Assembly (NCBI RefSeq): GCF_023078375.1
Contig: NZ_CP095554.1
Coordinates: 2,592,501 to 2,656,500 of the forward strand
Source of the DNA: Roseomonas gilardii subsp. gilardii
GTDB taxonomy: Bacteria > Pseudomonadota > Alphaproteobacteria > Acetobacterales > Acetobacteraceae
DNA length: 64,000 nt
Reading direction: 5' to 3'
The notes under the pieces were generated by a model. That model was not told where the DNA came from, searched no databases, and saw only the letters and a list, made by a program, of their open reading frames with translations. Below are positions 1 to 64,000 of the stretch, piece by piece (positions within the stretch are counted from its first letter, which is position 1; each line of letters starts with the position of its first letter). The position numbers and the translations under genes were made by a program.

Positions 1-76
1 GGGCCCAGCCCGCTCCGAGCAGGGCGGCGAAGGCGAGGGATGACATCAGCCCGGCCCGGTGCGTACGGGGGCGCAT
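1..76 (-). CDS. lptA: LptA N-terminus (partial, cut by window edge)
   Basis: Only the first 25 codons lie in the window. They start at an ATG whose complement is at 74-76 and encode a basic start (MRPRTHR) followed by a hydrophobic stretch (AGLMSSLAFAALLGAGWA). This looks like the signal peptide of a periplasmic protein. The gene begins 20 bases after lptC ends, on the same strand. The order kdsD-lptC-lptA is common in alphaproteobacteria, so LptA, the periplasmic bridge that carries lipopolysaccharide to the outer membrane, is the likely product. The call rests on position and the signal-like start; the body of the protein is outside the window. Confidence 0.6.
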   Translation of the reverse strand, partial: MRPRTHRAGLMSSLAFAALLGAGWA

Positions 77-96
77 GGCGTCGGGAGGCAGGGGGG

Positions 97-794
97 TCAC
101 TGGTTGCCCTCCAGCATGGCGTGGGTGTTGCCGGTGAAGGTGATGTCCGCCCCCTTGTCCTTGAGGATGAAACCCTCGCCGGTCAGCGTGCCGAAGGAGC
201 CCTGCGCCGCCACGGGGCGGTCTCCCTCGGCCTCGCCGAGCTTGATCTGGATATGCGCGACCTCGGTCTTCAGGGTCGTGCCGTTGTCGTTCCAGAGAGT
301 CACGTTCCCCCAGAGGTCCAGAAGGTCCTTGGCCTTGTCGTAGCGGCCGCTGTCGGATTCGAGCAGCACCCAGCCGCCGCCGCTCATCATCAGGTCGGCG
401 CGCGGCTTCTCCAGCATGATCGGCGCGTCCTGCGCGGTCTGCGTGGCGACGGCGGCGGTGACGTTGAAGGGCCGGCCCTGCAATCGATCCCCTGGTAGCG
501 CGGCTGCACCACGCGGATCGTGTCGGCGGCGTTCTGGGCGATGCGGCGGAAGGAAAGGCGCGCCTGATCGGTGGTGCGGTCGATCTCCGGCCACAGGGCG
601 ATGGCCGCCAGCAGCGACAGCGCGCCGAGCGGCAGCAGGAACTTCGCCGCCCGCACCGACCAGCGCCGGCGCAGCATGGCGCCGCGCGAATAATGCCGCC
701 GGGCGCGGGAAGGCAGCAGCATCTCGTGCGCCTCCCGTTCCCCCACCTCCGGGACGGGCGGCGGGGCTTGCGGCTTTCCGGCGGCGCCGCTCAA
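97..794 (-). CDS. lptC: LptC, LPS export protein (frameshifted in this sequence)
   Basis: LptC is the inner-membrane anchored subunit that passes lipopolysaccharide from LptB2FG to LptA. The first frame starts at a TTG overlapping the kdsD stop (TTGA). It has a basic segment, then one membrane helix at about residues 50-68 (KFLLPLGALSLLAAIALW), then a periplasmic part up to PRYQGID. The second frame continues with GRPFNVTAAV and a typical LptC tail (WGNVTLWNDNGT, GFILKDKGADITFTGN). The two frames join near 480-490 if one base is added back, giving about 232 residues, a normal LptC length. ATG starts further in (complement near 723 or 677) are alternatives. LptC is normally needed for growth, so a sequence error is more likely than a dead gene. 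Confidence 0.75.
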
Positions 795-1777
795 GCGACC
801 CCCAGCCGCAGCAGGTCATGGATATGCAGGATGCCGCTGGGGCTGCCATCCGGCTCCACCACGAAGAGGCTGGTGATGCTGCGCTCGTTCATGATCCGCA
901 GCGCCTCGGCCGCCAGCGCGTCCGGGCCGATGGTGCGCGGGCCGCGGGTCATCACCTCGGCGGCGGGGCGGTTCAGCAGGCCGCCCGGGCTGGCGTCATC
1001 CGCCTCGGCATCCAGGGCGCGGCGCAGGTCGCCATCGGTGATGATCCCGACCAGGCGGCCCTCCTCGACGATGCCCAGGCAGCCGAACCGCTTGGCGGTC
1101 ATGTCCACCAGCGCCTGCCGCATCGGCAGGCCGGGCGGGGCCAGCGGCATGTCGCGGTGCATCACCTCCCGGACCCGCCGCAACTGGGCGCCCAGCTTGC
1201 CGCCCGGGTGGAAGACGCGGAAATCGGCGGCGGTGAAGCCGCGCCGCTCCAGCAGCGCCACGGCGAGCGCATCGCCCAGGGCGAGCTGCAGCGTGGTGGA
1301 GGTGGTGGGGGCGAGGCCGAGCGGGCAGGCTTCCGGCACCTGGGGCAGGACCAGGGCGACATCGGCGGTCCTGGCCAGGGTGCTCCCGGCCCGGCCGGTG
1401 ATGGCGATCAGCGGCAGGTCGAAGCGGCGGCTATGGGCCAGCACGTCGGACAGCTCGGCCGTCTCGCCGCCATTGGAGATGGCGAGCACCGAATCCCCGG
1501 CCACGATCATGCCGAGATCCCCGTGCGAGGCCTCGCCGGGGTGCACGAACTGGCTGGGCGTCCCGGTGGAGGCGAAGGTCGCGGCGATCTTGCGCCCGAC
1601 ATGGCCGGACTTGCCCATGCCCGTCACCACCACCCGCCCGGTGGTCCGGGCGAGCAGGGCGACGGCGTCACGGAAACGTTGATCGAGCGACGAGGCGAGG
1701 GCGGAAAGGCCCGCCGCCTCGATCTCCAGCACGCGGCGGCCCGCGGCGAGGTCCGGATCTTGGAAAGGGGCGTTCAC
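791..1777 (-). CDS. kdsD: D-arabinose 5-phosphate isomerase (KdsD/KpsF family)
   Basis: This enzyme converts ribulose 5-phosphate to arabinose 5-phosphate, the first committed step of KDO synthesis for lipopolysaccharide. The protein (328 aa from a GTG start) has an N-terminal SIS sugar-isomerase domain with GMGKSGHVGRKIAATFASTG, the HPGEASHGDLG segment and ISNGGETAEL. Two CBS domains follow (about residues 200-325; VMTRGPRTIGPDALAAEALRIM, GILHIHDLLRLGV). Length and domain order match KdsD. A TTG 27 bases further upstream is the longest possible start. The GTG gives MNAPFQDPDLAAGRRVL, which looks more natural, though neither has a strong Shine-Dalgarno. The stop overlaps the lptC start, so translation is probably coupled. 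Confidence 0.9.
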   Translation of the reverse strand: MNAPFQDPDLAAGRRVLEIEAAGLSALASSLDQRFRDAVALLARTTGRVVVTGMGKSGHVGRKIAATFASTGTPSQFVHPGEASHGDLGMIVAGDSVLAISNGGETAELSDVLAHSRRFDLPLIAITGRAGSTLARTADVALVLPQVPEACPLGLAPTTSTTLQLALGDALAVALLERRGFTAADFRVFHPGGKLGAQLRRVREVMHRDMPLAPPGLPMRQALVDMTAKRFGCLGIVEEGRLVGIITDGDLRRALDAEADDASPGGLLNRPAAEVMTRGPRTIGPDALAAEALRIMNERSITSLFVVEPDGSPSGILHIHDLLRLGVA

Positions 1778-1875
1778 CGGCCCGTTATGGTGCGCCGGGG
1801 CCAAGCGGTCAACGCGGAGTCACTTTCCGCATCAAGAATCGTGCCAGTCCTTGTCGCGGGTTTGGGCGCCGGGGC

Positions 1876-2529
1876 TCAATGCGCGAAGATATCGGGCTCC
1901 GCATAGCCCATGAGGTCCAGCCGCCCACGGGTGGGCAGGAAGCGGAAACAGGCCTCGGCGAGGTCCAGGCGCCCCTCGCGGATCAGCAGGGCCTCCAGCC
2001 GCGCCCACAGGGCATGCAGGTACAGCACGTCCGAGGCAGCGTACTGCAACTGTTCCGTGCTGAGCTCCGCCGCGCCCCAGTCGCTGGACTGCTGCTGCTT
2101 CGAGATCTCGACCCCGAGCAGTTCCCGGCAAAGCTCCTTGAGCCCGTGGCGGTCGGTGTAGGTGCGGACGAGGCGGGAGGCGATCTTGGTGCAGCGTACC
2201 GGCGCCACCTCCACCCCCAGTGCGGCCTGGAGGATGGCGACGTCGAAGCGGGCGAAGTGGAACAGCTTGATTCGCGCCGGGTCGGCCAGGAGGGCGCGCA
2301 GATTGGGGCAGTCGCCGCCCCGGCCGCCGAGGGCTTCGGGGATGATCTGCACGCAATGGGCCGATCCGTCGCCGGCGGAAAGCTGCACCAGGCAGAGGCG
2401 GTCGCGGCGGGGGTCGAGGCCCATTGTCTCGGTATCCACCGCCACCACGGGCCCGAGGTCAAGATCGGGCGGCAGGTCCTGCCGGTGCAGGTGGATCCGG
2501 CGGTCGGACATGAAGATCGTGTTTCCCAT
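1876..2529 (-). CDS. rnd: Ribonuclease D-like 3'-5' exonuclease
   Basis: This is a DEDDy-family 3'-5' exonuclease of 217 aa that probably trims structured RNA 3' ends such as tRNA precursors. The exonuclease motifs are visible: VDTETMGL (Asp32/Glu34), HFARFDVAIL and YAASDVLYL (Tyr...Asp). The C-terminal HRDC domains of E. coli RNase D (about 375 aa) are absent. The protein is the short, single-domain form common in alphaproteobacteria. I chose the ATG at 2529 (MGNTIF); an in-frame ATG at 2511 (MSDRR) is also possible. It is the first protein gene of the minus-strand run rnd-kdsD-lptC-lptA and lies just downstream of two tRNA genes on the same strand. Confidence 0.85.
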   Translation of the reverse strand: MGNTIFMSDRRIHLHRQDLPPDLDLGPVVAVDTETMGLDPRRDRLCLVQLSAGDGSAHCVQIIPEALGGRGGDCPNLRALLADPARIKLFHFARFDVAILQAALGVEVAPVRCTKIASRLVRTYTDRHGLKELCRELLGVEISKQQQSSDWGAAELSTEQLQYAASDVLYLHALWARLEALLIREGRLDLAEACFRFLPTRGRLDLMGYAEPDIFAH

Positions 2530-2689
2530 GGATGCGGGCCTCGGGGGGAGCGTTCGGTTTCCGGCCGGGATGGGCAGGCAGCCTGAAGGAAGGGGCTGCC
2601 GCTGGCGAGCTAAACCTCCGGCACTCAAGGCCAGGGCGGGCGCCGCCGCTTCGTCATGGGAAGATGGGGAAGGGTTTGGGCGGGTGACG

Positions 2690-2776
<87 letters not shown>

Positions 2777-2842
2777 AGGTGACCACGATCCTCTCAGTTT
2801 CCCCACCGGAACCGGATCAGCGATCCGGCGGGTCAGCAACCA

Positions 2843-2929
<87 letters not shown>

Positions 2930-3096
2930 AATTCGGTGCGGTGTGGCGCCGCTCTTACGGTCCCGTGACCATGCCGTCAAGCGGGGGGAAGGCGCTTTCG
3001 CCGCGTTCATGGGAGCCTGCCGCCCGGGGTGCCATCTTGCCTCCGCCGGGGGCGTTCCATCTCTCCAGATGGAAGCGCGGACGGGAAGGAGCGGGC

Positions 3097-4023
3097 ATGA
3101 TGACGCGACGGGTGGCCACGGTGTTCGGCGGGGCGGGTTTCATCGGGCGGCATGTCGTCCAGCGTTTGGCGCAACTCGACTATGTGGTGCGGATTCCCAG
3201 CCGGCACCCCGACCGCGCCCGCCGGCAGATGGTGCAGGGCCGGGTAGGGCAGATCGTGCCCCTGGCGGTGTCGTTGACCGACGAGGCGGCGCTGGCCCGC
3301 GCCGTCGCGGGGGCGGAGGTGGTGGTGAACCTCATCGGCATCCTGGCGGAGCGCAGGGCCGGTGATTTCCGGCGCGTGCACGCGGAGGCGGCGGGGCGGA
3401 TCGCGCGGCTGAGCGCCGAGGCTGGCGTGTCGCGGCTGGTGCAGGTCTCGGCCATCGGCGCGGACCCCAACAGCCCCAGCGCCTATGCCCGGTCCAAGGC
3501 AGAAGGGGAGGCGGCGGTGCGGGCGGCCTTCCCACAGGCGACCATCCTGCGGCCCTCGATCGTCTTCGGGGCGGAGGACGCCTTCTTCAACCGCTTCGCC
3601 GCGATGAGCCGGCTGCTGCCCGTCCTCCCCATCGTGGGGGCGCGGACGCGGTTCCAGCCTGTCTATGTCGGCGATGTGGCGGCGGCCGTGGAGGCGGCGG
3701 TGACGCGGCCCGAGGCGCCCGGGCAGATCTATGAGCTGGGCGGTCCGCGCGTGGCCAGCTTCCAGGCCCTGATGGAGCAGATGCTGGAGGTGCTGAGCCG
3801 CCGCCGCCGGGTGGTGGAGATCCCGGCCGGGATCGCGAAACTGCAGGCGAAGCTCCTGGGCCGCCTGCCCAATCCGCCCCTGACGGAGGACCAGCTGCTG
3901 CTGCTGCGGCACGACAACGTCGTTTCGGGACATCACCCGGGCTTGGCGGAGCTGGGCGTGGTGCCGCACCCGCTGGAAGCGATCCTGCCCTCCTACCTCG
4001 CCCGCTACCGCAAGAAGGGCTGA
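3097..4023 (+). CDS. NDUFA9-like NAD(P)-binding protein (atypical SDR)
   Basis: This 308-aa protein is of the complex I NDUFA9 / atypical short-chain dehydrogenase type. The nucleotide-binding start is clear ([16 protein letters not shown], a GxxGxxG Rossmann motif), followed by [27 protein letters not shown] and [16 protein letters not shown], all typical of the family. In bacteria these are often annotated as complex I subunits or NADH-ubiquinone-like epimerases; their true role is not settled. The start is one of two adjacent ATGs (3097, 3100), preceded by a strong GGAAGGAG at 3084-3091. No other nuo genes are nearby. A small hairpin and an AT-rich control region follow before gltD. Confidence 0.85.
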
Positions 4024-4031
4024 TTCCACGA

Positions 4032-4050
4032 AAGGTCCGAAATGGACCTT
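4032..4050 (+). terminator. Possible terminator hairpin after the NDUFA9-like gene
   Basis: A perfect 7-bp stem (AAGGTCC/GGACCTT) with a 5-base loop starts 9 bases after the stop. It is followed by ATTTGGAGCGTTTTA, which has only a weak T-rich tail. It may end transcription, or it may be part of the gltD upstream control region. Confidence 0.4.
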
Positions 4051-4071
4051 ATTTGGAGCGTTTTAGGCGAT

Positions 4072-4086
4072 TGATAATCATTTTCA
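4072..4086 (+). promoter_or_regulatory. Fur-box-like site upstream of gltDB
   Basis: The 15-mer TGATAATCATTTTCA matches the classical Fur 7-1-7 inverted repeat TGATAAT-N-ATTATCA with one mismatch outside the centre. It lies in an unusually AT-rich stretch (about 4050-4140) within the 207-base gap between the NDUFA9-like gene and gltD, 145 bases before the gltD start. This gap holds no other gene. GltD and GltB carry iron-sulfur clusters, so iron control would make sense, but this is an inference from the site alone. Related regulators such as Irr use different but also AT-rich motifs. Confidence 0.5.
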
Positions 4087-4230
4087 ATAAAAAACCCTGG
4101 ATTTTAGGTCAGCTATATTGACTTAAACGCCTTTTTTGCGCTCGCAATGATGCGAGGAGCGTGCCATAGGCTTGCCAAACCTCCTTTAATGATCCGGTCC
4201 GACGCCCGGCCGCTTGCAGAGGGATCAACC

Positions 4231-5670
4231 ATGGCCGAACGCATGCTCCAGTTCGTGCGCCTGCAGCAACGGCAGCCCGAGAAGCGCGATGCCGCCGAAC
4301 GCCGACAGGATTTCGGCGAGATCTACGCGGATTTCGAGCCTGAGCGCGCCTCCCAGCAGGCCAGCCGCTGTTCCCAGTGCGGCGTGCCCTTCTGTTCCGT
4401 GCACTGCCCGCTGAACAACAACATCCCCGACTGGCTGAAGCTGACGGCGGAGAACCGGCTGGAGGAGGCCTATGAGGTTTCCGCCGCCACCAACACCTTC
4501 CCCGAGGTCTGCGGCCGCGTCTGCCCGCAGGACCGGCTCTGCGAAGGCAACTGCGTCATCGAGAAGGGCTTCGAATCCGTCACGATCGGCGCGGTGGAGC
4601 GCTACATCACCGACACGGCCTGGGAGAAGGGCTGGGTGAAGCCGCCCGTTCCCCTGCGGGAAACGGAGCGCTCGGTCGGCATCGTCGGCGCCGGCCCGGC
4701 CGGCCTCGCGGCCGCGGAGCGGATGCGCCGCCGCGGCTGGCAGGTCACCGTCTATGACCGGCATGACCGGGTCGGCGGGCTGATGATCTACGGCATCCCG
4801 AACTTCAAGCTGGAGAAGGAGGTCATCCTCCGCCGCTGGAAGCTGTTCGAGGAGGCCGGCATCCGCTTCGAGCTGGGCTTCGAGATCGGCCGCGACGCCT
4901 CGCTGGCGGAACTGCGCGACCGCCACGACGCGGTCCTGATCGCCACCGGCGTGTACCGGGCGCGCGACGTGGAGGTGCCCGGCAACGAATTGGACGGCGT
5001 CGTCCCGGCGCTGGACTTCCTGATCGCCTCCAACCGCCAGGGGCTGGGCGATGCGGTGCCGGCCTTCGACAGCGGGGCGCTCAACGCCGCCGGCAAGCGG
5101 GTGGTGGTGATCGGCGGCGGCGACACCGCCATGGACTGCGTGCGCACCTCGGTCCGCCAGGGCGCGGCCTCGGTCACCTGCCTCTATCGCCGCGACAAGG
5201 CGAACATGCCGGGATCGATGCGCGAGGTGAAGAATGCTGAGGAGGAGGGCGTCCGCTTCTCCTGGCTCGCCGCGCCCAAGTTCTTCATGGGGGAGGCCGG
5301 CAAGGTGACCGGCGTCCAGGCGGTGCGGATGCATCTGGGCCTGCCCGAGGCCACCGGCCGCCAGCAGGTCGAGCCCATCCCGGGCAGCGAGTACACCGAG
5401 CCGGCGGACCTGGTGATCAAGGCGCTGGGCTTCGATCCGGAGAACCTGCCGGAGATGTTCGGCGAGCCCGGCCTTCGCGTGTCCCGCTGGGGCACGCTGC
5501 AGGTGGACCACCGCACGATGATGACCAGCATCCCCGGCGTCTTCGCCGCGGGCGACATCGTGCGCGGCGCCAGCCTCGTGGTCTGGGGCATCCGGGACGG
5601 GCGCGACGCGGCCGACCGGATCGAGCACTGGCACGAGCAGCAGGGCGCGGTCGCCCAGGCCGCCGAGTGA
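4231..5670 (+). CDS. gltD: Glutamate synthase (NADPH) small subunit
   Basis: The beta subunit of GOGAT passes electrons from NADPH through FAD and iron-sulfur clusters to the large subunit, which makes glutamate from glutamine and 2-oxoglutarate. The protein is 479 aa, the usual size. N-terminal cysteine clusters are visible (CSQCGVPFC, then CGRVCPQDRLCEGNC), followed by the FAD motif GAGPAGLAAAE and the NADPH motif GGGDTAMDC. The C-terminus has GVFAAGDIVRG, the conserved FAD-contact segment. The ATG at 4231 has an AGAGGGA ribosome site. An earlier in-frame ATG at 4147 would add an unlikely leader. It is followed 22 bases later by gltB, so the two form one operon. Confidence 0.97.
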   Translation: MAERMLQFVRLQQRQPEKRDAAERRQDFGEIYADFEPERASQQASRCSQCGVPFCSVHCPLNNNIPDWLKLTAENRLEEAYEVSAATNTFPEVCGRVCPQDRLCEGNCVIEKGFESVTIGAVERYITDTAWEKGWVKPPVPLRETERSVGIVGAGPAGLAAAERMRRRGWQVTVYDRHDRVGGLMIYGIPNFKLEKEVILRRWKLFEEAGIRFELGFEIGRDASLAELRDRHDAVLIATGVYRARDVEVPGNELDGVVPALDFLIASNRQGLGDAVPAFDSGALNAAGKRVVVIGGGDTAMDCVRTSVRQGAASVTCLYRRDKANMPGSMREVKNAEEEGVRFSWLAAPKFFMGEAGKVTGVQAVRMHLGLPEATGRQQVEPIPGSEYTEPADLVIKALGFDPENLPEMFGEPGLRVSRWGTLQVDHRTMMTSIPGVFAAGDIVRGASLVVWGIRDGRDAADRIEHWHEQQGAVAQAAE

Positions 5671-5692
5671 CGCAGGCGAAAGGACTGAGACG

Positions 5693-8600
5693 ATGAACCA
5701 GAAGACGAGCGAGACCGGTTCCGCCTTCGCCGCCGCCTATCCGCAGGAGGCCGCGCGCCTGACGCGGGAGGCGCAGATCGACGTCACCGAGCACGATGCC
5801 TGCGGCGTCGGCATGGTGGCCGCGCTGGACGGCGTGGCGCGGCGGGAGGTGGTGCAGGCCGGCATCGACGCGCTGCGCGCCGTCTGGCACCGCGGCGCGG
5901 TGGATGCGGACGGCAAGACCGGCGACGGCGCCGGGATCCATATCGAGATCCCGCAGGACTTCTTCGCCGAGGCGGTGGAGCGTGGCGGGGACCGGCGCCG
6001 CCCCGGCCCGATCGGCGTCGGCATGGTCTTCCTGCCCAAGACCGATTTCGGCGCGCAGGAGCGCTGCCGCCAGATCGTCGAGGTCGAGATCCTCAACGCC
6101 GGCTACAACATCTATGGCTGGCGGCAGGTGCCGATCGACGTCTCCTGCATCGGCGAGAAGGCCAATGCGACCCGGCCGGAGATCGAGCAGATCCTGATCT
6201 GGGATCCGGAGAACCGCGAGCCCGCGCTGATGGAGCGCGACCTCTACGTGATCCGCCGCCGCATCGAGAAGCAGGCCATCGCGGCGCAGGTGCCGGAGCT
6301 GTACCTCTGCTCGCTCTCCTGCCGCTCGCTGATCTACAAGGGCATGTTCCTGGCGGAGAGCCTGACGCAGTTCTATCCGGACCTGCTGGACGAACGCTTC
6401 GTCTCGCGCTTCGCCATCTTCCACCAGCGCTACTCGACCAACACCTTCCCGACCTGGCGGCTGGCGCAGCCCTTCCGCATGATCGCGCATAACGGCGAGA
6501 TCAACACGGTCCACGGCAACATCAACTGGATGAAGAGCCACGAGACGCGGCTCGCCCATCCGCTGCTCGACCCCTTCATGGAGGACATCAAGCCGGTCGT
6601 GCAGGCCGGCGGCTCCGACACGGCGACGCTCGACAATGTGTTCGAGCTGCTGGTCCGCGCCGGGCGCGACGCGCCGATGGTGAAGTCCATGCTGATCCCG
6701 GAGAGCGTCAGCAGCAACGCCACCATGCCGGCGGCACATCGCGACCTCTTCCTCTACTGCAACGCGGTGATGGAGCCCTGGGACGGGCCGGCCGCGGTCT
6801 GCGGCACGGACGGGCGCTGGGTGGTGGCCGGGCTGGACCGGAACGGGCTGCGCCCGCTGCGCTACACGGTGACGGCGGACAAGCTGCTCTTCGTCGGTTC
6901 CGAGACGGGCATGGTGAAGATCCCCGACGACCAGGTGATGGCCAAGGGCCGGGTCGGCCCGGGCCAGTGCATCGGCGTCGATCTCGACCAGCCGCGGTTC
7001 TTCAGCGATGCCGAGCTGAAGGACATGCTGGCCGCCCGCAAGCCCTATGGCGACTGGGTCCACCGCACCACGCGCATCGACGGCATCGTGCGCGCCGACC
7101 AGCACGAGCCCGAGGCGCCGCCGGTGGAGTCGCTGCGCCGCCGCCAGCTTTCCGTCGGCTACACGCTGGAGGAACTGGAGCAGATCCTGCACCCGATGGT
7201 GGAGGATGCCGCCGAGGCGATCGGCTCCATGGGCGACGACACGCCCGTGGCGGTGCTGTCGCAGCAGTATCGCGGGCTGCACCACTACTTCCGGCAGACC
7301 TTCTCGCAGGTCACCAACCCGCCGATCGACAGCCTGCGCGAGACGCGGGTGATGACGATCAAGACGCGCCTCGGCAACCTGGGCAACATCCTCGACGAGG
7401 ACCCGGCCCAGCTCGACATGCTGATGCTGGACAGCCCCGTGCTGTCCAATGCCGAGTTCGACGCGATGCGGGCCTATATGGGCTCCAGCGCCACCTCGGT
7501 GGACTGCACCTTCCCGGCGGCGGAGGGCGAGGCGGGCCTGCGCCACGCCATCGACCGCATCCGGCGCGAGGCGGAGGAGGGCGTGCGCTCCGGCTGCGCC
7601 CATGTGATCCTGACCGACGAGGCCCAGGGCCCCGAGCGCTGCGTGATCCCGATGATCCTGGCGGTCGGCGCGGTGCACACGCACCTGGTGCGCAACTCGC
7701 TGCGGACCTTCTGCTCGCTCAACGTGCGCTCCGCGGAATGCGTGGACGTGCACAACTTCGCCGTGCTGATCGGCGCCGGCGCCACCACGGTGAACGCCTA
7801 TCTGGCGCAGGACAGCATCGCCGACCGGCACCGCCGCGGGCTGCTGGGCGACCTCAGCCTGACGGACTGCGTGGCGCGCTACCGCAAGGCGGTGGACAAG
7901 GGCCTGCTGAAGATCATGTCCAAGATGGGCATCGGCGTGCTCTCCTCCTATCGTGGCGGCATGAACTTCGAGGCCATCGGCCTGTCGCGCTCGCTGGTGG
8001 CGGAGTTCTTCCCCGGCATGCAGTCGCGCATCTCGGGCATCGGCCTCTCCGGCATCGCCCGGCGCATCCTGGCCCTGCACAGGACCGCCTGGAACGCCGA
8101 TGCTGTGACGCTGCCGGTGGGCGGCCTCTACAAGCTGCGCCGCCGGGGCGAGGCGCATGCCTTCGACGGCTCGCTGATCCACACGCTGCAGAAGGCGGTG
8201 GACACGGAGAACTACCAGACCTTCAAGCGCTACAGCGAGGCGGTGCGGCGCCTGCCTCCCGTGGCGCTGCGCGACCTGCTGGACTTCCGCACCGAGGTCG
8301 CGAAGCCGATCGCGCTGGAGGAGGTCGAGAGCGTCACCGAGATCCGCAAGCGCCTGCTGGCGCCCGGTATCTCGCTCGGCGCGCTGAGCCTGGAGGCGCA
8401 TGAGACGCTCTCCATCGCCATGAACCGCATCGGGGCACGCTCCGACAGCGGGGAGGGCGGCGAGGACGCCTCCCGCGCCAAGCCGCGCGCCAATGGCGAC
8501 AACGCCTCCTCGGCGATCAAGCAGGTGGCCTCCGGCCGCTTCGGCGTCACGGCGGAATACCTGAACAACTGCCGCGAGATCGAGATCAAGGTGGCCCAGG

Positions 8601-10234
8601 GCGCCAAGCCGGGGGAGGGCGGGCAGCTTCCGGGCTTCAAGGTGACGGAGCTGATCGGCAGGCTGCGGCATTCCACGCCGGGCGTGACGCTGATCTCCCC
8701 GCCGCCGCACCACGACATCTACTCGATCGAGGATCTGGCGCAGCTCATCTACGACCTGAAGCAGATCAACCCGGATGCCTCCGTCTGCGTGAAGCTGGTG
8801 GCGCGTTCGGGCATCGGCACCATCGCGGCGGGCGTGGCCAAGGCCAAGGCGGATGCGATCCTGGTCTCCGGCCATTCCGGCGGCACCGGCGCCTCGCCGG
8901 TCACCTCGATCAAGTATGCCGGCCTGCCCTGGGAGATGGGGCTGACCGAGACGCACCAGGTGCTCCAGCTCAACCGGCTGCGCCACCGGGTGAAGCTGCG
9001 CACCGATGGCGGGCTCAAGACCGGGCGCGACGTGGTGATGGCCGCCATGCTGGGCGCCGAGGAGTTCGGCATCGGCACGGCGAGCCTCGTGGCCATGGGC
9101 TGCATCATGGTGCGGCAATGCCACAGCAACACCTGCCCGGTCGGCGTCTGCACGCAGGACGAGGCGCTGCGGGAGAAGTTCACCGGCACGCCGGAGAAGG
9201 TCATCAACCTCTTCTCCTTCATCGCGGAGGAGGTGCGCGAGATCCTGGCCTCGCTCGGCTTCCGCAAGCTGGAGGAGGTGATCGGCCGCACCGACCTGCT
9301 GAAGCAGGTCTCGCGTGGCGCGGAGGACCTCGACGACCTCGACCTGAACCCGCTTCTGGTGAAGGCCGATTCCGGTGGCGAGAAGCCCTACTGCACCATC
9401 GAGGGCCGCAACGAGGTGCCGGAGACGCTGGACGCGGACATGATCCGCGACGCCATGCCGCTCTTCGAGCGCGGCGAGAAGATGCAGCTCCAGTACAACA
9501 TCCGGAACACGCACCGCGCCATCGGCACCAAGACCTCCTCGCGCATCGTGCGGCAGTTCGGCATGACCGGGCTGCAGCCGGGGCATCTGACGGTGCGGCT
9601 GCGCGGCTCGGCCGGCCAGTCGCTCGGCGCCTTCGCGGTGCAGGGGCTGAAGCTGGAGGTGCGCGGCGACGCCAACGACTATGTCGGCAAGGGGCTGTCC
9701 GGCGGCACCATCGTCGTGCGCCCCGGCAACAACGTGAACCTCGTCTGGCACGAGAACAGCATCGTCGGGAACACCTGCCTCTACGGCGCCACGGCGGGCG
9801 AGCTCTATGCCGCGGGGCAGGCGGGTGAGCGGTTCGCCGTCCGCAACTCCGGCGCCACGGCGGTGGTCGAGGGCGTGGGCGCCAATGGCTGCGAGTACAT
9901 GACCGGCGGCACGGTGGTGATCCTCGGGCCCGTGGGCGACAATTTCGGCGCGGGCTTCACCGGCGGCATGGCCTTCGTCTGGGACGCGGACGCCACCTTC
10001 GAGCGCCGCCTGAACCCCGAGACGCTGCTCTGGGGCCGCCTGGAGTCGGCGCACTGGGAGGGTGTGCTGCGCGAGACCATCGCGCGCCATGCCAAGGAGA
10101 CCGGCTCGCGCCTCGCCGCGCGGCTGCTCAACGACTGGGCGGTGGAGCGGAACGCCTTCTGGCACATCGTGCCGAAGGATTACGCGAAGCTGCTCTCACG
10201 CCCGATGCGGGAGGTCGCGGCGGCGGCCGAGTAG
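5693..10234 (+). CDS. gltB: Glutamate synthase (NADPH) large subunit
   Basis: The alpha subunit (1513 aa) has a glutaminase domain that releases ammonia and a synthase domain that builds glutamate on FMN. The segment EHDACGVGMVA places the catalytic cysteine at residue 37, so a 36-residue propeptide should be removed, as is known for this enzyme. The glutaminase part continues with FHQRYSTNTFPTW and HNGEINT. The synthase part has SGHSGGTGASP and the 3Fe-4S cysteines (CIMVRQCHSNTCPVGVC). The C-terminal GXGXG beta-helix region contains GKGLSGGTIVV and MTGGTVVILG. The ATG has AAAGGA upstream. The gene is intact over its full length. Confidence 0.98.
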   Translation: MNQKTSETGSAFAAAYPQEAARLTREAQIDVTEHDACGVGMVAALDGVARREVVQAGIDALRAVWHRGAVDADGKTGDGAGIHIEIPQDFFAEAVERGGDRRRPGPIGVGMVFLPKTDFGAQERCRQIVEVEILNAGYNIYGWRQVPIDVSCIGEKANATRPEIEQILIWDPENREPALMERDLYVIRRRIEKQAIAAQVPELYLCSLSCRSLIYKGMFLAESLTQFYPDLLDERFVSRFAIFHQRYSTNTFPTWRLAQPFRMIAHNGEINTVHGNINWMKSHETRLAHPLLDPFMEDIKPVVQAGGSDTATLDNVFELLVRAGRDAPMVKSMLIPESVSSNATMPAAHRDLFLYCNAVMEPWDGPAAVCGTDGRWVVAGLDRNGLRPLRYTVTADKLLFVGSETGMVKIPDDQVMAKGRVGPGQCIGVDLDQPRFFSDAELKDMLAARKPYGDWVHRTTRIDGIVRADQHEPEAPPVESLRRRQLSVGYTLEELEQILHPMVEDAAEAIGSMGDDTPVAVLSQQYRGLHHYFRQTFSQVTNPPIDSLRETRVMTIKTRLGNLGNILDEDPAQLDMLMLDSPVLSNAEFDAMRAYMGSSATSVDCTFPAAEGEAGLRHAIDRIRREAEEGVRSGCAHVILTDEAQGPERCVIPMILAVGAVHTHLVRNSLRTFCSLNVRSAECVDVHNFAVLIGAGATTVNAYLAQDSIADRHRRGLLGDLSLTDCVARYRKAVDKGLLKIMSKMGIGVLSSYRGGMNFEAIGLSRSLVAEFFPGMQSRISGIGLSGIARRILALHRTAWNADAVTLPVGGLYKLRRRGEAHAFDGSLIHTLQKAVDTENYQTFKRYSEAVRRLPPVALRDLLDFRTEVAKPIALEEVESVTEIRKRLLAPGISLGALSLEAHETLSIAMNRIGARSDSGEGGEDASRAKPRANGDNASSAIKQVASGRFGVTAEYLNNCREIEIKVAQGAKPGEGGQLPGFKVTELIGRLRHSTPGVTLISPPPHHDIYSIEDLAQLIYDLKQINPDASVCVKLVARSGIGTIAAGVAKAKADAILVSGHSGGTGASPVTSIKYAGLPWEMGLTETHQVLQLNRLRHRVKLRTDGGLKTGRDVVMAAMLGAEEFGIGTASLVAMGCIMVRQCHSNTCPVGVCTQDEALREKFTGTPEKVINLFSFIAEEVREILASLGFRKLEEVIGRTDLLKQVSRGAEDLDDLDLNPLLVKADSGGEKPYCTIEGRNEVPETLDADMIRDAMPLFERGEKMQLQYNIRNTHRAIGTKTSSRIVRQFGMTGLQPGHLTVRLRGSAGQSLGAFAVQGLKLEVRGDANDYVGKGLSGGTIVVRPGNNVNLVWHENSIVGNTCLYGATAGELYAAGQAGERFAVRNSGATAVVEGVGANGCEYMTGGTVVILGPVGDNFGAGFTGGMAFVWDADATFERRLNPETLLWGRLESAHWEGVLRETIARHAKETGSRLAARLLNDWAVERNAFWHIVPKDYAKLLSRPMREVAAAAE

Positions 10235-10262
10235 GTCGCCGGAACGGTTCCCGGGCTTCTGG

Positions 10263-10285
10263 CGGGGCGGATCATGTCCGCCCCG
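10263..10285 (+). terminator. GC-rich hairpin after gltB
   Basis: A 9-bp perfect stem (CGGGGCGGA/TCCGCCCCG) with loop TCATG lies 28 bases after the gltB stop. There is no T-run, so it may be a terminator of the tail-less kind or an mRNA 3'-end stabiliser. The rest of 10235-10396 shows nothing else. Confidence 0.4.
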
Positions 10286-10396
10286 TCATGCCGCCTTCAT
10301 GCCCTGGTCGCGAGTGGGAAGGCGGCGTGAATCAACCACCGCAAAACTCGGTTTAGACGGTTGGCGCCGCCGCCCTCCTGCCGTAATGGCAGCGTC

Positions 10397-11065
10397 GTGC
10401 GCGTCCTGTATCACCTTCCCCTCTCGCCCCATTGCCGCAAGGTCCGACTGGCCCTGGCGGAGAAGCGGATTCCCTTCGAGCTGCGGCTTGAGCGCGTCTG
10501 GGAGCGCCGGCCGGAGTTCCTCGATCTCAACCCCGCCGGGATGGTGCCGGTGCTGGAGGAGGAGAACGGGCTGGTCCTCGCGGACTCCTATGTGATCTGC
10601 GAGTATCTGGACGAAGCCTATCCCGAGAACCCGCTGCTCGGCCGCACCCACGCCGAGCGTGCCGAGGTGCGCCGCCTGGTCGCCTGGTTCGACGGCAAGT
10701 TCAACGACGAGGTGACGCGCAACCTGCTCTACGAGAAGCAGTTCAAGCGCATGCTCCAGCGGGGCAACCCGGACGGTCCCGCCCTGCGGGCCGGCTATGC
10801 CAATATCAAGGGCCACCTGGAATATCTCGGCTGGCTGGCGGAGACGCGGAGCTGGCTGGCGGGCAGCAGCCTGTCGCTGGCGGACCTGGTGGCGGCCGCT
10901 CATCTCTCGGCGCTCGACTATATCGGCGATGTGGACTGGACGCTGTCCGACGCAGCCAAGGACTGGTACGCGCGCATCAAGTCGCGCCCGTCCTTCCGCC
11001 CGATCCTGGCCGAGCGGGTCAGCGGTGTGTCACCGCCGGAACATTACGACGACCTGGATTTCTGA
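10397..11065 (+). CDS. Glutathione S-transferase family protein
   Basis: This cytosolic GST-like protein is about 222 aa. The N-terminal thioredoxin-fold domain has YHLPLSPHCRKVRLALAEK, with Ser-Pro-His-Cys near the active-site position, then NPAGMVPVLEEENG (the cis-proline loop) and ADSYVICEYLDE (the glutathione-binding Ser/Glu region). The C-terminal helical domain has SLADLVAAAHLSALDYIG. The start is uncertain: the GTG at 10397 gives the family-like VRVLYHL start, while a TTG at 10361 would add 12 residues. No clear ribosome site precedes either. The substrate cannot be read from sequence. Confidence 0.85.
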   Translation: MRVLYHLPLSPHCRKVRLALAEKRIPFELRLERVWERRPEFLDLNPAGMVPVLEEENGLVLADSYVICEYLDEAYPENPLLGRTHAERAEVRRLVAWFDGKFNDEVTRNLLYEKQFKRMLQRGNPDGPALRAGYANIKGHLEYLGWLAETRSWLAGSSLSLADLVAAAHLSALDYIGDVDWTLSDAAKDWYARIKSRPSFRPILAERVSGVSPPEHYDDLDF

Positions 11066-11160
11066 GCGCCCGCTGAAAACCCCGTGACGCCAACGGCGGA
11101 ACGGGCAACCGCTCCCGCCGCCGGACGTCTTGCCTTCCGCACGAGGAAGGCGACGGGACG

Positions 11161-11958
11161 ATGGAACTCGGGATCAAGGGCCGCGTCGCGGTCGTCACCG
11201 GCGGTGATTCCGGCATCGGGCTGGAAACGGCGTGCTTCCTGCTTCGCGACGGAGCGAAGGTGGTGCTCTCCGACAAGGAGGCCGGCCCGCTGGAGAAGGC
11301 GGCGGCGGGACTGACCGGCGAAGTCCTCGCCATCGCCGCCGACCTGACGAAGCCGGATCAGGTCGAGGCGCTGGCCCGGCGCGCGCGGGAGCGTTTCGGC
11401 GCCGTGGACATCCTGGTGAACGCCGCCGGCATCACCGGCCCGACCGGTCCCTTCCATGAACTGGAGGACGAGGACTGGCGCCTGGCCCTGGAGGTGGACT
11501 TCATGGCGGCGGTGCGGGTCTGCCGCGCCTTCATCCCGGCCATGGCCGGACGGGGCTGGGGCCGGGTGGTGCTGATCGGCTCCGAGGATGCGGTGCAGCC
11601 CTATGCCGACGAACTGCCCTATTGCGCGGCGAAGGCGGCGATCCTGAACCTCACCAAGGGCCTCTCGAAGACCTATGCGAGGCAGGGCGTCCTCGTGAAC
11701 AGCGTCTCCCCCGCCTATATCGAGACGCCGATGACCGATGCGATGATGGAGAAACGGGCCAGGGAGAACGGCACCTCCTTCGAGGAGGCCGTGCGGAGCT
11801 TCCTGAAGGAGGAGCGCCCGACCCTGGAACTCGCCCGCCGCGGCAGGCCGGAGGAGGTCGCGGCCGCCATCGCCTTCCTCTGCTCCGAACTCGCCAGTTT
11901 CGTGAACGGCGCCAACTACCGGGTGGATGGCGGCTCCGTCGCCACGGTCTCGGCCTGA
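11161..11958 (+). CDS. Short-chain dehydrogenase/reductase (SDR)
   Basis: This is a classical SDR of 265 aa. The cofactor motif TGGDSGIGLETA is at the N-terminus, followed by the NAAG-type segment (VNAAGITGP). The catalytic region holds a serine in LIGSEDA and the YCAAK motif (YxxxK). The C-terminus FVNGANYRVDGG is typical of the 3-oxoacyl-ACP-reductase-like branch. The reaction is probably oxidation or reduction of a hydroxyl/keto group with NAD(P)H; the substrate is unknown. The ATG at 11161 follows AGGAAGG. It runs convergent with the TPR gene, only 12 bases away. Confidence 0.88.
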   Translation: MELGIKGRVAVVTGGDSGIGLETACFLLRDGAKVVLSDKEAGPLEKAAAGLTGEVLAIAADLTKPDQVEALARRARERFGAVDILVNAAGITGPTGPFHELEDEDWRLALEVDFMAAVRVCRAFIPAMAGRGWGRVVLIGSEDAVQPYADELPYCAAKAAILNLTKGLSKTYARQGVLVNSVSPAYIETPMTDAMMEKRARENGTSFEEAVRSFLKEERPTLELARRGRPEEVAAAIAFLCSELASFVNGANYRVDGGSVATVSA

Positions 11959-11970
11959 GCGGGGCAGGGC

Positions 11971-12816
11971 CTAACGCCGCTTCGGCCCCGCCTCGCTGAG
12001 CGCCAGGTTCTGCTGCGCCAGATCGGCGACCGCGCTTTCCGGGTCGGACTGGATCACGCTTTCCCAGTCCTCCCGCGCTCCTTCCAGATCCCCGTTCAAC
12101 TGGCGCAGGATGCCGCGTTCCAGCAGGGCCTCGGCATTGTCGGACTCGATGGTCAGCGCCCGGTCGATGGCGTGCAGGGCCTCCTGCGGCCGGTCGAGAT
12201 GGCGCAGGGCGGCCGCGCGGAAGACCCAGGCATCCGGGCGGTCCGGGTCCAGCTCCGTCGCCCGCGTGGCATCGGCCAGGGAGTCCGCATAGCGCCCGAG
12301 ACTGCCGGAGGCGAGGGCGCGGTCCACCAGCAGGTCGGCGTTGTCCGGTGACAGGGACAGGCCCAGGGTCGTGGCGGCATAGGCACGGCTGGCATCGCCG
12401 ATGGCCATCCAGGCCTGTCCCGCCTGGCCATAGAGCACGGCGCGGGCGGTGTTGTTGAACTCGGTCTGCGCGGCCAGCGCCTCCAGCCGGGGGGCGGCCC
12501 TTTCACCATCGCCCAGGGCCAGCAGGGCCAGGGCCTGGCAATGGCGGGACCCGTTGCTGCTTCCGGCACGGTCCTGCCAGGCCTCGGCGAAGGCCAGCGC
12601 CCCCTGCGGATCGTCGGGGATCTGGTCCAGGCAGCGGAGATATTCCGGGCTGTCGTCCAGGCGCGGCGATTCGGGTGGCAGGGGCAGCACCTCCTCCGCC
12701 ACGGGCACGGGCGGGCGGCGCAGGAATTGCCAGGCCCCTCCGGCCAGGGCGGCCAGGAGGGCAGCGGCGAAGGCGCCCATCAGCACGGGTCGGAGGGAGA
12801 GGCTCATCCCCTCCAT
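11971..12816 (-). CDS. Membrane-anchored TPR-repeat protein
   Basis: This 281-aa protein has an N-terminal membrane helix (about residues 12-30, VLMGAFAAALLAALAGGAW). A proline-rich linker and several tetratricopeptide repeats follow (ALLALGDGERAAPRLEAL, ADLLVDRALASGSLGRYADSLADATRATELDPD, AWVFRAAALRHLDRPQEALHAIDRAL, AEALLERGILRQLNGDLEGAREDW). TPR arrays bind other proteins, so it is probably a periplasm-facing scaffold held in the inner membrane. Start choices are ATGs at 12816 and 12807; a GGAGGGG lies close to the second. The specific partner is unknown. Confidence 0.75.
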   Translation of the reverse strand: MEGMSLSLRPVLMGAFAAALLAALAGGAWQFLRRPPVPVAEEVLPLPPESPRLDDSPEYLRCLDQIPDDPQGALAFAEAWQDRAGSSNGSRHCQALALLALGDGERAAPRLEALAAQTEFNNTARAVLYGQAGQAWMAIGDASRAYAATTLGLSLSPDNADLLVDRALASGSLGRYADSLADATRATELDPDRPDAWVFRAAALRHLDRPQEALHAIDRALTIESDNAEALLERGILRQLNGDLEGAREDWESVIQSDPESAVADLAQQNLALSEAGPKRR

Positions 12817-12932
12817 CCTAGAGCAGATGGCGGGAAGGCGGCATCGCCTGAAAGCGTGAATCTGCCACCTCATCTCCCTGGCCGGAAACGGATGGCGGGG
12901 CGGCCCTAGCCAGCGCCGGCGAGTCGCGCCAC

Positions 12933-13868
12933 ATGCCCTTCCCGATGGCATTCGACGCTTCTCCAAATCTGCTGATCCTGGGCCTGGGCTATGCCGGCGA
13001 GGCCATCGCGCGCGCCGCGCTGGCACGGGGCTTCGCCGTCCGGGGCACCCATCGCCAGCCGGGGCAGGGGGCGGAAGCGGGGCCCGTACCGGCGATCCCC
13101 TTCGAGGCCGCCGGGCCGGCGATCGCGGCCGCAACGCATCTCGTGGTCACCATCCCCCCCGGCGAGGATGGGGACCCGGTGCTGGCGCGGCATGGCGAGG
13201 CGATCCGGGCCGGGCTGGGGGCGCGGCTGCGCTGGGTGGGCTACCTCTCCACCACGGGCGTCTATGGCGACCGTGGCGGGGCCTGGGTGGATGAGACGAC
13301 CCCTGCGGCGCCGGGGCAGCCGCGTTCCCTGCGGCGGCGCCAAGCGGAACTGGCCTGGGAGGCGGCGCTGGCCGGACGTGCCTGGCTCGACCTCTTCCGC
13401 ACCGGCGGGATCTACGGCCCCGGACGCAGCGCGCTGGACGAGGTCCGTGCCGGAAAGGCGCGGCGGGTGATCCGGCCGGGCCATGCCTTTGGGCGCATCC
13501 ACCGCGACGACATCGCACGGGCGGTGGCGGCGGCCGCGGCCCAGGCCCCCCAGGACCAGGTCCCGGCACGCCCGGCTCCGGTGGGCGCCATGCCCAGGGT
13601 GCTGCATCTCGTGGATGACGAACCGGCGGAACCGGCGCTGGTGGTGGAGGAGGCGGCGCGGCTGCTCGGCCTGCCGCCACCGCCTGCCTTGCCCTTCGAG
13701 GCGGCCTGGGCGGAAATGTCGCCCATGGCGCGCTCCTTCTGGTCGGAGCGCCGCCTCGTGGCCAATGCCCGGACCAGGGCGGCGCTCGGCCTGGAATGGC
13801 GCTATCCCAGCTATCGCGAAGGGCTGCGGCAGATCGCCGCGGAGCAGGCCGGCCACCGGGAGGCGTGA
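12933..13868 (+). CDS. NAD(P)-dependent epimerase/dehydratase-like protein (YeeZ type)
   Basis: This 311-aa Rossmann protein starts with LLILGLGYAGEAIARAAL, a GxGxxG-type motif. It continues with VGYLSTTGVYGDRGGAWVDE, where the STTGVYG motif marks the YeeZ-like branch of extended SDRs, then FRTGGIYGPGRSALD and GRIHRDDIARAV. A typical YxxxK catalytic pair is not evident, so it may bind a nucleotide without being an active epimerase. ATG starts are at 12933 and 12945. It diverges from the TPR gene and converges on the hydrolase gene at 13899. Confidence 0.75.
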   Translation: MPFPMAFDASPNLLILGLGYAGEAIARAALARGFAVRGTHRQPGQGAEAGPVPAIPFEAAGPAIAAATHLVVTIPPGEDGDPVLARHGEAIRAGLGARLRWVGYLSTTGVYGDRGGAWVDETTPAAPGQPRSLRRRQAELAWEAALAGRAWLDLFRTGGIYGPGRSALDEVRAGKARRVIRPGHAFGRIHRDDIARAVAAAAAQAPQDQVPARPAPVGAMPRVLHLVDDEPAEPALVVEEAARLLGLPPPPALPFEAAWAEMSPMARSFWSERRLVANARTRAALGLEWRYPSYREGLRQIAAEQAGHREA

Positions 13869-13898
13869 ACGCCGGCTACGGCCCCCCGCCGGCGGTGC

Positions 13899-14663
13899 CT
13901 AGCCGCCCTCCTGGCGGAGCAGGCCGTTCAGGCTGCGCCAGAGCAGAGCGAGGTCGGCGGGGCGCGACAGGCGGTGGTCGCCATCCTTCACCAGGGTGAG
14001 CGAGACCGCCGGGCTTTCCAGCGCCTCCACGATCCGCAGTGCATGCCGCCAGGGCACCTCGGCATCCCGCATGCCCTGGAGGAGCTTCACCGGGTTGGTG
14101 TAGCTCAGGGGACGGTCCAGCAGCAGGTTGCTCCGGCCGTCCTCCAGCAGGGCGGCGGTGAAGGGCATCGGCTCCCCATAGTCGGAGGGGCGGTAGGTCA
14201 CGCCGTCCTGGTCCAGGGCGAGGCGGTCCTCCTCCGTCAGTTCCTGCGGGATCAGCGCCTCGGTGAAATCGGGCGCGGCGGCGATGCCTAGCACGCCATG
14301 CACGCGCTCCTCGCCCCACAGCCGGGCCAGCAGCAGCGCGATCCACCCGCCCATGGAGGAACCCACCAGGATCAGCGGCTCCTCCGGCGCGCGGGCATCG
14401 ATCACCGCCGCGGCGTCGCGGGTCCACTGGCTGATGGTGCCGTCCTCGAATCGCCCGCCGCTGCTGCCATGGCCGGAATAGTCCAGGCGCAGGAAGGCCT
14501 GCCCACGCTCGGAGCAGCGCTCGCGGAGATAGAGCGCCTTGGTGCCCTCCATGTCGGAGCGGTAGCCGCCCAGGAAGACCACCGTCGGTCCCGTGCCCTG
14601 CAAGGCGGCCCAGGCCAGTTCCACCCCGTCGCCGCGATCCAGGCGGCCGAATTCTTCCATCAT
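13899..14663 (-). CDS. Alpha/beta hydrolase
   Basis: This is an alpha/beta-fold serine hydrolase of 254 aa. The oxyanion region is VVFLGGYRSDMEGTKA, the nucleophile elbow is LVGSSMGGWIALLLA (GxSxG), and a late acid/histidine segment is SLTLVKDGDHRLSRPADL. RLDYSGHGSSGG is also typical. It resembles the mammalian ABHD10/palmitoyl-protein thioesterase-like branch, but the substrate is unknown. The ATG at 14663 overlaps the stop of the upstream FAH-family gene (ATGA) and has AAGGA seven bases before it. The two are therefore probably translated together. Confidence 0.82.
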   Translation of the reverse strand: MMEEFGRLDRGDGVELAWAALQGTGPTVVFLGGYRSDMEGTKALYLRERCSERGQAFLRLDYSGHGSSGGRFEDGTISQWTRDAAAVIDARAPEEPLILVGSSMGGWIALLLARLWGEERVHGVLGIAAAPDFTEALIPQELTEEDRLALDQDGVTYRPSDYGEPMPFTAALLEDGRSNLLLDRPLSYTNPVKLLQGMRDAEVPWRHALRIVEALESPAVSLTLVKDGDHRLSRPADLALLWRSLNGLLRQEGG

Positions 14664-15823
14664 GATGCGGTCCTTGGCAGGCCTCGGGCGGCCAGGGAAC
14701 GGAACAGGGCCCCGGCGCCGAAGCGCCAGGGCGGGCATTCATCCGTCCGCGCCACCTGGTTGCACAACGCGCCAAGACGCCCGGAGGCGATGCGCACTTT
14801 GTCGCCCGGAGCATGGGTGAAGCCGCCGCCGGGGGTGGAGCGGTCCTTGGTGGGGGAGAAGGGCGTGCCGAGGAAAAGCACGAATCCGTCCGGATACTGG
14901 TGATGGGCGTTGGCTGCCTGGGCCACCAGACCGGCCGGGTCGCGGCTGATCGCGCCGACCTCGCCGGTCTCGTCCAGTACGAAGCCGTCCTCCCCCTCGA
15001 TTCGCAGCGTGATCCCGGCGCGGCGGACATCCTCCAGCGTGAAGCCGGCATCGAAGAGGCGGATCGCCGGGCCCAGGGCCGTGGCGGCGTTGTTGTCCTT
15101 GGCCCGGCCGAGCAGCAGGGCGGAGCGGCCCTCGATGTCGCGCAGGTTCACGTCGTTGCCGAGGCAGGCGCCCAGGATCTCACCCCGCGCGTTGACGCAG
15201 AGCACCGCCTCGGGCTCCGGATTCGACCAGGCGGAGGAGGGGTGTACGCCGATCGGCGCGGCGGGGCCGACCGCCGCCATGGGCTGGCACTTGGTGAAGA
15301 CCTCGGCATCCGGCCCGATGCCGACCTCCAGGTACTGGCTCCACCAGCCCTTGGCGACCAGCGCCTCCTTGAGCCGCATGGCCTCCTCGCTGCCCGGCAC
15401 CAGGGCGGCGAGGTCGTCGCCGATGATGCCGCGCACCTCCACCCGCACCGCCTCGGCGCGGGAGGCGTCGCCGCGGCAGCGCTCCTCGATCACCCGTTCC
15501 AGCATGGAGCGCACATAGGTCACGCCGCAGGCCTTGATCGCCTGCAGGTCCACCGGGGCGAGGAAGCGCCCCCCGGCCAGCGCCGCCTCCGGGTCCAGCG
15601 CCAGGGGCGTGCCGCGTGCCTCGATCGCCGCCAGCGGGTCGGCCTCGTTCAGCCAGGCGCTGACCGTGCCGAAGGCGGGGGTCATGTCATAGGCCCGGCC
15701 CTGGCGCAGGGCGATGGCGACAGGCCCCTCCGGCGTGTCGAGCCGCAGGGCGAAATGGCCGTCGCGCCAGTCCTGCGGCAAGGTTGCCCGCATGGGGGGC
15801 GCCTGCATGGTGGCTGCCTGCAT
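14660..15823 (-). CDS. Fumarylacetoacetate hydrolase family protein
   Basis: This 387-aa member of the FAH superfamily contains enzymes that hydrate, cleave or decarboxylate 2-keto acids with a bound metal. The C-terminal FAH fold shows SSAWSNPEPEAVLCVN, GACLGNDVNLRDIEGRS and KDNNAATALGPAIRLF, with Glu and Asp metal ligands in the expected places. The longer N-terminal part (GVTYVRSMLERVIEER) matches the AraD1-type 2-keto-3-deoxy-sugar-acid dehydratases, but I would not fix a substrate. The ATG at 15823 follows GAGAGGA. It overlaps the hydrolase gene by four bases and diverges from the glycosyltransferase gene at 15942. Confidence 0.82.
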   Translation of the reverse strand: MQAATMQAPPMRATLPQDWRDGHFALRLDTPEGPVAIALRQGRAYDMTPAFGTVSAWLNEADPLAAIEARGTPLALDPEAALAGGRFLAPVDLQAIKACGVTYVRSMLERVIEERCRGDASRAEAVRVEVRGIIGDDLAALVPGSEEAMRLKEALVAKGWWSQYLEVGIGPDAEVFTKCQPMAAVGPAAPIGVHPSSAWSNPEPEAVLCVNARGEILGACLGNDVNLRDIEGRSALLLGRAKDNNAATALGPAIRLFDAGFTLEDVRRAGITLRIEGEDGFVLDETGEVGAISRDPAGLVAQAANAHHQYPDGFVLFLGTPFSPTKDRSTPGGGFTHAPGDKVRIASGRLGALCNQVARTDECPPWRFGAGALFRSLAARGLPRTAS

Positions 15824-15941
15824 GGGTGCGGTCCTCTCCTGGCTTTTCAAGACTGTAGAGGCGGGGCCGGGGGCCGCCAAGCGGGCGGGGCGGCGCCGGA
15901 TGGTTCCAAGCCCGCCGATTAGGCATTACAGCGGCGGCACG

Positions 15942-17060
15942 ATGCCCGCTCCTCCCGCCATCCTCCAGGTCCTTCCCGCGCTGCATTCCGGCGGCGTGGA
16001 ACGCGGCACGGTGGAGATCGCCCAGGCCATCGCGCGGGCCGGCTACCGCGCCCTGGTCGCCTCCGCCGGCGGCGCGATGGCGCGGGAGGTGGAGGCCGTG
16101 GGCGGGCGTCACGTCACCCTGCCGCTGGACCGGAAATCCCCCGCCGCGCTGGCCGCCAATGCCGGGGCGCTGGCGCGGCTGATCCGGGCGGAGGGAGTGC
16201 GGATCGTGCATGCGCGCTCGCGCTTCCCGGCCTGGTCGGCCTTCTGGGCGGCGCGGCGGACGGGGGCGCGTTTCGTCACCACCTATCACGGCGTGTACAG
16301 CGAGGATTTCCCGGGCAAGCGCCTCTACAACTCGGTCATGGTGCGCGGCGACCGGGTGATCGCCATCAGCGAGCATGTGGCGGAGGTGATCCGGCAGCGC
16401 CACGGCATCGGGCCGGACCGGCTGCGGCTGATCCCGCGCGGGGTGGATGTCTCTGCCTTCGCCCCCGATGCCATCCCGGCGGAACGCGTCGCCGCGCTGC
16501 GTCATGCCTGGGAAGTGCCGGAAGGGCGCCCGGTGGTGATGCTGCCCGGCCGGCTGAGCCGCTGGAAAGGGCAGGGGGTCTTCCTCCAGGCGCTGTCGCG
16601 GCTCGGCGGGGCGGGGCCGACCGGCATCCTGGTCGGAGAGGGCAACCACCGCGCCGAGCTGGAGCGCGACGCCGCCGCGCTGGGGCTGGACGGGCGCCTG
16701 CTGCTGCCCGGCATCACCCGCGACATGCCGGCGGCGCTGATGCTGGCCGATCTCGCGGTGCATGCCAGCACCAAGCCGGAACCCTTCGGCCGCACGGTGA
16801 TCGAGGCCCAGGCCATGCGGGTGCCGGTGATCGCCGCCGATCTCGGCGCCCCGCGCGAGACGGTGGAGGAAGGCGTCACCGGCTGGCGCGTGCCGCCCGG
16901 CGATCCGGAGGCGCTGGCCGGGGCGATCCGCCGCGCCCTGGCCCTGCCGGCGGCGGAGCGCGCGGCGATCGGCGCGGCGGCCCGGGCGGCCGTGCTGGCG
17001 CGCTACACCACCGCCGCGATGCAGGCGGCGACGCTGGACGTGTATCGGGAGCTGCTGTGA
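15942..17060 (+). CDS. Glycosyltransferase family 4
   Basis: This 372-aa GT-B fold glycosyltransferase probably adds a sugar to lipopolysaccharide or another envelope glycan. The N-terminal domain has ILQVLPALHSGGVERGTVEIA and HARSRFPAWSAFW. The C-terminal donor domain has MLPGRLSRWKGQG, the family-4 signature, and KPEPFGRTVIEAQAMRVPVIA (the EPFG...E nucleotide-sugar motif). The gene overlaps the next one by four bases (GTGA), and that gene encodes a heptosyltransferase-like protein. Together they suggest a core-oligosaccharide function. Confidence 0.88.
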   Translation: MPAPPAILQVLPALHSGGVERGTVEIAQAIARAGYRALVASAGGAMAREVEAVGGRHVTLPLDRKSPAALAANAGALARLIRAEGVRIVHARSRFPAWSAFWAARRTGARFVTTYHGVYSEDFPGKRLYNSVMVRGDRVIAISEHVAEVIRQRHGIGPDRLRLIPRGVDVSAFAPDAIPAERVAALRHAWEVPEGRPVVMLPGRLSRWKGQGVFLQALSRLGGAGPTGILVGEGNHRAELERDAAALGLDGRLLLPGITRDMPAALMLADLAVHASTKPEPFGRTVIEAQAMRVPVIAADLGAPRETVEEGVTGWRVPPGDPEALAGAIRRALALPAAERAAIGAAARAAVLARYTTAAMQAATLDVYRELL

Positions 17061-17983
17061 GGATCCTGGTCATCAAGCTTTCGGCCCTGGGCGACATCGT
17101 CCTGGGTTTCGGCCCCTTCGCGGCGATCCGCGCGCATCATCCGGATGCCCATATCACCCTGCTGACCACGAAGCCCTTCCTCGACTTCACCCGGCACATG
17201 CCCTGGTTCGACGAGGTCTGGCAGGACGAACGGCCGAGCGGGCCGGGCGGGCTGCTGCGCCTGGCGCGCCGGCTGCGGGCCGGGCATTTCGACCGGGTCT
17301 ACGACCTGCAGACCTCCGGGCGCTCCTCGCGCTACCGCCTGCTGATCGGCCGCCGCCCGGAATGGTCGGGCATCGCGCGCGGCGCCAGCCACCCGCACAG
17401 CAACCCGCTGCGGGACTTCATGCACACGCTGGAGCGGCAGCGGGAACAGCTGGAAATGGCCGGCATCCGCGACTTCCCGGCCCCGGATCTCGGCTGGCTG
17501 GAGGCCGACCTGTCGCATCTCGGCCTGCCGGAGCGCTTCGCCGCGCTGGTGCCGGGGGCCAGCCCGAGCCGCCCGGCCAAGCGGTGGCCGCATTTCCCGG
17601 CGCTGGCGGCGCTGCTGCCCCTGCCGCCCGTGGTGGTGGGCGGCCCCGCCGAGGCGCCGCTGGCCGGGGCCATCCGCGCGCGGCGGCCCGATGCCATCGA
17701 CCTGACCGGCCGGACATCGCTCTTCGAGCTGGCGGCGGTGCTCCGCCGCGCCGCCTTCACCGTGGGCAACGACACCGGCCCGACGCATCTGGCGGCGGCA
17801 GTGGGCAGCCCGACGCTGACCCTGTTCGGCGCGGACAGCGATCCCGCGCTCACCGCCCCGCGCGGGCCGCGGGCGGCGGCGTTGCAACGCCTGCCGCTGG
17901 ACAGCCTGGACCCCGCTGCCGTCATGACAGCCCTGCGCGGCCTGGACGTGCTGCCGGCATCGTCCCCACCTGCGCCACCTTGA
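17057..17983 (+). CDS. ADP-heptose:LPS heptosyltransferase-like protein (GT9)
   Basis: This 308-aa family-9 glycosyltransferase starts at a GTG overlapping the previous stop. Visible features are the N-terminal [23 protein letters not shown], the middle [18 protein letters not shown], and the family signature [23 protein letters not shown], which binds ADP-heptose in WaaC/WaaF. It most likely transfers heptose to the lipopolysaccharide core on the inner face of the inner membrane. WaaC, WaaF and WaaQ cannot be told apart from sequence alone. thrS follows 73 bases later, on the same strand. Confidence 0.88.
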
Positions 17984-18056
17984 CGTGTTGCGGGCGCGGT
18001 CCCAAAGGTCGCGCCTTGTTTCACACCCCTCTCCACGCAAGGATCGGCCCGCGCCC

Positions 18057-20012
18057 ATGCCCGTGATCACTCTGCCCGACGGATCCACCCGTGCTTTCGA
18101 CGGGGCGGTGACGGGCACGACGGTCGCGGCCGCCATCGGCCCCGGCCTCGCCAAGGCGGCGCTCGCCATGGAGCTGGACGGGAAGCTGGTGGACCTCGCC
18201 ACCCCGATCGAGGCGGATTCCAGCCTCCGCTTCGTCACCCGCAAGGACCCGGAGGCGCTGGAGCTGATCCGGCACGACGCGGCGCATGTGCTGGCCGAGG
18301 CGGTGCAGGAGCTGTTCCCCGGCACCCAGGTCACCATCGGCCCGGCGATCGAGGACGGCTTCTACTACGACTTCGCGCGCAACGAACCCTTCAGGCCCGA
18401 GGACTTCCCGGCGATCGAGGCGAAGATGCGCGAGATCATCGCGCGCAACGCCGGCTTCGTCCGCGAGGTCTGGCCGCGCGAGGAAGCGATCCGCTTCTTC
18501 GAGGAGAAGGGCGAGCGCTACAAGGCCGAGCTGATCCGCGACCTGCCGGCGGATATGCCGATCAGCATCTATCGCCAGGGCGAATGGCTCGACCTCTGCC
18601 GCGGGCCGCATATGCGCTCGACCGGCGATATCGGCGGCGCCTTCAAGCTGATGAAGGTGGCGGGGGCCTATTGGCGCGGCGACCACCGCAACGCCATGCT
18701 CTCCCGCATCTACGCCACCGCCTGGCGCGACCAGAAGGAGCTGGATGCCTATCTCCTCCGGCTGGAGGAGGCGGAGCGCCGCGACCACCGCAAGATCGGC
18801 AAGGAGATGGACCTCTTCCACCTTCAGGAGGAGGCGGTCGGCTCCATCTTCTGGCACCCGAAGGGCTGGAAGCTCTACCGGGCGCTGGAGGACTACATGC
18901 GCCGCCGGCTGGACGAGGCGGACTACCAGGAGGTCCGCACCCCGCAGCTCGTGGACCGCAAGCTCTGGGTGGCCTCCGGCCACTGGGAGAAGTTCCGCGA
19001 GAACATGTTCATCGCCACGGTCGAGGACGAGACCGAGAAGGACCGCGTCCTGGCCCTGAAGCCGATGAACTGCCCCTGCCACGTGCAGATCTTCAACCAG
19101 GGCCTGCGCAGCTACCGCGAGCTGCCGCTGCGCATGGCCGAGTTCGGCGCCTGCCACCGCTACGAGCCCTCGGGCGCGCTGCACGGCATCATGCGGGTGC
19201 GTTCCTTCACCCAGGACGACGCGCACATCTTCTGCACCGAGGAGCAGATCGCCGGCGAGACGGTGAAGTTCGTGGCGCTGCTCTCCTCCATCTACCGCGA
19301 CCTGGGCTTCGAGGGATTCCGCGTGAAGTTCTCCGACCGGCCGGAAAAGCGGGCCGGGACGGACGAGGTCTGGGACCATGCCGAGGGCGCGCTGCACGAG
19401 GCCTGCCGCATCGCCAATGTGGCATACGAGATGAACCCCGGGGAGGGCGCCTTCTATGGCCCCAAGCTGGAATTCGTGCTCCGCGACGCGATCGGCCGTG
19501 ACTGGCAGTGCGGCACGCTGCAGGTGGATTTCGTGCTGCCGGAGCGTCTGGACGCCGAATACGTGGCCGAGGACGGCACCCGCAAGCGCCCGGTCATGCT
19601 GCACCGCGCCATCCTGGGCAGCTTCGAGCGCTTCATCGGCATCCTGATCGAGCAGCATGCCGGCCGCTTCCCGCTCTGGCTCTCGCCGGTGCAGGTGGTG
19701 GTGGCGACCATCGTCAGCGACGCCGACGCCTATGCCGAGCAGGTCGGCCAGGCGCTGCGCGCCGCCGGGCTCCGGGTGGAGCTCGACACGCGCAACGAGA
19801 AGATCAACCGCAAGGTGGCGGACCATATCGCGGGCCGCGTGCCGCTGATGGTGGTGATCGGGCGGCGCGAGGCCGAGGAAGGGAAGATCGTGCTGCGCCG
19901 CCTGCCCGGGCGCGAGCAGGAGACCCTGGCCCTGGACGAGGCCGTGGCGAGGCTGGTGGCGGAAGCCGCCCCGCCCGATGCCAAGAGCGAGAACATGGTT
20001 GCAGCGGCCTGA
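18057..20012 (+). CDS. thrS: Threonyl-tRNA synthetase
   Basis: This 651-aa class II aminoacyl-tRNA synthetase charges tRNA-Thr. Domains in order are the N-terminal TGS domain ([14 protein letters not shown]), the editing domain with [10 protein letters not shown] (HxxxH), the catalytic core with [10 protein letters not shown] (zinc cysteine) and [15 protein letters not shown], then [19 protein letters not shown] (motif 3), and the anticodon-binding domain ([21 protein letters not shown]). Length is as expected (E. coli 642 aa). The ATG at 18057 is in place for the TGS start. infC follows, as in many bacteria. Confidence 0.98.
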
Positions 20013-20061
20013 GCCGCGCACCATAAAACCCATTCCTACGAAACCGTAACAGGAGCGAACC

Positions 20062-20601
20062 CTGGCCCGAGGCCCTATTCCGAACCAGCTTCCCACCCGC
20101 GATGGTCCGCGGGTGAATGAGGATATCCGCGTCCCGCAGGTCCGCCTGATCGACCAGGACGGCGAGATGATCGGCGTGATGAGCGCGCGCGAGGCCCTGC
20201 TGCGCGCCTATGATGTCGGGATGGATCTCCTGGAGATCAGCCCCAACGCCGATCCGCCGGTCTGCAAGATCACCGACTACGGCAAGTACAAGTACGAGCA
20301 GCAGAAGAAGGCCAACGAGGCCCGCAAGAAGCAGAAGGTCGTCGAGATCAAGGAGATCAAGGTACGGCCGAACATCGATGACCACGACTACGAGGTGAAG
20401 ATGCGCGCCGCGCGCTCCTTCATCGAGGAAGGCGACAAGGTCAAGGTGACGCTGCGCTTCCGCGGCCGCGAGATGGCGCACCAGGATCTGGGCGCGAAGG
20501 TGCTGGAGCGGATCCGGACCGAGCTGGGCGACACCGTGAAGGTGGAATCCATGCCGCGTCTGGAAAACCGCCAGATGATCATGGTGCTGGCGCCGAAGTA
20601 A
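20062..20601 (+). CDS. infC: Translation initiation factor IF-3 (apparent CTG start)
   Basis: IF-3 binds the 30S subunit, keeps 50S off and checks the start codon. The family N-terminus ([22 protein letters not shown]) is read in frame from CTG at 20062, which has AGGAG at 20051-20055 with six bases between. No ATG, GTG or TTG in this frame fits. The first ordinary start (GTG, 20113) would cut off 17 conserved residues and has no ribosome site. The protein is then 179 aa, the normal size, with the linker [20 protein letters not shown] and the C-terminal [18 protein letters not shown]. In E. coli infC starts with AUU and is self-limiting because IF-3 rejects such codons; the same control is likely here. 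Confidence 0.93.
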
Positions 20602-20899
20602 GGCGCCGCCCCGCCGCTCCGGAAGGTTGCTTCCGGCAGGGGCGATCCGCAGAGGGCGATCCGGTTCCGGCTCGCCCGTTCCGACCGGCGGCAGGCCCTG
20701 GGCCTTGCCGCCCGGCCGCGCATGCGCCCGTTCCACCGGCCTCCGGCGCCCTCCATCGGAAACTTCGAAAAAACCGGGCCACCGGGGTCAGCCGGAGCCG
20801 GGATGCGGCGTTCCCGCCCTGATCGGCCGGCATGTCCCCCCGGGCTTGCGGGCCATCGCCGGCTGGCTGACTTTGTGCCGGCAAGGGTGAGGGAGCCGC
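20602..20899. other. Intergenic region between infC and the ABC exporter
   Basis: This 298-base gap contains no convincing gene. A small hairpin at 20619-20636 (CCGGAAG/CTTCCGG, loop GTTG), 18 bases after the infC stop, may end the infC transcript. rpmI and rplT, which often follow infC, are not here. GTGAGGGAG just before 20900 is the ribosome site of the next gene. Confidence 0.6.
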
Positions 20900-22684
20900 A
20901 TGCAATTCATCCGCCTCTACGCCAGGGTGCTGGGCCTCCTGGCACCGGACAAATGGGTCGCGATCGGCCTCGCCTTCTCCGCCCTGGCCCTGGCCGGGCT
21001 GCAATTCCTGGAGCCGGTCCTGTTCGGGCGGGTGGTGGATGTCCTGTCCGCCTCCGGCCGCCTGCCCGCCAGCGAGATCTGGCGCCAGGCCATGGCCCTG
21101 CTGGTGGTCTGGGGGGCGGTGGGCGTCACCGGAATCGCGGCGAATGTCGCGACCTCGCTGCTGGCGGACCGGATGTCGCACCGCAACCGGCTGGTCTCGA
21201 TGCACCGCTTCTTCCAGCACGTGCTGGCGCTGCCGCTCTCCTTCCATGGGGATACGCAGTCCGGCCGGATCATGAAGATCATGCTCTCCGGTTCGGACAA
21301 GCTCTTCTCCCTGTGGCTGGGCTTCTTCCGCGAGCATCTGATGACCTTCCTCTCGGCCATCGTGCTCCTGCCCCTGACGCTGTTCCTGAACTGGCGGCTG
21401 GGCCTGCTCCTCATGGCCCTGGTGGTGATCTTCGTCACCATCTCGGTCTTCGTGATCAAGCGCACCCAGGCGGCGCAGGAGCATGTGGAGCGGCTGCATT
21501 CCGGCCTGGCGGGCAATGTCCAGGACGCGCTCTCCAACGTGACGGTGGTGCAGGCTTTCACCCGGATCAGCGCCGAGACCCGGATGTTCGGGGACACCAT
21601 CCAGCAGGTGCTGGCGCATCAGTTCCCGGTGCTGAACTGGTGGGCGGTGGTGACGGTGATGACCCGTGCCTGCTCCACCATCTGCATCATCCTGATCTTC
21701 CTGCTGGGCACCTGGCTGCACATGCGGGGGCAGGCGACGGTGGGCGAGATCGTCTCCTTCATGGGCTTCGCCAACATGCTGATCTCCCGCATGGAGGGGG
21801 CGGTGGCCTTCGCCTCGCAGACCGTGCTGCAGATGCCGGCCCTGGCGGAGATGTTCTCGGTGCTCGACGCCCGCTCCTCCGTGCCGGAAAAGCCGAACGC
21901 CGTGGATATCGGCCAGGCGAAGGGCGAGGTGCGCTTCGAGAACGTGGCCTTCGGCTATCCGGGCGGTCCGCTGATCCTGAAGGATGTCTCCTTCACCGCG
22001 CCGCAGGGGCGGACCATGGCCCTGGTCGGCCAGACCGGTGCCGGCAAGTCCACCGCCATGTCCCTGCTCCAGCGGCTCTGGGACCCGGTCTCGGGCCGGA
22101 TCACGCTGGACGGGCATGACCTGCGCGACATCTCGCTGACCTCGCTGCGGCGCAATATCGGCGTGGTGTTCCAGGATTCGATGCTGTTCAACCGCACGAT
22201 CCGGGAGAACCTGCTGGTCGGCCGGCCGGATGCGACGCAGGAGCAGATCGAGCATGCCTGCCGCATGGCCGAGGCGCACGACTTCATCATGCGCCAGCCC
22301 AACGGCTACGACACCATGATCGGGGAGCGCGGCAGCACGCTCTCCGGCGGCCAGAAGCAGCGGCTCTCCATCGCCCGCGCGCTGCTGAAGGACCCGCCGG
22401 TGCTGATCCTGGACGAGGCCACGAGCGCGCTCGACACCGCCACCGAGGCCCGGGTGCAGAAGGCGCTGAAGGCCCTGATGGCGGGGCGCACCACCTTCAT
22501 CATCGCCCACCGTCTGTCCACCGTGCGGGACGCGGACGAGATCATGGTGTTCGATGCCGGCTACGTCGCCGAGCGTGGCACCTTCGACGAGCTGGTGGCA
22601 CTGAACGGCCGCTTCGCCGAGCTGGTGAAGACCCAGCTTGCCGGCACCGCCACGGTGAGCCAGCCGACCCCCGTCCACGCCTGA
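20900..22684 (+). CDS. ABC exporter, glucan type (NdvA/ChvA-like), fused permease-ATPase
   Basis: This 594-aa half-transporter has an N-terminal six-helix membrane domain (about residues 15-290) and a C-terminal ATPase. The ATPase has Walker A GQTGAGKST, Q-loop VVFQDSMLFNRTIREN, signature LSGGQKQRLSIARAL and Walker B VLILDEATSALD, then the switch His in IIAHRLSTVRDAD. The sequence resembles the cyclic beta-1,2-glucan exporters NdvA/ChvA. No cyclic glucan synthase lies in the window, so the substrate is only suggested. Length matches the family. The ATG has GAGGGAG upstream, and a strong terminator follows. Confidence 0.85.
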   Translation: MQFIRLYARVLGLLAPDKWVAIGLAFSALALAGLQFLEPVLFGRVVDVLSASGRLPASEIWRQAMALLVVWGAVGVTGIAANVATSLLADRMSHRNRLVSMHRFFQHVLALPLSFHGDTQSGRIMKIMLSGSDKLFSLWLGFFREHLMTFLSAIVLLPLTLFLNWRLGLLLMALVVIFVTISVFVIKRTQAAQEHVERLHSGLAGNVQDALSNVTVVQAFTRISAETRMFGDTIQQVLAHQFPVLNWWAVVTVMTRACSTICIILIFLLGTWLHMRGQATVGEIVSFMGFANMLISRMEGAVAFASQTVLQMPALAEMFSVLDARSSVPEKPNAVDIGQAKGEVRFENVAFGYPGGPLILKDVSFTAPQGRTMALVGQTGAGKSTAMSLLQRLWDPVSGRITLDGHDLRDISLTSLRRNIGVVFQDSMLFNRTIRENLLVGRPDATQEQIEHACRMAEAHDFIMRQPNGYDTMIGERGSTLSGGQKQRLSIARALLKDPPVLILDEATSALDTATEARVQKALKALMAGRTTFIIAHRLSTVRDADEIMVFDAGYVAERGTFDELVALNGRFAELVKTQLAGTATVSQPTPVHA

Positions 22685-22732
22685 GGGCACCGCGCCGCCC
22701 CGGTGGGCACGGGGTGGCGACCAGGGCACGAG

Positions 22733-22762
22733 AAAAGCCGCCACGACCCCGTGGCGGCTTTT
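22733..22762 (+). terminator. Rho-independent terminator (bidirectional)
   Basis: A perfect 12-bp stem AAAAGCCGCCAC/GTGGCGGCTTTT with a 6-base loop is flanked by A- and T-runs. It lies 48 bases after the ABC exporter and 44 bases past the end of the convergent minus-strand gene, so it can serve both. Confidence 0.9.
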
Positions 22763-22806
22763 CCGATGGCCCTGCCGGTGTGGCGGGGGCGCCCGGCTCC
22801 CGGAGG

Positions 22807-23271
22807 CTACTGAGCCAGGCGGAGCGAGCCGTCAGGCGCGCGTTCATAAACGCCGCCACCACCGAGATAGGCGCCGTTGTCGGCACTGTTCCGGGGCGTG
22901 CGGGCACGGTTGCGGAGATGCGCCGGCCCGGTGCCGGGGCCACCCTCCACGGCCGAGGAGCCCGCGCCGCTGACATCCCGCGGCGTCGCGCCCGGCGTGG
23001 CATAGGAGGTGCCGGTCCGATTCATCACCGGTGTGTTCACGCGGGAGGAACCGGCACTGCTGGTGTCACGGGGCGTCGAACCGAAGCCAGGGCGGCTCGT
23101 CGCCGGGTTGTTCATGATCGGCGTATCGACGCTGGAGGAGCCGGCGCCGCTGTTGTCGCGCGGCGTGGCACCCGGCATGGCCTGGGTGGTCGGCATCTGC
23201 TGGGCCGAGGCAATGCCCCCCGCCCCGAGGGCCAGAGCCAGGGTGCAGGCCGCGAACAAGTTCCTGTTCAT
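22807..23271 (-). CDS. Secreted protein with three 30-residue repeats, unknown function
   Basis: I do not recognise this 154-aa protein. It has a clear signal peptide (MNRNLFAACTLALALGAGGIASA, cut before QQ). Three near-perfect repeats follow with an exact 30-residue period, starting at residues 34, 64 and 94: G-A/S-TPRD-x-S-x-AGSS-x-V-x-TP-x-MN. The third copy diverges after AGSS. The tail contains RTPRNSADNGAYLGGGGVYERAPDGSLRL. The mature part is rich in Ser, Thr, Gly, Pro and Ala and is probably disordered. An AAGGAG ribosome site lies seven bases before the ATG. It is convergent with the ABC exporter and shares its terminator. Confidence 0.75.
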   Translation of the reverse strand: MNRNLFAACTLALALGAGGIASAQQMPTTQAMPGATPRDNSGAGSSSVDTPIMNNPATSRPGFGSTPRDTSSAGSSRVNTPVMNRTGTSYATPGATPRDVSGAGSSAVEGGPGTGPAHLRNRARTPRNSADNGAYLGGGGVYERAPDGSLRLAQ

Positions 23272-23311
23272 TGTGAATCTCCTTGAGCGGACCCCATGAA
23301 GAAGTGATTCT

Positions 23312-23326
23312 CCCTGGATTCCAGGG
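23312..23326. promoter_or_regulatory. Palindrome upstream of the repeat-protein gene
   Basis: CCCTGGA-T-TCCAGGG is a perfect 7-1-7 inverted repeat 41 bases upstream of the start of the secreted repeat protein. Its size and place suit an operator. The binding protein is unknown, and a chance palindrome cannot be excluded. The rest of 23272-23508 shows nothing else clear. Confidence 0.3.
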
Positions 23327-23508
23327 GCCTTCTTCTCCTGGCTGGGTCTCGCCGGCTTAACGGAGACTTTGCGGCCAAGTTGCGGTCACGTCTTCGCGCC
23401 GCGGGATGAACAGAAAACCTGTTCGAGGACTTGGGCAGGCAAGTTTCCATCGCGGACGAAGGCGCCAGGCCGTGCCGCCCCGTCCATGCCCTCCCGGCCC
23501 GGCCTTCC

Positions 23509-24414
23509 TCAGCCGTGATCCCAGAGCCGGGCGGCGCCGAAGACGCCCGAACTGTCGCCGTGCTTCGCCTGCACGATGTTGATCCGCCGCAGATCCCCGA
23601 AGATCCAGGGTTCCATCAGGCGCGGCACCTCGCGGTAGCAGTGCTCCAGGTTCGAGACGCCGCCGCCGAGCACGATCACGTCCGGGTCCAGGATGTTGGT
23701 CAGGTTGGCCAGGGCGCGGGCCAGGCGGTCGGCATGGCGCTCCAGCCCGGCGCGGGCGATGAGGTCGCCAGCCGCGGCCTGCTCGCCGATCGCGGAGGCA
23801 TCGCGATGGCCGGGGCCATAGGTATCGGCGGCGAGGCCGGGGCCGGAAAGATAGGTCTCCAGGCAGTTCGGGTTGCCGCACCAGCAATGGGTGCCCGGCA
23901 TCTCCTCGGCCCGCATCCAGGGCAGGGGAGTATGCCCCCACTCGCCGGCGATGCGGTTCGGGCCGTTCAGCGGATAGCCGTTGACCACGATCCCCGCGCC
24001 GCAGCCGGTGCCCAGGATCACCGCGAACACCACCGGATAGCCACGGCCCGCCCCATCGGCGGCCTCGCTCATCGCCAGGCAGTTCGCGTCGTTCATGACG
24101 CGCACCTCGCGGCCGATCGCGCTGGCCAGATCGATGTCGAGCGGGTGCCCGTTCATCTCCTGCGTGTTGGCGTTCCGCACCAGCCCGGTATGGGGGCTGA
24201 TGCTGCCCGGAATGCCGACGCCGATAGTCGGCGCCCCGTCGGTGCTGCGGAGTTCGGCCTGCGCCTCCGCCACCAGGGCGGCGATGTTGTTCACGATGTC
24301 GTCATAAGCGCGGGGTGTCGGCCGGCGCCGGCGCAGGCGCACGCGGCCATCCTCGTCCAGGGCGACGATCTCCGTCTTCGTGCCACCCAGATCCACGCCA
24401 AGCTTGATGCGCAT
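23509..24414 (-). CDS. ROK-family sugar kinase
   Basis: This 301-aa protein of the ROK family probably phosphorylates fructose, glucose or N-acetyl-hexosamine with ATP. The N-terminal phosphate-binding motif LGVDLGGTKTEIVALD, the catalytic VMNDANCLAMSEA (Asp), and the zinc-binding motif GTHCWCGNPNCLETYLSGPG are all present, followed by VIVLGGGVSN. These match fructokinase/NagK-like kinases that lack the N-terminal DNA-binding domain of ROK repressors, so it is an enzyme and not a regulator. The ATG at 24414 fits; longer starts add only low-complexity Arg-rich residues. Confidence 0.88.
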   Translation of the reverse strand: MRIKLGVDLGGTKTEIVALDEDGRVRLRRRRPTPRAYDDIVNNIAALVAEAQAELRSTDGAPTIGVGIPGSISPHTGLVRNANTQEMNGHPLDIDLASAIGREVRVMNDANCLAMSEAADGAGRGYPVVFAVILGTGCGAGIVVNGYPLNGPNRIAGEWGHTPLPWMRAEEMPGTHCWCGNPNCLETYLSGPGLAADTYGPGHRDASAIGEQAAAGDLIARAGLERHADRLARALANLTNILDPDVIVLGGGVSNLEHCYREVPRLMEPWIFGDLRRINIVQAKHGDSSGVFGAARLWDHG

Positions 24415-24628
24415 GATCAGCCTCGTTCTCCTGGCCCGGAGGCTGCGGCAAGACAGGAAGGCGGGCAAGCGGCGCCGGGCGGGGGGCGTGACGCGGGGCA
24501 CGGAGCGGGGCAGAGAGATGTGTCATGGGGGCCGCCGCCGGACACAGTCCGGTGACTGGCTCGGCCGGAAGGGGCTGGTGGTTCCGCCGTGCTGGACAGG
24601 CTGGCGCTGGAATGATGGAATTGCGACG

Positions 24629-24880
24629 ATGAGCGAGACGGTGCTCGATGTGAAGGGGCTGAGCTGCCCTCTGCCAGTGCTGAAGGCGAACAAGGCCCTT
24701 CGATCCCTGCCTGCCGGGGCGCGGCTGACGGTGCTGGCCACGGACCCGGCCAGCGTCAAGGATTTCCAGGCCTATGCCCGGGAGACCGGCCATGCGCTTG
24801 TCAGCTTCAGCGAGGGGGCCGGCCTGTACCGCGTCACGCTGCGCAAACGGAAGGACACGGTCGCGCCAGAGGCCGACTGA
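24629..24880 (+). CDS. TusA-family sulfur-carrier protein
   Basis: This 83-aa protein is of the TusA/YedF/SirA type, which carries persulfide sulfur for tRNA thiolation or other sulfur transfers. The signature is intact: LDVKGLSCPLPVLKANKAL with the CPxP motif and its catalytic cysteine. It is followed by the beta-alpha fold (LTVLATDPASVKDFQAYARETGH). The size is exactly that of the family. ATG at 24629; the gene diverges from the ROK kinase. The next gene on the strand (HDAC-like) is 56 bases away. Confidence 0.9.
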   Translation: MSETVLDVKGLSCPLPVLKANKALRSLPAGARLTVLATDPASVKDFQAYARETGHALVSFSEGAGLYRVTLRKRKDTVAPEAD

Positions 24881-24936
24881 CCCGGCGGGAGGGGGCCGGC
24901 TGAAAAAGGGCCGGGGGCAGGGGGACAAGAAAGAAA

Positions 24937-25866
24937 GTGGATCTTCTGTTGCTGACGCACCGGGCTTGCCTGGGCCATGACATGGGCTTCGAGGCCATGG
25001 AACGCCCGGCGCGGCTGCGTGTGGTGCTGGAGGCGCTGGAGGCGCAGTACTTTTCGATGCTGGCGCGGGAGGAGGCGCCCCGGGCGACCCGCGAGCAGTT
25101 GATGCGCGTCCATCCGGCCAGCTATGTCGACACCATCCTGGCGACCCGGCCGGAGGGGGACGAGCATGTGGTGATCGACGGCGACACGGCCATGGGCGCG
25201 GGCAGCGCCGAGGCCGCGCTGCGCGCCGCCGGGGCCGGCATCGCCGCCGTGGATGCGGTGATGCGCGGCGAGTTCGCCAGGGCCTTCTGCGCCGTACGCC
25301 CACCCGGCCACCATGCCGAGCCCACGCGGGCCATGGGCTTCTGCCTCTTCTCGAACATCGCCGTCGCGGCCCGCCATGCCCAGGAGGTGCACGGCGCTGG
25401 GCGGGTGGCGATCCTGGATTTCGATGTGCATCACGGCAACGGCACCCAGGCGGTGTTCGAGCGCGATCCCAGCGTCTTCTTCGCCTCCTCCCACCAGATG
25501 CCGCTCTATCCCGGCACCGGCGCCGCGCAGGAGCGCGGCATGGGCAACATCCTCAACGCCCCGCTGCCGCCGGGCGCCAAGGGCGAGGAATTCCGCGCCG
25601 CCTGGTCGGAGCTGATCCTGCCGGCGGTGGAACGCTTCTCCCCCGGCCTGATCCTGGTCTCGGCCGGCTTCGACGCCCATGCCCGCGACCCGCTCGCCCA
25701 TCTCCGCCTGACGGAAGCGGATTTCGCCTGGGTGACCGGCGAAATTTGCGCGGTTGCAAGGCGGGTCTGCGGTGGGCGGGTGGTATCCATGCTCGAAGGC
25801 GGCTACGACCTGGACGCGCTGGCCCGCTCCGTGGCCGCGCATGTGCGGGCCCTGATGGATGCCTGA
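24937..25866 (+). CDS. Histone-deacetylase-like amidohydrolase
   Basis: This 309-aa class II HDAC-like zinc hydrolase is of the bacterial acetoin-utilization/acetylpolyamine amidohydrolase type. It probably removes acyl groups from lysines or polyamines in the cytoplasm. Active-site motifs are present: AVRPPGHHAEPTRAMGFCLF, LDFDVHHGNGTQAVF (zinc ligands Asp and His) and SAGFDAHARDPLAHL (second zinc Asp). VVSMLEGGYDLDALARSV closes the fold. The start is GTG at 24937; no ATG fits. It heads the xseB-ispA-dxs-tlyA cluster, with xseB 39 bases later. Confidence 0.9.
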   Translation: MDLLLLTHRACLGHDMGFEAMERPARLRVVLEALEAQYFSMLAREEAPRATREQLMRVHPASYVDTILATRPEGDEHVVIDGDTAMGAGSAEAALRAAGAGIAAVDAVMRGEFARAFCAVRPPGHHAEPTRAMGFCLFSNIAVAARHAQEVHGAGRVAILDFDVHHGNGTQAVFERDPSVFFASSHQMPLYPGTGAAQERGMGNILNAPLPPGAKGEEFRAAWSELILPAVERFSPGLILVSAGFDAHARDPLAHLRLTEADFAWVTGEICAVARRVCGGRVVSMLEGGYDLDALARSVAAHVRALMDA

Positions 25867-25905
25867 GGCATGCAGTCCGGGGACCGGTTTCTGGAAACGA
25901 GGTTC

Positions 25906-26145
25906 ATGAACGATACGTCGCCCGCCGTGGAGACGCTTTCCTTCGAGGAGGCGCTGCGTGAGCTCGAGGAGATCGTCCGCAGCCTGGAGCGCGGCGATGC
26001 TTCCCTGGAGACGGCGATCGCCAGCTATACCCGCGGCACCGCCCTGCGGGCCCATTGCGAGCGGAAGCTGAACGAGGCCGAGCAGCGCGTGCAGGCGATC
26101 GTGCCCGGCCCCGGTGGGCCTTCGCTGCGGGAGATCGAGGAATGA
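25906..26145 (+). CDS. xseB: Exodeoxyribonuclease VII small subunit
   Basis: This 79-aa small subunit pairs in several copies with XseA to degrade single-stranded DNA. The typical helical sequence is present (SFEEALRELEEIVRSLERGDASLETAIASYTRGTALRAHCERKLNEAEQRV). The ATG at 25906 (MNDTS) is preferred. An ATG at 25870 would give 91 aa with an atypical leader. The stop overlaps the ispA start by four bases (ATGA), so the two are translationally coupled. xseA is not in the window. Confidence 0.93.
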   Translation: MNDTSPAVETLSFEEALRELEEIVRSLERGDASLETAIASYTRGTALRAHCERKLNEAEQRVQAIVPGPGGPSLREIEE

Positions 26146-27053
26146 GCGGCCAAACCATGACCGCGTCCCTGTCCACGGCACTCACCGCCGCCCAGGGGGA
26201 GATCGAGCAGGCGCTGGACATCCTGCTGCCGCGGGAGGAAGGGCGCGAGGCGCCGCTCTTCGCGGCGATGCGCTATGCCGCGATGGGCGGCGGCAAGCGG
26301 ATGCGGGGCTTCCTGGTCCTGGAAGGCGCCCGGCAGTTCAACGTGGCCCGCGCCTCCGCGCTGCGCGTCGCCGCGGCGATCGAGATGCTGCACGCCTATT
26401 CGCTGGTGCATGACGACCTGCCGGCGATGGACGATGACGACCTGCGCCGCGGCAAGCCCACCGTCCACAAGCAGTGGGACGAGGCCACGGCCATCCTGGT
26501 CGGCGACGCCCTGCAGACCCAGGCCTTCGCCGTGCTGGCGGCCCCCGACACGCATCCCGACCCGGCGGTGCGGGCGGATCTCTGCCTGCACCTGGCCCTG
26601 GCGTCCGGCGCGCGCGGCATGGTGGGCGGGCAGATGCTCGACATCCTGGCCGAGACCGCCACGGAGCCGATGACCCAGGCCGAGATCGGGCGCCTGCAAC
26701 TCCTCAAGACCGGCAAGCTGATCGAGTTCTCGGCCGAGGCCGGGGCGATCCTGGGCAAGGCACCCGCCGCCCAGCGCATGGCGCTCTGCTCCTACGGACA
26801 CGATGTCGGCGCCGCCTTCCAGATCGCGGACGACCTGCTGGATGCCACCGCCACGGCGGAGGAAACGGGCAAGGCCACCGGCAAGGATGCCGGGGCGGGC
26901 AAGGCGACCCTGGTCAGCCTGCTCGGCCTCGAACGCGCCCAGGTCCAGGCCGAGCGCCTCGTGGCCCAGGCGAGGCAGCATCTCGACAGCTTCGGGGAGA
27001 AGGCGGATCTGTTGCGCCAGCTCGCCGACTACGCGATCCAGCGTAGGAACTGA
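26142..27053 (+). CDS. ispA: Farnesyl diphosphate synthase (polyprenyl synthetase)
   Basis: This 303-aa prenyltransferase condenses IPP with DMAPP and GPP to make farnesyl diphosphate for quinones, hopanoids and undecaprenyl phosphate. The substrate-binding motifs are complete: [14 protein letters not shown], first Asp-rich motif [27 protein letters not shown], and second Asp-rich motif [11 protein letters not shown] at 26142 overlaps the xseB stop. dxs follows 25 bases later, so precursor supply and chain elongation are made from one transcript. Confidence 0.95.
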
Positions 27054-27078
27054 TACCATTCACGCGGCCGGAGGACCC

Positions 27079-29010
27079 ATGTCACGACCCAGCACGCCGC
27101 TGCTCGACCGCGTCCGCATCCCGGCGGACATGCGCAATCTCTCGGCCGAACAGCTCCGTCAGCTCGCAAACGAGCTGCGGGCGGAGACCATCGACGCGGT
27201 GAGCGGAACCGGGGGGCATCTCGGCGCCTCCCTGGGGGTGATCGAGCTGACGGTGGCCATCCATGCCGTCTTCGACACGCCGGCCGACCGGCTGATCTGG
27301 GATGTCGGCCACCAGGCCTATCCTCACAAGATTCTGACCGGACGCCGTGACCGTATCCGCACCCTGCGGCAGCCGGGGGGCCTGTCCGGCTTCACCCGGC
27401 GGTCGGAGAGCGAGTACGACCCCTTCGGCGCGGCGCATTCCTCGACCTCGATCTCCGCCGGCCTCGGCATGGCGGTGGCGCGGGACCTGAAGGGCGACAC
27501 GCGCAACGTCATCGCCGTGATCGGCGACGGCGCGATGAGCGCCGGCATGGCCTACGAGGCCATGAACAATGCCGGCGCCATGAAGTCCCGCCTGATCGTG
27601 GTGCTGAACGACAACGACATGTCGATCGCGCCGCCGGTGGGGGCGCTCTCGGCCTATCTGTCGCGCACCATCTCCTCGCGCCCCTTCCTCTCCATCCGGG
27701 ACGTGATGGGCAAGCTGGCGAAGCGCTTCCCGGCGCCGCTGGCCCGCGCCGCGGAACGGGCGGACGAATACGCGCGCGGGCTGCTGACCGGCGGCACGCT
27801 CTTCGAGGAGCTGGGCTTCTACTATGTCGGCCCGATCGACGGCCACGACCTCGACGCGCTGCTGCCGGTGCTGCGGAACCTGCGCGACGCGGATGAGGGG
27901 CAGCCGGTCCTGCTGCATGTGGTGACCAAGAAAGGCAAGGGCTACGCCCCGGCGGAATCCTCGCCCGACAAGTACCATGGCGTGCAGAAGTTCAACGTCA
28001 TCACGGGGGAGCAGCAGAAGGCTCCGCCGGGTCCGCCGGCCTATACCAAGGTCTTCGCCAACGCGCTGATCGCCGAGGCGGAGCGGGACGACCGGATCGT
28101 GGCGGTCACCGCCGCCATGCCCTCCGGCACCGGCCTCGACCTCTTCGGCAAGCGCTTCCCCCGCCGCACCTTCGACGTGGGCATCGCCGAGCAGCACGGC
28201 GTCACCTTCGCCGCCGGCATGGCGACGGAGGGCATGAAGCCCTTCTGCGTGATCTACTCGACCTTCCTGCAACGCGCCTACGACCAGGTGATGCACGACG
28301 TGGCGCTGCAGAACCTGCCGGTGCGCTTCGCCATGGACCGGGCCGGGCTGGTGGGGGCGGATGGCGCCACCCATGCGGGGTCCTTCGACATCGCCTATCT
28401 CGGCTGCCTGCCGAACATGGTGCTGATGGCCCCGGCCGATGAGGCGGAGCTGATGCACATGACCGCCACGGCGGCCGCCCATGACGCCGGGCCGATCGCC
28501 TTCCGCTATCCGCGCGGGGAGGGGACGGGGCTGGTCGCGCTGCCGCAGCGGGGGGAGGTCCTGCCCATCGGCAAGGGCCGCATCCTGCGAGAAGGGACGG
28601 CCGTCGCACTGCTCTCCTACGGCACGCGGCTCGCGGAATGCCTGAAGGCGGCGGACGAGCTGGCGGCGCAGGGGCTTTCCTGCACCGTGGCCGATGCGCG
28701 CTTCGCCAAGCCGCTCGACACGGCGCTGGTGGAGCAGCTCGCGCGCCACCACGGCGTGCTGGTGACGATCGAGGAAGGCTCGGTCGGCGGCTTCGGCAGC
28801 TTCGTGGCGCAGCATCTCGCCTGGAAGGGGCTGCTGGATGGCGGATTGCGCTTCCGGCCGATGGTACTGCCCGACCGCTACATCGATCACAACAACCCGC
28901 GGAAGCAGTATGACGAGGCCGCGCTGAACGCCGCCCATGTGGTGGCGACGGTCCAGGCGGCGCTGGGCTCCGGTGCGGGGGGCGCGGCACTGGCGCCCGC
29001 CCGGGCGTGA
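27079..29010 (+). CDS. dxs: 1-deoxy-D-xylulose-5-phosphate synthase
   Basis: This thiamine-diphosphate enzyme (643 aa) joins pyruvate and glyceraldehyde 3-phosphate in the first step of the MEP isoprenoid pathway. The N-terminal half has [34 protein letters not shown] and the ThDP motif [18 protein letters not shown]. The middle domain has [17 protein letters not shown], with the catalytic Glu, and [18 protein letters not shown]. The C-terminal domain has [15 protein letters not shown] at 27079 with GGAGG upstream. The stop overlaps the tlyA start (GTGA). Confidence 0.98.
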
Positions 29011-29819
29011 AGGCGGATCGGAAGGCGGAGCCCGGGGCGGATGCCCCGCGCGCCCCTTCCGGCCCCCCCACGGGGGGGAAGGTCCGCGCCGATCAGGCCC
29101 TGGTGGACCGTGGCCTGGCCGAAAGCCGCACCCGTGCCCAGGCGCTGATCCTGGCCGGCAAGGTCTTTTCCGGCGAGGCGCGGGTGGACAAGCCGGGGCA
29201 GCCGGTGAAGCCGGACATGCCGCTCCAGGTGCGGGGGCAGGAGCATCCCTGGGTCTCGCGGGGCGGCGTCAAGCTGGCCCATGCCCTGGGGCATTTCGGC
29301 CTGACGCCCGACGGGCGCACCTGCATCGATGTCGGCGCCTCCACCGGCGGCTTCACCGACGTGCTCCTGAAGCACGGGGCGACGAAGGTCTATGCCGTGG
29401 ATGTCGGCCACGGCCAGCTCGCCTGGAGCCTGCGCCAGGACCCGCGTGTGGTGGTGATGGAGCGGACCAACGCCCGCTACCTCGACACCACCCATGTCCC
29501 GGAGCCTCTGGATGCGGTGGTCTGCGACGCCTCCTTCATCGGGCTGCGCACCGTCCTGCCGGCGGCGCTCGGCCTCGCGGCGCCGGGCGCCTGGGCTGCC
29601 GCGCTGATCAAGCCGCAGTTCGAGGCGGGGCCGGATGCCGTGGGCAAGGGCGGCGTGGTGCGCGACCCGAACGTGCATCGCAGGGTCTGCGGCATGATCC
29701 GGGACTGGTGGGCGGGGCTGGAGGGCTGGTCGGTCCTCGGGGTGACGGAAAGTCCGATCACGGGCCCCGAAGGGAACAAGGAATTCCTGATCGCCGCCCG
29801 GCGGAACGGGAAGTCCTGA
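29007..29819 (+). CDS. tlyA: TlyA-family rRNA 2'-O-methyltransferase
   Basis: This 270-aa TlyA-type protein uses SAM to methylate cytidine 2'-OH groups in rRNA; some homologues are described as hemolysins. The N-terminal S4 RNA-binding domain ([28 protein letters not shown]) is followed by the methyltransferase fold with [18 protein letters not shown] (SAM loop), [24 protein letters not shown] and IKPQFEAG. Start GTG at 29007 overlaps dxs. The extreme N-terminus is Pro/Gly-rich and variable. This position after dxs is common in alphaproteobacteria. Confidence 0.93.
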
Positions 29820-29873
29820 CACCGTCCGCCATCGTGGGGCATCCAGGTGGGGAAGGGCGCTGCCTTCCGCGTA

Positions 29874-30062
29874 TCAGGCGGGGGTACCGGCGGAAATGGC
29901 TGGGGTGGCGGTCATGGCGTGGCCGCCACTGCCTGCGGAAGTCACCTGGGCACGGAGCTGGGCAAGAAGATTCCAGACGCGATCCGGATCCATTTTGATC
30001 TCGGGATCGTTAATGAGACGATCCAACTCCTCGAGTGCGTTCTCGAGCTCGCTATCGGTCAT
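29874..30062 (-). CDS. Small conserved-looking protein of unknown function (62 aa)
   Basis: I do not recognise a family. The ATG at 30062 has a good ribosome site (GGGGAAGG) and starts MTDSELENALEELDRLINDPEIK, an acidic amphipathic helix, followed by MDPDRVWNLLAQLRAQV. The tail is low-complexity Ala/Thr/Gly. The helical part (residues 1-40) looks like a real folded segment with heptad-like Leu/Ile spacing. It is convergent with tlyA (54 bases between ends). The leader RNA contains a strong nested hairpin (30091-30123). Coding potential is supported by the ribosome site and by a codon pattern like the neighbours. Confidence 0.6.
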   Translation of the reverse strand: MTDSELENALEELDRLINDPEIKMDPDRVWNLLAQLRAQVTSAGSGGHAMTATPAISAGTPA

Positions 30063-30090
30063 CCGACCTTCCCCGAATTTTGCACTGCAA

Positions 30091-30123
30091 CAGGCCAAGA
30101 ATGCCCCTCGGGGCAACGGCCTG
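30091..30123 (-). promoter_or_regulatory. Nested hairpin in the leader of the 62-aa gene
   Basis: Outer arms CAGGCC (30091-30096) and GGCCTG (30118-30123) enclose a perfect inner TGCCCC-TC-GGGGCA stem (30102-30115). It lies 29 bases before the start of the 62-aa gene, in a locally AT-rich leader. It may control translation or stability. The rest of 30124-30314 shows no clear gene. Confidence 0.4.
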
Positions 30124-30314
30124 CAACAATAACATTCATAAAGTCTCAAGGTTTTCCGGATCAGGGCGCGCCGGAGATCAACCGCACGATTCAACCGATG
30201 GTAGCAAAGCCGGATTCCGGCCCTGCGGGTGGGAGGGATGGCGGAAGCGCAACTCGCCGCAGGGAGTCGAGTCGGGCGGCGCCATGCCGAACATCTCCAT
30301 CCGGGAGGCGCAGC

Positions 30315-31379
30315 TCACCGTGACCACATGGCGCGCCAGGGGGTGGTGAGGAAGCGGCGGACCGCCCCCTCCAGCTCCAGGCTTTCGCGCAGGCTGCGCC
30401 ATTCCGTCCGGTTCAGATCCTCCAGGAACATGGCGATGATCCCGGGGCGTGTGCCGCTGAACCGGGAAGCGGCCAGGGCGGCACGGCGGCAGACCGCGGC
30501 GGCGATGCCGTTCTCCCGCCCGGAACGCGCGGCGAGCACGAGGATGCTGTCGCCGCCGGGGTTCCCGGCCATGGCCAGATGCGTGTCGGGGCCGAACTGG
30601 GCCCGCAGCGCCGCCGGCAGCCCGGCCTGCGCCCCGGCGATCAACAGCGGGTCAAGCTTCAGTACCGCCGCCTGATCGGCATCATGCCGCTTGCGGGAGG
30701 ACAGGAGGGCTGTGATCCGGCGATGCAGCTCGGCGACATGCTCCGGCTCCTGGATGCCGTCCGGCAGCGTCACCTTGAGCACGTAGCGGCCCGGATGCGC
30801 CGAGAGCCAGGTGTGCAGGTCGGGATTCACCCGGTCCACCAGGGTGCACCAGCCGCTGTGGTGCAGGGGGCGCCCCTCATCGGCCAGGGCCGTCTCGCAG
30901 ACGATCTCCGCCTCGGCCTCGTCCCGCCGGATCAGCAGGTCGTGCGGGGTGCCGTCGATCAGCCCGGCGTGATGCACGGTGAAGCCGCGCGAGCGTTGCA
31001 GGCTCGCCACCCGCAGCATGTGGAACAGGGGGATGAGGTTGGCCTGTCCGGTCAGCCCGGCGGCCAGCAGGTGGCGCAGCCGGTCGCGCGGCTCCGGCGG
31101 CAGAGTGGCGGCCAGTTCCACCGCCTCCCGCGCGAAATCCAGCGCCCGCGCCTCGGTGGCCTCGCTGCCCGGCCGGCCCAGGCTGGCCTGGGCCTCGCCG
31201 CCGAAGATGCGGGCCAAAGCGAGTTCGAGGGCATGGCGCTGTTGCAGGGCACGGGCGCTGAAGGAACGGCGGCGGGCGGCCTCGCTGATGTCGGAGAGGC
31301 GCTGCAGCCAGGCCTCCTCGCCGGCGAGATCGAGAAAGGCGTCCTTGATGGCGTGATGAGACCCTGCCGCATACGCCAT
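30315..31379 (-). CDS. Uncharacterised protein (354 aa)
   Basis: No family is recognised. The protein is soluble, without signal peptide or membrane helix, and mainly helical in the first half (Arg/Leu/Ala-rich). The middle (DLLIRRDEAEAEIVCETALADEG, then LVDRVNPDLHTWLSAHPGRYVLKVTLPDG) has an Asp...Glu...Lys arrangement that could fit a nuclease-like fold, but that is speculation. The ATG at 31379 has GGAGGG nine bases upstream. A TTG nine bases earlier is the longest start. It is last in the minus-strand run fabI-aroC-this gene, 79 bases after aroC, with a small terminator-like hairpin between. Confidence 0.75.
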   Translation of the reverse strand: MAYAAGSHHAIKDAFLDLAGEEAWLQRLSDISEAARRRSFSARALQQRHALELALARIFGGEAQASLGRPGSEATEARALDFAREAVELAATLPPEPRDRLRHLLAAGLTGQANLIPLFHMLRVASLQRSRGFTVHHAGLIDGTPHDLLIRRDEAEAEIVCETALADEGRPLHHSGWCTLVDRVNPDLHTWLSAHPGRYVLKVTLPDGIQEPEHVAELHRRITALLSSRKRHDADQAAVLKLDPLLIAGAQAGLPAALRAQFGPDTHLAMAGNPGGDSILVLAARSGRENGIAAAVCRRAALAASRFSGTRPGIIAMFLEDLNRTEWRSLRESLELEGAVRRFLTTPWRAMWSR

Positions 31380-31413
31380 ACGGACCAACCCTCCGAAACC
31401 GTGCCGCCGCTAA

Positions 31414-31430
31414 ATCCCGAGTTTCGGGAT
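31414..31430 (-). terminator. Terminator-like hairpin after aroC
   Basis: A perfect 7-bp stem ATCCCGA/TCGGGAT with a 3-base loop, followed on the minus strand by TTTAG, lies 28 bases after the aroC stop. It is weak as a terminator and may only reduce read-through into the 354-aa gene. Confidence 0.4.
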
Positions 31431-31458
31431 CGGTCAATCAAACGTCTTCGTGAGGCAT

Positions 31459-32565
31459 TCAGTTGCGCGGCAGGCGGGCGCGGCTGGGGGCATCCGGGTT
31501 CTGCGCGCGGTGGCGCAGCAGGTGGTCGGCCAGCACGCAGGCCACCATGGCCTCGCCCACCGGCACGGCGCGGATGCCGACACAGGGGTCGTGGCGGCCC
31601 TTGGTGACCAGCTCCACATCCTGGCCGAAACGGTCCACTGCCCGGCGCGGCTGCAGGATGGAGGATGTGGGCTTCACCGCGAAACGGGCCACGACGGGCT
31701 GCCCGGTGGAGATGCCGCCCAGGATGCCGCCGGCATGGTTGGCGGAGAAGAGCACCTCGCCCTCCGCGCCCATGCGCATCTCGTCCGCGTTCTCCTCGCC
31801 GGACAGGGCGGCCGCGGCGAAGCCCTCGCCGATCTCGACGCCCTTCACCGCGTTGATGCTCATCAGCGCGGCGGCGAGGTCGGAATCGAGCTTGCCGTAG
31901 AGCGGCGCGCCCAGGCCGGGCGGCACGCCCTCCGCCACCACCTCGATGACGGCGCCGATGCTGCTGCCCGCCTTGCGGATCGCCATCAGCCGCTCCTCCC
32001 ACCGCGCGGCGGCGGAGGCGTCAGGGCAGAAGAGGGCGTTGCGCTCCACCTCGGCCCAGCTCCAGGAGGAACGGTCCACCCTGTCGCTGCCCAGTGCCAC
32101 CATGGCGCCCCGGATGCGGATCTCCGGCCCCAGCACCTTGCGCGCCACCGCCCCGGCCGCGACCCGCATCGCGGTCTCCCGCGCCGAGGACCGGCCGCCG
32201 CCGCGATAATCGCGCACCCCGTATTTCAGGTGGTAAGCGAGGTCGGCATGGCCCGGGCGGAAGCGGTCGGCGATCTCCCCATAGTCGCGGGAACGCTGGT
32301 CCTGGTTGGCGATCTCCAGCGCGATCGGGGTGCCGGTGGTCAGGCCCTCGAAGGTGCCGGACAGGATGCGGACCTCGTCCGGCTCCTGCCGCTGGGTCAC
32401 GAGCTTCGACTGGCCGGGGCGGCGCTTGTCGAGATAGGGCTGGATATCCGCCTCGGTGAGCGGGAGGCCGGGCGGGCAGCCATCCACGACGCAGCCGATG
32501 GCGGGGCCGTGGCTCTCCCCCCAGGTGGTCACGCGGAACAGGTGGCCGAAGCTGTTATGCGACAT
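31459..32565 (-). CDS. aroC: Chorismate synthase
   Basis: This enzyme turns 5-enolpyruvylshikimate 3-phosphate into chorismate with reduced FMN, the last step of the shikimate pathway. The 368-aa protein carries the family signatures: N-terminal [19 protein letters not shown], middle [25 protein letters not shown] and later [37 protein letters not shown] closes the active site. ATG at 32565. It starts 35 bases after fabI on the same strand. Confidence 0.97.
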
Positions 32566-32600
32566 GGGGGAGGGGGCCTGGGCTTCGGGGGGAGGGGCGC

Positions 32601-33443
32601 TCAGCCCTTCTCCACCGTGATGTCGGGGGCGTCGGGATTCTTCATGCCGACGGTGTGATAGCCGCAATCCACGTGGTGGACCTCGCCGGTCACGCCGGTC
32701 GAGAGGCCGGACAGGAAGTAGAGGCCGGAATTGCCCACTTCCTCCAGCCCGACATTGCGGCGCATCGGCGCGTTGTACTGGTTCCACTTCAGGATGTAGC
32801 GGAAGTCGCCGATGCCGGAGGCGGCGAGCGTCTTGATCGGCCCGGCGCTGATCGCGTTCACCCGGATGCCGCGGTCGCCCAGGTCGGCGGCCATGTAGCG
32901 CACCGAGGCCTCCAGCGCCGCCTTGGCCACGCCCATGACGTTGTAGTGAGGCATCACCCGCTCGGCGCCCAGATAGGTGAGCGTCAGCAGCGAGCCGCCA
33001 TCGTTCATCATCGCGGCCGCGTGCTTCGCGACGGAGACGAAGGAGAAGCAGGAGATGTCCATCGCCTGCAGGAAGGCCTCGCGCGGCGTGTCGAGATAGC
33101 GCCCGCGGAGGTACTCCTTGTTGGCGAAGCCGATGGCATGGACCAAAAAGTCCAGCTTGCCCCAGCGCTCCCCGAGTGTCTGGAACACCGCCTCCACCGA
33201 GGCGTCATCGGTCACGTCGCAGGGCATCACCAGCTCGCTGCCGACGCTGGTGGCCAGGGGGCGGACGCGCTTCTCCAGCGCCTCCCCCTGATAGGTGAAG
33301 GCCAGTTCGCCGCCCTGGGCCGCCACCGAGCGGGCGATGGCCCAGGCGATGGATCGGTCGTTGGCGACACCCATGACGAGGCCGCGCTTGCCCGCCATCA
33401 GGTTGCCCGTCGGAATCTTGTGTTCTTGCGCGCTGTCGGTCAT
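32601..33443 (-). CDS. fabI: Enoyl-ACP reductase (NADH), FabI type
   Basis: This 280-aa enzyme reduces the trans-2-enoyl-ACP double bond in fatty acid elongation. FabI features are clear: [19 protein letters not shown] (the FabI nucleotide-binding motif), [12 protein letters not shown], and the catalytic Tyr-x6-Lys in [13 protein letters not shown], followed by [18 protein letters not shown], the substrate-binding loop. ATG at 33443 (MTDSAQ) is chosen; upstream in-frame starts add atypical residues. It diverges from pdxH, with 102 bases between the starts that must hold both promoters. Confidence 0.96.
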
Positions 33444-33545
33444 GCGGTGTGGTCCCGAGGCACCGGTCATGCGACCGGCCGTGATGTTGCGGCGGGGCCG
33501 GAGGGGTGGCACATGCCTTCCGACCCGGCAAGAGGGGAAGGGATC

Positions 33546-34160
33546 ATGAACGCCACCCTGGACGCCAATACGGACTTCACCCGGAGCACCGATCCGGTCG
33601 CGCTCTTCAGCGAATGGATGCGCGCGGCCGAGGCCAGCGAGCCGAACGACCCGAACGCCATGTGCCTCGCCACGGTGGGGGCGGATGGCCGCCCCGCCGC
33701 CCGGATCGTGCTGCTGAAAAGCGTGGATGCGGGGGGATTCATGTTCCACTCGCACTACACGGGCCGGAAGGGGCGGGAACTCGAGGCCCATCCCTGGGCA
33801 GCCCTCTGCTTCCACTGGAAGACGCTGCACCGGCAGGTGCGCGTGGAGGGCCGCGTCGAGCGCGCCACCCCGGCGGAATCCGACGCCTACTATGCCTCCC
33901 GCGCCCGGATCTCACGCCTCGGCGCCTGGGCCTCGCGCCAGTCGGAGCCGCTGGCCGACCGGGCCGAGCTGGAGGCGCGGCTGCGGGAGGTGGAGCAGCG
34001 CTTCCCCGGCGAGGATGTGCCGCGCCCCGGGCACTGGGGCGGCTTCCGCCTGGTGCCCGACCGCATCGAGTTCTGGCAGGACGCACCCTATCGCCTGCAT
34101 GACCGGGTGCTCTTCACCCGGGACGGCGAGGGCTGGGGACGCCAGCGCCTCTACCCGTGA
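33546..34160 (+). CDS. pdxH: Pyridoxamine/pyridoxine 5'-phosphate oxidase
   Basis: This FMN enzyme (204 aa) makes pyridoxal 5'-phosphate. The family sequence is evident: NAMCLATVGADGRPAARIVLLKSVDAGGFMFHSHYTGRKGRELEAHPWAALCFHW, then RQVRVEGRVERA, SDAYYASR and the C-terminal PRPGHWGGFRLVPDRIEFWQ...RLHDRVLFTR. ATG at 33546 has AGAGGGGAAGGG upstream. An ATG 33 bases earlier is possible. Its stop overlaps the GTG start of the kinase-like gene (GTGA), so the two are coupled. Confidence 0.96.
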   Translation: MNATLDANTDFTRSTDPVALFSEWMRAAEASEPNDPNAMCLATVGADGRPAARIVLLKSVDAGGFMFHSHYTGRKGRELEAHPWAALCFHWKTLHRQVRVEGRVERATPAESDAYYASRARISRLGAWASRQSEPLADRAELEARLREVEQRFPGEDVPRPGHWGGFRLVPDRIEFWQDAPYRLHDRVLFTRDGEGWGRQRLYP

Positions 34161-35646
34161 GCCTTCCGGAGACGCAGCGCGAGACGGGCGCCCTGCTGGC
34201 GCGCCTGACCGGGGCGTCCGCGCCGCTGGAAACCCATATCTCCGCCATCTATGTCGGCGTGGACCGCACGCTGAAGCTGAAGAAGGCGGTGGCGCTGAGC
34301 TTCCTCGACTTCACCACCCTGGCGGCGCGGGAACGCTTCTGCCGGCGGGAACTGGAGATCAACGCCCCGGCCGCGCCCGGCATCTACCGCGCCGTCCATC
34401 CCGTGATCCGCGGCGCCGATGGGTCGCTCCACCTGGATGGAGAAGGAGAGGTGGTGGACTGGGTGCTGGAGATGGCGACCCTGCCCGCCGACGGCTTCCT
34501 GAACCTGATCGCGGCGCGCCACGGCGTGGACGGCGCGCTGGCGGACGCACTGGGCGACACGGTGGCGGCGCTGCACGCCGCGCAGCCCGTGGTCGAGGGG
34601 CTGGATTCGGAGGCGGAGATGCAGCGCGTCCTCGCGGGCGCCATCGAATCCTGCCGCCTGGCCAGCCTGCCGATGCCGGAGGTGGAGCGGCTGGCCGCCG
34701 ATCTCGGGGCGGGTTTCGCGGCGCGGCGGGGGCTGCTCAATGCCCGCGCCGCCGCCGGTTATGTGCGGCGCTGCCATGGCGACCTGCATCTCGGCAACCT
34801 CGTGCTCTGGCCCAGCGGGCCCTGGGAAGGCCCGTGGCCTTCGACGCGCTGGAATTCGACGAGGCGCTGGCCACGGTGGACACGGGCTACGACCTCGCCT
34901 TCCTGCTGATGGACCTGGACCGGCGCGCCGACCGGACGGCCGCCAACCGGACCCTCTCCCGCTATCTCGGCCGCACCGGGGATACCGGGCTGCTCGGCGG
35001 GCTGGCGCCCTGGCTCGCCTTGCGCGCCATGGTCCGCTCCTATTGCGAGGTCCTGGCCGGCACGGACGGGATGCCCTACCTCCGCGCGGCGCAGCGCTAT
35101 CTGGAACCCGTCCCGCCCGTCCTGCTGGCCGTCGGCGGGCTGCCGGGCACCGGCAAGACCTGGCTGGCCCGTGCCCTGGCGCCGGGGATCGGCGTGGCCC
35201 CCGGCGCGCTGGTGCTGCGCAGCGATGAGATCCGCAAGCGCCTCGCCGGAGTGGAGCCGGAAACCCGCCTGCCGCCCGAAGCCTATACCCCGGCGCGCAA
35301 GGCGGAGACCTATGCCGCCTTCCTGCGGGAGGCGCGCGAGGCCCTGTCCGGCCGCCATTCGGTGATCGCCGACGCCACCTTCCTCGACCCGGCGCAGCGC
35401 GCGGGAATCGAGGCCGTGGCGCGGGAAGCCGGCTGCCCCTTCCTGGGCCTCTGGCTGGAGGCGCCGGTCGAGGTGCTACGGAGCCGGATCGCCGGGCGGC
35501 GCCACGATGCCTCGGACGCCGACCTCGCCGTGCTGGAGGCCAGCGCGCGCCTCGATCCCGGCTCGCTCACCTGGGAAAGGGTGCGGGCGGATGGCGATCC
35601 GGTCGCGGCGGCCAGGACCCTTCTGGAGCGGCCGCGGCCCTTCTGA
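34157..35646 (+). CDS. Phosphotransferase-P-loop kinase fusion protein (frameshifted in this sequence)
   Basis: The protein belongs to the family with an N-terminal aminoglycoside-phosphotransferase-like kinase domain (THISAIYVGVDRTLKLKKAV, catalytic loop CHGDLHLGNLVLW) and a C-terminal P-loop ATPase (Walker A GGLPGTGKTWLA, then VIADATFLDPAQR). Its substrate is not known. The first frame ends its sense near 34820 and the match continues from PVAFDALEFDEALATVDTGYDLAFLLMDLD in another frame. Adding one base near GGGAAGG (34824-34830) restores one protein of about 496 aa. Given similar one-base losses elsewhere in the window, a sequence error is likely. GTG start overlaps the pdxH stop. Confidence 0.78.
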
Positions 35647-35668
35647 GCGACTGCCCTGAGCGACTGCC
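35643..35668 (+). repeat. 13-bp tandem duplication over a stop codon
   Basis: CTGAGCGACTGCC occurs twice directly in tandem (35643-35655 and 35656-35668). The first copy contains the TGA stop of the kinase-like gene. It looks like a replication-slippage duplication. Confidence 0.85.
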
Positions 35669-35718
35669 GGTTGCATCCACGCCCCGCTTCGTGATGGCAT
35701 CCCGCTCGCGCGACTTGC

Positions 35719-35738
35719 CCCGCCGCCTCCGCGGCGGG
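35719..35738 (+). terminator. GC-rich hairpin after the kinase-like gene
   Basis: An 8-bp perfect stem CCCGCCGC/GCGGCGGG with loop CTCC lies 73 bases after the stop. There is no T-run. It may act as a weak terminator before the universal stress protein gene. Confidence 0.35.
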
Positions 35739-35834
35739 ACAATCCGGGCCGAGGCCCACCCTCCGGTCAGCGCGGCGCTTCGGGGAGGAACCCTGGACCC
35801 GCCGCGTGGCACCGGGCCTATAGGAAGCAGTTCC

Positions 35835-36710
35835 ATGGCTTACCGCCGAATCCTTCTCCCCCTGACCGGTACGGCCGCCGGAGAAGCCGCCCTCCAGACG
35901 GCGCTGATGATGGCGCGGATCTGGCACAGCCACGTCCATTGCCTGCATGTCCGCGTCGATGCGCGCGACGTCGCGCCGCTGGCCGGGGAGGGGCTCTCCG
36001 GGGCGATGATCGAGGAGATGATGGCCGCCACCGAGCGCGAGAGCGGCGACCGCGCCCATCGCGTGCGCGCCCTCTTCGACCGCTTCGTGGCGAGCAAGGA
36101 CGTCCAGATCGCCACCAACGCCGCCACCGCCAACAAGGCGAACGCGGCCACCCTGTCCTTCGAGAGCGTGGCGGGGCGGGAGGAGGACCTCGTCGCCCAG
36201 CAGTCGCGCCTCTACGACCTGGCGGTCGTGCCGCATCCGGAGGCGGGCGAGGACGTCTCCTCCTCCGACGCGCTGCATGCCGTGCTCTTCGACAGCGGCC
36301 GGCCCGTGCTGATCGCGCCGCGCCTGCCGCCCGAGACCATCGGCACGCGGGTCTGCTGCGCCTGGAACGGCACGGCGGAAAGCGCCGCCGCCATCGCCGC
36401 CGCGCTGCCCTGGCTGCACCATGCCTCGGCGGTGCAGGTCCTCTATGCCACCGGCTACCAGCGCCGCGGGCCGTCGGTGGACGGGATCCTCTCCTATCTC
36501 CGCTGGCACGGCATCGAGGCCGAGGCCAAGGAGTTCCAGCCGGTGAGCAAGGATATCGGCGCCGGGCTCCTGTCCGCCGCCAAGGATTTCGGCTCCGACC
36601 TGCTCTGCATGGGCGCCTACAGCCATTCCCGGCTGCGGCAGCTCATCCTGGGCGGCGTGACGCGGCATGTGCTGGAGCACGCGGACATCCCTGTCCTGAT
36701 GTGCCGCTGA
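35835..36710 (+). CDS. Universal stress protein (UspA family, two domains)
   Basis: This 291-aa protein has two Usp domains in tandem. The first (RRILLPLTGTAAGEAALQTALMMA) lacks a clear ATP motif. The second (RVCCAWNGTAESAAAIAAALPWL) ends with CMGAYSHSRLRQLILGGVTRHVL, close to the G-x2-G-x9-G-S/T nucleotide-binding signature. Such proteins are made under starvation or oxidative stress; their exact activity is usually unknown. ATG at 35835. It stands alone between hairpins, so it is probably a single-gene transcript. Confidence 0.88.
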   Translation: MAYRRILLPLTGTAAGEAALQTALMMARIWHSHVHCLHVRVDARDVAPLAGEGLSGAMIEEMMAATERESGDRAHRVRALFDRFVASKDVQIATNAATANKANAATLSFESVAGREEDLVAQQSRLYDLAVVPHPEAGEDVSSSDALHAVLFDSGRPVLIAPRLPPETIGTRVCCAWNGTAESAAAIAAALPWLHHASAVQVLYATGYQRRGPSVDGILSYLRWHGIEAEAKEFQPVSKDIGAGLLSAAKDFGSDLLCMGAYSHSRLRQLILGGVTRHVLEHADIPVLMCR

Positions 36711-36716
36711 GGCTTC

Positions 36717-36741
36717 GCGGGGAGGCGCCATGCCTCCCCGC
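36717..36741. terminator. Strong hairpin between convergent genes
   Basis: A perfect 10-bp stem GCGGGGAGGC/GCCTCCCCGC with a 5-base loop begins six bases after the Usp stop and lies 31 bases past the end of the convergent peptide-binding-protein gene. It has no long T-run, but the position suits a shared terminator. Confidence 0.5.
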
Positions 36742-36772
36742 CGTCCTGTCAGTCCGCGCCTCAGTCCCCCCG

Positions 36773-38350
36773 TCAGTCCGCTGGGCGCACGTCTTGGGCC
36801 CGCGTGTACTCGTCCGCGCGGGCATCGATGGTCAGCCCGTGGCGCAGCGCCCAGGCGTTCTTCTGGATGTGGATCGGGATCAGCCCCGTATCCGCCATCG
36901 CCATCCGCGTCGCCTCCTGCAGGATCGCCTCCCGCTTCGCGTCGTCGAGCGTGCGCATGGCCTCGTTCAGCTTCGTGTCGAAGGCGGGGTTCGAATAGTG
37001 CCCGCGGTTCGAGGCGCCCGTGCCCAGCTCCTTGTCCTGCGTCGCCAGCAGGGCGCGCAGCATGGTGGAGGCCTCGCCGCTGGTGGCCGCGAGGCCCATC
37101 AGGTGGACGCTGGTGTCGCCACGGCTGGCGCGGGCGATGAAGGCGGTGAAGGGCTGCGCATCGACCTGGGTGCGCACGCCGATGCGCGTCCACATCTGCC
37201 CGACCGCCTGGATGATCCGCGCATCGTTCATGTAGCGGTCGTTGGGGCCGTGGATGGTGATGCGGAAGCCCTGCGGATAGCCCGCCTCGGCCAGCAGCTT
37301 CTTCGCCGCCTCCGGATCGGCCTTTGGCGCCGGCAGGTCGGGCACATAGCCGGTGGTGCCTTCCGCCATCACCTGCCCGGTGGGGACGGTCGCATCCTCC
37401 ATCACCCGTGACGCGATGGCCTGGCGGTCGATGGCGATCGACAGCGCCTTGCGCACCCGCGCGTCGCGCAGCGGGTTGCGGCCCAGCTTCTGCCCGTCCG
37501 GCCCGGTGACGAAGGGCGAGTCGCCCTCGTTGCCCTGGTCCATCGCGAGATAGATCAGGCGCAGCCCGACGGTTTCCGCGACCGTGATCCGCTTGTCGCC
37601 GCGCAGCCGCTTCAGGTCGCTGGTCGGCACCTGGTCGATCACGTCCACATCGCCCGCCAGCAGCGCCGCGGTGCGCGCGGCATCGCTGGTGATCATGCGG
37701 TAATGCACCTTGGACCAGTGCGGCCTGTCGCCCCAGTAGGCGTCGTTGCGCTCCAGCTCGATCCGGTCGCCGCTGCGGTAGGAGACGAGGCGGAAGGGGC
37801 CGGTGCCGATCGCCGCCTTGCCGCTGTTGAAGTCCTCGGTCGTCACGCCCTCATGGGTCTCGCGGTCGAGCATCATGACGTTGACGAGGTCGGTCGGCAG
37901 CAGCGGATAGGGGGTTTCCGTGTGGAAGCGCACGGTCAGCGGATCGACGATCTCGACGCGCTGGATGGCCCGGACATACTGCGCGAAGGAGGAAGGCGAG
38001 TTCGGCACCGTCGGCACGCGCGCGATGGTGAAGGCCACGTCCTCCGCCGTGAAGTCCCGCCCGTTGTGGAACTTCACGCCGGGGCGCAGCTTGAACTCCC
38101 AGGTCGTGTCGTCCACCGGGCGCCAGGACAAGGCGAGGCCCGGCTGCGGCCGCACATTGGCATCCGTGGCGACCAGCGTGCCGAAGACCATCCCGGCCAC
38201 GGCCGAATTGGGCGTGAGGTTGTGGTAGTGCGGGTCCATAGAGGTGACCTGCGCGCCCACGCCCATGGTCAGCTCCTGCGCGCGCCCCTCCGCCGTGGCG
38301 AGGGTGAGCGAGAGCGCGGCGATCCCGCCGAGAAGTGCGCGTTTCAGCAT
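36773..38350 (-). CDS. ABC transporter substrate-binding protein (peptide/nickel family 5)
   Basis: This 525-aa periplasmic binding protein has a signal peptide (MLKRALLGGIAALSLTLATAEGRAQ). Family-5 features are the N-terminal SMDPHYHNLTPNSAV, TWEFKLRPGVKFHNGRDFTAEDVAFTI and AAIGTGPFRLVSYRSGDRIELERNDAYWG, then RVRKALSIAIDRQAI. It probably binds a peptide or a similar polar compound. No permease or ATPase gene for this system lies in the window. The ATG at 38350 has GGAGA upstream; another ATG at 38362 is possible. The M20 amidohydrolase gene before it on the same strand suggests that the cargo is an amide or peptide conjugate. Confidence 0.9.
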   Translation of the reverse strand: MLKRALLGGIAALSLTLATAEGRAQELTMGVGAQVTSMDPHYHNLTPNSAVAGMVFGTLVATDANVRPQPGLALSWRPVDDTTWEFKLRPGVKFHNGRDFTAEDVAFTIARVPTVPNSPSSFAQYVRAIQRVEIVDPLTVRFHTETPYPLLPTDLVNVMMLDRETHEGVTTEDFNSGKAAIGTGPFRLVSYRSGDRIELERNDAYWGDRPHWSKVHYRMITSDAARTAALLAGDVDVIDQVPTSDLKRLRGDKRITVAETVGLRLIYLAMDQGNEGDSPFVTGPDGQKLGRNPLRDARVRKALSIAIDRQAIASRVMEDATVPTGQVMAEGTTGYVPDLPAPKADPEAAKKLLAEAGYPQGFRITIHGPNDRYMNDARIIQAVGQMWTRIGVRTQVDAQPFTAFIARASRGDTSVHLMGLAATSGEASTMLRALLATQDKELGTGASNRGHYSNPAFDTKLNEAMRTLDDAKREAILQEATRMAMADTGLIPIHIQKNAWALRHGLTIDARADEYTRAQDVRPAD

Positions 38351-38513
38351 GCTGGTCTCCATCCGTGTGTGTGGCCTGTATCGGCTCTGGGCCCCGTTGC
38401 GTGTTCATTCCCGGCCAAAGGCGGCAATGGGAACGGGGCGGCGAATCAGGCAGGCATCCGGCGGCCTGCCTGACAGGTCCATGATTGACGCCGCGTGAAC
38501 GGCGTGGCGCGTT

Positions 38514-39953
38514 TCAGCCGCGCTGCTGGCGCAGCGGCGGCGGCAGCACCTCGCCCGGGATCGGGCAGGCATAGGGCCGGCCACCGGTGCGCTCGCGCAG
38601 CTCCGCCTTGGCGCGGGCGAGCAGCTCCGGGTCGCGGAAGGCATCCAGCGCCGTGGCCGCCATCGCCTTGGCCGCCTGCACCATGCCCTTGTGCGCATGC
38701 GGGCTCTTGCCCTGCGCCACGGCCTGCCAGGTGTGGAAGGGCGTGCCGACCGCCCAGGTGGCGCCCCAGCACTGCACGACCGGCACGATCTGGCTGACAT
38801 CGCCGACATCGGTGGAGCCGTTGCCGGCACGGGAATGCCCGTCGAAGGGCAGCACGCCCTCGTGCAGCGGCTGCGCGCCCACTTCCTCCGGCGCGCCGAC
38901 GGCGGCGATGCTGTCGGCGATGTCCTCCTCGCTCAGCGAACGGCGCAGATCGGCGGCGAAGCGGCGGTCCGCCTCGTCGAAGCACGGCGGGCCGAGGCGG
39001 AGCAGGTTCTCGTGCATCCGCATCTCCAGCGCCGTGTTCGGGATGGTGTCGGAGCAGGCCTTGTCGATCTCCATGCTCATGCGCGTGCCGGTCATGATCG
39101 CGGCGCCCTCGGCACAGGCCTTCACCCGGTCGAACAGTGCCCGCGCCTCCTTCACGCGCGGGCCGCGGATCAGGTAGAGCACCTCGGCCTCCGCCTGCAC
39201 CACGTTGGGCGAGACGCCGCCGCTGTTGGTAATGGCGTAGTGGACGCGGCAGTCCAGCGGCATGTGCTCGCGCAGATAGTTCACGCCGACATTCATCAGC
39301 TCCACCGCATCGAGCGCCGAGCGGCCCAGCCAGGGCGAGCCCGCCGCGTGCGAGGCACGGCCATGGAAGCGGAAATAGACCTGGAAATTGGCCAGCGAGC
39401 GGGAGGACATCACGCTGCTGACCACGCCCGGATGCCAGGAAACGGCGGCGTCGAGGTCGTCGAAGGCCCCCTCGCGCGCCATGAAGGTCTTGCCGGAGCC
39501 ACCTTCCTCACCCGGGCAGCCATAATAGCGAACCGTGCCGGACAGGTCGTTCGCCGCCAGCGCGTCGCGCGCCGCCACGGCGGCCAGCATGGCTCCGGCG
39601 CCGAGCAGGTTGTGGCCGCAGCCATGGCCCGTGGCGCCAGGGGTGACGGGCTTCGGCTCGGCCACCCCGGCCTCCTGGCTCAGCCCGGCCAGGGCGTCGA
39701 ACTCGCCCAGGAAGCCCACCACAGGGCCGCCGGACCCGGCCTCGGCCATGAAGGCGGTCGGGATGCCGCCGACATTGCGGGTGATGCGGAAGCCCTCCGC
39801 CTCCAGCAGGGCGATCTGCTCCTCGACCGACTGATGCTCCTGGAAGCGCAGCTCGGCATGGCCCCAGATCCGGTCGGCCACGGCGGTGAAGGCGGGGCTC
39901 TTGGCCTCGACCTCGGCGGAAAGCCGGTCGAGGGAGATCGGATCGTTGCGCAT
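38514..39953 (-). CDS. M20-family amidohydrolase (AbgB-like)
   Basis: This 479-aa metal-dependent amidohydrolase of the M20D group resembles p-aminobenzoyl-glutamate hydrolase subunit B. Metal-binding motifs are in place: GFLGEFDALAGLSQ, TGHGCGHNLLGAGAMLAAVA, YYGCPGEEGGSGKTFMAREGAFDD (catalytic Glu-Glu), VSWHPGVVSS and GRASHAAGSPWLGRSALDAVELM. It cleaves an amide bond in the cytoplasm; the substrate is unknown. It lies between a 2-hydroxyacid dehydrogenase gene and a peptide-binding protein gene on the same strand, which suggests one uptake-and-breakdown unit. Confidence 0.92.
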   Translation of the reverse strand: MRNDPISLDRLSAEVEAKSPAFTAVADRIWGHAELRFQEHQSVEEQIALLEAEGFRITRNVGGIPTAFMAEAGSGGPVVGFLGEFDALAGLSQEAGVAEPKPVTPGATGHGCGHNLLGAGAMLAAVAARDALAANDLSGTVRYYGCPGEEGGSGKTFMAREGAFDDLDAAVSWHPGVVSSVMSSRSLANFQVYFRFHGRASHAAGSPWLGRSALDAVELMNVGVNYLREHMPLDCRVHYAITNSGGVSPNVVQAEAEVLYLIRGPRVKEARALFDRVKACAEGAAIMTGTRMSMEIDKACSDTIPNTALEMRMHENLLRLGPPCFDEADRRFAADLRRSLSEEDIADSIAAVGAPEEVGAQPLHEGVLPFDGHSRAGNGSTDVGDVSQIVPVVQCWGATWAVGTPFHTWQAVAQGKSPHAHKGMVQAAKAMAATALDAFRDPELLARAKAELRERTGGRPYACPIPGEVLPPPLRQQRG

Positions 39954-40071
39954 GCGCTCTCCTCAGGTCTCGCCGGTCCGGGGCCGGCATCGGAAATTTG
40001 GGACGGGCTGTAGCATTTCCGCCTCTGGAAGTCCGCTGGCGGGGAGGAATTTTCCACCCCCGGCCGCCCGA

Positions 40072-41006
40072 TCAGCCGGAAACCGGCGTCAGCACCGGCC
40101 GGCCGGAAAAATGGGCCTGCAGGTTGTCGATCACCAGCCGTATCGTCGCCTGGACCGCCTCGGGCGACCGGCCCGCGATATGCGGGGTCAGGATCACGTT
40201 CTCCAGGCGGGTCAGCCGGGCGGGGATGTCGTCCGGCTCGCCTTCCACCACGTCGAGGCCCGCCCCGGCGATGCGCCCTTGCTCCAGCGCCTCGATCAGC
40301 ACCTGGGTGTCCACCACGCTGCCGCGGGCGATGTTGACCAGGAAGCCCCCCGGCCCGAGGGCCTGGAGCACCGCCGCATCCACGAGATGGCGCGTTTCCG
40401 GCCCGCCCGGCGTGGCAACCACCAGGAAGTCGCACCAGGCCGCCAGGGCGGCGAGGCCGGGCTCATGCCGGAAGGGGAGCCCTCGCGCGGCCTGCGGCTG
40501 TGATAGGCGACCTCCATGCCGAAGCCGCCGGCGGCACGCTCGGCGATGCGCTGCCCGATATGGCCCAGGCCGAGCAGGCCCAGCCGCTTGCCGCTGACCC
40601 CCGGGCGAAGCTGCCGCGACGCCACCCATTCCCCGCGCCGCGCCGCAGCATCCGCCTGGACCACCCCGCGCACGCTGGCCAGGAGGAGCATCATGGCATG
40701 GTCCGCGACGGCCACGTCGTTGGTGCCCGCGCCATTGGTGACGGTGATGCCCCGCGCCGAGGCGGCGGCGAGGTCGATCTTCTCATGGCCGGCGCCCAGC
40801 GCGCAGATGATCTCCAGCGCGGGCAGGGCGGCGATCTGCGCGGCGGAAAAGCCCGTGGAGCCGTTGGTCAGCACGGCGCGGATTTCCGCGGCGCGCGCTT
40901 CGGATGGCTGGGTCCGGCTGGCGGGGAGGGGCTCGAAGCCTGCCTCCCGCAGTCGCGCCTGGTTCTCGGGCGCCATGTCGATGGCAAGCAGGAGGGGAAT
41001 GGTCAA
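40072..41006 (-). CDS. D-2-hydroxyacid dehydrogenase family protein (frameshifted in this sequence)
   Basis: The family reduces 2-keto acids with NAD(P)H. The first frame covers the substrate domain and the Rossmann start (LGAGHEKIDLAAASARGI, TNDVAVADHAMMLLL, KRLGLLGLGHIGQRIAERAAGGFGMEVAYHSRRPREG). The other frame continues with LPFRHEPGLAALAAWCDFLVVATPGG, NIARGSVVDTQVLIEAL (catalytic Arg), GLDVVEGEPD and LTPHIAGRSPEAV (catalytic His). Restoring one base in the C run at 40480-40482 joins them into about 311 aa, the normal length. The start appears to be TTG at 41006, with GGAG seven bases before. Probably a sequence error, not a true pseudogene. Confidence 0.82.
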
Positions 41007-41121
41007 GGGCGGCTCCGCAGATCGAGGGCGTGTCCCGGCGCGGGCCATCCTAGGCCGCTCCGGCGCGGCGCGGCATGACGTCTCTGGCATGCGCTCCCCG
41101 GCATGGCGCCCTTTGGCGCGC

Positions 41122-42461
<1,340 letters not shown>

Positions 42462-42465
<4 letters not shown>

Positions 42466-44392
42466 GCGGCTTGCTCCAGGGTGATCACGAAGAGGCTGCC
42501 CTCCGGGTCGGCCTCCGGGTCGGGAGGGGCTCCGCCTCCAGCGTCCCGCCGAAATCGCTCACGATGTCCCGGCAGATCACGAGGCCCAGCCCCAGCCCCT
42601 CCGATTTCGTGGTGGTGAAGGGCATGAACAAGGAGCGCCGGACCTCCGGCGCCAGGCCCGGCCCGTTATCCGAGACGGCGATGCGGATGCGGGGCGGAAC
42701 ATGGCCCGGCTCCAGCCGCGCCATCACCCCGATCCGTCCGCTTGGCCGCCCCTCCGGTCCCCCCTCCGATCCCCCCTCTGGCCGCCCGGCCAGGGCCTCC
42801 ACCGCATTCTGGATGAGGTTCACCAGCACCTGCTCCAGCCGCACCCGCTCGGCCCGCACCGCCAGCCCCTCCGGCACATCCACCGTCACCGTGATGGCAT
42901 CCTGGCGCAGCCGGTAGCCGAGCAGGAGCAGCGCCCCCGCCACGGCCTCCGCCACCGGAACGGCCTCCAGTTCCCCGCCCGCGCGCCGGGCGAAGCCGCG
43001 CAGCCCCCCGGTGATGGCGCCGATCCGCTCGGTCAGGCCGGCGATGGTGCCCAGGCCCCGGCTGGCCGAGGCGGCGTCGCCCCGTTCCAGGAACAGCCGG
43101 GCATTGTCGGCGAAGGAGCGGATCGCCGCCACCGGCTGGTTGATCTCATGCGCCACGCTGGCGGTGATCTGTCCCAGGATGGCGAGCTTGTTGGCCTGCA
43201 CCAGATCGTCGCGCAGCCGGTGGATGGCGGCCTCGGCTCGCTGCCGTTCCTCGCCCTCCGCCCGCAGGCTGGCATTGGCGCGCTCCAGCTCGGCGGTGCG
43301 GAGGCGGACCTCGGCCTCCAGCTCCTCCCGCTGCCGCCGCTGGCGCGCCATGTCCAGGCCCAGGCGGCGGCGGCGGCGCAGCGTCAACCCGGCGAGAAGC
43401 AGCGCCAGCAGCCCCGCCAGCAGGGTCAGAAGCCGCGCCGCGGCGGTGGCCAGCTCCACGGGCACGCGGGTCGGCGTCAGGAGATGCAGCGTCCAGTCCA
43501 TGCTGGGGACGGGGACGCGGGTGAGGAGGAAACTCTCCGTCGCCGCGCCGGGCAGGCGCAGGCGGATGGGGACCTCCGGGGTGGCGGCAGGCAGCGGCAG
43601 CGGCTCCAGCGGCGCGTCACCGAACTGGAGGCTCTCGCGGATGCGCCGGCGCTCCTCCTCCGAAAGCGGCACGAGGGCGCGGAAGCGCCAGGCCGGCTCG
43701 CTGGCGACCAGCACGATGCCCGCCCGGTCCGTGACCAGCACGGGCTGGTTCAGCGGCCGCCAGCCTTCCTCCACACGGTCGAACAGCGTCTTCACCACGA
43801 TCACGCCCAGCGCCCGGGGGCCGGCCTCACCGGGGGAAGGCGGCGCGTCGATCCGGCGGGCGAGGTAGAGGCCGGGCTGGCGGCTGGCCGTGCCCAGGGC
43901 GAAGTGCTCGGCCGAGCCCCGTTCCATGGACAGCCGGGCATAGGGGCGGAAGCTGTAGTCGTTGCCGACGAAGCTGTCCTCCTGGCGCCAGTTGCTGGCG
44001 GCCTGGGTCACGCCCCGCGCGTCGAGCACATAGATCACCCCGGCCCCGGTGCTCCGGCTGAGCGCTTCCAGCTTGACGTCCAGCGCGTGCAGCAGGACGG
44101 GATCGCGGGTTTCCAGGGCGCGGCGCAGGTCCGGATCGCTGGCCAGCACCACCGGCAGGCTGCGCTGCTTGTCGATCTCGCTGCGCAGCAGCGCCACGCG
44201 CAGCTCCGCCTCGGCCCGGGCACTGGTCCGCAGGTCGGACAGGGCGATGCGCGTGGCGAGGCTATCGGCCGCCCGGTCCAGCAGGAGAAGCAGCAGCAGC
44301 GGCAGCAGCAGCCACGCGGTCCGGCGCCAGCGGGAGCGCGGCCGGGCGGGCCGGTGCACCGGAGCGTCCGGGGCGGGGAGGGGCCCGGTCAT
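42462..44392 (-). CDS. dctB: C4-dicarboxylate sensor kinase DctB (one-base loss near the end)
   Basis: This is a membrane sensor kinase of about 643 aa for succinate, fumarate and malate. Order: first membrane helix (about residues 24-38), periplasmic sensor part ([31 protein letters not shown], typical of DctB), second helix ([16 protein letters not shown]), coiled coil, H-box ([20 protein letters not shown]), N-box ([10 protein letters not shown]) and G-boxes ([22 protein letters not shown]). As written the last frame ends early. Adding one base to the G run at 42522-42524 restores the expected tail ([20 protein letters not shown]) and a stop overlapping dctD. ATG at 44392 is chosen; a GTG at 44464 is the longest start. 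Confidence 0.9.
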
Positions 44393-44405
44393 CCGGCGAG
44401 GGGAT

Positions 44406-44453
44406 GTGCGGAAAACCGCACTATCGGGTCCGGCACTGTGTGGCGATCCGCAT
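44406..44453 (+). promoter_or_regulatory. Two DctD-like upstream activator dyads
   Basis: Site 1 (44406-44421) is a perfect GTGCGG-AAAA-CCGCAC inverted repeat. Site 2 (44438-44453, GTGTGG-CGAT-CCGCAT) is a weaker copy with the same layout. Their centres are 32 bp apart, about three helical turns, so both face the same side. They lie about 85-150 bp upstream of the dctA transcription start expected from the sigma-54 site, where DctD should bind. Site 1 and site 2 fall just before the dctB start. Confidence 0.7.
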
Positions 44454-44538
44454 CCCTCGTCCACCGATACTGCAATGCAGCATGAAATATCTTATAGAAG
44501 ATGAAGGGGTTAGCTTTTCCCTCCCGTCCTCCGCCCCG

Positions 44539-44554
44539 CTGGCACGGGCCTTGC
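44539..44554 (+). promoter_or_regulatory. Sigma-54 (-24/-12) promoter of dctA
   Basis: CTGGCACG-GGCC-TTGC matches the sigma-54 consensus YTGGCACG-N4-TTGC fully, with the -24 GG (44541-44542) and -12 GC (44553-44554) correctly spaced. Transcription would start near 44566, leaving a leader of about 85 bases before the dctA ATG. It sits between the DctD-like dyads and dctA. Confidence 0.9.
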
Positions 44555-44649
44555 CTTTTGCCCCGCGAACGCCGGGCTCCGGCGTGACGTCGGAAACCGG
44601 AACGCCGCATCCCGCAGAAGCGGCGGCGCAGCACAGGGGCGAGCATCCA

Positions 44650-45987
44650 ATGGCCATCATCCAACCCACCGCCGTGGCCGTGCCACGCAAGCCGAAGAAG
44701 CTCTACCAGCAGCTCTACGTGCAGGTGCTCTTCGCGATCACCGTCGGCAGCCTGCTCGGCCATTTCTACCCGTCCTTCGCCCAGGAGATGAAGCCGCTGG
44801 GCGATGCCTTCATCAAGCTGGTGAAGATGATCATCGCTCCCGTGATCTTCCTGACCGTGGTGACCGGCATCGCCGGCATGCGCGACATGGGCAAGGTCGG
44901 GCGCGTCGCCGGCAAGGCGATGCTCTACTTCATCACCTTCTCCACCCTGGCGCTGATCATCGGCATGATCGTGGCCAATGTGGTCCGGCCGGGCGCGGGG
45001 CTGAACATCGACCCGGCCTCGCTCGATCCCAAGGCCGTGGCCGGCTACGCCGCCAAGGCGCATGAGAGCACCATCACCGGCTTCCTGATGAACATCATCC
45101 CGAGCACGCCGGTCAGCGCCTTCGAATCCGGCGACATCCTGCAGGTGCTGTTCTTCTCCGTGCTGCTCGGCATCGCCCTTTCCCTGGTGGGGGAGAAGGC
45201 CGACCCGCTGATGAACGTGCTGAACTCGCTCTCCGCGGGCGTCTTCCGGCTGGTGGCGATCCTGATGAAGGCCGCCCCGGTCGGTGCCTTCGGCGCCATG
45301 GCCTTCACCATCGGCCGCTACGGCATCGGCTCCATCGCCAACCTGGCGATGCTGATCGCCACCTTCTACCTGACCTCGGTGCTCTTCGTGCTGGTCGTGC
45401 TGGGCGCGGTGGCGAAGTACAACGGCTTCTCCATCCTGGCGCTGATCCGCTACATCAAGGAGGAGCTGCTGCTGGTCCTGGGCACCTCCTCCTCCGAGGC
45501 GGCGCTGCCCGCCCTGATGGAGAAGATGGAGAAGGCCGGCTGCGCCAAGTCCGTGGTCGGGCTGGTGGTGCCGACGGGCTATTCCTTCAACCTCGACGGC
45601 ACGAACATCTACATGACCATGGCGGCGCTGTTCATCGCGCAGGCCGTGGGGATCGACCTCAGCATCTGGGACCAGATCCTGCTGCTGCTGGTGGCCATGC
45701 TGTCCTCCAAGGGCGCGGCGGGCATCACCGGCGCGGGCTTCATCACCCTGGCGGCGACGCTCTCCGTGGTGCCCTCCGTGCCGGTGGCCGGCATGGCGCT
45801 GATCCTGGGCATCGACCGCTTCATGTCCGAATGCCGCGCGCTGACCAACTTCATCGGCAACGCGGTGGCCACGGTGGTGGTGGCCCGCTGGGAGGGTGAG
45901 CTGGACCGCGAGAAGCTGAACGCCGCCCTGTCCGGCCAGGCCGAGGAGAAGGTGGTCCTCGCCGTCCCGCTTCCGGCCGCCGAGTAG
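44650..45987 (+). CDS. dctA: C4-dicarboxylate:cation symporter DctA
   Basis: This 445-aa inner-membrane carrier of the DAACS family takes up succinate, fumarate and malate. It has about eight transmembrane helices and two re-entrant loops. Typical segments are [43 protein letters not shown] (the serine-rich loop), [20 protein letters not shown] (the NxDG substrate/cation site) and [25 protein letters not shown] at 44650. Its promoter is of the sigma-54 type, driven by the divergent dctB-dctD pair. A strong terminator follows. Confidence 0.97.
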
Positions 45988-46019
45988 CCGCCGGGCCGAT
46001 CCGGCTTCCGGAACACGGG

Positions 46020-46047
46020 AACGGGGCGCCCCAACGGGCGCCCCGTT
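46020..46047. terminator. Rho-independent terminator after dctA
   Basis: A 12-bp perfect stem AACGGGGCGCCC/GGGCGCCCCGTT with loop CAAC, followed by TCGTTTG, lies 32 bases after dctA. It also lies near the end of the convergent MDR gene and probably serves both. Confidence 0.85.
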
Positions 46048-46070
46048 TCGTTTGCGCTGCCCGGATGCTG

Positions 46071-47066
46071 TCAGTCCAGCGCCACCACGAGCTTGCCGAA
46101 GTTCCTCCCCGCCAGCAGCCCGGCGAAGGCCTCCGGCGCGTTGCGCAGCCCGTGCACCACATCCTCGCGGTATTTCAGCACCCCCTCGCGCAGCCAGCGC
46201 GCACCGGTCTCGCGCCAGATGGGGAACTGCCGGGGGTGGTCGCCCACGATGAAGCCGCGGATGCTCAGCTTGTTCCGCACCGCGCTCATCAGGTTCGGGC
46301 CAGGGGTGGGGCTGGCGTCGTTGTACTCCGCGACCATGCCGCACATGGCCACACGGGCGAAGGGGTTCAGCAGCGGCCAGACCGCCCGCTGCACGGCGCC
46401 GCCGACATTCTCGAAATAGACGTCGATCCCGCGCGGGCAGGCTTCCGCCAGCGCGGCCGGCAGATCCGCGCCCCGGTGGTCGACGCAGGCGTCGAAGCCC
46501 AGCTCCTCCCGCACATAGGCGCATTTCTCCGCGCCGCCGGCGATGCCCACGACCCGCGCCCCCATGCGCCGCGCGATCTGCCCGGCCACCGCGCCCACCG
46601 CGCCGGAGGCCGCCGCGACGACGAAGGTCTCGCCCGGCTTGACCGGCGCGATCTCGGTGCAGCCGACCCAGGCGGTGGTGCCGGGCATGCCCAGCACGCC
46701 CAGATAGGCGGAGGGCGGGGCGGCCTCCGCATCGACCGGCGTCAGCAGGTGCGGCGGCACGGAGCAGTAGTGCTGCCATCCCCGGCCGCCCAGGACCCAG
46801 GTGCCAGGCTCGAAGCCGGGGCCGGACACGACCTGCCCGACGCTCTGCCCCTCCATCACCGCACCGAGCGCGACGGGCGGGGCATAGGATTTCGTGTCGT
46901 TCATCCGCCCGCGCATATACGGATCGAGCGACAGGAACCGGTTCCGCACCAGCACCTCGCCCGGGCCGGGCTGGGGGACCGGCGCTTCCTCGTAGACCAG
47001 ATGCTCGCCGGTCGGGATTCCGGTGGGGCGCTGGGCCAGCCGGATCATCGGGTTCGTCTCGGGCAT
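46071..47066 (-). CDS. NADP-dependent oxidoreductase (zinc-less MDR, CurA/leukotriene-dehydrogenase-like)
   Basis: This 331-aa medium-chain reductase probably reduces alpha,beta-unsaturated ketones or aldehydes with NADPH. Family features are NRFLSLDPYMRGRMNDTKSYAPPVALG, then LGMPGTTAWVGCTEIAPVKPGETFVVAAASGAVGAVAGQIARRMGARVVGIAGG (nucleotide-binding AASGAVG) and DVYFENVGGAVQRAVWPLL. The zinc ligands of alcohol dehydrogenases are absent. ATG at 47066. It diverges from mobB. The 220-base gap between the two starts shows no gene. Confidence 0.9.
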   Translation of the reverse strand: MPETNPMIRLAQRPTGIPTGEHLVYEEAPVPQPGPGEVLVRNRFLSLDPYMRGRMNDTKSYAPPVALGAVMEGQSVGQVVSGPGFEPGTWVLGGRGWQHYCSVPPHLLTPVDAEAAPPSAYLGVLGMPGTTAWVGCTEIAPVKPGETFVVAAASGAVGAVAGQIARRMGARVVGIAGGAEKCAYVREELGFDACVDHRGADLPAALAEACPRGIDVYFENVGGAVQRAVWPLLNPFARVAMCGMVAEYNDASPTPGPNLMSAVRNKLSIRGFIVGDHPRQFPIWRETGARWLREGVLKYREDVVHGLRNAPEAFAGLLAGRNFGKLVVALD

Positions 47067-47286
47067 GGGGCGCGTACACTCCTTCGTGTCTTCGGGGCCG
47101 GGGCCGCCCGATTGCGGAACCGCCCGGCATGGGCGCCAAGATGGGGTGCCCCGTCCATGGACGGGAAGGGGGGCGCACGCTTTCGGCCCGGCCCGACATC
47201 GGGTAGCGATGGGGCCATGCCGGCCCGTATCGCCCGCAGGAAGCGGGTGGGCCGGGAACGGAGACGGGGAAGGCCACAGGAACGAC

Positions 47287-47799
47287 ATGAGCGGACCCAG
47301 GCGAATCATCGGGCTGGCGGGCTGGAGCGGCGCGGGCAAGACCACCCTGCTGACCCGGCTGATCCCCAGCCTGAACGCGCGCGGCCTCTCCGTCTCGACC
47401 CTCAAGCACGCGCATCACGATTTCGACGTGGACCAGCCGGGCAAGGACAGCCACAGCCACCGGATGGCCGGGGCGCGGCAGGTGCTGGTGTCCTCGGCCC
47501 GGCGCTGGGCGCTGATGACCGAACTGCGTGACGCACCGGAGCCCGATCTCGCCTTCCTCCTGTCCCGCCTCTCGCCGGTCGATCTCGTGGTGGTCGAAGG
47601 CTTCAAGCGGGACGCGCATCCGAAGCTGGAGGTCTTCCGCGCCGCCAATGGCCGCCCCTGGCTGCATCCGGAGGACCCGGCCATCCGCGCCGTGGCCGCC
47701 GACACGCCGCCACCGGGCGGCCTGCCCTGGGCCGGGCTGGACGAGATCGAGCGCCTGGCTGACCTCGTTCTGGAATTCGCCGCCCCTTGGCCCGGCTGA
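47287..47799 (+). CDS. mobB: Molybdopterin-guanine dinucleotide biosynthesis protein B
   Basis: This 170-aa GTP-binding P-loop protein helps attach GMP to molybdopterin. It starts IIGLAGWSGAGKTTLLTRLIPSLNARGLSVSTLKHAHHDFDVDQPGKDSHSHRMAGA, with Walker A GWSGAGKT and the MobB-specific KHAHHDFDVDQPGKDS. Then come DLVVVEGFKRDAHPKLEVFR and the end near 47799. ATG at 47287. It overlaps the moeA start by 13 bases. Confidence 0.95.
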   Translation: MSGPRRIIGLAGWSGAGKTTLLTRLIPSLNARGLSVSTLKHAHHDFDVDQPGKDSHSHRMAGARQVLVSSARRWALMTELRDAPEPDLAFLLSRLSPVDLVVVEGFKRDAHPKLEVFRAANGRPWLHPEDPAIRAVAADTPPPGGLPWAGLDEIERLADLVLEFAAPWPG

Positions 47800-49043
47800 G
47801 CAACGACTGCTTCGCCGCCACCGACGGCACACTGACCCTGGCGGAGGCCGAGGCGCTGATCGCCCGGCTGCCTCCCCTGGCGGGCGAGGGGGAGACCGTG
47901 CCGCTGCTGGCCGCGCGCGGGCGGATACTGGCCGAGGACATCGCCGCCCCCATCGACCTGCCGCCCTTCGGCAACAGCGCCATGGACGGCTACGCCTTCG
48001 CCGGAAGCGCTCTGGGGCGGGAAGGCGGCTGGCTGCCGCTGGCGGGCCGGGTGGCGGCGGGCGAGGCGGCGGCGCCCCTGCCGCCGGGCCATGCCATCCG
48101 CATCCTGACGGGCGCGCCGCTGCCGCCCGGCGCGGATACGGTGATGATCCAGGAGGACGCCCGGCTGGGAGTGGGGGCCGAGGCCGGGCGGGTCTTCCTG
48201 CCGCCGGGCCTGCCGCCCGGGGCCAATATCCGCCGCGCCGGGGAGGATCTGCCGCGGGGCGCGCTGGCCCTGCCGAAGGGGCGGCTGCTCGCGGCCCCGG
48301 AGATCGCCCTGGCGGCGGCGCTGGGCCTGACGGCCCTGCCGGTGACACGGCGCCCGCGCCTGGGCGTCTTCAGCACGGGCAGCGAACTGGTCGCGCCGGG
48401 CGGGCGGCTCGGGCCGTCGCAGGCGCATGACAGCAACCGCTTCATGCTGCTCTCCCTGCTCGCGGGCCTGCCGGTGGAGGCGCACGATCTCGGCCTGCTG
48501 CCCGACCGGCGCGGGGAAACCGAGGCGGCGCTGCGCAAGGCTGCGCTGTCGCATGACATGTTACTGACATCCGGCGGCGTGAGCATGGGCGACGAGGACC
48601 ATGTCCGCCGCGCCCTGGAAACGGTGGGCAGCCTCGCCTTCTGGCGCCTCGCAGTGAAGCCGGGGCGCCCGGTGGCGATGGGGGTGGTGGAAGGCCGACC
48701 GGTGCTGGGCCTGCCTGGCAATCCGGTCGCGGCGCTGCTCGGCTTCCTGCACCTGGCGCGGCCCCTGGCCCTGCATCTGGCCGGGGCGGTGCCGAAGCCG
48801 CTGCCGCGCTTCGAGCTGCGCGCCGGCTTCAGCCACCGCAAGCTGCCGGGGCGGCGCGAATACCTGCGCGTGGCGGTGGAGGCGGGTCCGGAGGGTCCCG
48901 TGGCCCGCAAGCCAGGGCGGGCGGGCGCGGGGCAGATCGCCTCGCTGCTCGAAAGCGACGCCTTCGCCGAATTGCCGGAAGACAGGGGCGATGTCGCGCC
49001 GGGCGACCGCATCCTGGTGCTGCCCTTTGCCGGGCTGTTCTGA
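47787..49043 (+). CDS. moeA: Molybdopterin molybdenumtransferase
   Basis: MoeA (418 aa) inserts molybdate into adenylated molybdopterin. The protein shows the N-terminal active-site segment LPPFGNSAMDGYAF, then AIRILTGAPLPPGADTVMIQED, GANIRRAGEDLPRG, LGVFSTGSELVAPG (MoCF-type binding), DMLLTSGGVSMGDEDHV and FWRLAVKPGRPVAMG with VLGLPGNPVAALLGF. The start is TTG at 47787, inside the mobB end; CTG at 47796 is an alternative. It converges on mobA with one base between the two stop codons, an unusually tight junction. Confidence 0.95.
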   Translation: MARLSNDCFAATDGTLTLAEAEALIARLPPLAGEGETVPLLAARGRILAEDIAAPIDLPPFGNSAMDGYAFAGSALGREGGWLPLAGRVAAGEAAAPLPPGHAIRILTGAPLPPGADTVMIQEDARLGVGAEAGRVFLPPGLPPGANIRRAGEDLPRGALALPKGRLLAAPEIALAAALGLTALPVTRRPRLGVFSTGSELVAPGGRLGPSQAHDSNRFMLLSLLAGLPVEAHDLGLLPDRRGETEAALRKAALSHDMLLTSGGVSMGDEDHVRRALETVGSLAFWRLAVKPGRPVAMGVVEGRPVLGLPGNPVAALLGFLHLARPLALHLAGAVPKPLPRFELRAGFSHRKLPGRREYLRVAVEAGPEGPVARKPGRAGAGQIASLLESDAFAELPEDRGDVAPGDRILVLPFAGLF

Positions 49044-49044
49044 C

Positions 49045-49653
49045 CTACTCCCGCAGGCGCCGCTCGGCCTCCGCCAGCTCCTCCGGCGTATTGGCATTGA
49101 AGAACGGATCGCGGGCACCCGCCTCCCAGACGGCCATGGCGCAGCCCCATCGCGCGGCCCAGGCCGCCACCCGCCTTTCCCCGGCCAGCAGGCTGCCCCG
49201 GAGTTCGTCGCGCAGCGCGACAGGCCAGAGCGCGACCGGCGGATGGCGGTTCGGGCCTGAGGCCGCGCAGGCGATGGGGGTGCCGGCGGCCTCGCGCGCC
49301 GCATGCAGGCGCGCGACGAGATCGGCCGGGGCGAAGGGGTTGTCGCCCGGCAGGGACACCAGCCAGGGCAGGTCCGGGCGGTGTTCCGCCACCCAGTCCA
49401 TGCCCGCCAGGATGCCCGCCAGCGGGCCGGGGAAACCCGGCACGCCGTCCGCCGCCACGGGCAGGCCCCAGGGGCGGAACCGCGCCGGATCGCCATTCGC
49501 GTTCAGCAGGCAGGCGGCGACCTGCGGGCGGAGGGATGCCAGCACATGGTCCAGCATGGTCCGTCCGCCGAGCGGCAGCAGGACCTTGTCGCCGCCGCCC
49601 ATCCGCCGTGCCAGCCCGCCCGCCAGGACGAGCCCCGCCGTGTCATCCCGCAT
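49045..49653 (-). CDS. mobA: Molybdenum cofactor guanylyltransferase
   Basis: MobA (202 aa) uses GTP to make the guanine-dinucleotide form of the molybdenum cofactor. It starts with the nucleotidyltransferase motif LVLAGGLARRMGGGDKVLLPLGGRTMLDHVL, followed by GFPGPLAGILAGMDW and WLVSLPGDNPFAPADL (metal Asp). C-terminal NANTPEELAEAERRL is typical. The ATG at 49653 lies four bases after the NCS2 permease stop, so it is the last gene of the adenine-deaminase-like/permease unit, facing mobB-moeA tail to tail. Confidence 0.93.
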   Translation of the reverse strand: MRDDTAGLVLAGGLARRMGGGDKVLLPLGGRTMLDHVLASLRPQVAACLLNANGDPARFRPWGLPVAADGVPGFPGPLAGILAGMDWVAEHRPDLPWLVSLPGDNPFAPADLVARLHAAREAAGTPIACAASGPNRHPPVALWPVALRDELRGSLLAGERRVAAWAARWGCAMAVWEAGARDPFFNANTPEELAEAERRLRE

Positions 49654-49657
49654 GGCC

Positions 49658-51043
49658 TCAGCTCAGCCGGGTCATCACCACGATATAGGCGATGAAGACC
49701 AGGCCGAGGCCCCAGACCACGCCACTGATCTCCCGCGCCCGGCCGAGCGACAGGAAAAGCAGGATGTAGCTCAGCGTGCCGATCGCCATGCCGTTGATCA
49801 GATTGTTGGTCAGCACCGTCAGCAACAGCGTCAGCGCGACGGGCACGGCATTGGTGAGCTGGCCCAGGTCGATGCGCGTCAGCCCCTGCAGCATCAGCAC
49901 GCCGACCACCACCAGCGCCGGGGCCGTCGCCTGCGGCGGAATCACGGTGAAGACCGGCCAGACGAAGAGCGCCAGGAAGAACAGCGCCGCGACGGTGATG
50001 GAGGTGAGCCCGGTGCGGCCGCCCGCCTGCACGCCGGTGACGGATTCGATATAGGCCGTGACCACGGAGGTGCCGAGGATGGGGCCCACGATCGTCGCCG
50101 TCGCATCCGTGGAGAAGGCCGCCGTGGCATTGGGGATGGAGCCGTCCGGCCGCCGCAGGTTCGCCGCCCCCGTGACACCGATCACCGTCGCCAGCGTCGA
50201 GAAGAACTCGGCGCAGACGAAGTAGAAGAGGATCGGCAGCACCACGACGAAATTCTGGAACATGTAGGAGAAGTCGAGCTGGCCGAAGGTATTCGAGGGC
50301 CAGTGCGGCAGCGCCAGGAAGGCGGAGGGCGTCCTGGTGATGACGGTGCCGTTCGGCAGCGGCACGAAGCAGCCGATGACCGTCAGCACGGCGATGGAAA
50401 GGATCAGCGCGCCGGGGATCTGCCGCGCCACCAGCATCGGCGTGACCAGGATGCCGGCCAGCGTCAGCAGCACGGCGGGTTCGCGCAGCGATCCCATGGC
50501 GATGAAGGTGCTGGGGTTGGCGACCACGAAGCCCGCGCCACGCAGGGCGATGAAGACGATATAGGCGCCGACCGCCGCGCTGATGCCGACCTTCAGCACC
50601 TCCGGCACGTCCTTCGCCACCTTCTCGCGCAGCTTCGTCAGGCTGAGCAGCAGGAAGACCACGCCGGTGAAGCAGACCATGGCGAGCGCGCCCTGCCAGG
50701 GCACGCCCATCCCCTTCACCAGGATGAAGGTGAAGACGACGTTGGAGCCCATGGCCGGCGCCACGGCGAGCGGCAGGTTCGCCGTCAGCCCCATCATCAC
50801 GCTGCCGAAGATGGCGGCCAGCGCGGTGGCGATCACCAGGTCGCCGCGGTCCATACCCGCCTGCGACATGATCGCCGGGTTCACCGCGATGATATAGGCC
50901 ATGGCGGCGAAGGTGGTCAGGCCGGCGATCATCTCCTGCGGCACGGAGCTGTTGCGCTCGCTCAGCTTGAAGAAGCGGTCGAGCGCGCCTTTCGGCCGCG
51001 CATCGTCGACGGGCGCCCCCGCGCCAAGGCTTGCGTTGCTCAC
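49658..51043 (-). CDS. NCS2 nucleobase permease (AzgA-like)
   Basis: This 461-aa membrane transporter has 12-14 predicted helices. Family features are NSSVPQEMIAGLTTFAAMAYIIAVNP, ANLPLAVAPAMGSNVVFTFILV, FYFVCAEFFSTLATVIGVTGAANL and ATATIVGPILGTSVVTAYIESVTGVQAGGRTGLTSI (the NCS2/AzgA signature). Such proteins import adenine, guanine, hypoxanthine or related bases with protons. Substrate specificity cannot be read here. It lies between the adenine-deaminase-like gene and mobA, 15 bases after the former. A role in purine or uracil uptake fits the cluster. Confidence 0.9.
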   Translation of the reverse strand: MSNASLGAGAPVDDARPKGALDRFFKLSERNSSVPQEMIAGLTTFAAMAYIIAVNPAIMSQAGMDRGDLVIATALAAIFGSVMMGLTANLPLAVAPAMGSNVVFTFILVKGMGVPWQGALAMVCFTGVVFLLLSLTKLREKVAKDVPEVLKVGISAAVGAYIVFIALRGAGFVVANPSTFIAMGSLREPAVLLTLAGILVTPMLVARQIPGALILSIAVLTVIGCFVPLPNGTVITRTPSAFLALPHWPSNTFGQLDFSYMFQNFVVVLPILFYFVCAEFFSTLATVIGVTGAANLRRPDGSIPNATAAFSTDATATIVGPILGTSVVTAYIESVTGVQAGGRTGLTSITVAALFFLALFVWPVFTVIPPQATAPALVVVGVLMLQGLTRIDLGQLTNAVPVALTLLLTVLTNNLINGMAIGTLSYILLFLSLGRAREISGVVWGLGLVFIAYIVVMTRLS

Positions 51044-51058
51044 GTGGGAAACCCCCTC

Positions 51059-52930
51059 TTACCAGACGACCGGATGCGTCTCGCCGGTCTGCACGTTGAC
51101 GAAGCCCAGCGGCGCCTGCTCGCAGGGGGCCACGAGCACCCAGCGCCAGGGCGCGCAGGTGAGGGTGGCGAAGATCAGGCGTTCCGGGAAACCGGGGAAC
51201 CAGCGGGGGTGGAAGGTGGGCTCGTACATCCACTCCACCTTCGCGCCCTCGTCATAGAGGTGCTGCATCTCCGCGTTCAGCGCCTCCGCCGGGCGGCAGG
51301 TCATCAGCCCGCCGACCTCGTAGCGCACGGTGGCGGCCAGCTCGCCCTCCCGCACCAGGGCCCAGCCGCCGCCGATCCCGCGCAGCGCGTTCACGGCCTT
51401 CGCCATGGCCGCGTCGCAGGAACCGACGACCCAGATATTGTGCTTGTCATGCGCGACGGAGCAGGCCAGCGCGGTGCCGGGCGTGGCCGGCCCGCAGCCG
51501 AGCCAGAACATCCGCGCCGTCCGCCCCTCGCCGGAGAAACGGTCCACGATGGCGAATTTCGTGACGTTGCGCGCCGCGTCGCGCTGCACGGCGCCCCCGG
51601 CGACCGGCAGTTCCGTGGTGATGAAGCCGTCATTCCAGTGGAAGGGGCGCAGCAGCGCCGCCTGCATCGTCGCGCGGCCCGGTTCGGCGGCGATGCGGAA
51701 ATCCTCCGCCACCATCTCGCGCCGGATGTTCACCGTCCGCGTCGCCCAGCCGGGCCAGTCGATACGCGGCACCGGGCCGGTATAGCGCGTGCCCTCGCTC
51801 ACCGGCTGCCCATCGGCCCAGACCTTGGCGATCTCCAGCGCCGCGACATCGCGCAGCAGCACCACATCGGCGAAGCGGCCGGGGGCGAGGCTGCCGACCC
51901 AGGGCGTCAGCCGCATGTGCCGCGCCGGGTTCAGCGTGACGCACTGGATCGCGGTCTCGGGGGCGAGGCCCAGGCGGATCGCGGTGCGGGCATTGTGGTC
52001 CGTGGCCCCCAGCCTGATCGTGTCCGAGGCGCTGCGGTCGTCGGTGGTGAAGGCGACCTGCGACCAGTCGGCGAGGCCCTTGTCCAGCAGCCAGGGGATC
52101 ACCTGGTCCATGGAATAGGGACGGATCTCGGTGAAGATGCCGTGGCGGAGCTTCTCCCACACCTCCTCCGGCGACCAGGCCTCATGGTCCGAGGCGAGGC
52201 CGGCGGCGGCGAAGGCGTTGATCTCCGGCAACTCGCGCAGCCCCGCGCCATGGCCCTCCACCACGCCGCGCTGGGCGAAGGTCGCCTGGATCATGCCCCA
52301 GAGCCGCTTGTAGGAAGGGTTCTCCGGGTTCCAGACGGCGGGCCAGTCCATCACCTCGTCCAGCCCGGCCACCATCAGGCTCTCGCGCAGGAAGCCCTGC
52401 TGCTCGTCATGGCCGAACCAGCCGCCGCCCCATTCATAGGCGGTGGGCGGCACGGCGGAGCCGGGCAGGGGGAAGATCTTCAGCGGCGAGCCCTGGCGGC
52501 GCGCGGTGAGCCAGAATTCCAGGTTGTGCGGCCCATCCACGTTGGAGAATTCGTGGCTGGCCTCGCAGGTCCAGGTATTGCCACGCGGCAGTACCAGCGC
52601 CGCCTCCCATTCCGGGGTGAGGTGGGAGCTCTCGATATGCTTGTGCACCTCGCCGAAGCCGGGCACGGCGGCGAGGTCCGGCTCATGCACATGCTCCGCC
52701 GCCTCGCCGGGCCAGGAGCCGGCGGGGCCGACATAGGCGATCCGGCGGCCCCGGATGACGATCTCGGCATCCTCCATCCAGCTCCGCGTGTGCACGTCCA
52801 GCAGCCGCCCGACCCGCAGCACCCGGTCCGCCGGGCGTTTCCCCAGGGCCACCAGTGTCAGCTCCTGACGGATGCTCACCTCGTTCGCGGCATCGATCAG
52901 CAGGTCGTCGGGGAGAGGGGAAGGGGTCAT
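51059..52930 (-). CDS. Adenine-deaminase-like amidohydrolase (divergent)
   Basis: This 623-aa protein belongs to the adenine deaminase branch of the amidohydrolase superfamily. Metal-binding segments are present but altered. The usual PGFIDxHxHxESS reads PGFGEVHKHIESSHLTPEW, and the DPHEIANV-type motif reads EASHEFSNVDG, so the usual Asp of that motif is absent. Later FTTDDRSASD and AIQCVTLNPARHMRLTPWVGSLAPGRFADVVLL are typical. It may deaminate adenine to hypoxanthine or act on another base or ring-opened product. The ATG at 52930 (MTPSP) is chosen. The protein heads the permease-mobA unit and lies next to the URC-like uracil genes. Confidence 0.82.
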   Translation of the reverse strand: MTPSPLPDDLLIDAANEVSIRQELTLVALGKRPADRVLRVGRLLDVHTRSWMEDAEIVIRGRRIAYVGPAGSWPGEAAEHVHEPDLAAVPGFGEVHKHIESSHLTPEWEAALVLPRGNTWTCEASHEFSNVDGPHNLEFWLTARRQGSPLKIFPLPGSAVPPTAYEWGGGWFGHDEQQGFLRESLMVAGLDEVMDWPAVWNPENPSYKRLWGMIQATFAQRGVVEGHGAGLRELPEINAFAAAGLASDHEAWSPEEVWEKLRHGIFTEIRPYSMDQVIPWLLDKGLADWSQVAFTTDDRSASDTIRLGATDHNARTAIRLGLAPETAIQCVTLNPARHMRLTPWVGSLAPGRFADVVLLRDVAALEIAKVWADGQPVSEGTRYTGPVPRIDWPGWATRTVNIRREMVAEDFRIAAEPGRATMQAALLRPFHWNDGFITTELPVAGGAVQRDAARNVTKFAIVDRFSGEGRTARMFWLGCGPATPGTALACSVAHDKHNIWVVGSCDAAMAKAVNALRGIGGGWALVREGELAATVRYEVGGLMTCRPAEALNAEMQHLYDEGAKVEWMYEPTFHPRWFPGFPERLIFATLTCAPWRWVLVAPCEQAPLGFVNVQTGETHPVVW

Positions 52931-53077
52931 GGCATATCCGGCGGGCTGGAGACGGCGGCCACACGGATCGTGATCCCCGGCCACCGGGTCCCGGGGAAAA
53001 TCTTGCAATTTGAGTGCCATGTACAGGGCCGCCGCGGATCGCCGCCGGCCGGGGGCGTGTCGGGCCGGGGAGCTCAG

Positions 53078-53112
53078 TTATCCCCAAAATCCGTGGAAGG
53101 TTCTGTGGATAA
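53078..53112. promoter_or_regulatory. Two inverted DnaA-box-like sites
   Basis: TTATCCCCA (53078-53086) and TGTGGATAA (53104-53112, a perfect DnaA box on the other strand) form an inverted pair with one mismatch between the arms, 17 bases apart. They lie in the 397-base gap upstream of the adenine-deaminase-like gene. The gap has no gene. The pair may bind DnaA or may simply form a hairpin in the transcript that runs on from upp. Confidence 0.4.
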
Positions 53113-53213
53113 CCATCCGGAAATGTGACGGAGCCGAGGCACTTCCTGGACTTTTTCGACCCTGGCGGAAAATGCCTCCGGAGCGGGGGAAAATCGGCCC
53201 CGGCCATCCGGGA

Positions 53214-53235
53214 CCGGAACCGGGCCGGAACCGGG
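53214..53235 (+). repeat. 11-bp tandem repeat
   Basis: CCGGAACCGGG occurs twice directly in tandem in the GC-rich gap between upp and the adenine-deaminase-like gene. It is inverted-repeat-like in itself (CCGG...CCGG). No function is evident. Confidence 0.7.
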
Positions 53236-53327
53236 GCGGGGGAGGACCCCGCGCCGGAGGCGCCGCCACACCCCGACAATGCGTCCCCGGCGATCCCCCC
53301 GGCGACCCCCCGGGGCACAGCCCGGCG

Positions 53328-53969
53328 TCACTTGGTGCCGAAGAGCCGGTCCCCCGCATCGCCCAGGCCGGGCAGGATATAGGCATGGCCGTTCAGCTCG
53401 CGGTCCAGCGAGGCGGTGAAGACCGGCACGTCCGGATGCGCCTCGGCGAAGACGCGCAACCCCTCCGGCGCGGCGAGCAGGCAGACGAAGCTCACCTGCG
53501 ACGCCCCGGCCTGCTTGATCCGCGACACGGCGGCGGCGGCGGAATGGCCGGTGGCCAGCATCGGGTCCACCGCGATCACCTGCCGGGCGCCGATATCCTC
53601 GGGCAGCTTCAGGTAGTATTCCACCGGCACCAGGGTCTGCGGGTCCCGGTACAGGCCGACATGGCCGACGCGGGCGGAGGGGACGAGGTCCAGCATCCCC
53701 TGCAGCAGCCCGTCGCCGGCCCGCAGGATGGACACGAAGCAGAGCTTCTTGCCGGACAGGATGGGCGCCTCCATCACCTCCAGCGGCGTCTCGATGCTGG
53801 TGGTCTCCAGCGGCAGGTCGCGCGTGACCTCATAGGCCATCAGCAGGCTGATCTCGCGCGCCAGGCGGCGGAACTCCCCGGTGGAGGTCTCCTTGCGGCG
53901 CATCAGCGTCAGCTTGTGCTGCACCAGCGGGTGGTCGATCACCTTCAGGGTCGGATAGGCGGCGGGCAT
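53328..53969 (-). CDS. upp: Uracil phosphoribosyltransferase
   Basis: This 213-aa enzyme joins uracil and PRPP to UMP. The family sequence is clear: [38 protein letters not shown], then [31 protein letters not shown] and the PRPP-binding motif [18 protein letters not shown], followed by [26 protein letters not shown] at 53969. It lies 48 bases after the URC4-like gene on the same strand. In the yeast URC pathway a uracil phosphoribosyltransferase (Urc6) is part of uracil breakdown, so it may feed that route as well as salvage. Confidence 0.97.
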
Positions 53970-54017
53970 GGCGTGGGGCCTTCTTCGTCTCGGCGGGCTG
54001 GGAAGCGGCGGGCAGGG

Positions 54018-55259
54018 TCAGAAGACCGTGCCGTCGCTCCGCACGTTCAGGGGCGGCGTGCCGCCCGGGCGTTTCTCGCGGGCGATGCGGCGGCCGGCGG
54101 CCCAGGTGCCGCCCTCCAGCACGCGGGCCAGGGGCATCCCGGCGGCGGTGAGGCCCAGCCGGGCGCGGACGCCCTCCGCCACCCGGTCCAGCAGCGCCAC
54201 GGTCAGGGCGCGCCATTCCACGATGGCCTCATGCTCCACGGGCAGGGGGCCTTCCGCCAGGGCGGGGTCACGCAGCTCCAGCACGCCGAGATCCAGGAAC
54301 AACCCGCCATTGCGGTATTCCGGCAGGCCGGTGAGCTCGTCGAGCCCGGTCACGCGCAGCCCGGCCTCCTCCAGCGCCTCGATGAGCGAGTAGCTGAGCC
54401 ATTGCGACAGCTTGTGGAAGGGCAGCAGGCCGGGCGCGGGCTCCTCCGGCGCGGCGAGGGGGTGGCGCCAGACATCGCCGAGATTCTCGCCGCCCAGGCT
54501 GAGCCGCGAGGGCCAGATCGGCGCGAAACCCTCCAGCACCGCCGCCAGCACGGTGCGGGCGGGCAGGGTGCCCTCCTCGGCCCGCGCCGCCAGATGGTCG
54601 TAGAGGCGTCCGATCCGCGCCTGCGGGGCGAAGATGTCCGGCCGGGCGCGCAAGGCTTCGCCCAGCGCCCGCATCAGCGCGGCGCGGCCCTCCAGCCCTT
54701 CCAGCGGGTTGCCCGGCCCGGCCTGGAAGGCGGCGCCGAGCGCGGCGGCGCTGATCCGCGACAGGCCATCCGCATCGGCGCGCAGGGGATGGGCCGGATC
54801 GCCGGAAAAGAGGCCAGCCGAGAAGGCATGCAGGCTGGCCACCGCCAGCCCCTCGGAGCGGGCGATGCGCTGCCCGTCCTCGGTGAAGGCCCAGTCGGGC
54901 CCGGCCCCGGCATCCAGCAGCACGCTGACGACGCAGAGGTCGAAGCGGATGCGCGCGACCTCCTCGCCCGACTGGTCCTCCAGCATCCGGGCGAGTTCGC
55001 CCCAGCGGTCGCGCCCGCCCGCGGCGAAATGCCGCCAGCGCGCATGATAGGGGATGGCGAGGTCCGGGTAGTTGTCGCGGATCACCGCCGTGACGTAATC
55101 CGCCGCCGCCTCCAGCCGCTCCGGATGCAGCCGGAAATGCGGCAGCGCGTCGCGTTCCGCCAGCGCCAGCATGGCATGGGCGCGCCGCCGGATCGTCGCC
55201 GGATCGCGCAGCAGGGCGAGCTGGGCGGCGAGGCCGGCCCTGTCCTCCGCCGCGCTCAC
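54018..55259 (-). CDS. URC4/DUF1688-like protein
   Basis: This 413-aa protein resembles URC4 (DUF1688), which is needed for uracil breakdown in the yeast Lachancea kluyveri but whose reaction is unproven. Family-like segments include HFRLHPERLEAAADYVTAVIRDNYPDLAIPYHARWRHF, FDLCVVSVLLDAGAGPDW, GLAVASLHAFSAGLFS and FHKLSQWLSYSLIEALEEAGL, then GGLFLDLGVLELRD. It starts at GTG 55259 and overlaps the URC1-like gene by four bases (GTGA), then is followed by upp. This gene order is the core of a URC-type cluster. Confidence 0.88.
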   Translation of the reverse strand: MSAAEDRAGLAAQLALLRDPATIRRRAHAMLALAERDALPHFRLHPERLEAAADYVTAVIRDNYPDLAIPYHARWRHFAAGGRDRWGELARMLEDQSGEEVARIRFDLCVVSVLLDAGAGPDWAFTEDGQRIARSEGLAVASLHAFSAGLFSGDPAHPLRADADGLSRISAAALGAAFQAGPGNPLEGLEGRAALMRALGEALRARPDIFAPQARIGRLYDHLAARAEEGTLPARTVLAAVLEGFAPIWPSRLSLGGENLGDVWRHPLAAPEEPAPGLLPFHKLSQWLSYSLIEALEEAGLRVTGLDELTGLPEYRNGGLFLDLGVLELRDPALAEGPLPVEHEAIVEWRALTVALLDRVAEGVRARLGLTAAGMPLARVLEGGTWAAGRRIAREKRPGGTPPLNVRSDGTVF

Positions 55260-56578
55260 TCCTGCAGCCCGCGTCCCTTGATGCGCGCCAGCTCGGCGGC
55301 ATCCGGCACCTTGTCGGTGAAGTATCCGGCGGCCTTCTTGGCGTCCATCTCCACCTGCGCATCGGGCGGGATCAGCTCCTCGGGGATGGGCACGCGCTCC
55401 ACCACCTCGATGCCGCTGGCGACGATCGGCTCGTATTTCATGTTGCTCATCGAGACGAGCCGGTCGATCCGCGTGATGCCGAGCCAGTGCAGCACATCCG
55501 GCATCAGCTCCTGGAAGCGCATGTCGTGCACGCCCGCCACACCCGCCGTGCAGGCGAAATAGCGGTCGGCACGGTCGCCACCCTCCTGCCGCTTGCGCGC
55601 ATTGTAGACGAGGAACTTCGTCACTTCCCCCAGGGCGCGCCCTTCCTTGCGGTTGTAGACGATGACGCCCACCCCGCCGCGCTGCGCCTGCGCCTCCTCG
55701 ATGCAGACCTCGATCCCATGCGCCAGATAGGGGCGGCAGGTGCAGATGTCGGAGCCGAACACGTCGGAGCCGTTGCACTCGTCATGGATGCGGCAGGCGA
55801 TGCGCGTCTCCGGCTGGCCCAGCTTCGCCGGGTCGCCGAAGAGATAGACGGTCATGCCGCCGATCGGCGGCAGGAAGGTCTTGAGGTCGGGCCGCGTCAC
55901 CAGTTCCGGGAACATGCCGCCGGTCTGCTCGAAGAGGCCACGGCGCAGGTCGTTCTCGGTGATGCCGAAGCGTTCCGCCACCCCCGGCAGCCACCAGACC
56001 GGCTCGATGGCAACCTTGGTCACGCGCGCATCGCCGCTGGCGCCGAGGATCTGCCCATCCGGCTCCAGCCGCCCGGCGCGCATCGCGGCGGTCAGCTCCG
56101 GCATGTTGATATGCGCCTTGGTGACCGCGATGCTCGGCCGGATGTCGCGCCCCGCGGCGATCTCGGCGCCGAAGGCCTCGGTGGTCATGTGGCCCCAGGG
56201 GTCGAGCGAGACGATCCTCGCCGGGTCTCCCCATTGCAGGAAGGGGCCGATCGGTTCGGCCGGGCGGGTGTTGGTCAGGTCCGGCCGGTGCCCGGCGGAA
56301 AGCTGCCCGGCGGCGACGGCCAGGGCGCGGTAGAGCGCATAGGACCCCGCATGGGTGCCAATGGCGTTGCGGTTGCCCTCGCCGGGGGTGGCGATCACCG
56401 GGCCGCGCCGCTGCGGATCGGCGGCGCCCCACTGCACCGGCGGCGCGATCTGGCCGCCGATCCCGGGATGCGAGGTGAGGATGATGGGCCGCGCCGGCCC
56501 GGGCCGGTTGCCGCGGAGGGCCGCCTGCGGCAGCGGCGCGGCGAGCGGGGACGGCACGGTTTCCGGGATCTGGCTCAT
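55256..56578 (-). CDS. URC1-like GTP cyclohydrolase II homologue
   Basis: This 440-aa protein has a GTP-cyclohydrolase-II (RibA) domain in its second half. The zinc cysteines are kept (RIHDECNGSDVFGSDICTCRP), followed by VIVYNRKEGRALGEVTKFLVYNARKRQ in place of the RibA YLRQEGRGIG segment. The long N-terminal extension (about 220 aa, GVIATPGEGNRNAIGTHAGSYALYRAL-like residues) is absent from true RibA. It matches URC1, an enzyme of uracil breakdown that is thought to open the pyrimidine ring. ATG at 56578. It is the first gene of the URC1-URC4-upp unit, driven from the region holding the RutR-type palindrome. Confidence 0.88.
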   Translation of the reverse strand: MSQIPETVPSPLAAPLPQAALRGNRPGPARPIILTSHPGIGGQIAPPVQWGAADPQRRGPVIATPGEGNRNAIGTHAGSYALYRALAVAAGQLSAGHRPDLTNTRPAEPIGPFLQWGDPARIVSLDPWGHMTTEAFGAEIAAGRDIRPSIAVTKAHINMPELTAAMRAGRLEPDGQILGASGDARVTKVAIEPVWWLPGVAERFGITENDLRRGLFEQTGGMFPELVTRPDLKTFLPPIGGMTVYLFGDPAKLGQPETRIACRIHDECNGSDVFGSDICTCRPYLAHGIEVCIEEAQAQRGGVGVIVYNRKEGRALGEVTKFLVYNARKRQEGGDRADRYFACTAGVAGVHDMRFQELMPDVLHWLGITRIDRLVSMSNMKYEPIVASGIEVVERVPIPEELIPPDAQVEMDAKKAAGYFTDKVPDAAELARIKGRGLQE

Positions 56579-56716
56579 CGCGCGAAGCTCCCCTGGCGGG
56601 CGGTTTCCTTCCAGGGCGGGGCTGGCCGGGGGGAGGGGATCTGCACGACGCGCTGGATCATCCGGAAGGGCTCCATGGCGAGGATGGCCGCTCAAGTCAG
56701 GGAGGCTATTGTGACC

Positions 56717-56732
56717 TTGACCGATCGGTCAA
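56717..56732. promoter_or_regulatory. RutR-type operator
   Basis: TTGACCGATCGGTCAA is a perfect 16-bp palindrome. It fits the RutR-binding pattern TTGACC-N4-GGTCAA known from E. coli. It lies 44 bases before the RutR-like gene and 139 bases before the URC1-like gene, which point away from each other. On the minus strand it includes a TTGACC that could serve as a -35 element, so binding could block the URC1-like promoter. Confidence 0.85.
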
Positions 56733-56775
56733 CTTGCAAGATGGGCACGGGTCGGCCGCTCTGCGGGGGATCGGA

Positions 56776-57453
56776 ATGGCGAAGCACGCGGAAACGGCAG
56801 GAACCGATGCGGGCGAGGGCAGGCCTGCCTCACGCGAAGGCAGGCGCCAGGCGCTGCGGGCGCAGATCCTGCGGGCTGCGGAGCGCGTCTTCGCCGAGGC
56901 GGGCTTCGCCGGGGCCAGCATGTCGGCCCTGGCCGAAGCCGCCGGGCTGCCGAAGGCCAACCTGCATTACTATTTCGGCACCAAGGAAGCGCTCTACCGC
57001 GCGGTGCTGGACGACATCCTGGCGCTCTGGCTCTCCGCGACCGACGACATCCGCCCCGGCAGCGACCCCGCGACAGCGCTCACCGCCTATATCCGCGCCA
57101 AGATGCGGCATTCGCGCCTGCGGCCCCATGCATCCCGCGTCTTCGCCAATGAGGTGCTGCACGGAGCGCCCCAGTTGCACGGCTTCTTCGCCACGGAATT
57201 GCGGGATCTCGTGGAACAGAAGGCCAAGGTGATGGAGGGGTGGATCGCCGCCGGGCTGATGCACCCGATCGATCCGCGCCACCTCTTCTTCTCCCTCTGG
57301 GCCATGACCCAGACCTATGCGGACTTCGCGGCGCAGATCACCCCGGTGCTGGGCATCCCGGAGATGGACGAACGGAGCTGCGCGGAGGGCGAAGAGACCA
57401 TCCTCAGGCTCATCCTGGGTGCCTGCCTGCCCCGGCGGGACATGCCACCGTGA
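56776..57453 (+). CDS. RutR-like TetR-family regulator
   Basis: This 225-aa regulator has an N-terminal TetR helix-turn-helix (ILRAAERVFAEAGFAGASMSALAEAAGLPKANLHYYFGTKEALYRAVL). Its C-terminal ligand domain resembles RutR/YcdC (HASRVFANEVLHGAPQLHGFFATELRDLVEQKAKVMEGWIAAGLMHPIDPRHLFFSLWAMTQTYADFAAQ). E. coli RutR senses uracil and thymine and represses the rut operon. The ATG at 56776 has GGGGGA upstream. It faces away from the URC1-like gene across a RutR-type palindrome, so it probably represses the URC genes and itself until uracil is present. Confidence 0.9.
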   Translation: MAKHAETAGTDAGEGRPASREGRRQALRAQILRAAERVFAEAGFAGASMSALAEAAGLPKANLHYYFGTKEALYRAVLDDILALWLSATDDIRPGSDPATALTAYIRAKMRHSRLRPHASRVFANEVLHGAPQLHGFFATELRDLVEQKAKVMEGWIAAGLMHPIDPRHLFFSLWAMTQTYADFAAQITPVLGIPEMDERSCAEGEETILRLILGACLPRRDMPP

Positions 57454-57563
57454 AGGCGAAAAGGCCACAGGGCGCGCGAAAAGCCCTGGGGCAGAACAAA
57501 CGCTTAATACAACCTTTGCGGCACGGTAACGCCGATGATACACCTCGGATGTGACGAAAATCC

Positions 57564-58640
57564 TTGGGATCCGCCTTGGCGAGCAAGATTACGCGAAGGA
57601 AAGCCATCTGGGCGATAGGTTCTTTCGCCGTCTCGCGTAACGCGGTGGCAGCTTCCCTGCATCGTCCATTGTCTGATGATTTCGCGAAGGGCTGGCACGC
57701 CTTCGCCCGGCACTTCCTTTCGGCCGAGGGCCGGGTGGTCGATACCGCCAATGGCGGGATCACCCATTCCGAAGGGCAGGGATGGGCGATGCACTTCGCC
57801 CTCCGGGCCGGCGACCGGCCCCGCTTCGAGCGAATCGCCGAATGGACACAGGAGAACCTCCGTCTCGGGCCGCATGGCCTGCATGCCTGGCGCGGCACGG
57901 CCAGCGACGGCAGCGAGGATCCCAACAACGCCACGGATGGCGACCTGTTCATCGCCTCGGCGCTGATCCTGGCCGGCGAGCAATGGGGGCGGCCGGACTG
58001 GCGCGCGAGCGGCCTCGCCACCGCGCAGGACATCCTCCGGATGCTGCCGCGCCGGGTCGGCGGCCGGCTCGTCCTGCTGCCGGGGCTGCAGGGCTTCGAG
58101 CGGGGCGGGGAGGTCGTGGTGAACCCGTCCTACTACGCCTTCCCGATGCTGCGCATCCTGGCCCGGGCGCTGCCCGATCCGCTCTGGCTCGACCTGGCCG
58201 CGGATGGCCTGGCCCTGCTGCGGGATTCCTGCTTCGGCCCCCACGGCCTGCCCGCCGACTGGGTCGCGGTGTCCCGGACGGATGGGCGCGTGACGCCGGC
58301 GGAAGGCTGGCCTGCCCGCTTTTCCTACGATGCCGTCCGGGTGCCGCTCTGGCTCGGCTGGGCCGGCCTGGTGGAGGAGCCGGGCCTGCGCGGCCCGGCG
58401 GCCTTCTGGGCCGATGCGCCACGCCCGCCGCCCGCCTGGGTGGATCTGCGCAGCGGGGAAGGCGGGCCGGACCCGGCCCTGCCCGGCATGGTGGCCGTGG
58501 CCGATCTGGCGATGCGGCGCGCCGGCCTGTCCTTGGCGGCCAGCCGTCCTGACGGACTCTCCCGCCCGCCCATGCGGGACGACAACTACTATTCGGCGGC
58601 GCTGAGCCTTCTCGTCGCCCTGGCGGATCGCCCGGCATGA
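57564..58640 (+). CDS. bcsZ: GH8 endoglucanase of the cellulose operon (BcsZ/CmcAx-like)
   Basis: This family-8 glycoside hydrolase (358 aa) cuts beta-1,4-glucan during cellulose export. An N-terminal signal-like segment (RRKAIWAIGSFAVSRNAVAA) suggests a periplasmic protein. The catalytic segments are ITHSEGQGWAM (Glu near residue 70) and NNATDGDLFIASALILA (Asp near 125), with NPSYYAFPMLRILA and PARFSYDAVRVPLWLGW further on. The TTG at 57564 is the longest start; a TTG at 57576 is also possible, and neither has a strong ribosome site. It is the first gene of the cellulose operon, in the place of cmcAx in Komagataeibacter. Confidence 0.88.
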   Translation: MGSALASKITRRKAIWAIGSFAVSRNAVAASLHRPLSDDFAKGWHAFARHFLSAEGRVVDTANGGITHSEGQGWAMHFALRAGDRPRFERIAEWTQENLRLGPHGLHAWRGTASDGSEDPNNATDGDLFIASALILAGEQWGRPDWRASGLATAQDILRMLPRRVGGRLVLLPGLQGFERGGEVVVNPSYYAFPMLRILARALPDPLWLDLAADGLALLRDSCFGPHGLPADWVAVSRTDGRVTPAEGWPARFSYDAVRVPLWLGWAGLVEEPGLRGPAAFWADAPRPPPAWVDLRSGEGGPDPALPGMVAVADLAMRRAGLSLAASRPDGLSRPPMRDDNYYSAALSLLVALADRPA

Positions 58641-58706
58641 GCGCGCCGTCCCGCCCCCTCGCTCTTTGCATTGCACATGCCCCCGGCCGGTCGAGAGGCG
58701 CCTCGC

Positions 58707-59826
58707 ATGGATGACAAGTCTGATGTGCTGCGCGTGGCGGAAGCCCTGGGCACGACGGGCATGAGGTACCGGAACTTCAGCAACGAGGCCGTGCGCCGCA
58801 ACCCACCGGTCCGGCCGGCCCCGGTGGAAGCGCCGCCATCCGATGCCGCGCCGGCCGCGCCGGCCCAAGTGGCCACGGCACCCATGCCGCCGATGCCCGC
58901 ACCGGCCGTGCCGGCAGCGGCACAGTTTCCTGTCCAGCCTCCCGGCCCGCCTTCCGCGCAATGGATTTCCCAGGGCCAGTCCCCGAACCCGGACCCTGCC
59001 GGCATGCCCCTCCCGCCGCCCGCTTCCAGCCCGCCGCTGCACGACGCGCCGCCCGTACCGGCATCCTGGCCTCTGCCAGCCATGACTTCCGCAATACCCC
59101 CGGCCATGCCTCCGAACGGTTTTCCGGGAACCCCCAGGGAACCCCCCAGGGAAGCCAGCCGGCCTGGCCCGCCTCCGCGCCGCCCCCGCCGGCCGCTGTC
59201 TGGGAGGCGCAGCGGGCCCCGCTCCATCCTGCCCCGCTGCCCGCTGTCCCGCCCATGGCTCCACACGCACTCCCCCAGGCGCTCCCCCAGCCGGAACATC
59301 CCATGTTCCATCCATCGCAGCCGGTCCCGGCACCGCACCGGCCGCCCGCCGCTCCGGCCAGTGCCGCCGCGTGGCCGCCGGGCCATGGCTATCCGCCGCC
59401 CTTCCAGGGCGCGCCTCCCCCCGGTTTTCCCCCCCCCCCGGTTTTCCCCCACCGGGCGCGGGCGCCCATCTCCCTGTGCCACCTCCGGCCCCGCCCTGGC
59501 CTCCGGGGGCCGAAGCGGGTTTCGCCGCGCCGCCCCCGGCCATGCCGGGCTGGCCGGACCCCGCCCGCAACCCGCCCGCCGCGTCCTGGCCGCCGCCCCC
59601 GGCCATGCCGGCGGGCCCCGCGCCCATGGCGGCCGACAATCCGGCACCCGCGCCGCCGCGTACCGTCGAGGTGGATTTCGCGCTCTTCGCCGCCGTGGAC
59701 CACGCCATGGCGGATCTGCGCGCCTCGGTGAAGGTGCCGCAGCCGGGCACCGGCAGCCTCTCGGAACTGCTGCGCGGCATCGCCAACGCGACGGCGCCCC
59801 ATCCCTTCCCCCCGGACCAAAGGTAG
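58707..59826 (+). CDS. Proline-rich cellulose-operon protein (CcpAx/BcsP-like, two one-base losses)
   Basis: The N-terminus (MDDKSDVLRVAEALGTTGMRYRNF) resembles the short BcsR-like segment seen in BcsP/CcpAx-type proteins. A long Pro/Ala/Met-rich region then follows, and a folded end (RTVEVDFALFAAVDHAMADLRASVKVPQPGTGSLSELLRGIA). As written, the frame changes twice: at the G run 59126-59128 and at the C(11) run 59429-59439. One base added at each gives one protein of about 373 aa. The ATG at 58707 has GAGAGG upstream. Position between GH8 and bcsQ matches ccpAx in acetic acid bacteria, a protein that helps arrange the cellulose synthase complex. The family call is by place and N-terminal pattern. 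Confidence 0.7.
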
Positions 59827-59833
59827 GCCGAGC

Positions 59834-60634
59834 GTGCCGCTGATCTGCATGGCATCGCCGAAGGGCGGGGTGGGCAAGACCACCCTGGCGGCGAACATCG
59901 CCCACAACCTTTCCCGGGCCGGACGCCGCGTCCTGGTCATGGATTTCGACCCGCAGAACGCGCTGCGGCTGCATTTCGGCCTGTCCATCGGCGACCAGGC
60001 CGGCTGGGCCACGGGCCTGCCCGAGCGGCCCGACTGGCACCGGGCGCTGCGGCAGACGGGCTCGGGCGTCGCGCTCCTGCCCTTCGGCGTGATCGACCTG
60101 GCGCGGGCGCTGGCGCTGGACGGGCTGCTCGGCCGCCAGCCGGAACTGCTGCTCGGCCCCATGCGGGCCATGCTGGCCGACGAGACGCTGCTGATCGTGG
60201 CGGACCTGCCGCCCGGCCCCTCGCGCAGCCTGGCCCTGCTGGCGCCGCTGGCGAATCTCGTGGTCTGCGTCCTCAAGGCCGAGGCGATGAGCGCCGCCCT
60301 GATGCCGGAGGTCGAGAGCGGCCGCTTTTCCGGCATCGGCCTGGGCACCGTCGATACGCACCGGCTGCGGGTGGTGATCAACGAGGTGGACCTGCAGTCG
60401 CGCCTGTCCCGGGCGGCAGCGGAGGCGGTGGCGCGGCATGCCGGCTGGCGCCTGCTGGGCGCGGTGAGCCGGGACGAGGCGGTGATGGAAAGCCTCGCCT
60501 GCCAGCGCCTCGTGGCCGACCATGCGCCGCAGTCCCGCGCCGCCAACGACCTGCGGGAGGTGGCGGAGGCGATCGCCGCCTGCATCCCCGTCCAGCAGCA
60601 GCCCGTGCCCGTCAGCATGTGGGGGGGGCGATGA
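59834..60634 (+). CDS. bcsQ: Cellulose biosynthesis protein BcsQ (ParA/MinD-like)
   Basis: This 266-aa P-loop ATPase is of the MinD/ParA type. The deviant Walker A (CMASPKGGVGKTTLAANIAHNLSRAGRRVLVMDFDPQNALRLHFG) is followed by IVADLPPGPSRSLALLAPLANLVVCVLKAEAMSAAL. BcsQ in other bacteria positions the cellulose synthase and is needed for secretion. The start is GTG at 59834, seven bases after the previous gene. Its stop overlaps the bcsA ATG (ATGA). Confidence 0.92.
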   Translation: MPLICMASPKGGVGKTTLAANIAHNLSRAGRRVLVMDFDPQNALRLHFGLSIGDQAGWATGLPERPDWHRALRQTGSGVALLPFGVIDLARALALDGLLGRQPELLLGPMRAMLADETLLIVADLPPGPSRSLALLAPLANLVVCVLKAEAMSAALMPEVESGRFSGIGLGTVDTHRLRVVINEVDLQSRLSRAAAEAVARHAGWRLLGAVSRDEAVMESLACQRLVADHAPQSRAANDLREVAEAIAACIPVQQQPVPVSMWGGR

Positions 60635-63600
60635 ACCGTCTCGCGCAGTTCTTCGAACGTCTCTCGCGCGGCCGCGCCGGGGTGCTCCTGCTCACGGCGG
60701 CGGGGCTGCTGCTCGCCATCCCCTTCGTCGTGGCACCCCTGGAGGCCCAGCAGCAGGCCTGGCTGGCCATCGCCTGCTTCCTCGTCTTCCTGCTGGCCTC
60801 GCGGCTCAAGGGACGGGGGGCGAACTTCTTCCTCGTCATGCTCTCGGTGCTGATCTCGGCGCGCTACCTCTACTGGCGCCTGACCGACACGCTCGATTTC
60901 TCGGGCTTCTGGGCGCCCTTCCTCGGCACGGGCCTGCTGCTGGCCGAACTCTATGCGGTGATCGCGCTGCTGCTCGCCTATCTCCAGTCGATCTGGCCGC
61001 TGGAGCGCAAGCCGGTGCCGCTGCCGGACGATCCGGCGGAATGGCCCGTGCTCGACATCTACATCCCGACCTACAACGAGCCGCTCTCGGTGGTGAAGCC
61101 GTCCGTCTTCGGCGCGCTGGCCATGGACTGGCCGAAGGACAAGATGAACGTCTACATCCTCGATGACGGGCGGCGCGAGGAGTTCCGCGCCTTCGCCGAG
61201 GATATCGGCTGCGGCTACATGATCCGTCCCGACAACAAGGGTGCCAAGGCCGGCAACATCAACCACGCCCTGACCCGGACGAAGGGCGAGTTCATCCTCA
61301 TCTTCGACTGCGACCACGTGCCGGTGCGCGCCTTCCCGCAGATGACGCTGGGCTGGATGCTGCGCGACCCGAAGATCGGCATGCTGCAGACGCCGCACCA
61401 CTTCTACAGCCCCGATCCCTTCGAGCGGAACCTCGCCTCCGGCCTGCGCGTGCCCAACGAGGGCCTGCTCTTCTACGGGCTGATCCAGTCGGGCAACGAC
61501 CTCTGGAACGCGACCTTCTTCTGCGGCTCCTGCGCCGTGATCCGGCGGACGGCGCTGGAGGAGGTGGGCGGCGTGCCGCACCAGACGGTGACGGAGGACT
61601 GCCACTGCTCGCTGAAGATGCAGCGGCGCGGCTGGCGCACCGCCTATCTCCGCCTGCCCCTGGCGGCCGGCCTCGCGACGGAGCGCCTCGCGCTGCATAT
61701 CGGCCAGCGCATGCGCTGGGCGCGCGGCATGATCCAGATCTTCCGCGTGGACAACCCCTTCCTCGGCGGCGGCAAGCTGAGCTGGACGCAGAAGTTCTGC
61801 TACGTCTCCTCGATGTGGCACTTCATGTTCCCGCTGCCACGCTTCGTCTTCCTGACCTCGCCGCTGGCCTTCCTGATCTTCGGGCAGAACCTGATCGCCG
61901 CCTCGCCGCTGGCCATCGCCGCCTATGCCGGGCCGCATGTGATCCACGCCGTGGCCACCAACAGCCGCCTGCAGGGCTCCGTGCGGCATTCCTTCTGGTC
62001 GGAGATCTACGAGACCGTGCTGACGCTCTGGCTGCTGCCGGTGATGCTGGCGACGCTGCTCGACCCGAAGAAGGGCAAGTTCAATGTCACCGACAAGGGC
62101 GGCGTGCTGGAGGAAGGCTTCTTCGACGTGCGCGCCGTCTATCCCAATGCCGTGCTGGCGCTGGTGATGTTCGGCGGCCTGCTCCTCGGCATCTGGGGCC
62201 TCCTGAGCAGCGGCACGGGCACGCTGGCCTTCCAGGCCTATGCGCTGAACACGCTCTGGCTGTCGCTGTCGCTCTTCATCGTGCTGGCCGGGATCGCGGT
62301 GGGGCGCGAGCGGCGCCAGGTGCGGGAACGCGCCCGCGTCTCGGCCCGGCTCCCGGCCTCGGTGGTGCTGCCGGATGGCCGGGTGCTGGAGGGGCACAGC
62401 GTGGACCTCTCGCTGGGCGGCGCCGCGATCGAGGTCGCCGCCCCGGACAACATCGCCCCCGATCAGCCGCTGGTGCTGGACGTGGCGGTGGGGCCGGACC
62501 GCGTTTCCCTGCCGGCCCAGGCGCTGCGCTGGCAGAACAACAAGCTCCAGCTCCGCTTCACGCCGCAGAACCTGCGCGACGAGGGCAACATCACCCGCGT
62601 CGTGCTCTGCCGCGCCGATAGCTGGCTGCACTGGGACAGCGTGCGCCGCGACCGGCCGATGCGGGCGCTCTACGAGGTGGGCGTCAGCATCCGGGGCCTG
62701 TTCCGCGGCGACAGCCAGCTTTCCCTGCGCCGCAACCGCCGCCCGGTGCCGGGTGGCAAGGCCCGCCGCCCGGGCGCGCAGCGTGCCGCCCTGCTGCTCG
62801 GCCTGGGCCTGGGCGTGAGCGCGGCGGCGGCACAGCCCGCGCCGCCGCCCCCGCGCCCGGTGACAAGGCAGGCCGCGCCCGCGCCGGCATGGACCTCCCC
62901 CGACCTGCCCGCGCCCGCCGAGCCTCCGGCCGCCGCCTCGCAACCGGTCCAGGACGGTGTCCAGGAGCCGGGCCATGGGGGGGGGCAGGGAGCGGTCCAG
63001 GGGGCAGTCCAGGGATCGCCCGGCGCGGCGGTCCCGGCCGCCGCGTCCCAGGGCCGGGTCCTGCGCCGCACCCTGCGCGAGCTCGGCCTGCAATCGCCGA
63101 TGCAGCTCCGGGGCCTGACCGACCTTCAGGGCGTGCTCTTCGGGGTGCGGGAGGACGAGGTGGTGACAGGCGCGCGGCTCGTGCTGCGCGGCGCCACCAG
63201 CCCGGCGCTGATCCCGGAACTGTCGCAGATCGCGGTGACGCTGAACGAGCAGTTCATCGGCGCCATCACGCCGGAGCGCGCGCGGCCGAGCTTCGGGCCG
63301 CTGGAATTCCCCATCAACCCGGTCTTCTTCGCCGATACCAACCGGCTGAACTTCCGCTTCACCGGCCGCTATGCCGCGGAGTGCAACGACCCGCTCTCGG
63401 GGCTGCTCTGGTCCACCATCTCGGACCAGTCCGTGCTGGAGATCACGACCGAGCACCTGGCCATGCCGCGCGACCTGGCGCGGCTGCCAGCGCCCTTCTT
63501 CGACCGGGTGCAACTGCGCGCGCCGCTGGTCCTGCCCTTCGTGGTGCCGGCCGAGGCGAGCAACGACCTGGCGCGGGCGGCGCTGATCGCCTCCTCCTGG

Positions 63601-64000
63601 TTCGCGGTGCAGGCGGACTATCGCGGCGCCAGCTTCCCGGTCTCCAGCGCCCCGCCGACCCGGGGCCATGGCGTGGTGGTGGCGGTGGGCGCGGATTCCG
63701 TGCCCGGCGTGGCGCTGCCCCGCTTCGAGGGGCCGACCCTGGCGCTGGTGCCCAACCCCACCGACCCCGAGGCGGCCCTGCTGGTCGTCGGCGGCCGCAC
63801 CGGGGCTGAGGCCGTCGCCGCCGCCCAGGCGCTGGCCGTGTCCAGCCAGGGGCTGTCGGGGGAGGCCGCGCTGGTCTCGGCCCCCGACATCGCGCCGCGC
63901 CAGCCCTATGACGCGCCGCGCTGGATCCGCACCGAACGGCCGGTGCGCTTCGGCGAGCTGGTGGACCCGTCGGAGCTCCAGTCCTACGGCTTCGCACCCG
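60631..64000 (+). CDS. bcsAB: Fused cellulose synthase BcsA-BcsB (partial, runs off the window)
   Basis: One open frame of 1123 codons runs from ATG 60631 to the window end. Residues 1-700 are BcsA: membrane helices, then glycosyltransferase-2 motifs DDG (178-180), DCD (226-228), FFCGSC, TED (321-323) and QRMRW (359-363). A PilZ domain for c-di-GMP follows, with RxxxR (565-569) and DxSxxG (592-597). A hydrophobic stretch (719-734, AALLLGLGLGVSAAAA) then precedes a Pro/Ala linker and a BcsB-like periplasmic domain (LRELGLQSPMQLRGL, FPINPVFFADTNRLNFRFTGRYA). No stop separates the parts. Such fusions are known in acetic acid bacteria. A lost base near the G(9) run (62977-62985) could mimic this, but both sides stay in one frame. 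Confidence 0.9.
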   Translation, partial: MNRLAQFFERLSRGRAGVLLLTAAGLLLAIPFVVAPLEAQQQAWLAIACFLVFLLASRLKGRGANFFLVMLSVLISARYLYWRLTDTLDFSGFWAPFLGTGLLLAELYAVIALLLAYLQSIWPLERKPVPLPDDPAEWPVLDIYIPTYNEPLSVVKPSVFGALAMDWPKDKMNVYILDDGRREEFRAFAEDIGCGYMIRPDNKGAKAGNINHALTRTKGEFILIFDCDHVPVRAFPQMTLGWMLRDPKIGMLQTPHHFYSPDPFERNLASGLRVPNEGLLFYGLIQSGNDLWNATFFCGSCAVIRRTALEEVGGVPHQTVTEDCHCSLKMQRRGWRTAYLRLPLAAGLATERLALHIGQRMRWARGMIQIFRVDNPFLGGGKLSWTQKFCYVSSMWHFMFPLPRFVFLTSPLAFLIFGQNLIAASPLAIAAYAGPHVIHAVATNSRLQGSVRHSFWSEIYETVLTLWLLPVMLATLLDPKKGKFNVTDKGGVLEEGFFDVRAVYPNAVLALVMFGGLLLGIWGLLSSGTGTLAFQAYALNTLWLSLSLFIVLAGIAVGRERRQVRERARVSARLPASVVLPDGRVLEGHSVDLSLGGAAIEVAAPDNIAPDQPLVLDVAVGPDRVSLPAQALRWQNNKLQLRFTPQNLRDEGNITRVVLCRADSWLHWDSVRRDRPMRALYEVGVSIRGLFRGDSQLSLRRNRRPVPGGKARRPGAQRAALLLGLGLGVSAAAAQPAPPPPRPVTRQAAPAPAWTSPDLPAPAEPPAAASQPVQDGVQEPGHGGGQGAVQGAVQGSPGAAVPAAASQGRVLRRTLRELGLQSPMQLRGLTDLQGVLFGVREDEVVTGARLVLRGATSPALIPELSQIAVTLNEQFIGAITPERARPSFGPLEFPINPVFFADTNRLNFRFTGRYAAECNDPLSGLLWSTISDQSVLEITTEHLAMPRDLARLPAPFFDRVQLRAPLVLPFVVPAEASNDLARAALIASSWFAVQADYRGASFPVSSAPPTRGHGVVVAVGADSVPGVALPRFEGPTLALVPNPTDPEAALLVVGGRTGAEAVAAAQALAVSSQGLSGEAALVSAPDIAPRQPYDAPRWIRTERPVRFGELVDPSELQSYGFAP

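Follow-up and report, generated by a model that had tools for sequence, protein, structure and literature searches.

A RutR-like regulator and its putative operator at the urc1-urc4-upp locus of Roseomonas gilardii, and a predicted Qng1-type fold of URC4

Does a uracil-sensing regulator of the RutR type control the still poorly understood URC route of uracil degradation in Roseomonas gilardii subsp. gilardii, and which reaction does URC4, its most obscure enzyme and a protein of 'function unknown', contribute to this route? Both questions are raised by a small locus in a stretch of 64,000 nucleotides (the window), in which a urc1-urc4-upp cluster and a divergently oriented regulator gene flank a palindrome. 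We consider it probable that this locus as a whole constitutes a uracil-degradation module switched by uracil. Its features, including two downstream neighbours, are:

49658-51043, minus strand: NCS2-type base permease (PF00860, 93 bits), downstream and outside the conserved unit
51059-53020, minus strand: adenine-deaminase-like amidohydrolase (TIGR01178, 265 bits, under the cut-off of 472.5), downstream and outside the conserved unit
53328-53969, minus strand: upp, uracil phosphoribosyltransferase, 213 aa (TIGR01091, 261 bits)
54018-55259, minus strand: urc4, DUF1688 protein, predicted ribosylurea(-phosphate) N-glycosidase, 413 aa (PF07958, 489 bits)
55256-56578, minus strand: urc1, GTP-cyclohydrolase-II-like protein, predicted UTP cyclohydrolase, 440 aa (PRK07198, 730 bits)
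56703-56708, minus strand: TAGCCT, predicted -10 element for urc1 (spacing to the -35 element 18 nt)
56717-56732, no strand: RutR-type operator, TTGACCGATCGGTCAA, a perfect 16-base palindrome
56727-56732, minus strand: TTGACC, predicted -35 element for urc1, identical with one operator half and so placed in 7/7 alphaproteobacterial loci
56776-57453, plus strand: RutR-like TetR-family regulator, 225 aa (PF08362, 166 bits; PF00440)

Gene families and genomic surroundings

The assignment of two genes to the URC1 and URC4 families, made in a preliminary description of the DNA, is borne out by profile searches. The urc1 protein reaches 730 bits (cut-off 403) against NCBIfam PRK07198, which we take to be the URC1 family, and displays a GTP_CH_N plus GTP_cyclohydro2 architecture (PF12471, 266 bits; PF00925, 55 bits). 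The motif Cys268-x10-Cys279-x-Cys281, whose cysteines presumably serve as zinc ligands after the example of GTP cyclohydrolase II, is unvaried in 16/16 aligned sequences. The protein also matches the PDB entries 7eev and 7ej3 with 603 bits; both are named 'GTP cyclohydrolase II' and are assumed here to represent the UTP cyclohydrolase of Zhang 2021. Judged from these similarities, the urc1 product is predicted to be a UTP cyclohydrolase that opens the ring of UTP. Its AlphaFold model was poor (pLDDT 52.6) and left unused. The urc4 protein scores 489 bits against PF07958 (cut-off 25), i.e. DUF1688, which we equate with URC4, and upp is the sole gene of the genome above the TIGR01091 cut-off (261 versus 208 bits).

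All three genes lie on the minus strand, with 4 bp shared by urc1 and urc4. Since urc4 and upp are separated by 48 bp, the earlier wording of one overlapping unit is slightly too strong. The adenine-deaminase-like gene follows upp at a distance of 307 bp. This gene and the permease gene were rejected as pathway members, as among the loci examined they occur beside urc only in two genomes of the same genus (L258, L259). In a further locus (L122) an ADE-type gene is present and urc is absent.

The initial impression that Rut genes are absent holds for RutA and RutB, the two searched, within the window, but not for the entire genome, which contains a RutA match (TIGR03612, 582 bits, cut-off 498) at G000:C1:2390437-2391501, ca. 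256 kb from the urc locus. No RutR box with at most one mismatch was found in the 19.9 kb stretch around this rutA. For RutB, the best match in the genome scored 89.6 against a cut-off of 378. A PydA query taken from locus L181 gave no match in genome G000 in a search run without a positive control.

Regulator, operator and urc1 promoter

The regulator is best read from the ATG at 56776, the longer open reading frame starting with TTG at 56734. It contains a TetR_N (PF00440, 57.5 bits) and a TetR_C_3/YcdC-like domain (PF08362, 166.1 bits), both above cut-off, and E. coli RutR is its best match among solved structures (E 3e-44), in agreement with the proposed RutR-like regulator divergent from the urc genes. 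It stays below both NCBIfam RutR equivalog cut-offs (TIGR03613, 194.7 versus 368; PRK15008, 167.6 versus 230) and so falls outside RutR as strictly defined there; by its domains, its ligand contacts and the box beside its gene it belongs to the RutR-type regulators broadly defined. All five residues with which E. coli RutR contacts uracil, W77, Y97, W167, Q171 and Q179, are present. In an alignment of 82 RutR rows comprising E. coli, Pyd-linked, URC-linked and other sequences, W77, Y97, W167 and Q171 as well as the DNA-side residues K52 and K62 are identical in 82/82 and Q179 in 81/82; the roles of these residues are described in passages of PMC10891134. Conservation of the pocket suggests that the regulator probably senses uracil. 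We regard it as very unlikely that it controls urc through the palindrome in response to another effector, such as a pathway intermediate, thymine or a ureido compound. The subthreshold equivalog scores and the dissimilarity of URC and Rut intermediates would be compatible with such an effector, but the contacts are retained in all 82 rows bar one at Q179, and uracil is the common factor of the RutR-linked pathways.

All 16 bases of the operator are self-complementary (TTGACC-N4-GGTCAA), and the site is 43 bp away from the ATG of rutR and 138 bp away from that of urc1. The perfect palindrome reported between the divergent genes is thus confirmed at 56717-56732, and the genome (4,624,884 bases searched, 97.6% complete) has no second exact copy. 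By chance 0.09 matches per genome and ca. 3e-6 in the intergenic region would be expected from the base composition of the window. Seven boxes with one mismatch exist elsewhere in the genome, five within genes according to a codon-position heuristic and two not. The palindrome core is kept in 6/6 urc-linked alphaproteobacterial relatives and in 20/20 betaproteobacterial urc operons with adjacent RutR (best-match shuffle P <=0.03 each). In the betaproteobacterial loci rutR follows upp in the same orientation; nevertheless, the box lies ahead of urc1. In four of the 20 (L170, L183, L190 and L192) it is found after the urc1 start of the longest open reading frame and before an ATG opening MSDHIVLT, which is taken as the start.

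As the alphaproteobacterial relatives and the 20 betaproteobacterial loci were chosen via RutR, they cannot test co-occurrence, for which solely two samples with together 84 readable urc clusters were used. The exact core precedes urc1 in 14/14 clusters with adjacent RutR and in 0/70 without. This applies to the class-and-phylum sample (2/2 versus 0/48; 55 stretches after exclusion of the own genome, G306, G025 and G479, 5 of the 55 without a usable urc1 upstream region) and to the within-family sample (12/12 versus 0/22; 34/37 stretches, the own genome, G980 and G1095 being excluded). The pooled Fisher p is 3e-16, a value that ignores kinship among the clusters. Core and adjacent RutR being inseparable in these clusters and the uracil contacts being kept, the idea of a uracil-sensing regulator joined to the URC route gains clear support. 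Sorted by neighbours, 80 RutR loci divide into 26 with URC, 23 with PYD and 31 with other genes. Trees, that of URC4 including 16/25 URC4 proteins, place the RutR–URC link at no fewer than two separate points, in Alpha- and Betaproteobacteria; judged from these sequences, the link in Betaproteobacteria was apparently acquired separately.

A promoter appears to be superimposed on the operator in the alphaproteobacterial loci. TTGACC is kept on the urc1 strand in 7/7 loci, the opposite half being CTGACC in the six relatives, and TAGC[C/G]T recurs at identical spacing from the -35 element in all seven. In the window, this -10 element predicts a urc1 transcription start near 56696. The same -10 element and spacing are present in 12/12 RutR-linked loci of the within-family sample, five contigs, matched by their length, being common to both sets. 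A generic sigma-70 promoter scan reported no site at the urc1 promoter, the predicted -10 element retaining only TA---T. A search for a sigma-54 element in the seven alphaproteobacterial loci was negative (shuffle P 0.13 to 1.0). Upstream of the box in the betaproteobacterial operons, a sigma-54-like element exists in 20/20, and the box starts 9-18 nt after the -12 element, at or just beyond the likely transcription start.

This architecture bears on two further explanations. RutR might chiefly regulate itself or a distant target, with urc constitutive or nitrogen-controlled and the genes mere neighbours. TetR regulators often control their own gene alone, and the sigma-54-like element in 20/20 betaproteobacterial operons suggests added nitrogen control. 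We nevertheless judge this highly improbable, considering that the betaproteobacterial box precedes urc1 although rutR is downstream of upp, that the exact core is missing from all 70 clusters without adjacent RutR, and that the half-site kept as TTGACC in Alphaproteobacteria faces urc1. Alternatively, RutR might act at the site as an activator or a roadblock instead of preventing -35 recognition. A box 9-18 nt past the -12 element fits a roadblock better than polymerase exclusion; however, the half-site occupies the -35 place in 7/7 alphaproteobacterial loci, and we consider this mode of action distinctly unlikely. Repression of urc1 by occlusion of its -35 element is the reading pursued below.

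Fold and predicted chemistry of URC4

The AlphaFold model of URC4 is confident (pLDDT 89.4), and its predicted fold is of the Qng1 type. A Foldseek search of the PDB yielded 11 matches at E <=0.001, all of them Qng1/DUF2419 (E 7e-10 to 4e-8, probability 1.00, rmsd 4.8-5.8), while the next match has an E of 0.65. The TM-scores are 0.70-0.74 by target and 0.56-0.62 by query. In a sequence alignment, Lys283 and Glu314 of URC4, unvaried in 115/115 sequences, fall on Lys199 and Asp231 of Qng1, respectively. The latter two we infer to be catalytic from the PDB mutants K199C and D231N. Collinear motifs accompany the two positions (FHK...LTGLPEYR...VEWRALT in URC4, FYK...LTAFADYK...VEIRAAT in 7u07). 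The model-based match of URC4 to Qng1, with Lys283 and Glu314 on Lys199 and Asp231, appears to be new here.

At the sequence level the relationship is faint. PF10343 (Q_salvage) matches 13/48 DUF1688 proteins with a best E of 1.4e-4, two individual scores being 12.3 and 19.9 bits (cut-off 25), and the URC4 of the window, one of the 48, is outside these 13. An hhalign comparison of DUF1688 with two Qng1 fragments gave a Probab of only 6.5 (E 0.0056), but its score of 24.1 was reached neither by any of 100 shuffles (best 20.1) nor by the reversed control (16.0). Searches of PDB sequences with the window URC4, URC4 profiles and one divergent member returned no Qng1, only nothing or chance matches. 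PF10343 was unmatched in 200 genomes of the phylum and in 14 control genomes, which renders that search uninformative.

On the basis of the model, URC4 is predicted to be an N-glycosidase cutting the ribose-urea bond with release of urea. A protein that shares the Qng1 fold and yet functions as a lyase, a phosphatase or a pathway scaffold appears unlikely. It would accord with the weak sequence similarity, the replacement of Asp by Glu at the catalytic site and the TM-scores by query of 0.56-0.62, but would leave unexplained why neither the Lys nor the acidic residue varies among the 115 sequences. Moreover, passages of PMC7530994 and PMC8709784 assign yeast URC4 to the conversion of ribosylurea to urea, i.e. 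to the bond that a nucleosidase would cleave. If the predicted glycosidase activity is true, it closes a gap in the URC route. Given a confident model near a known nucleoside-monophosphate glycosidase and named residues, the 'function unknown' of URC4 becomes accessible to a simple enzyme assay.

Proposed mechanism and comparison with known systems

Consistent with the gene families, the operator, its association with RutR in the samples, the promoter-like spacing and the uracil contacts, we propose the following course of events. As long as uracil is lacking, the RutR-like regulator would occupy the palindrome at 56717-56732 as a dimer; since one operator half is the predicted -35 element, RNA polymerase would be kept from urc1-urc4-upp, and autorepression of rutR is probable. 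Uracil, held between the two conserved tryptophans, would then release the repressor and turn the operon on. Upp would convert uracil to UMP, cellular kinases would form UTP, and URC1 is expected to open the nucleotide's uracil ring. URC4, by means of Lys283 and Glu314 in its Qng1-type fold, might subsequently cleave the ribose-urea bond of ribosylurea or its phosphate, and the released urea could be converted to ammonia by urease, whose alpha subunit gene is present in the genome (990 bits, cut-off 680). In L146, a locus of Cupriavidus, a cytosine deaminase gene (826 bits, cut-off 438) comes after the urc-rutR genes and would supply uracil to the URC route. Cupriavidus necator H16 is reported as a uracil non-user in a passage of PMC6572756, a point against the scheme should that strain carry the operon.

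We moderately favour the combined interpretation that URC4/DUF1688 forms a new Qng1-fold N-glycosidase family cutting the ribose-urea bond of opened UTP, and that RutR was plugged independently into URC at least twice by a portable 16-bp operator in two promoter types, one half coinciding with the -35 element in Alphaproteobacteria and the box following closely on a sigma-54-like promoter in Betaproteobacteria. Both the regulatory switch and the chemistry of URC4 are directly testable at this one small locus.

The regulator shares its TetR subfamily and uracil-contact residues with E. coli RutR, and its operator is of the same type as the ca. 16-bp palindrome described in passages of PMC10891134. 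Their targets appear to differ: E. coli RutR acts on rutABCDEFG, whereas the likely target of the window regulator is the urc operon. For 68 genomes spanning 13 taxonomic groups, Leyn et al. 2016 (PMC5343134) described RutR regulons whose motif changes from taxon to taxon; passages of the paper do not mention URC genes, and the targets are given in supplementary tables, which may already contain the RutR–URC link. These supplementary targets aside, passages of the open-access literature among the matches listed revealed no link between RutR and URC genes or between DUF1688 and Qng1.

Pyd-linked RutR loci (Azospirillum, Acidiphilium, Rhodoferax and others) possess a regulator of the same subfamily, and in several alphaproteobacterial ones the box and its position are as in the window, but the neighbours are genes of the reductive route (PydA in 23/80 loci) instead of URC. 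A single type of uracil sensor thus seems to have been coupled with three uracil routes of unrelated chemistry, Rut, Pyd and URC, a clean natural experiment on the re-use of a regulator.

With the URC system of yeast (Lachancea kluyveri URC1, URC4 and URC6) the locus has in common the trio of a cyclohydrolase-like protein, a DUF1688 protein and a uracil phosphoribosyltransferase. Unlike in yeast, where the URC regulator is of another kind, the genes adjoin a RutR-type repressor. URC4, finally, resembles Qng1/DUF2419, a queuosine-5'-monophosphate N-glycosylase, in its predicted fold and in the positions of Lys199 and Asp231, and deviates from it by Glu314 in place of Asp231 and by the lacking PF10343 match of the window protein. 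The expected leaving group is urea for URC4 and queuine for Qng1.

The urc locus, its probable regulator and its probable operator

The locus comprises four genes, called by sequence reading and family scans, and one palindrome:

53328-53969, minus strand: upp (TIGR01091, 261 bits vs cut-off 208)
54018-55259, minus strand: urc4 (DUF1688/PF07958, 489 bits)
55256-56578, minus strand: urc1 (PRK07198, 730 bits vs cut-off 403)
56717-56732, between the rutR-like gene and urc1: palindrome TTGACCGATCGGTCAA, exact TTGACC-N4-GGTCAA
56776-57453, plus strand: RutR-like TetR-family gene, 225 residues (YcdC-like C-terminal domain, 166 bits)

The family scores bear out the URC1-like and URC4-like assignments of the preliminary description, and the perfect palindrome placed there between the two sides is indeed exact. 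The described overlapping minus-strand unit holds for urc1 and urc4, which share 4 bp, but not for upp, which is separated from urc4 by 48 bp and is the single copy over cut-off in a genome search. The nearest solved structures for URC1, 7eev and 7ej3 (603 bits), are labelled GTP cyclohydrolase II and presumably form part of the UTP cyclohydrolase work of Zhang 2021. Two genes follow upp (49658-53020), one for an amidohydrolase that resembles adenine deaminase but scores under the ade cut-off, the other for an NCS2-type permease; among the loci examined they adjoin urc only in two genomes of the same genus (L258 and L259). The region adjoining rutR (57564-60634) contains a family-8 glycosyl hydrolase (PF01270, 180 bits; BcsZ, 172 bits, cut-off of 299 not reached) and, as judged by eye, an ORF resembling a ParA/BcsQ-type ATPase, suggesting a cellulose synthase cluster.

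Among solved structures the regulator is closest to those of E. coli RutR (E 3e-44), which agrees with a RutR-like protein opposite the urc genes; however, its scores are under both NCBIfam RutR cut-offs, and it is therefore named RutR-like and not filed as a RutR equivalog. According to PMC10891134, uracil in E. coli RutR is contacted by W77, W167, Q171, Q179 from the partner subunit and, via water, Y97; in a homology model K52 and K62 touch DNA. All seven residues are found in the window protein; Q179 is conserved in 81 of 82 RutR rows and the other six in every row. Because these contact residues are conserved, the regulator is likely to respond to uracil.

TTGACCGATCGGTCAA is the sole exact TTGACC-N4-GGTCAA match in the genome sequence searched (4,624,884 bases), 0.09 matches being expected from the base composition of the window. 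A one-mismatch box, TTGACCTTAACGTCAA, is located at G000:C1:639460-639475 of the same genome (L210:1961-1976), flanked by divergent predicted ORFs that start 37 and 33 bp away, and is possibly a second site or one belonging to another regulator.

The earlier statement that no Rut genes are seen does not extend to the whole genome, as RutA scores over its cut-off (582 bits vs 498) at G000:C1:2390437-2391501 (L209:9438-10502), some 256 kb away from urc. The best RutB match in the genome is far under cut-off, the five scanned neighbours of rutA include an amidase (PRK06169, 510.6 bits) and no Rut proteins, and a 19.9 kb stretch around rutA is free of boxes, even with one mismatch allowed. The RutA of this genome might be a stand-alone uracil oxygenase.

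Association of RutR and box with urc clusters

DUF1688 was detected in 38 of 385 class, 26 of 398 phylum and 37 of 395 order genomes, in overlapping sets which each include the window's own genome. Of 55 class and phylum matches whose surroundings were inspected, 53 have upp directly behind urc4 in the same orientation and 2 have a RutR relative within about 9 kb (tblastn E <= 1e-8). The region upstream of urc1 was readable in 50 of these matches and carries the exact core TGACC-N4-GGTCA in both clusters with RutR vs none of the 48 without, the best of which deviate by 2-4 mismatches. Within the family, the exact core was found in 12/12 clusters with divergent RutR vs 0/22 without RutR, one of the latter reaching it at one mismatch. 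Pooled, this amounts to 14/14 vs 0/70 (Fisher p 3e-16, kinship ignored). L261, from a genome of the same genus as the window, contains a urc1-urc4-upp cluster 75-85% identical to that of the window, and neither RutR nor box within the stretch examined; in this genus, regulator and operator seem to appear and disappear jointly.

A profile search of genome contigs with a three-row RutR alignment provided further relatives, of which the best 80 loci of a longer list were analysed; as they were picked by RutR, they are no test of co-occurrence. Within the stretches examined, 26 have urc genes beside RutR, 23 have PydA and 31 neither. Urc4 is visible in 25 of the 26, the cut-off locus L124 showing urc1 only. 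Six alphaproteobacterial loci (Pseudoroseomonas, Roseomonas) share the divergent layout of the window and the core box, and 20 betaproteobacterial loci (Cupriavidus, Caldimonas, Zoogloea, Azoarcus and others) are arranged as urc1-urc4-upp-rutR in one direction. The core box lies at the urc1 start in all 20 (shuffle P 0 to 0.03 each), in four of them behind the longest-ORF start, yet ahead of the likely ATG. Five alphaproteobacterial contigs of this set agree in length with contigs of the order sample, and one of 43,123 bases is common to L116 and L180; this set and the genome samples above are therefore not independent. In the Cupriavidus locus L146, urc-rutR is followed by a BMP-type ABC substrate-binding protein (84 bits, cut-off 400), a permease (169 bits, cut-off 465) and a cytosine deaminase (826 bits, cut-off 438), the last of which would fit a feeding of uracil into the URC route.

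In the RutR tree (82 rows, E. coli RutR being a long branch) the URC label takes three changes, two of them forced by well-supported branches. The window and its six alphaproteobacterial relatives cluster weakly (87/41) with Pyd-linked alphaproteobacterial proteins, and the URC-linked betaproteobacterial proteins fall into a betaproteobacterial clade (98/90) among Pyd-linked and other members. The URC4 tree (72 rows) requires two changes of the RutR-linked label, both forced. The simplest reading of these phylogenies would be that RutR was joined to URC twice, separately.

Predicted promoter architecture

In all seven alphaproteobacterial loci the urc1 strand reads TTGACC, half of the box, 18 nt and TAGC[C/G]T, and the latter motif keeps its position in all 12 RutR-linked family loci. 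The urc1-facing half is TTGACC in 7/7 loci and the rutR-facing half CTGACC in the six relatives, as expected if the former doubles as a -35 element. The predicted urc1 promoter at the box went undetected in a generic scan for sigma-70 sites. Upstream of urc1, all 20 betaproteobacterial operons (L129-L197) carry a sigma-54-like -24/-12 element, TGGCAY-N5-TNGC, with a score of 9-10 of 11 (individual shuffle P 0 to 0.08) and 9-18 nt between its end and the box that follows; none was found in the seven alphaproteobacterial loci. On the basis of the -35-like half-site in the one group and the sigma-54-like element in the other, RutR seems to be combined with two kinds of promoter, and the betaproteobacterial arrangement suggests that nitrogen limitation and uracil jointly control these operons.

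Predicted fold and activity of URC4

A confident AlphaFold model of URC4, built from 19 sequences (mean pLDDT 89.4, pTM 0.88), gave 11 Foldseek matches in the PDB at E <= 0.001, all being queuine-salvage DUF2419/Qng1 proteins (E 7e-10 to 4e-8, probability 1.00, 14-19% identity); the next match has an E of 0.65. The superpositions reach TM values of 0.70-0.74 by target and 0.56-0.62 by query with an rmsd of 4.8-5.8. The Pfam Q_salvage profile matches 13 of 48 DUF1688 proteins (best E 1.4e-4), two individually inspected matches being under cut-off, and does not match the window's URC4.

Lys199 and Asp231 of Qng1 are substituted in 7u5a and 7ulc. When a 7u07 fragment is aligned to URC4 281-358, with gaps of one and four residues, they correspond to Lys283 and Glu314, which are invariant in 115/115 DUF1688 proteins. 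The hhalign score is 24.1 (at a low Probab of 6.5) vs 20.1 for the best of 100 shuffles and 16.0 for a reversed control. For the window's URC4 and the locus sets L064-L118 and L254-L287, DUF1688 is predicted, from the model, to have the fold of the queuosine-monophosphate glycosylase Qng1 with its Lys/acid pair. Yeast URC4 is assigned to the step from ribosylurea to urea in excerpts of PMC7530994 and PMC8709784. Joining this step with the fold evidence, we regard URC4 as a putative glycosidase cutting the ribose-urea bond. The genome also encodes a urease (990 bits), which would use the urea.

The URC trio and RutR are already known, as is the distribution of RutR regulons. Among the matches listed in the open-access literature, as far as their text was accessible, neither a RutR-URC nor a DUF1688-Qng1 link appeared; the former may already be catalogued in the supplementary target lists of PMC5343134. 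Of the results reported here, the predicted URC4 fold is of the greatest interest.
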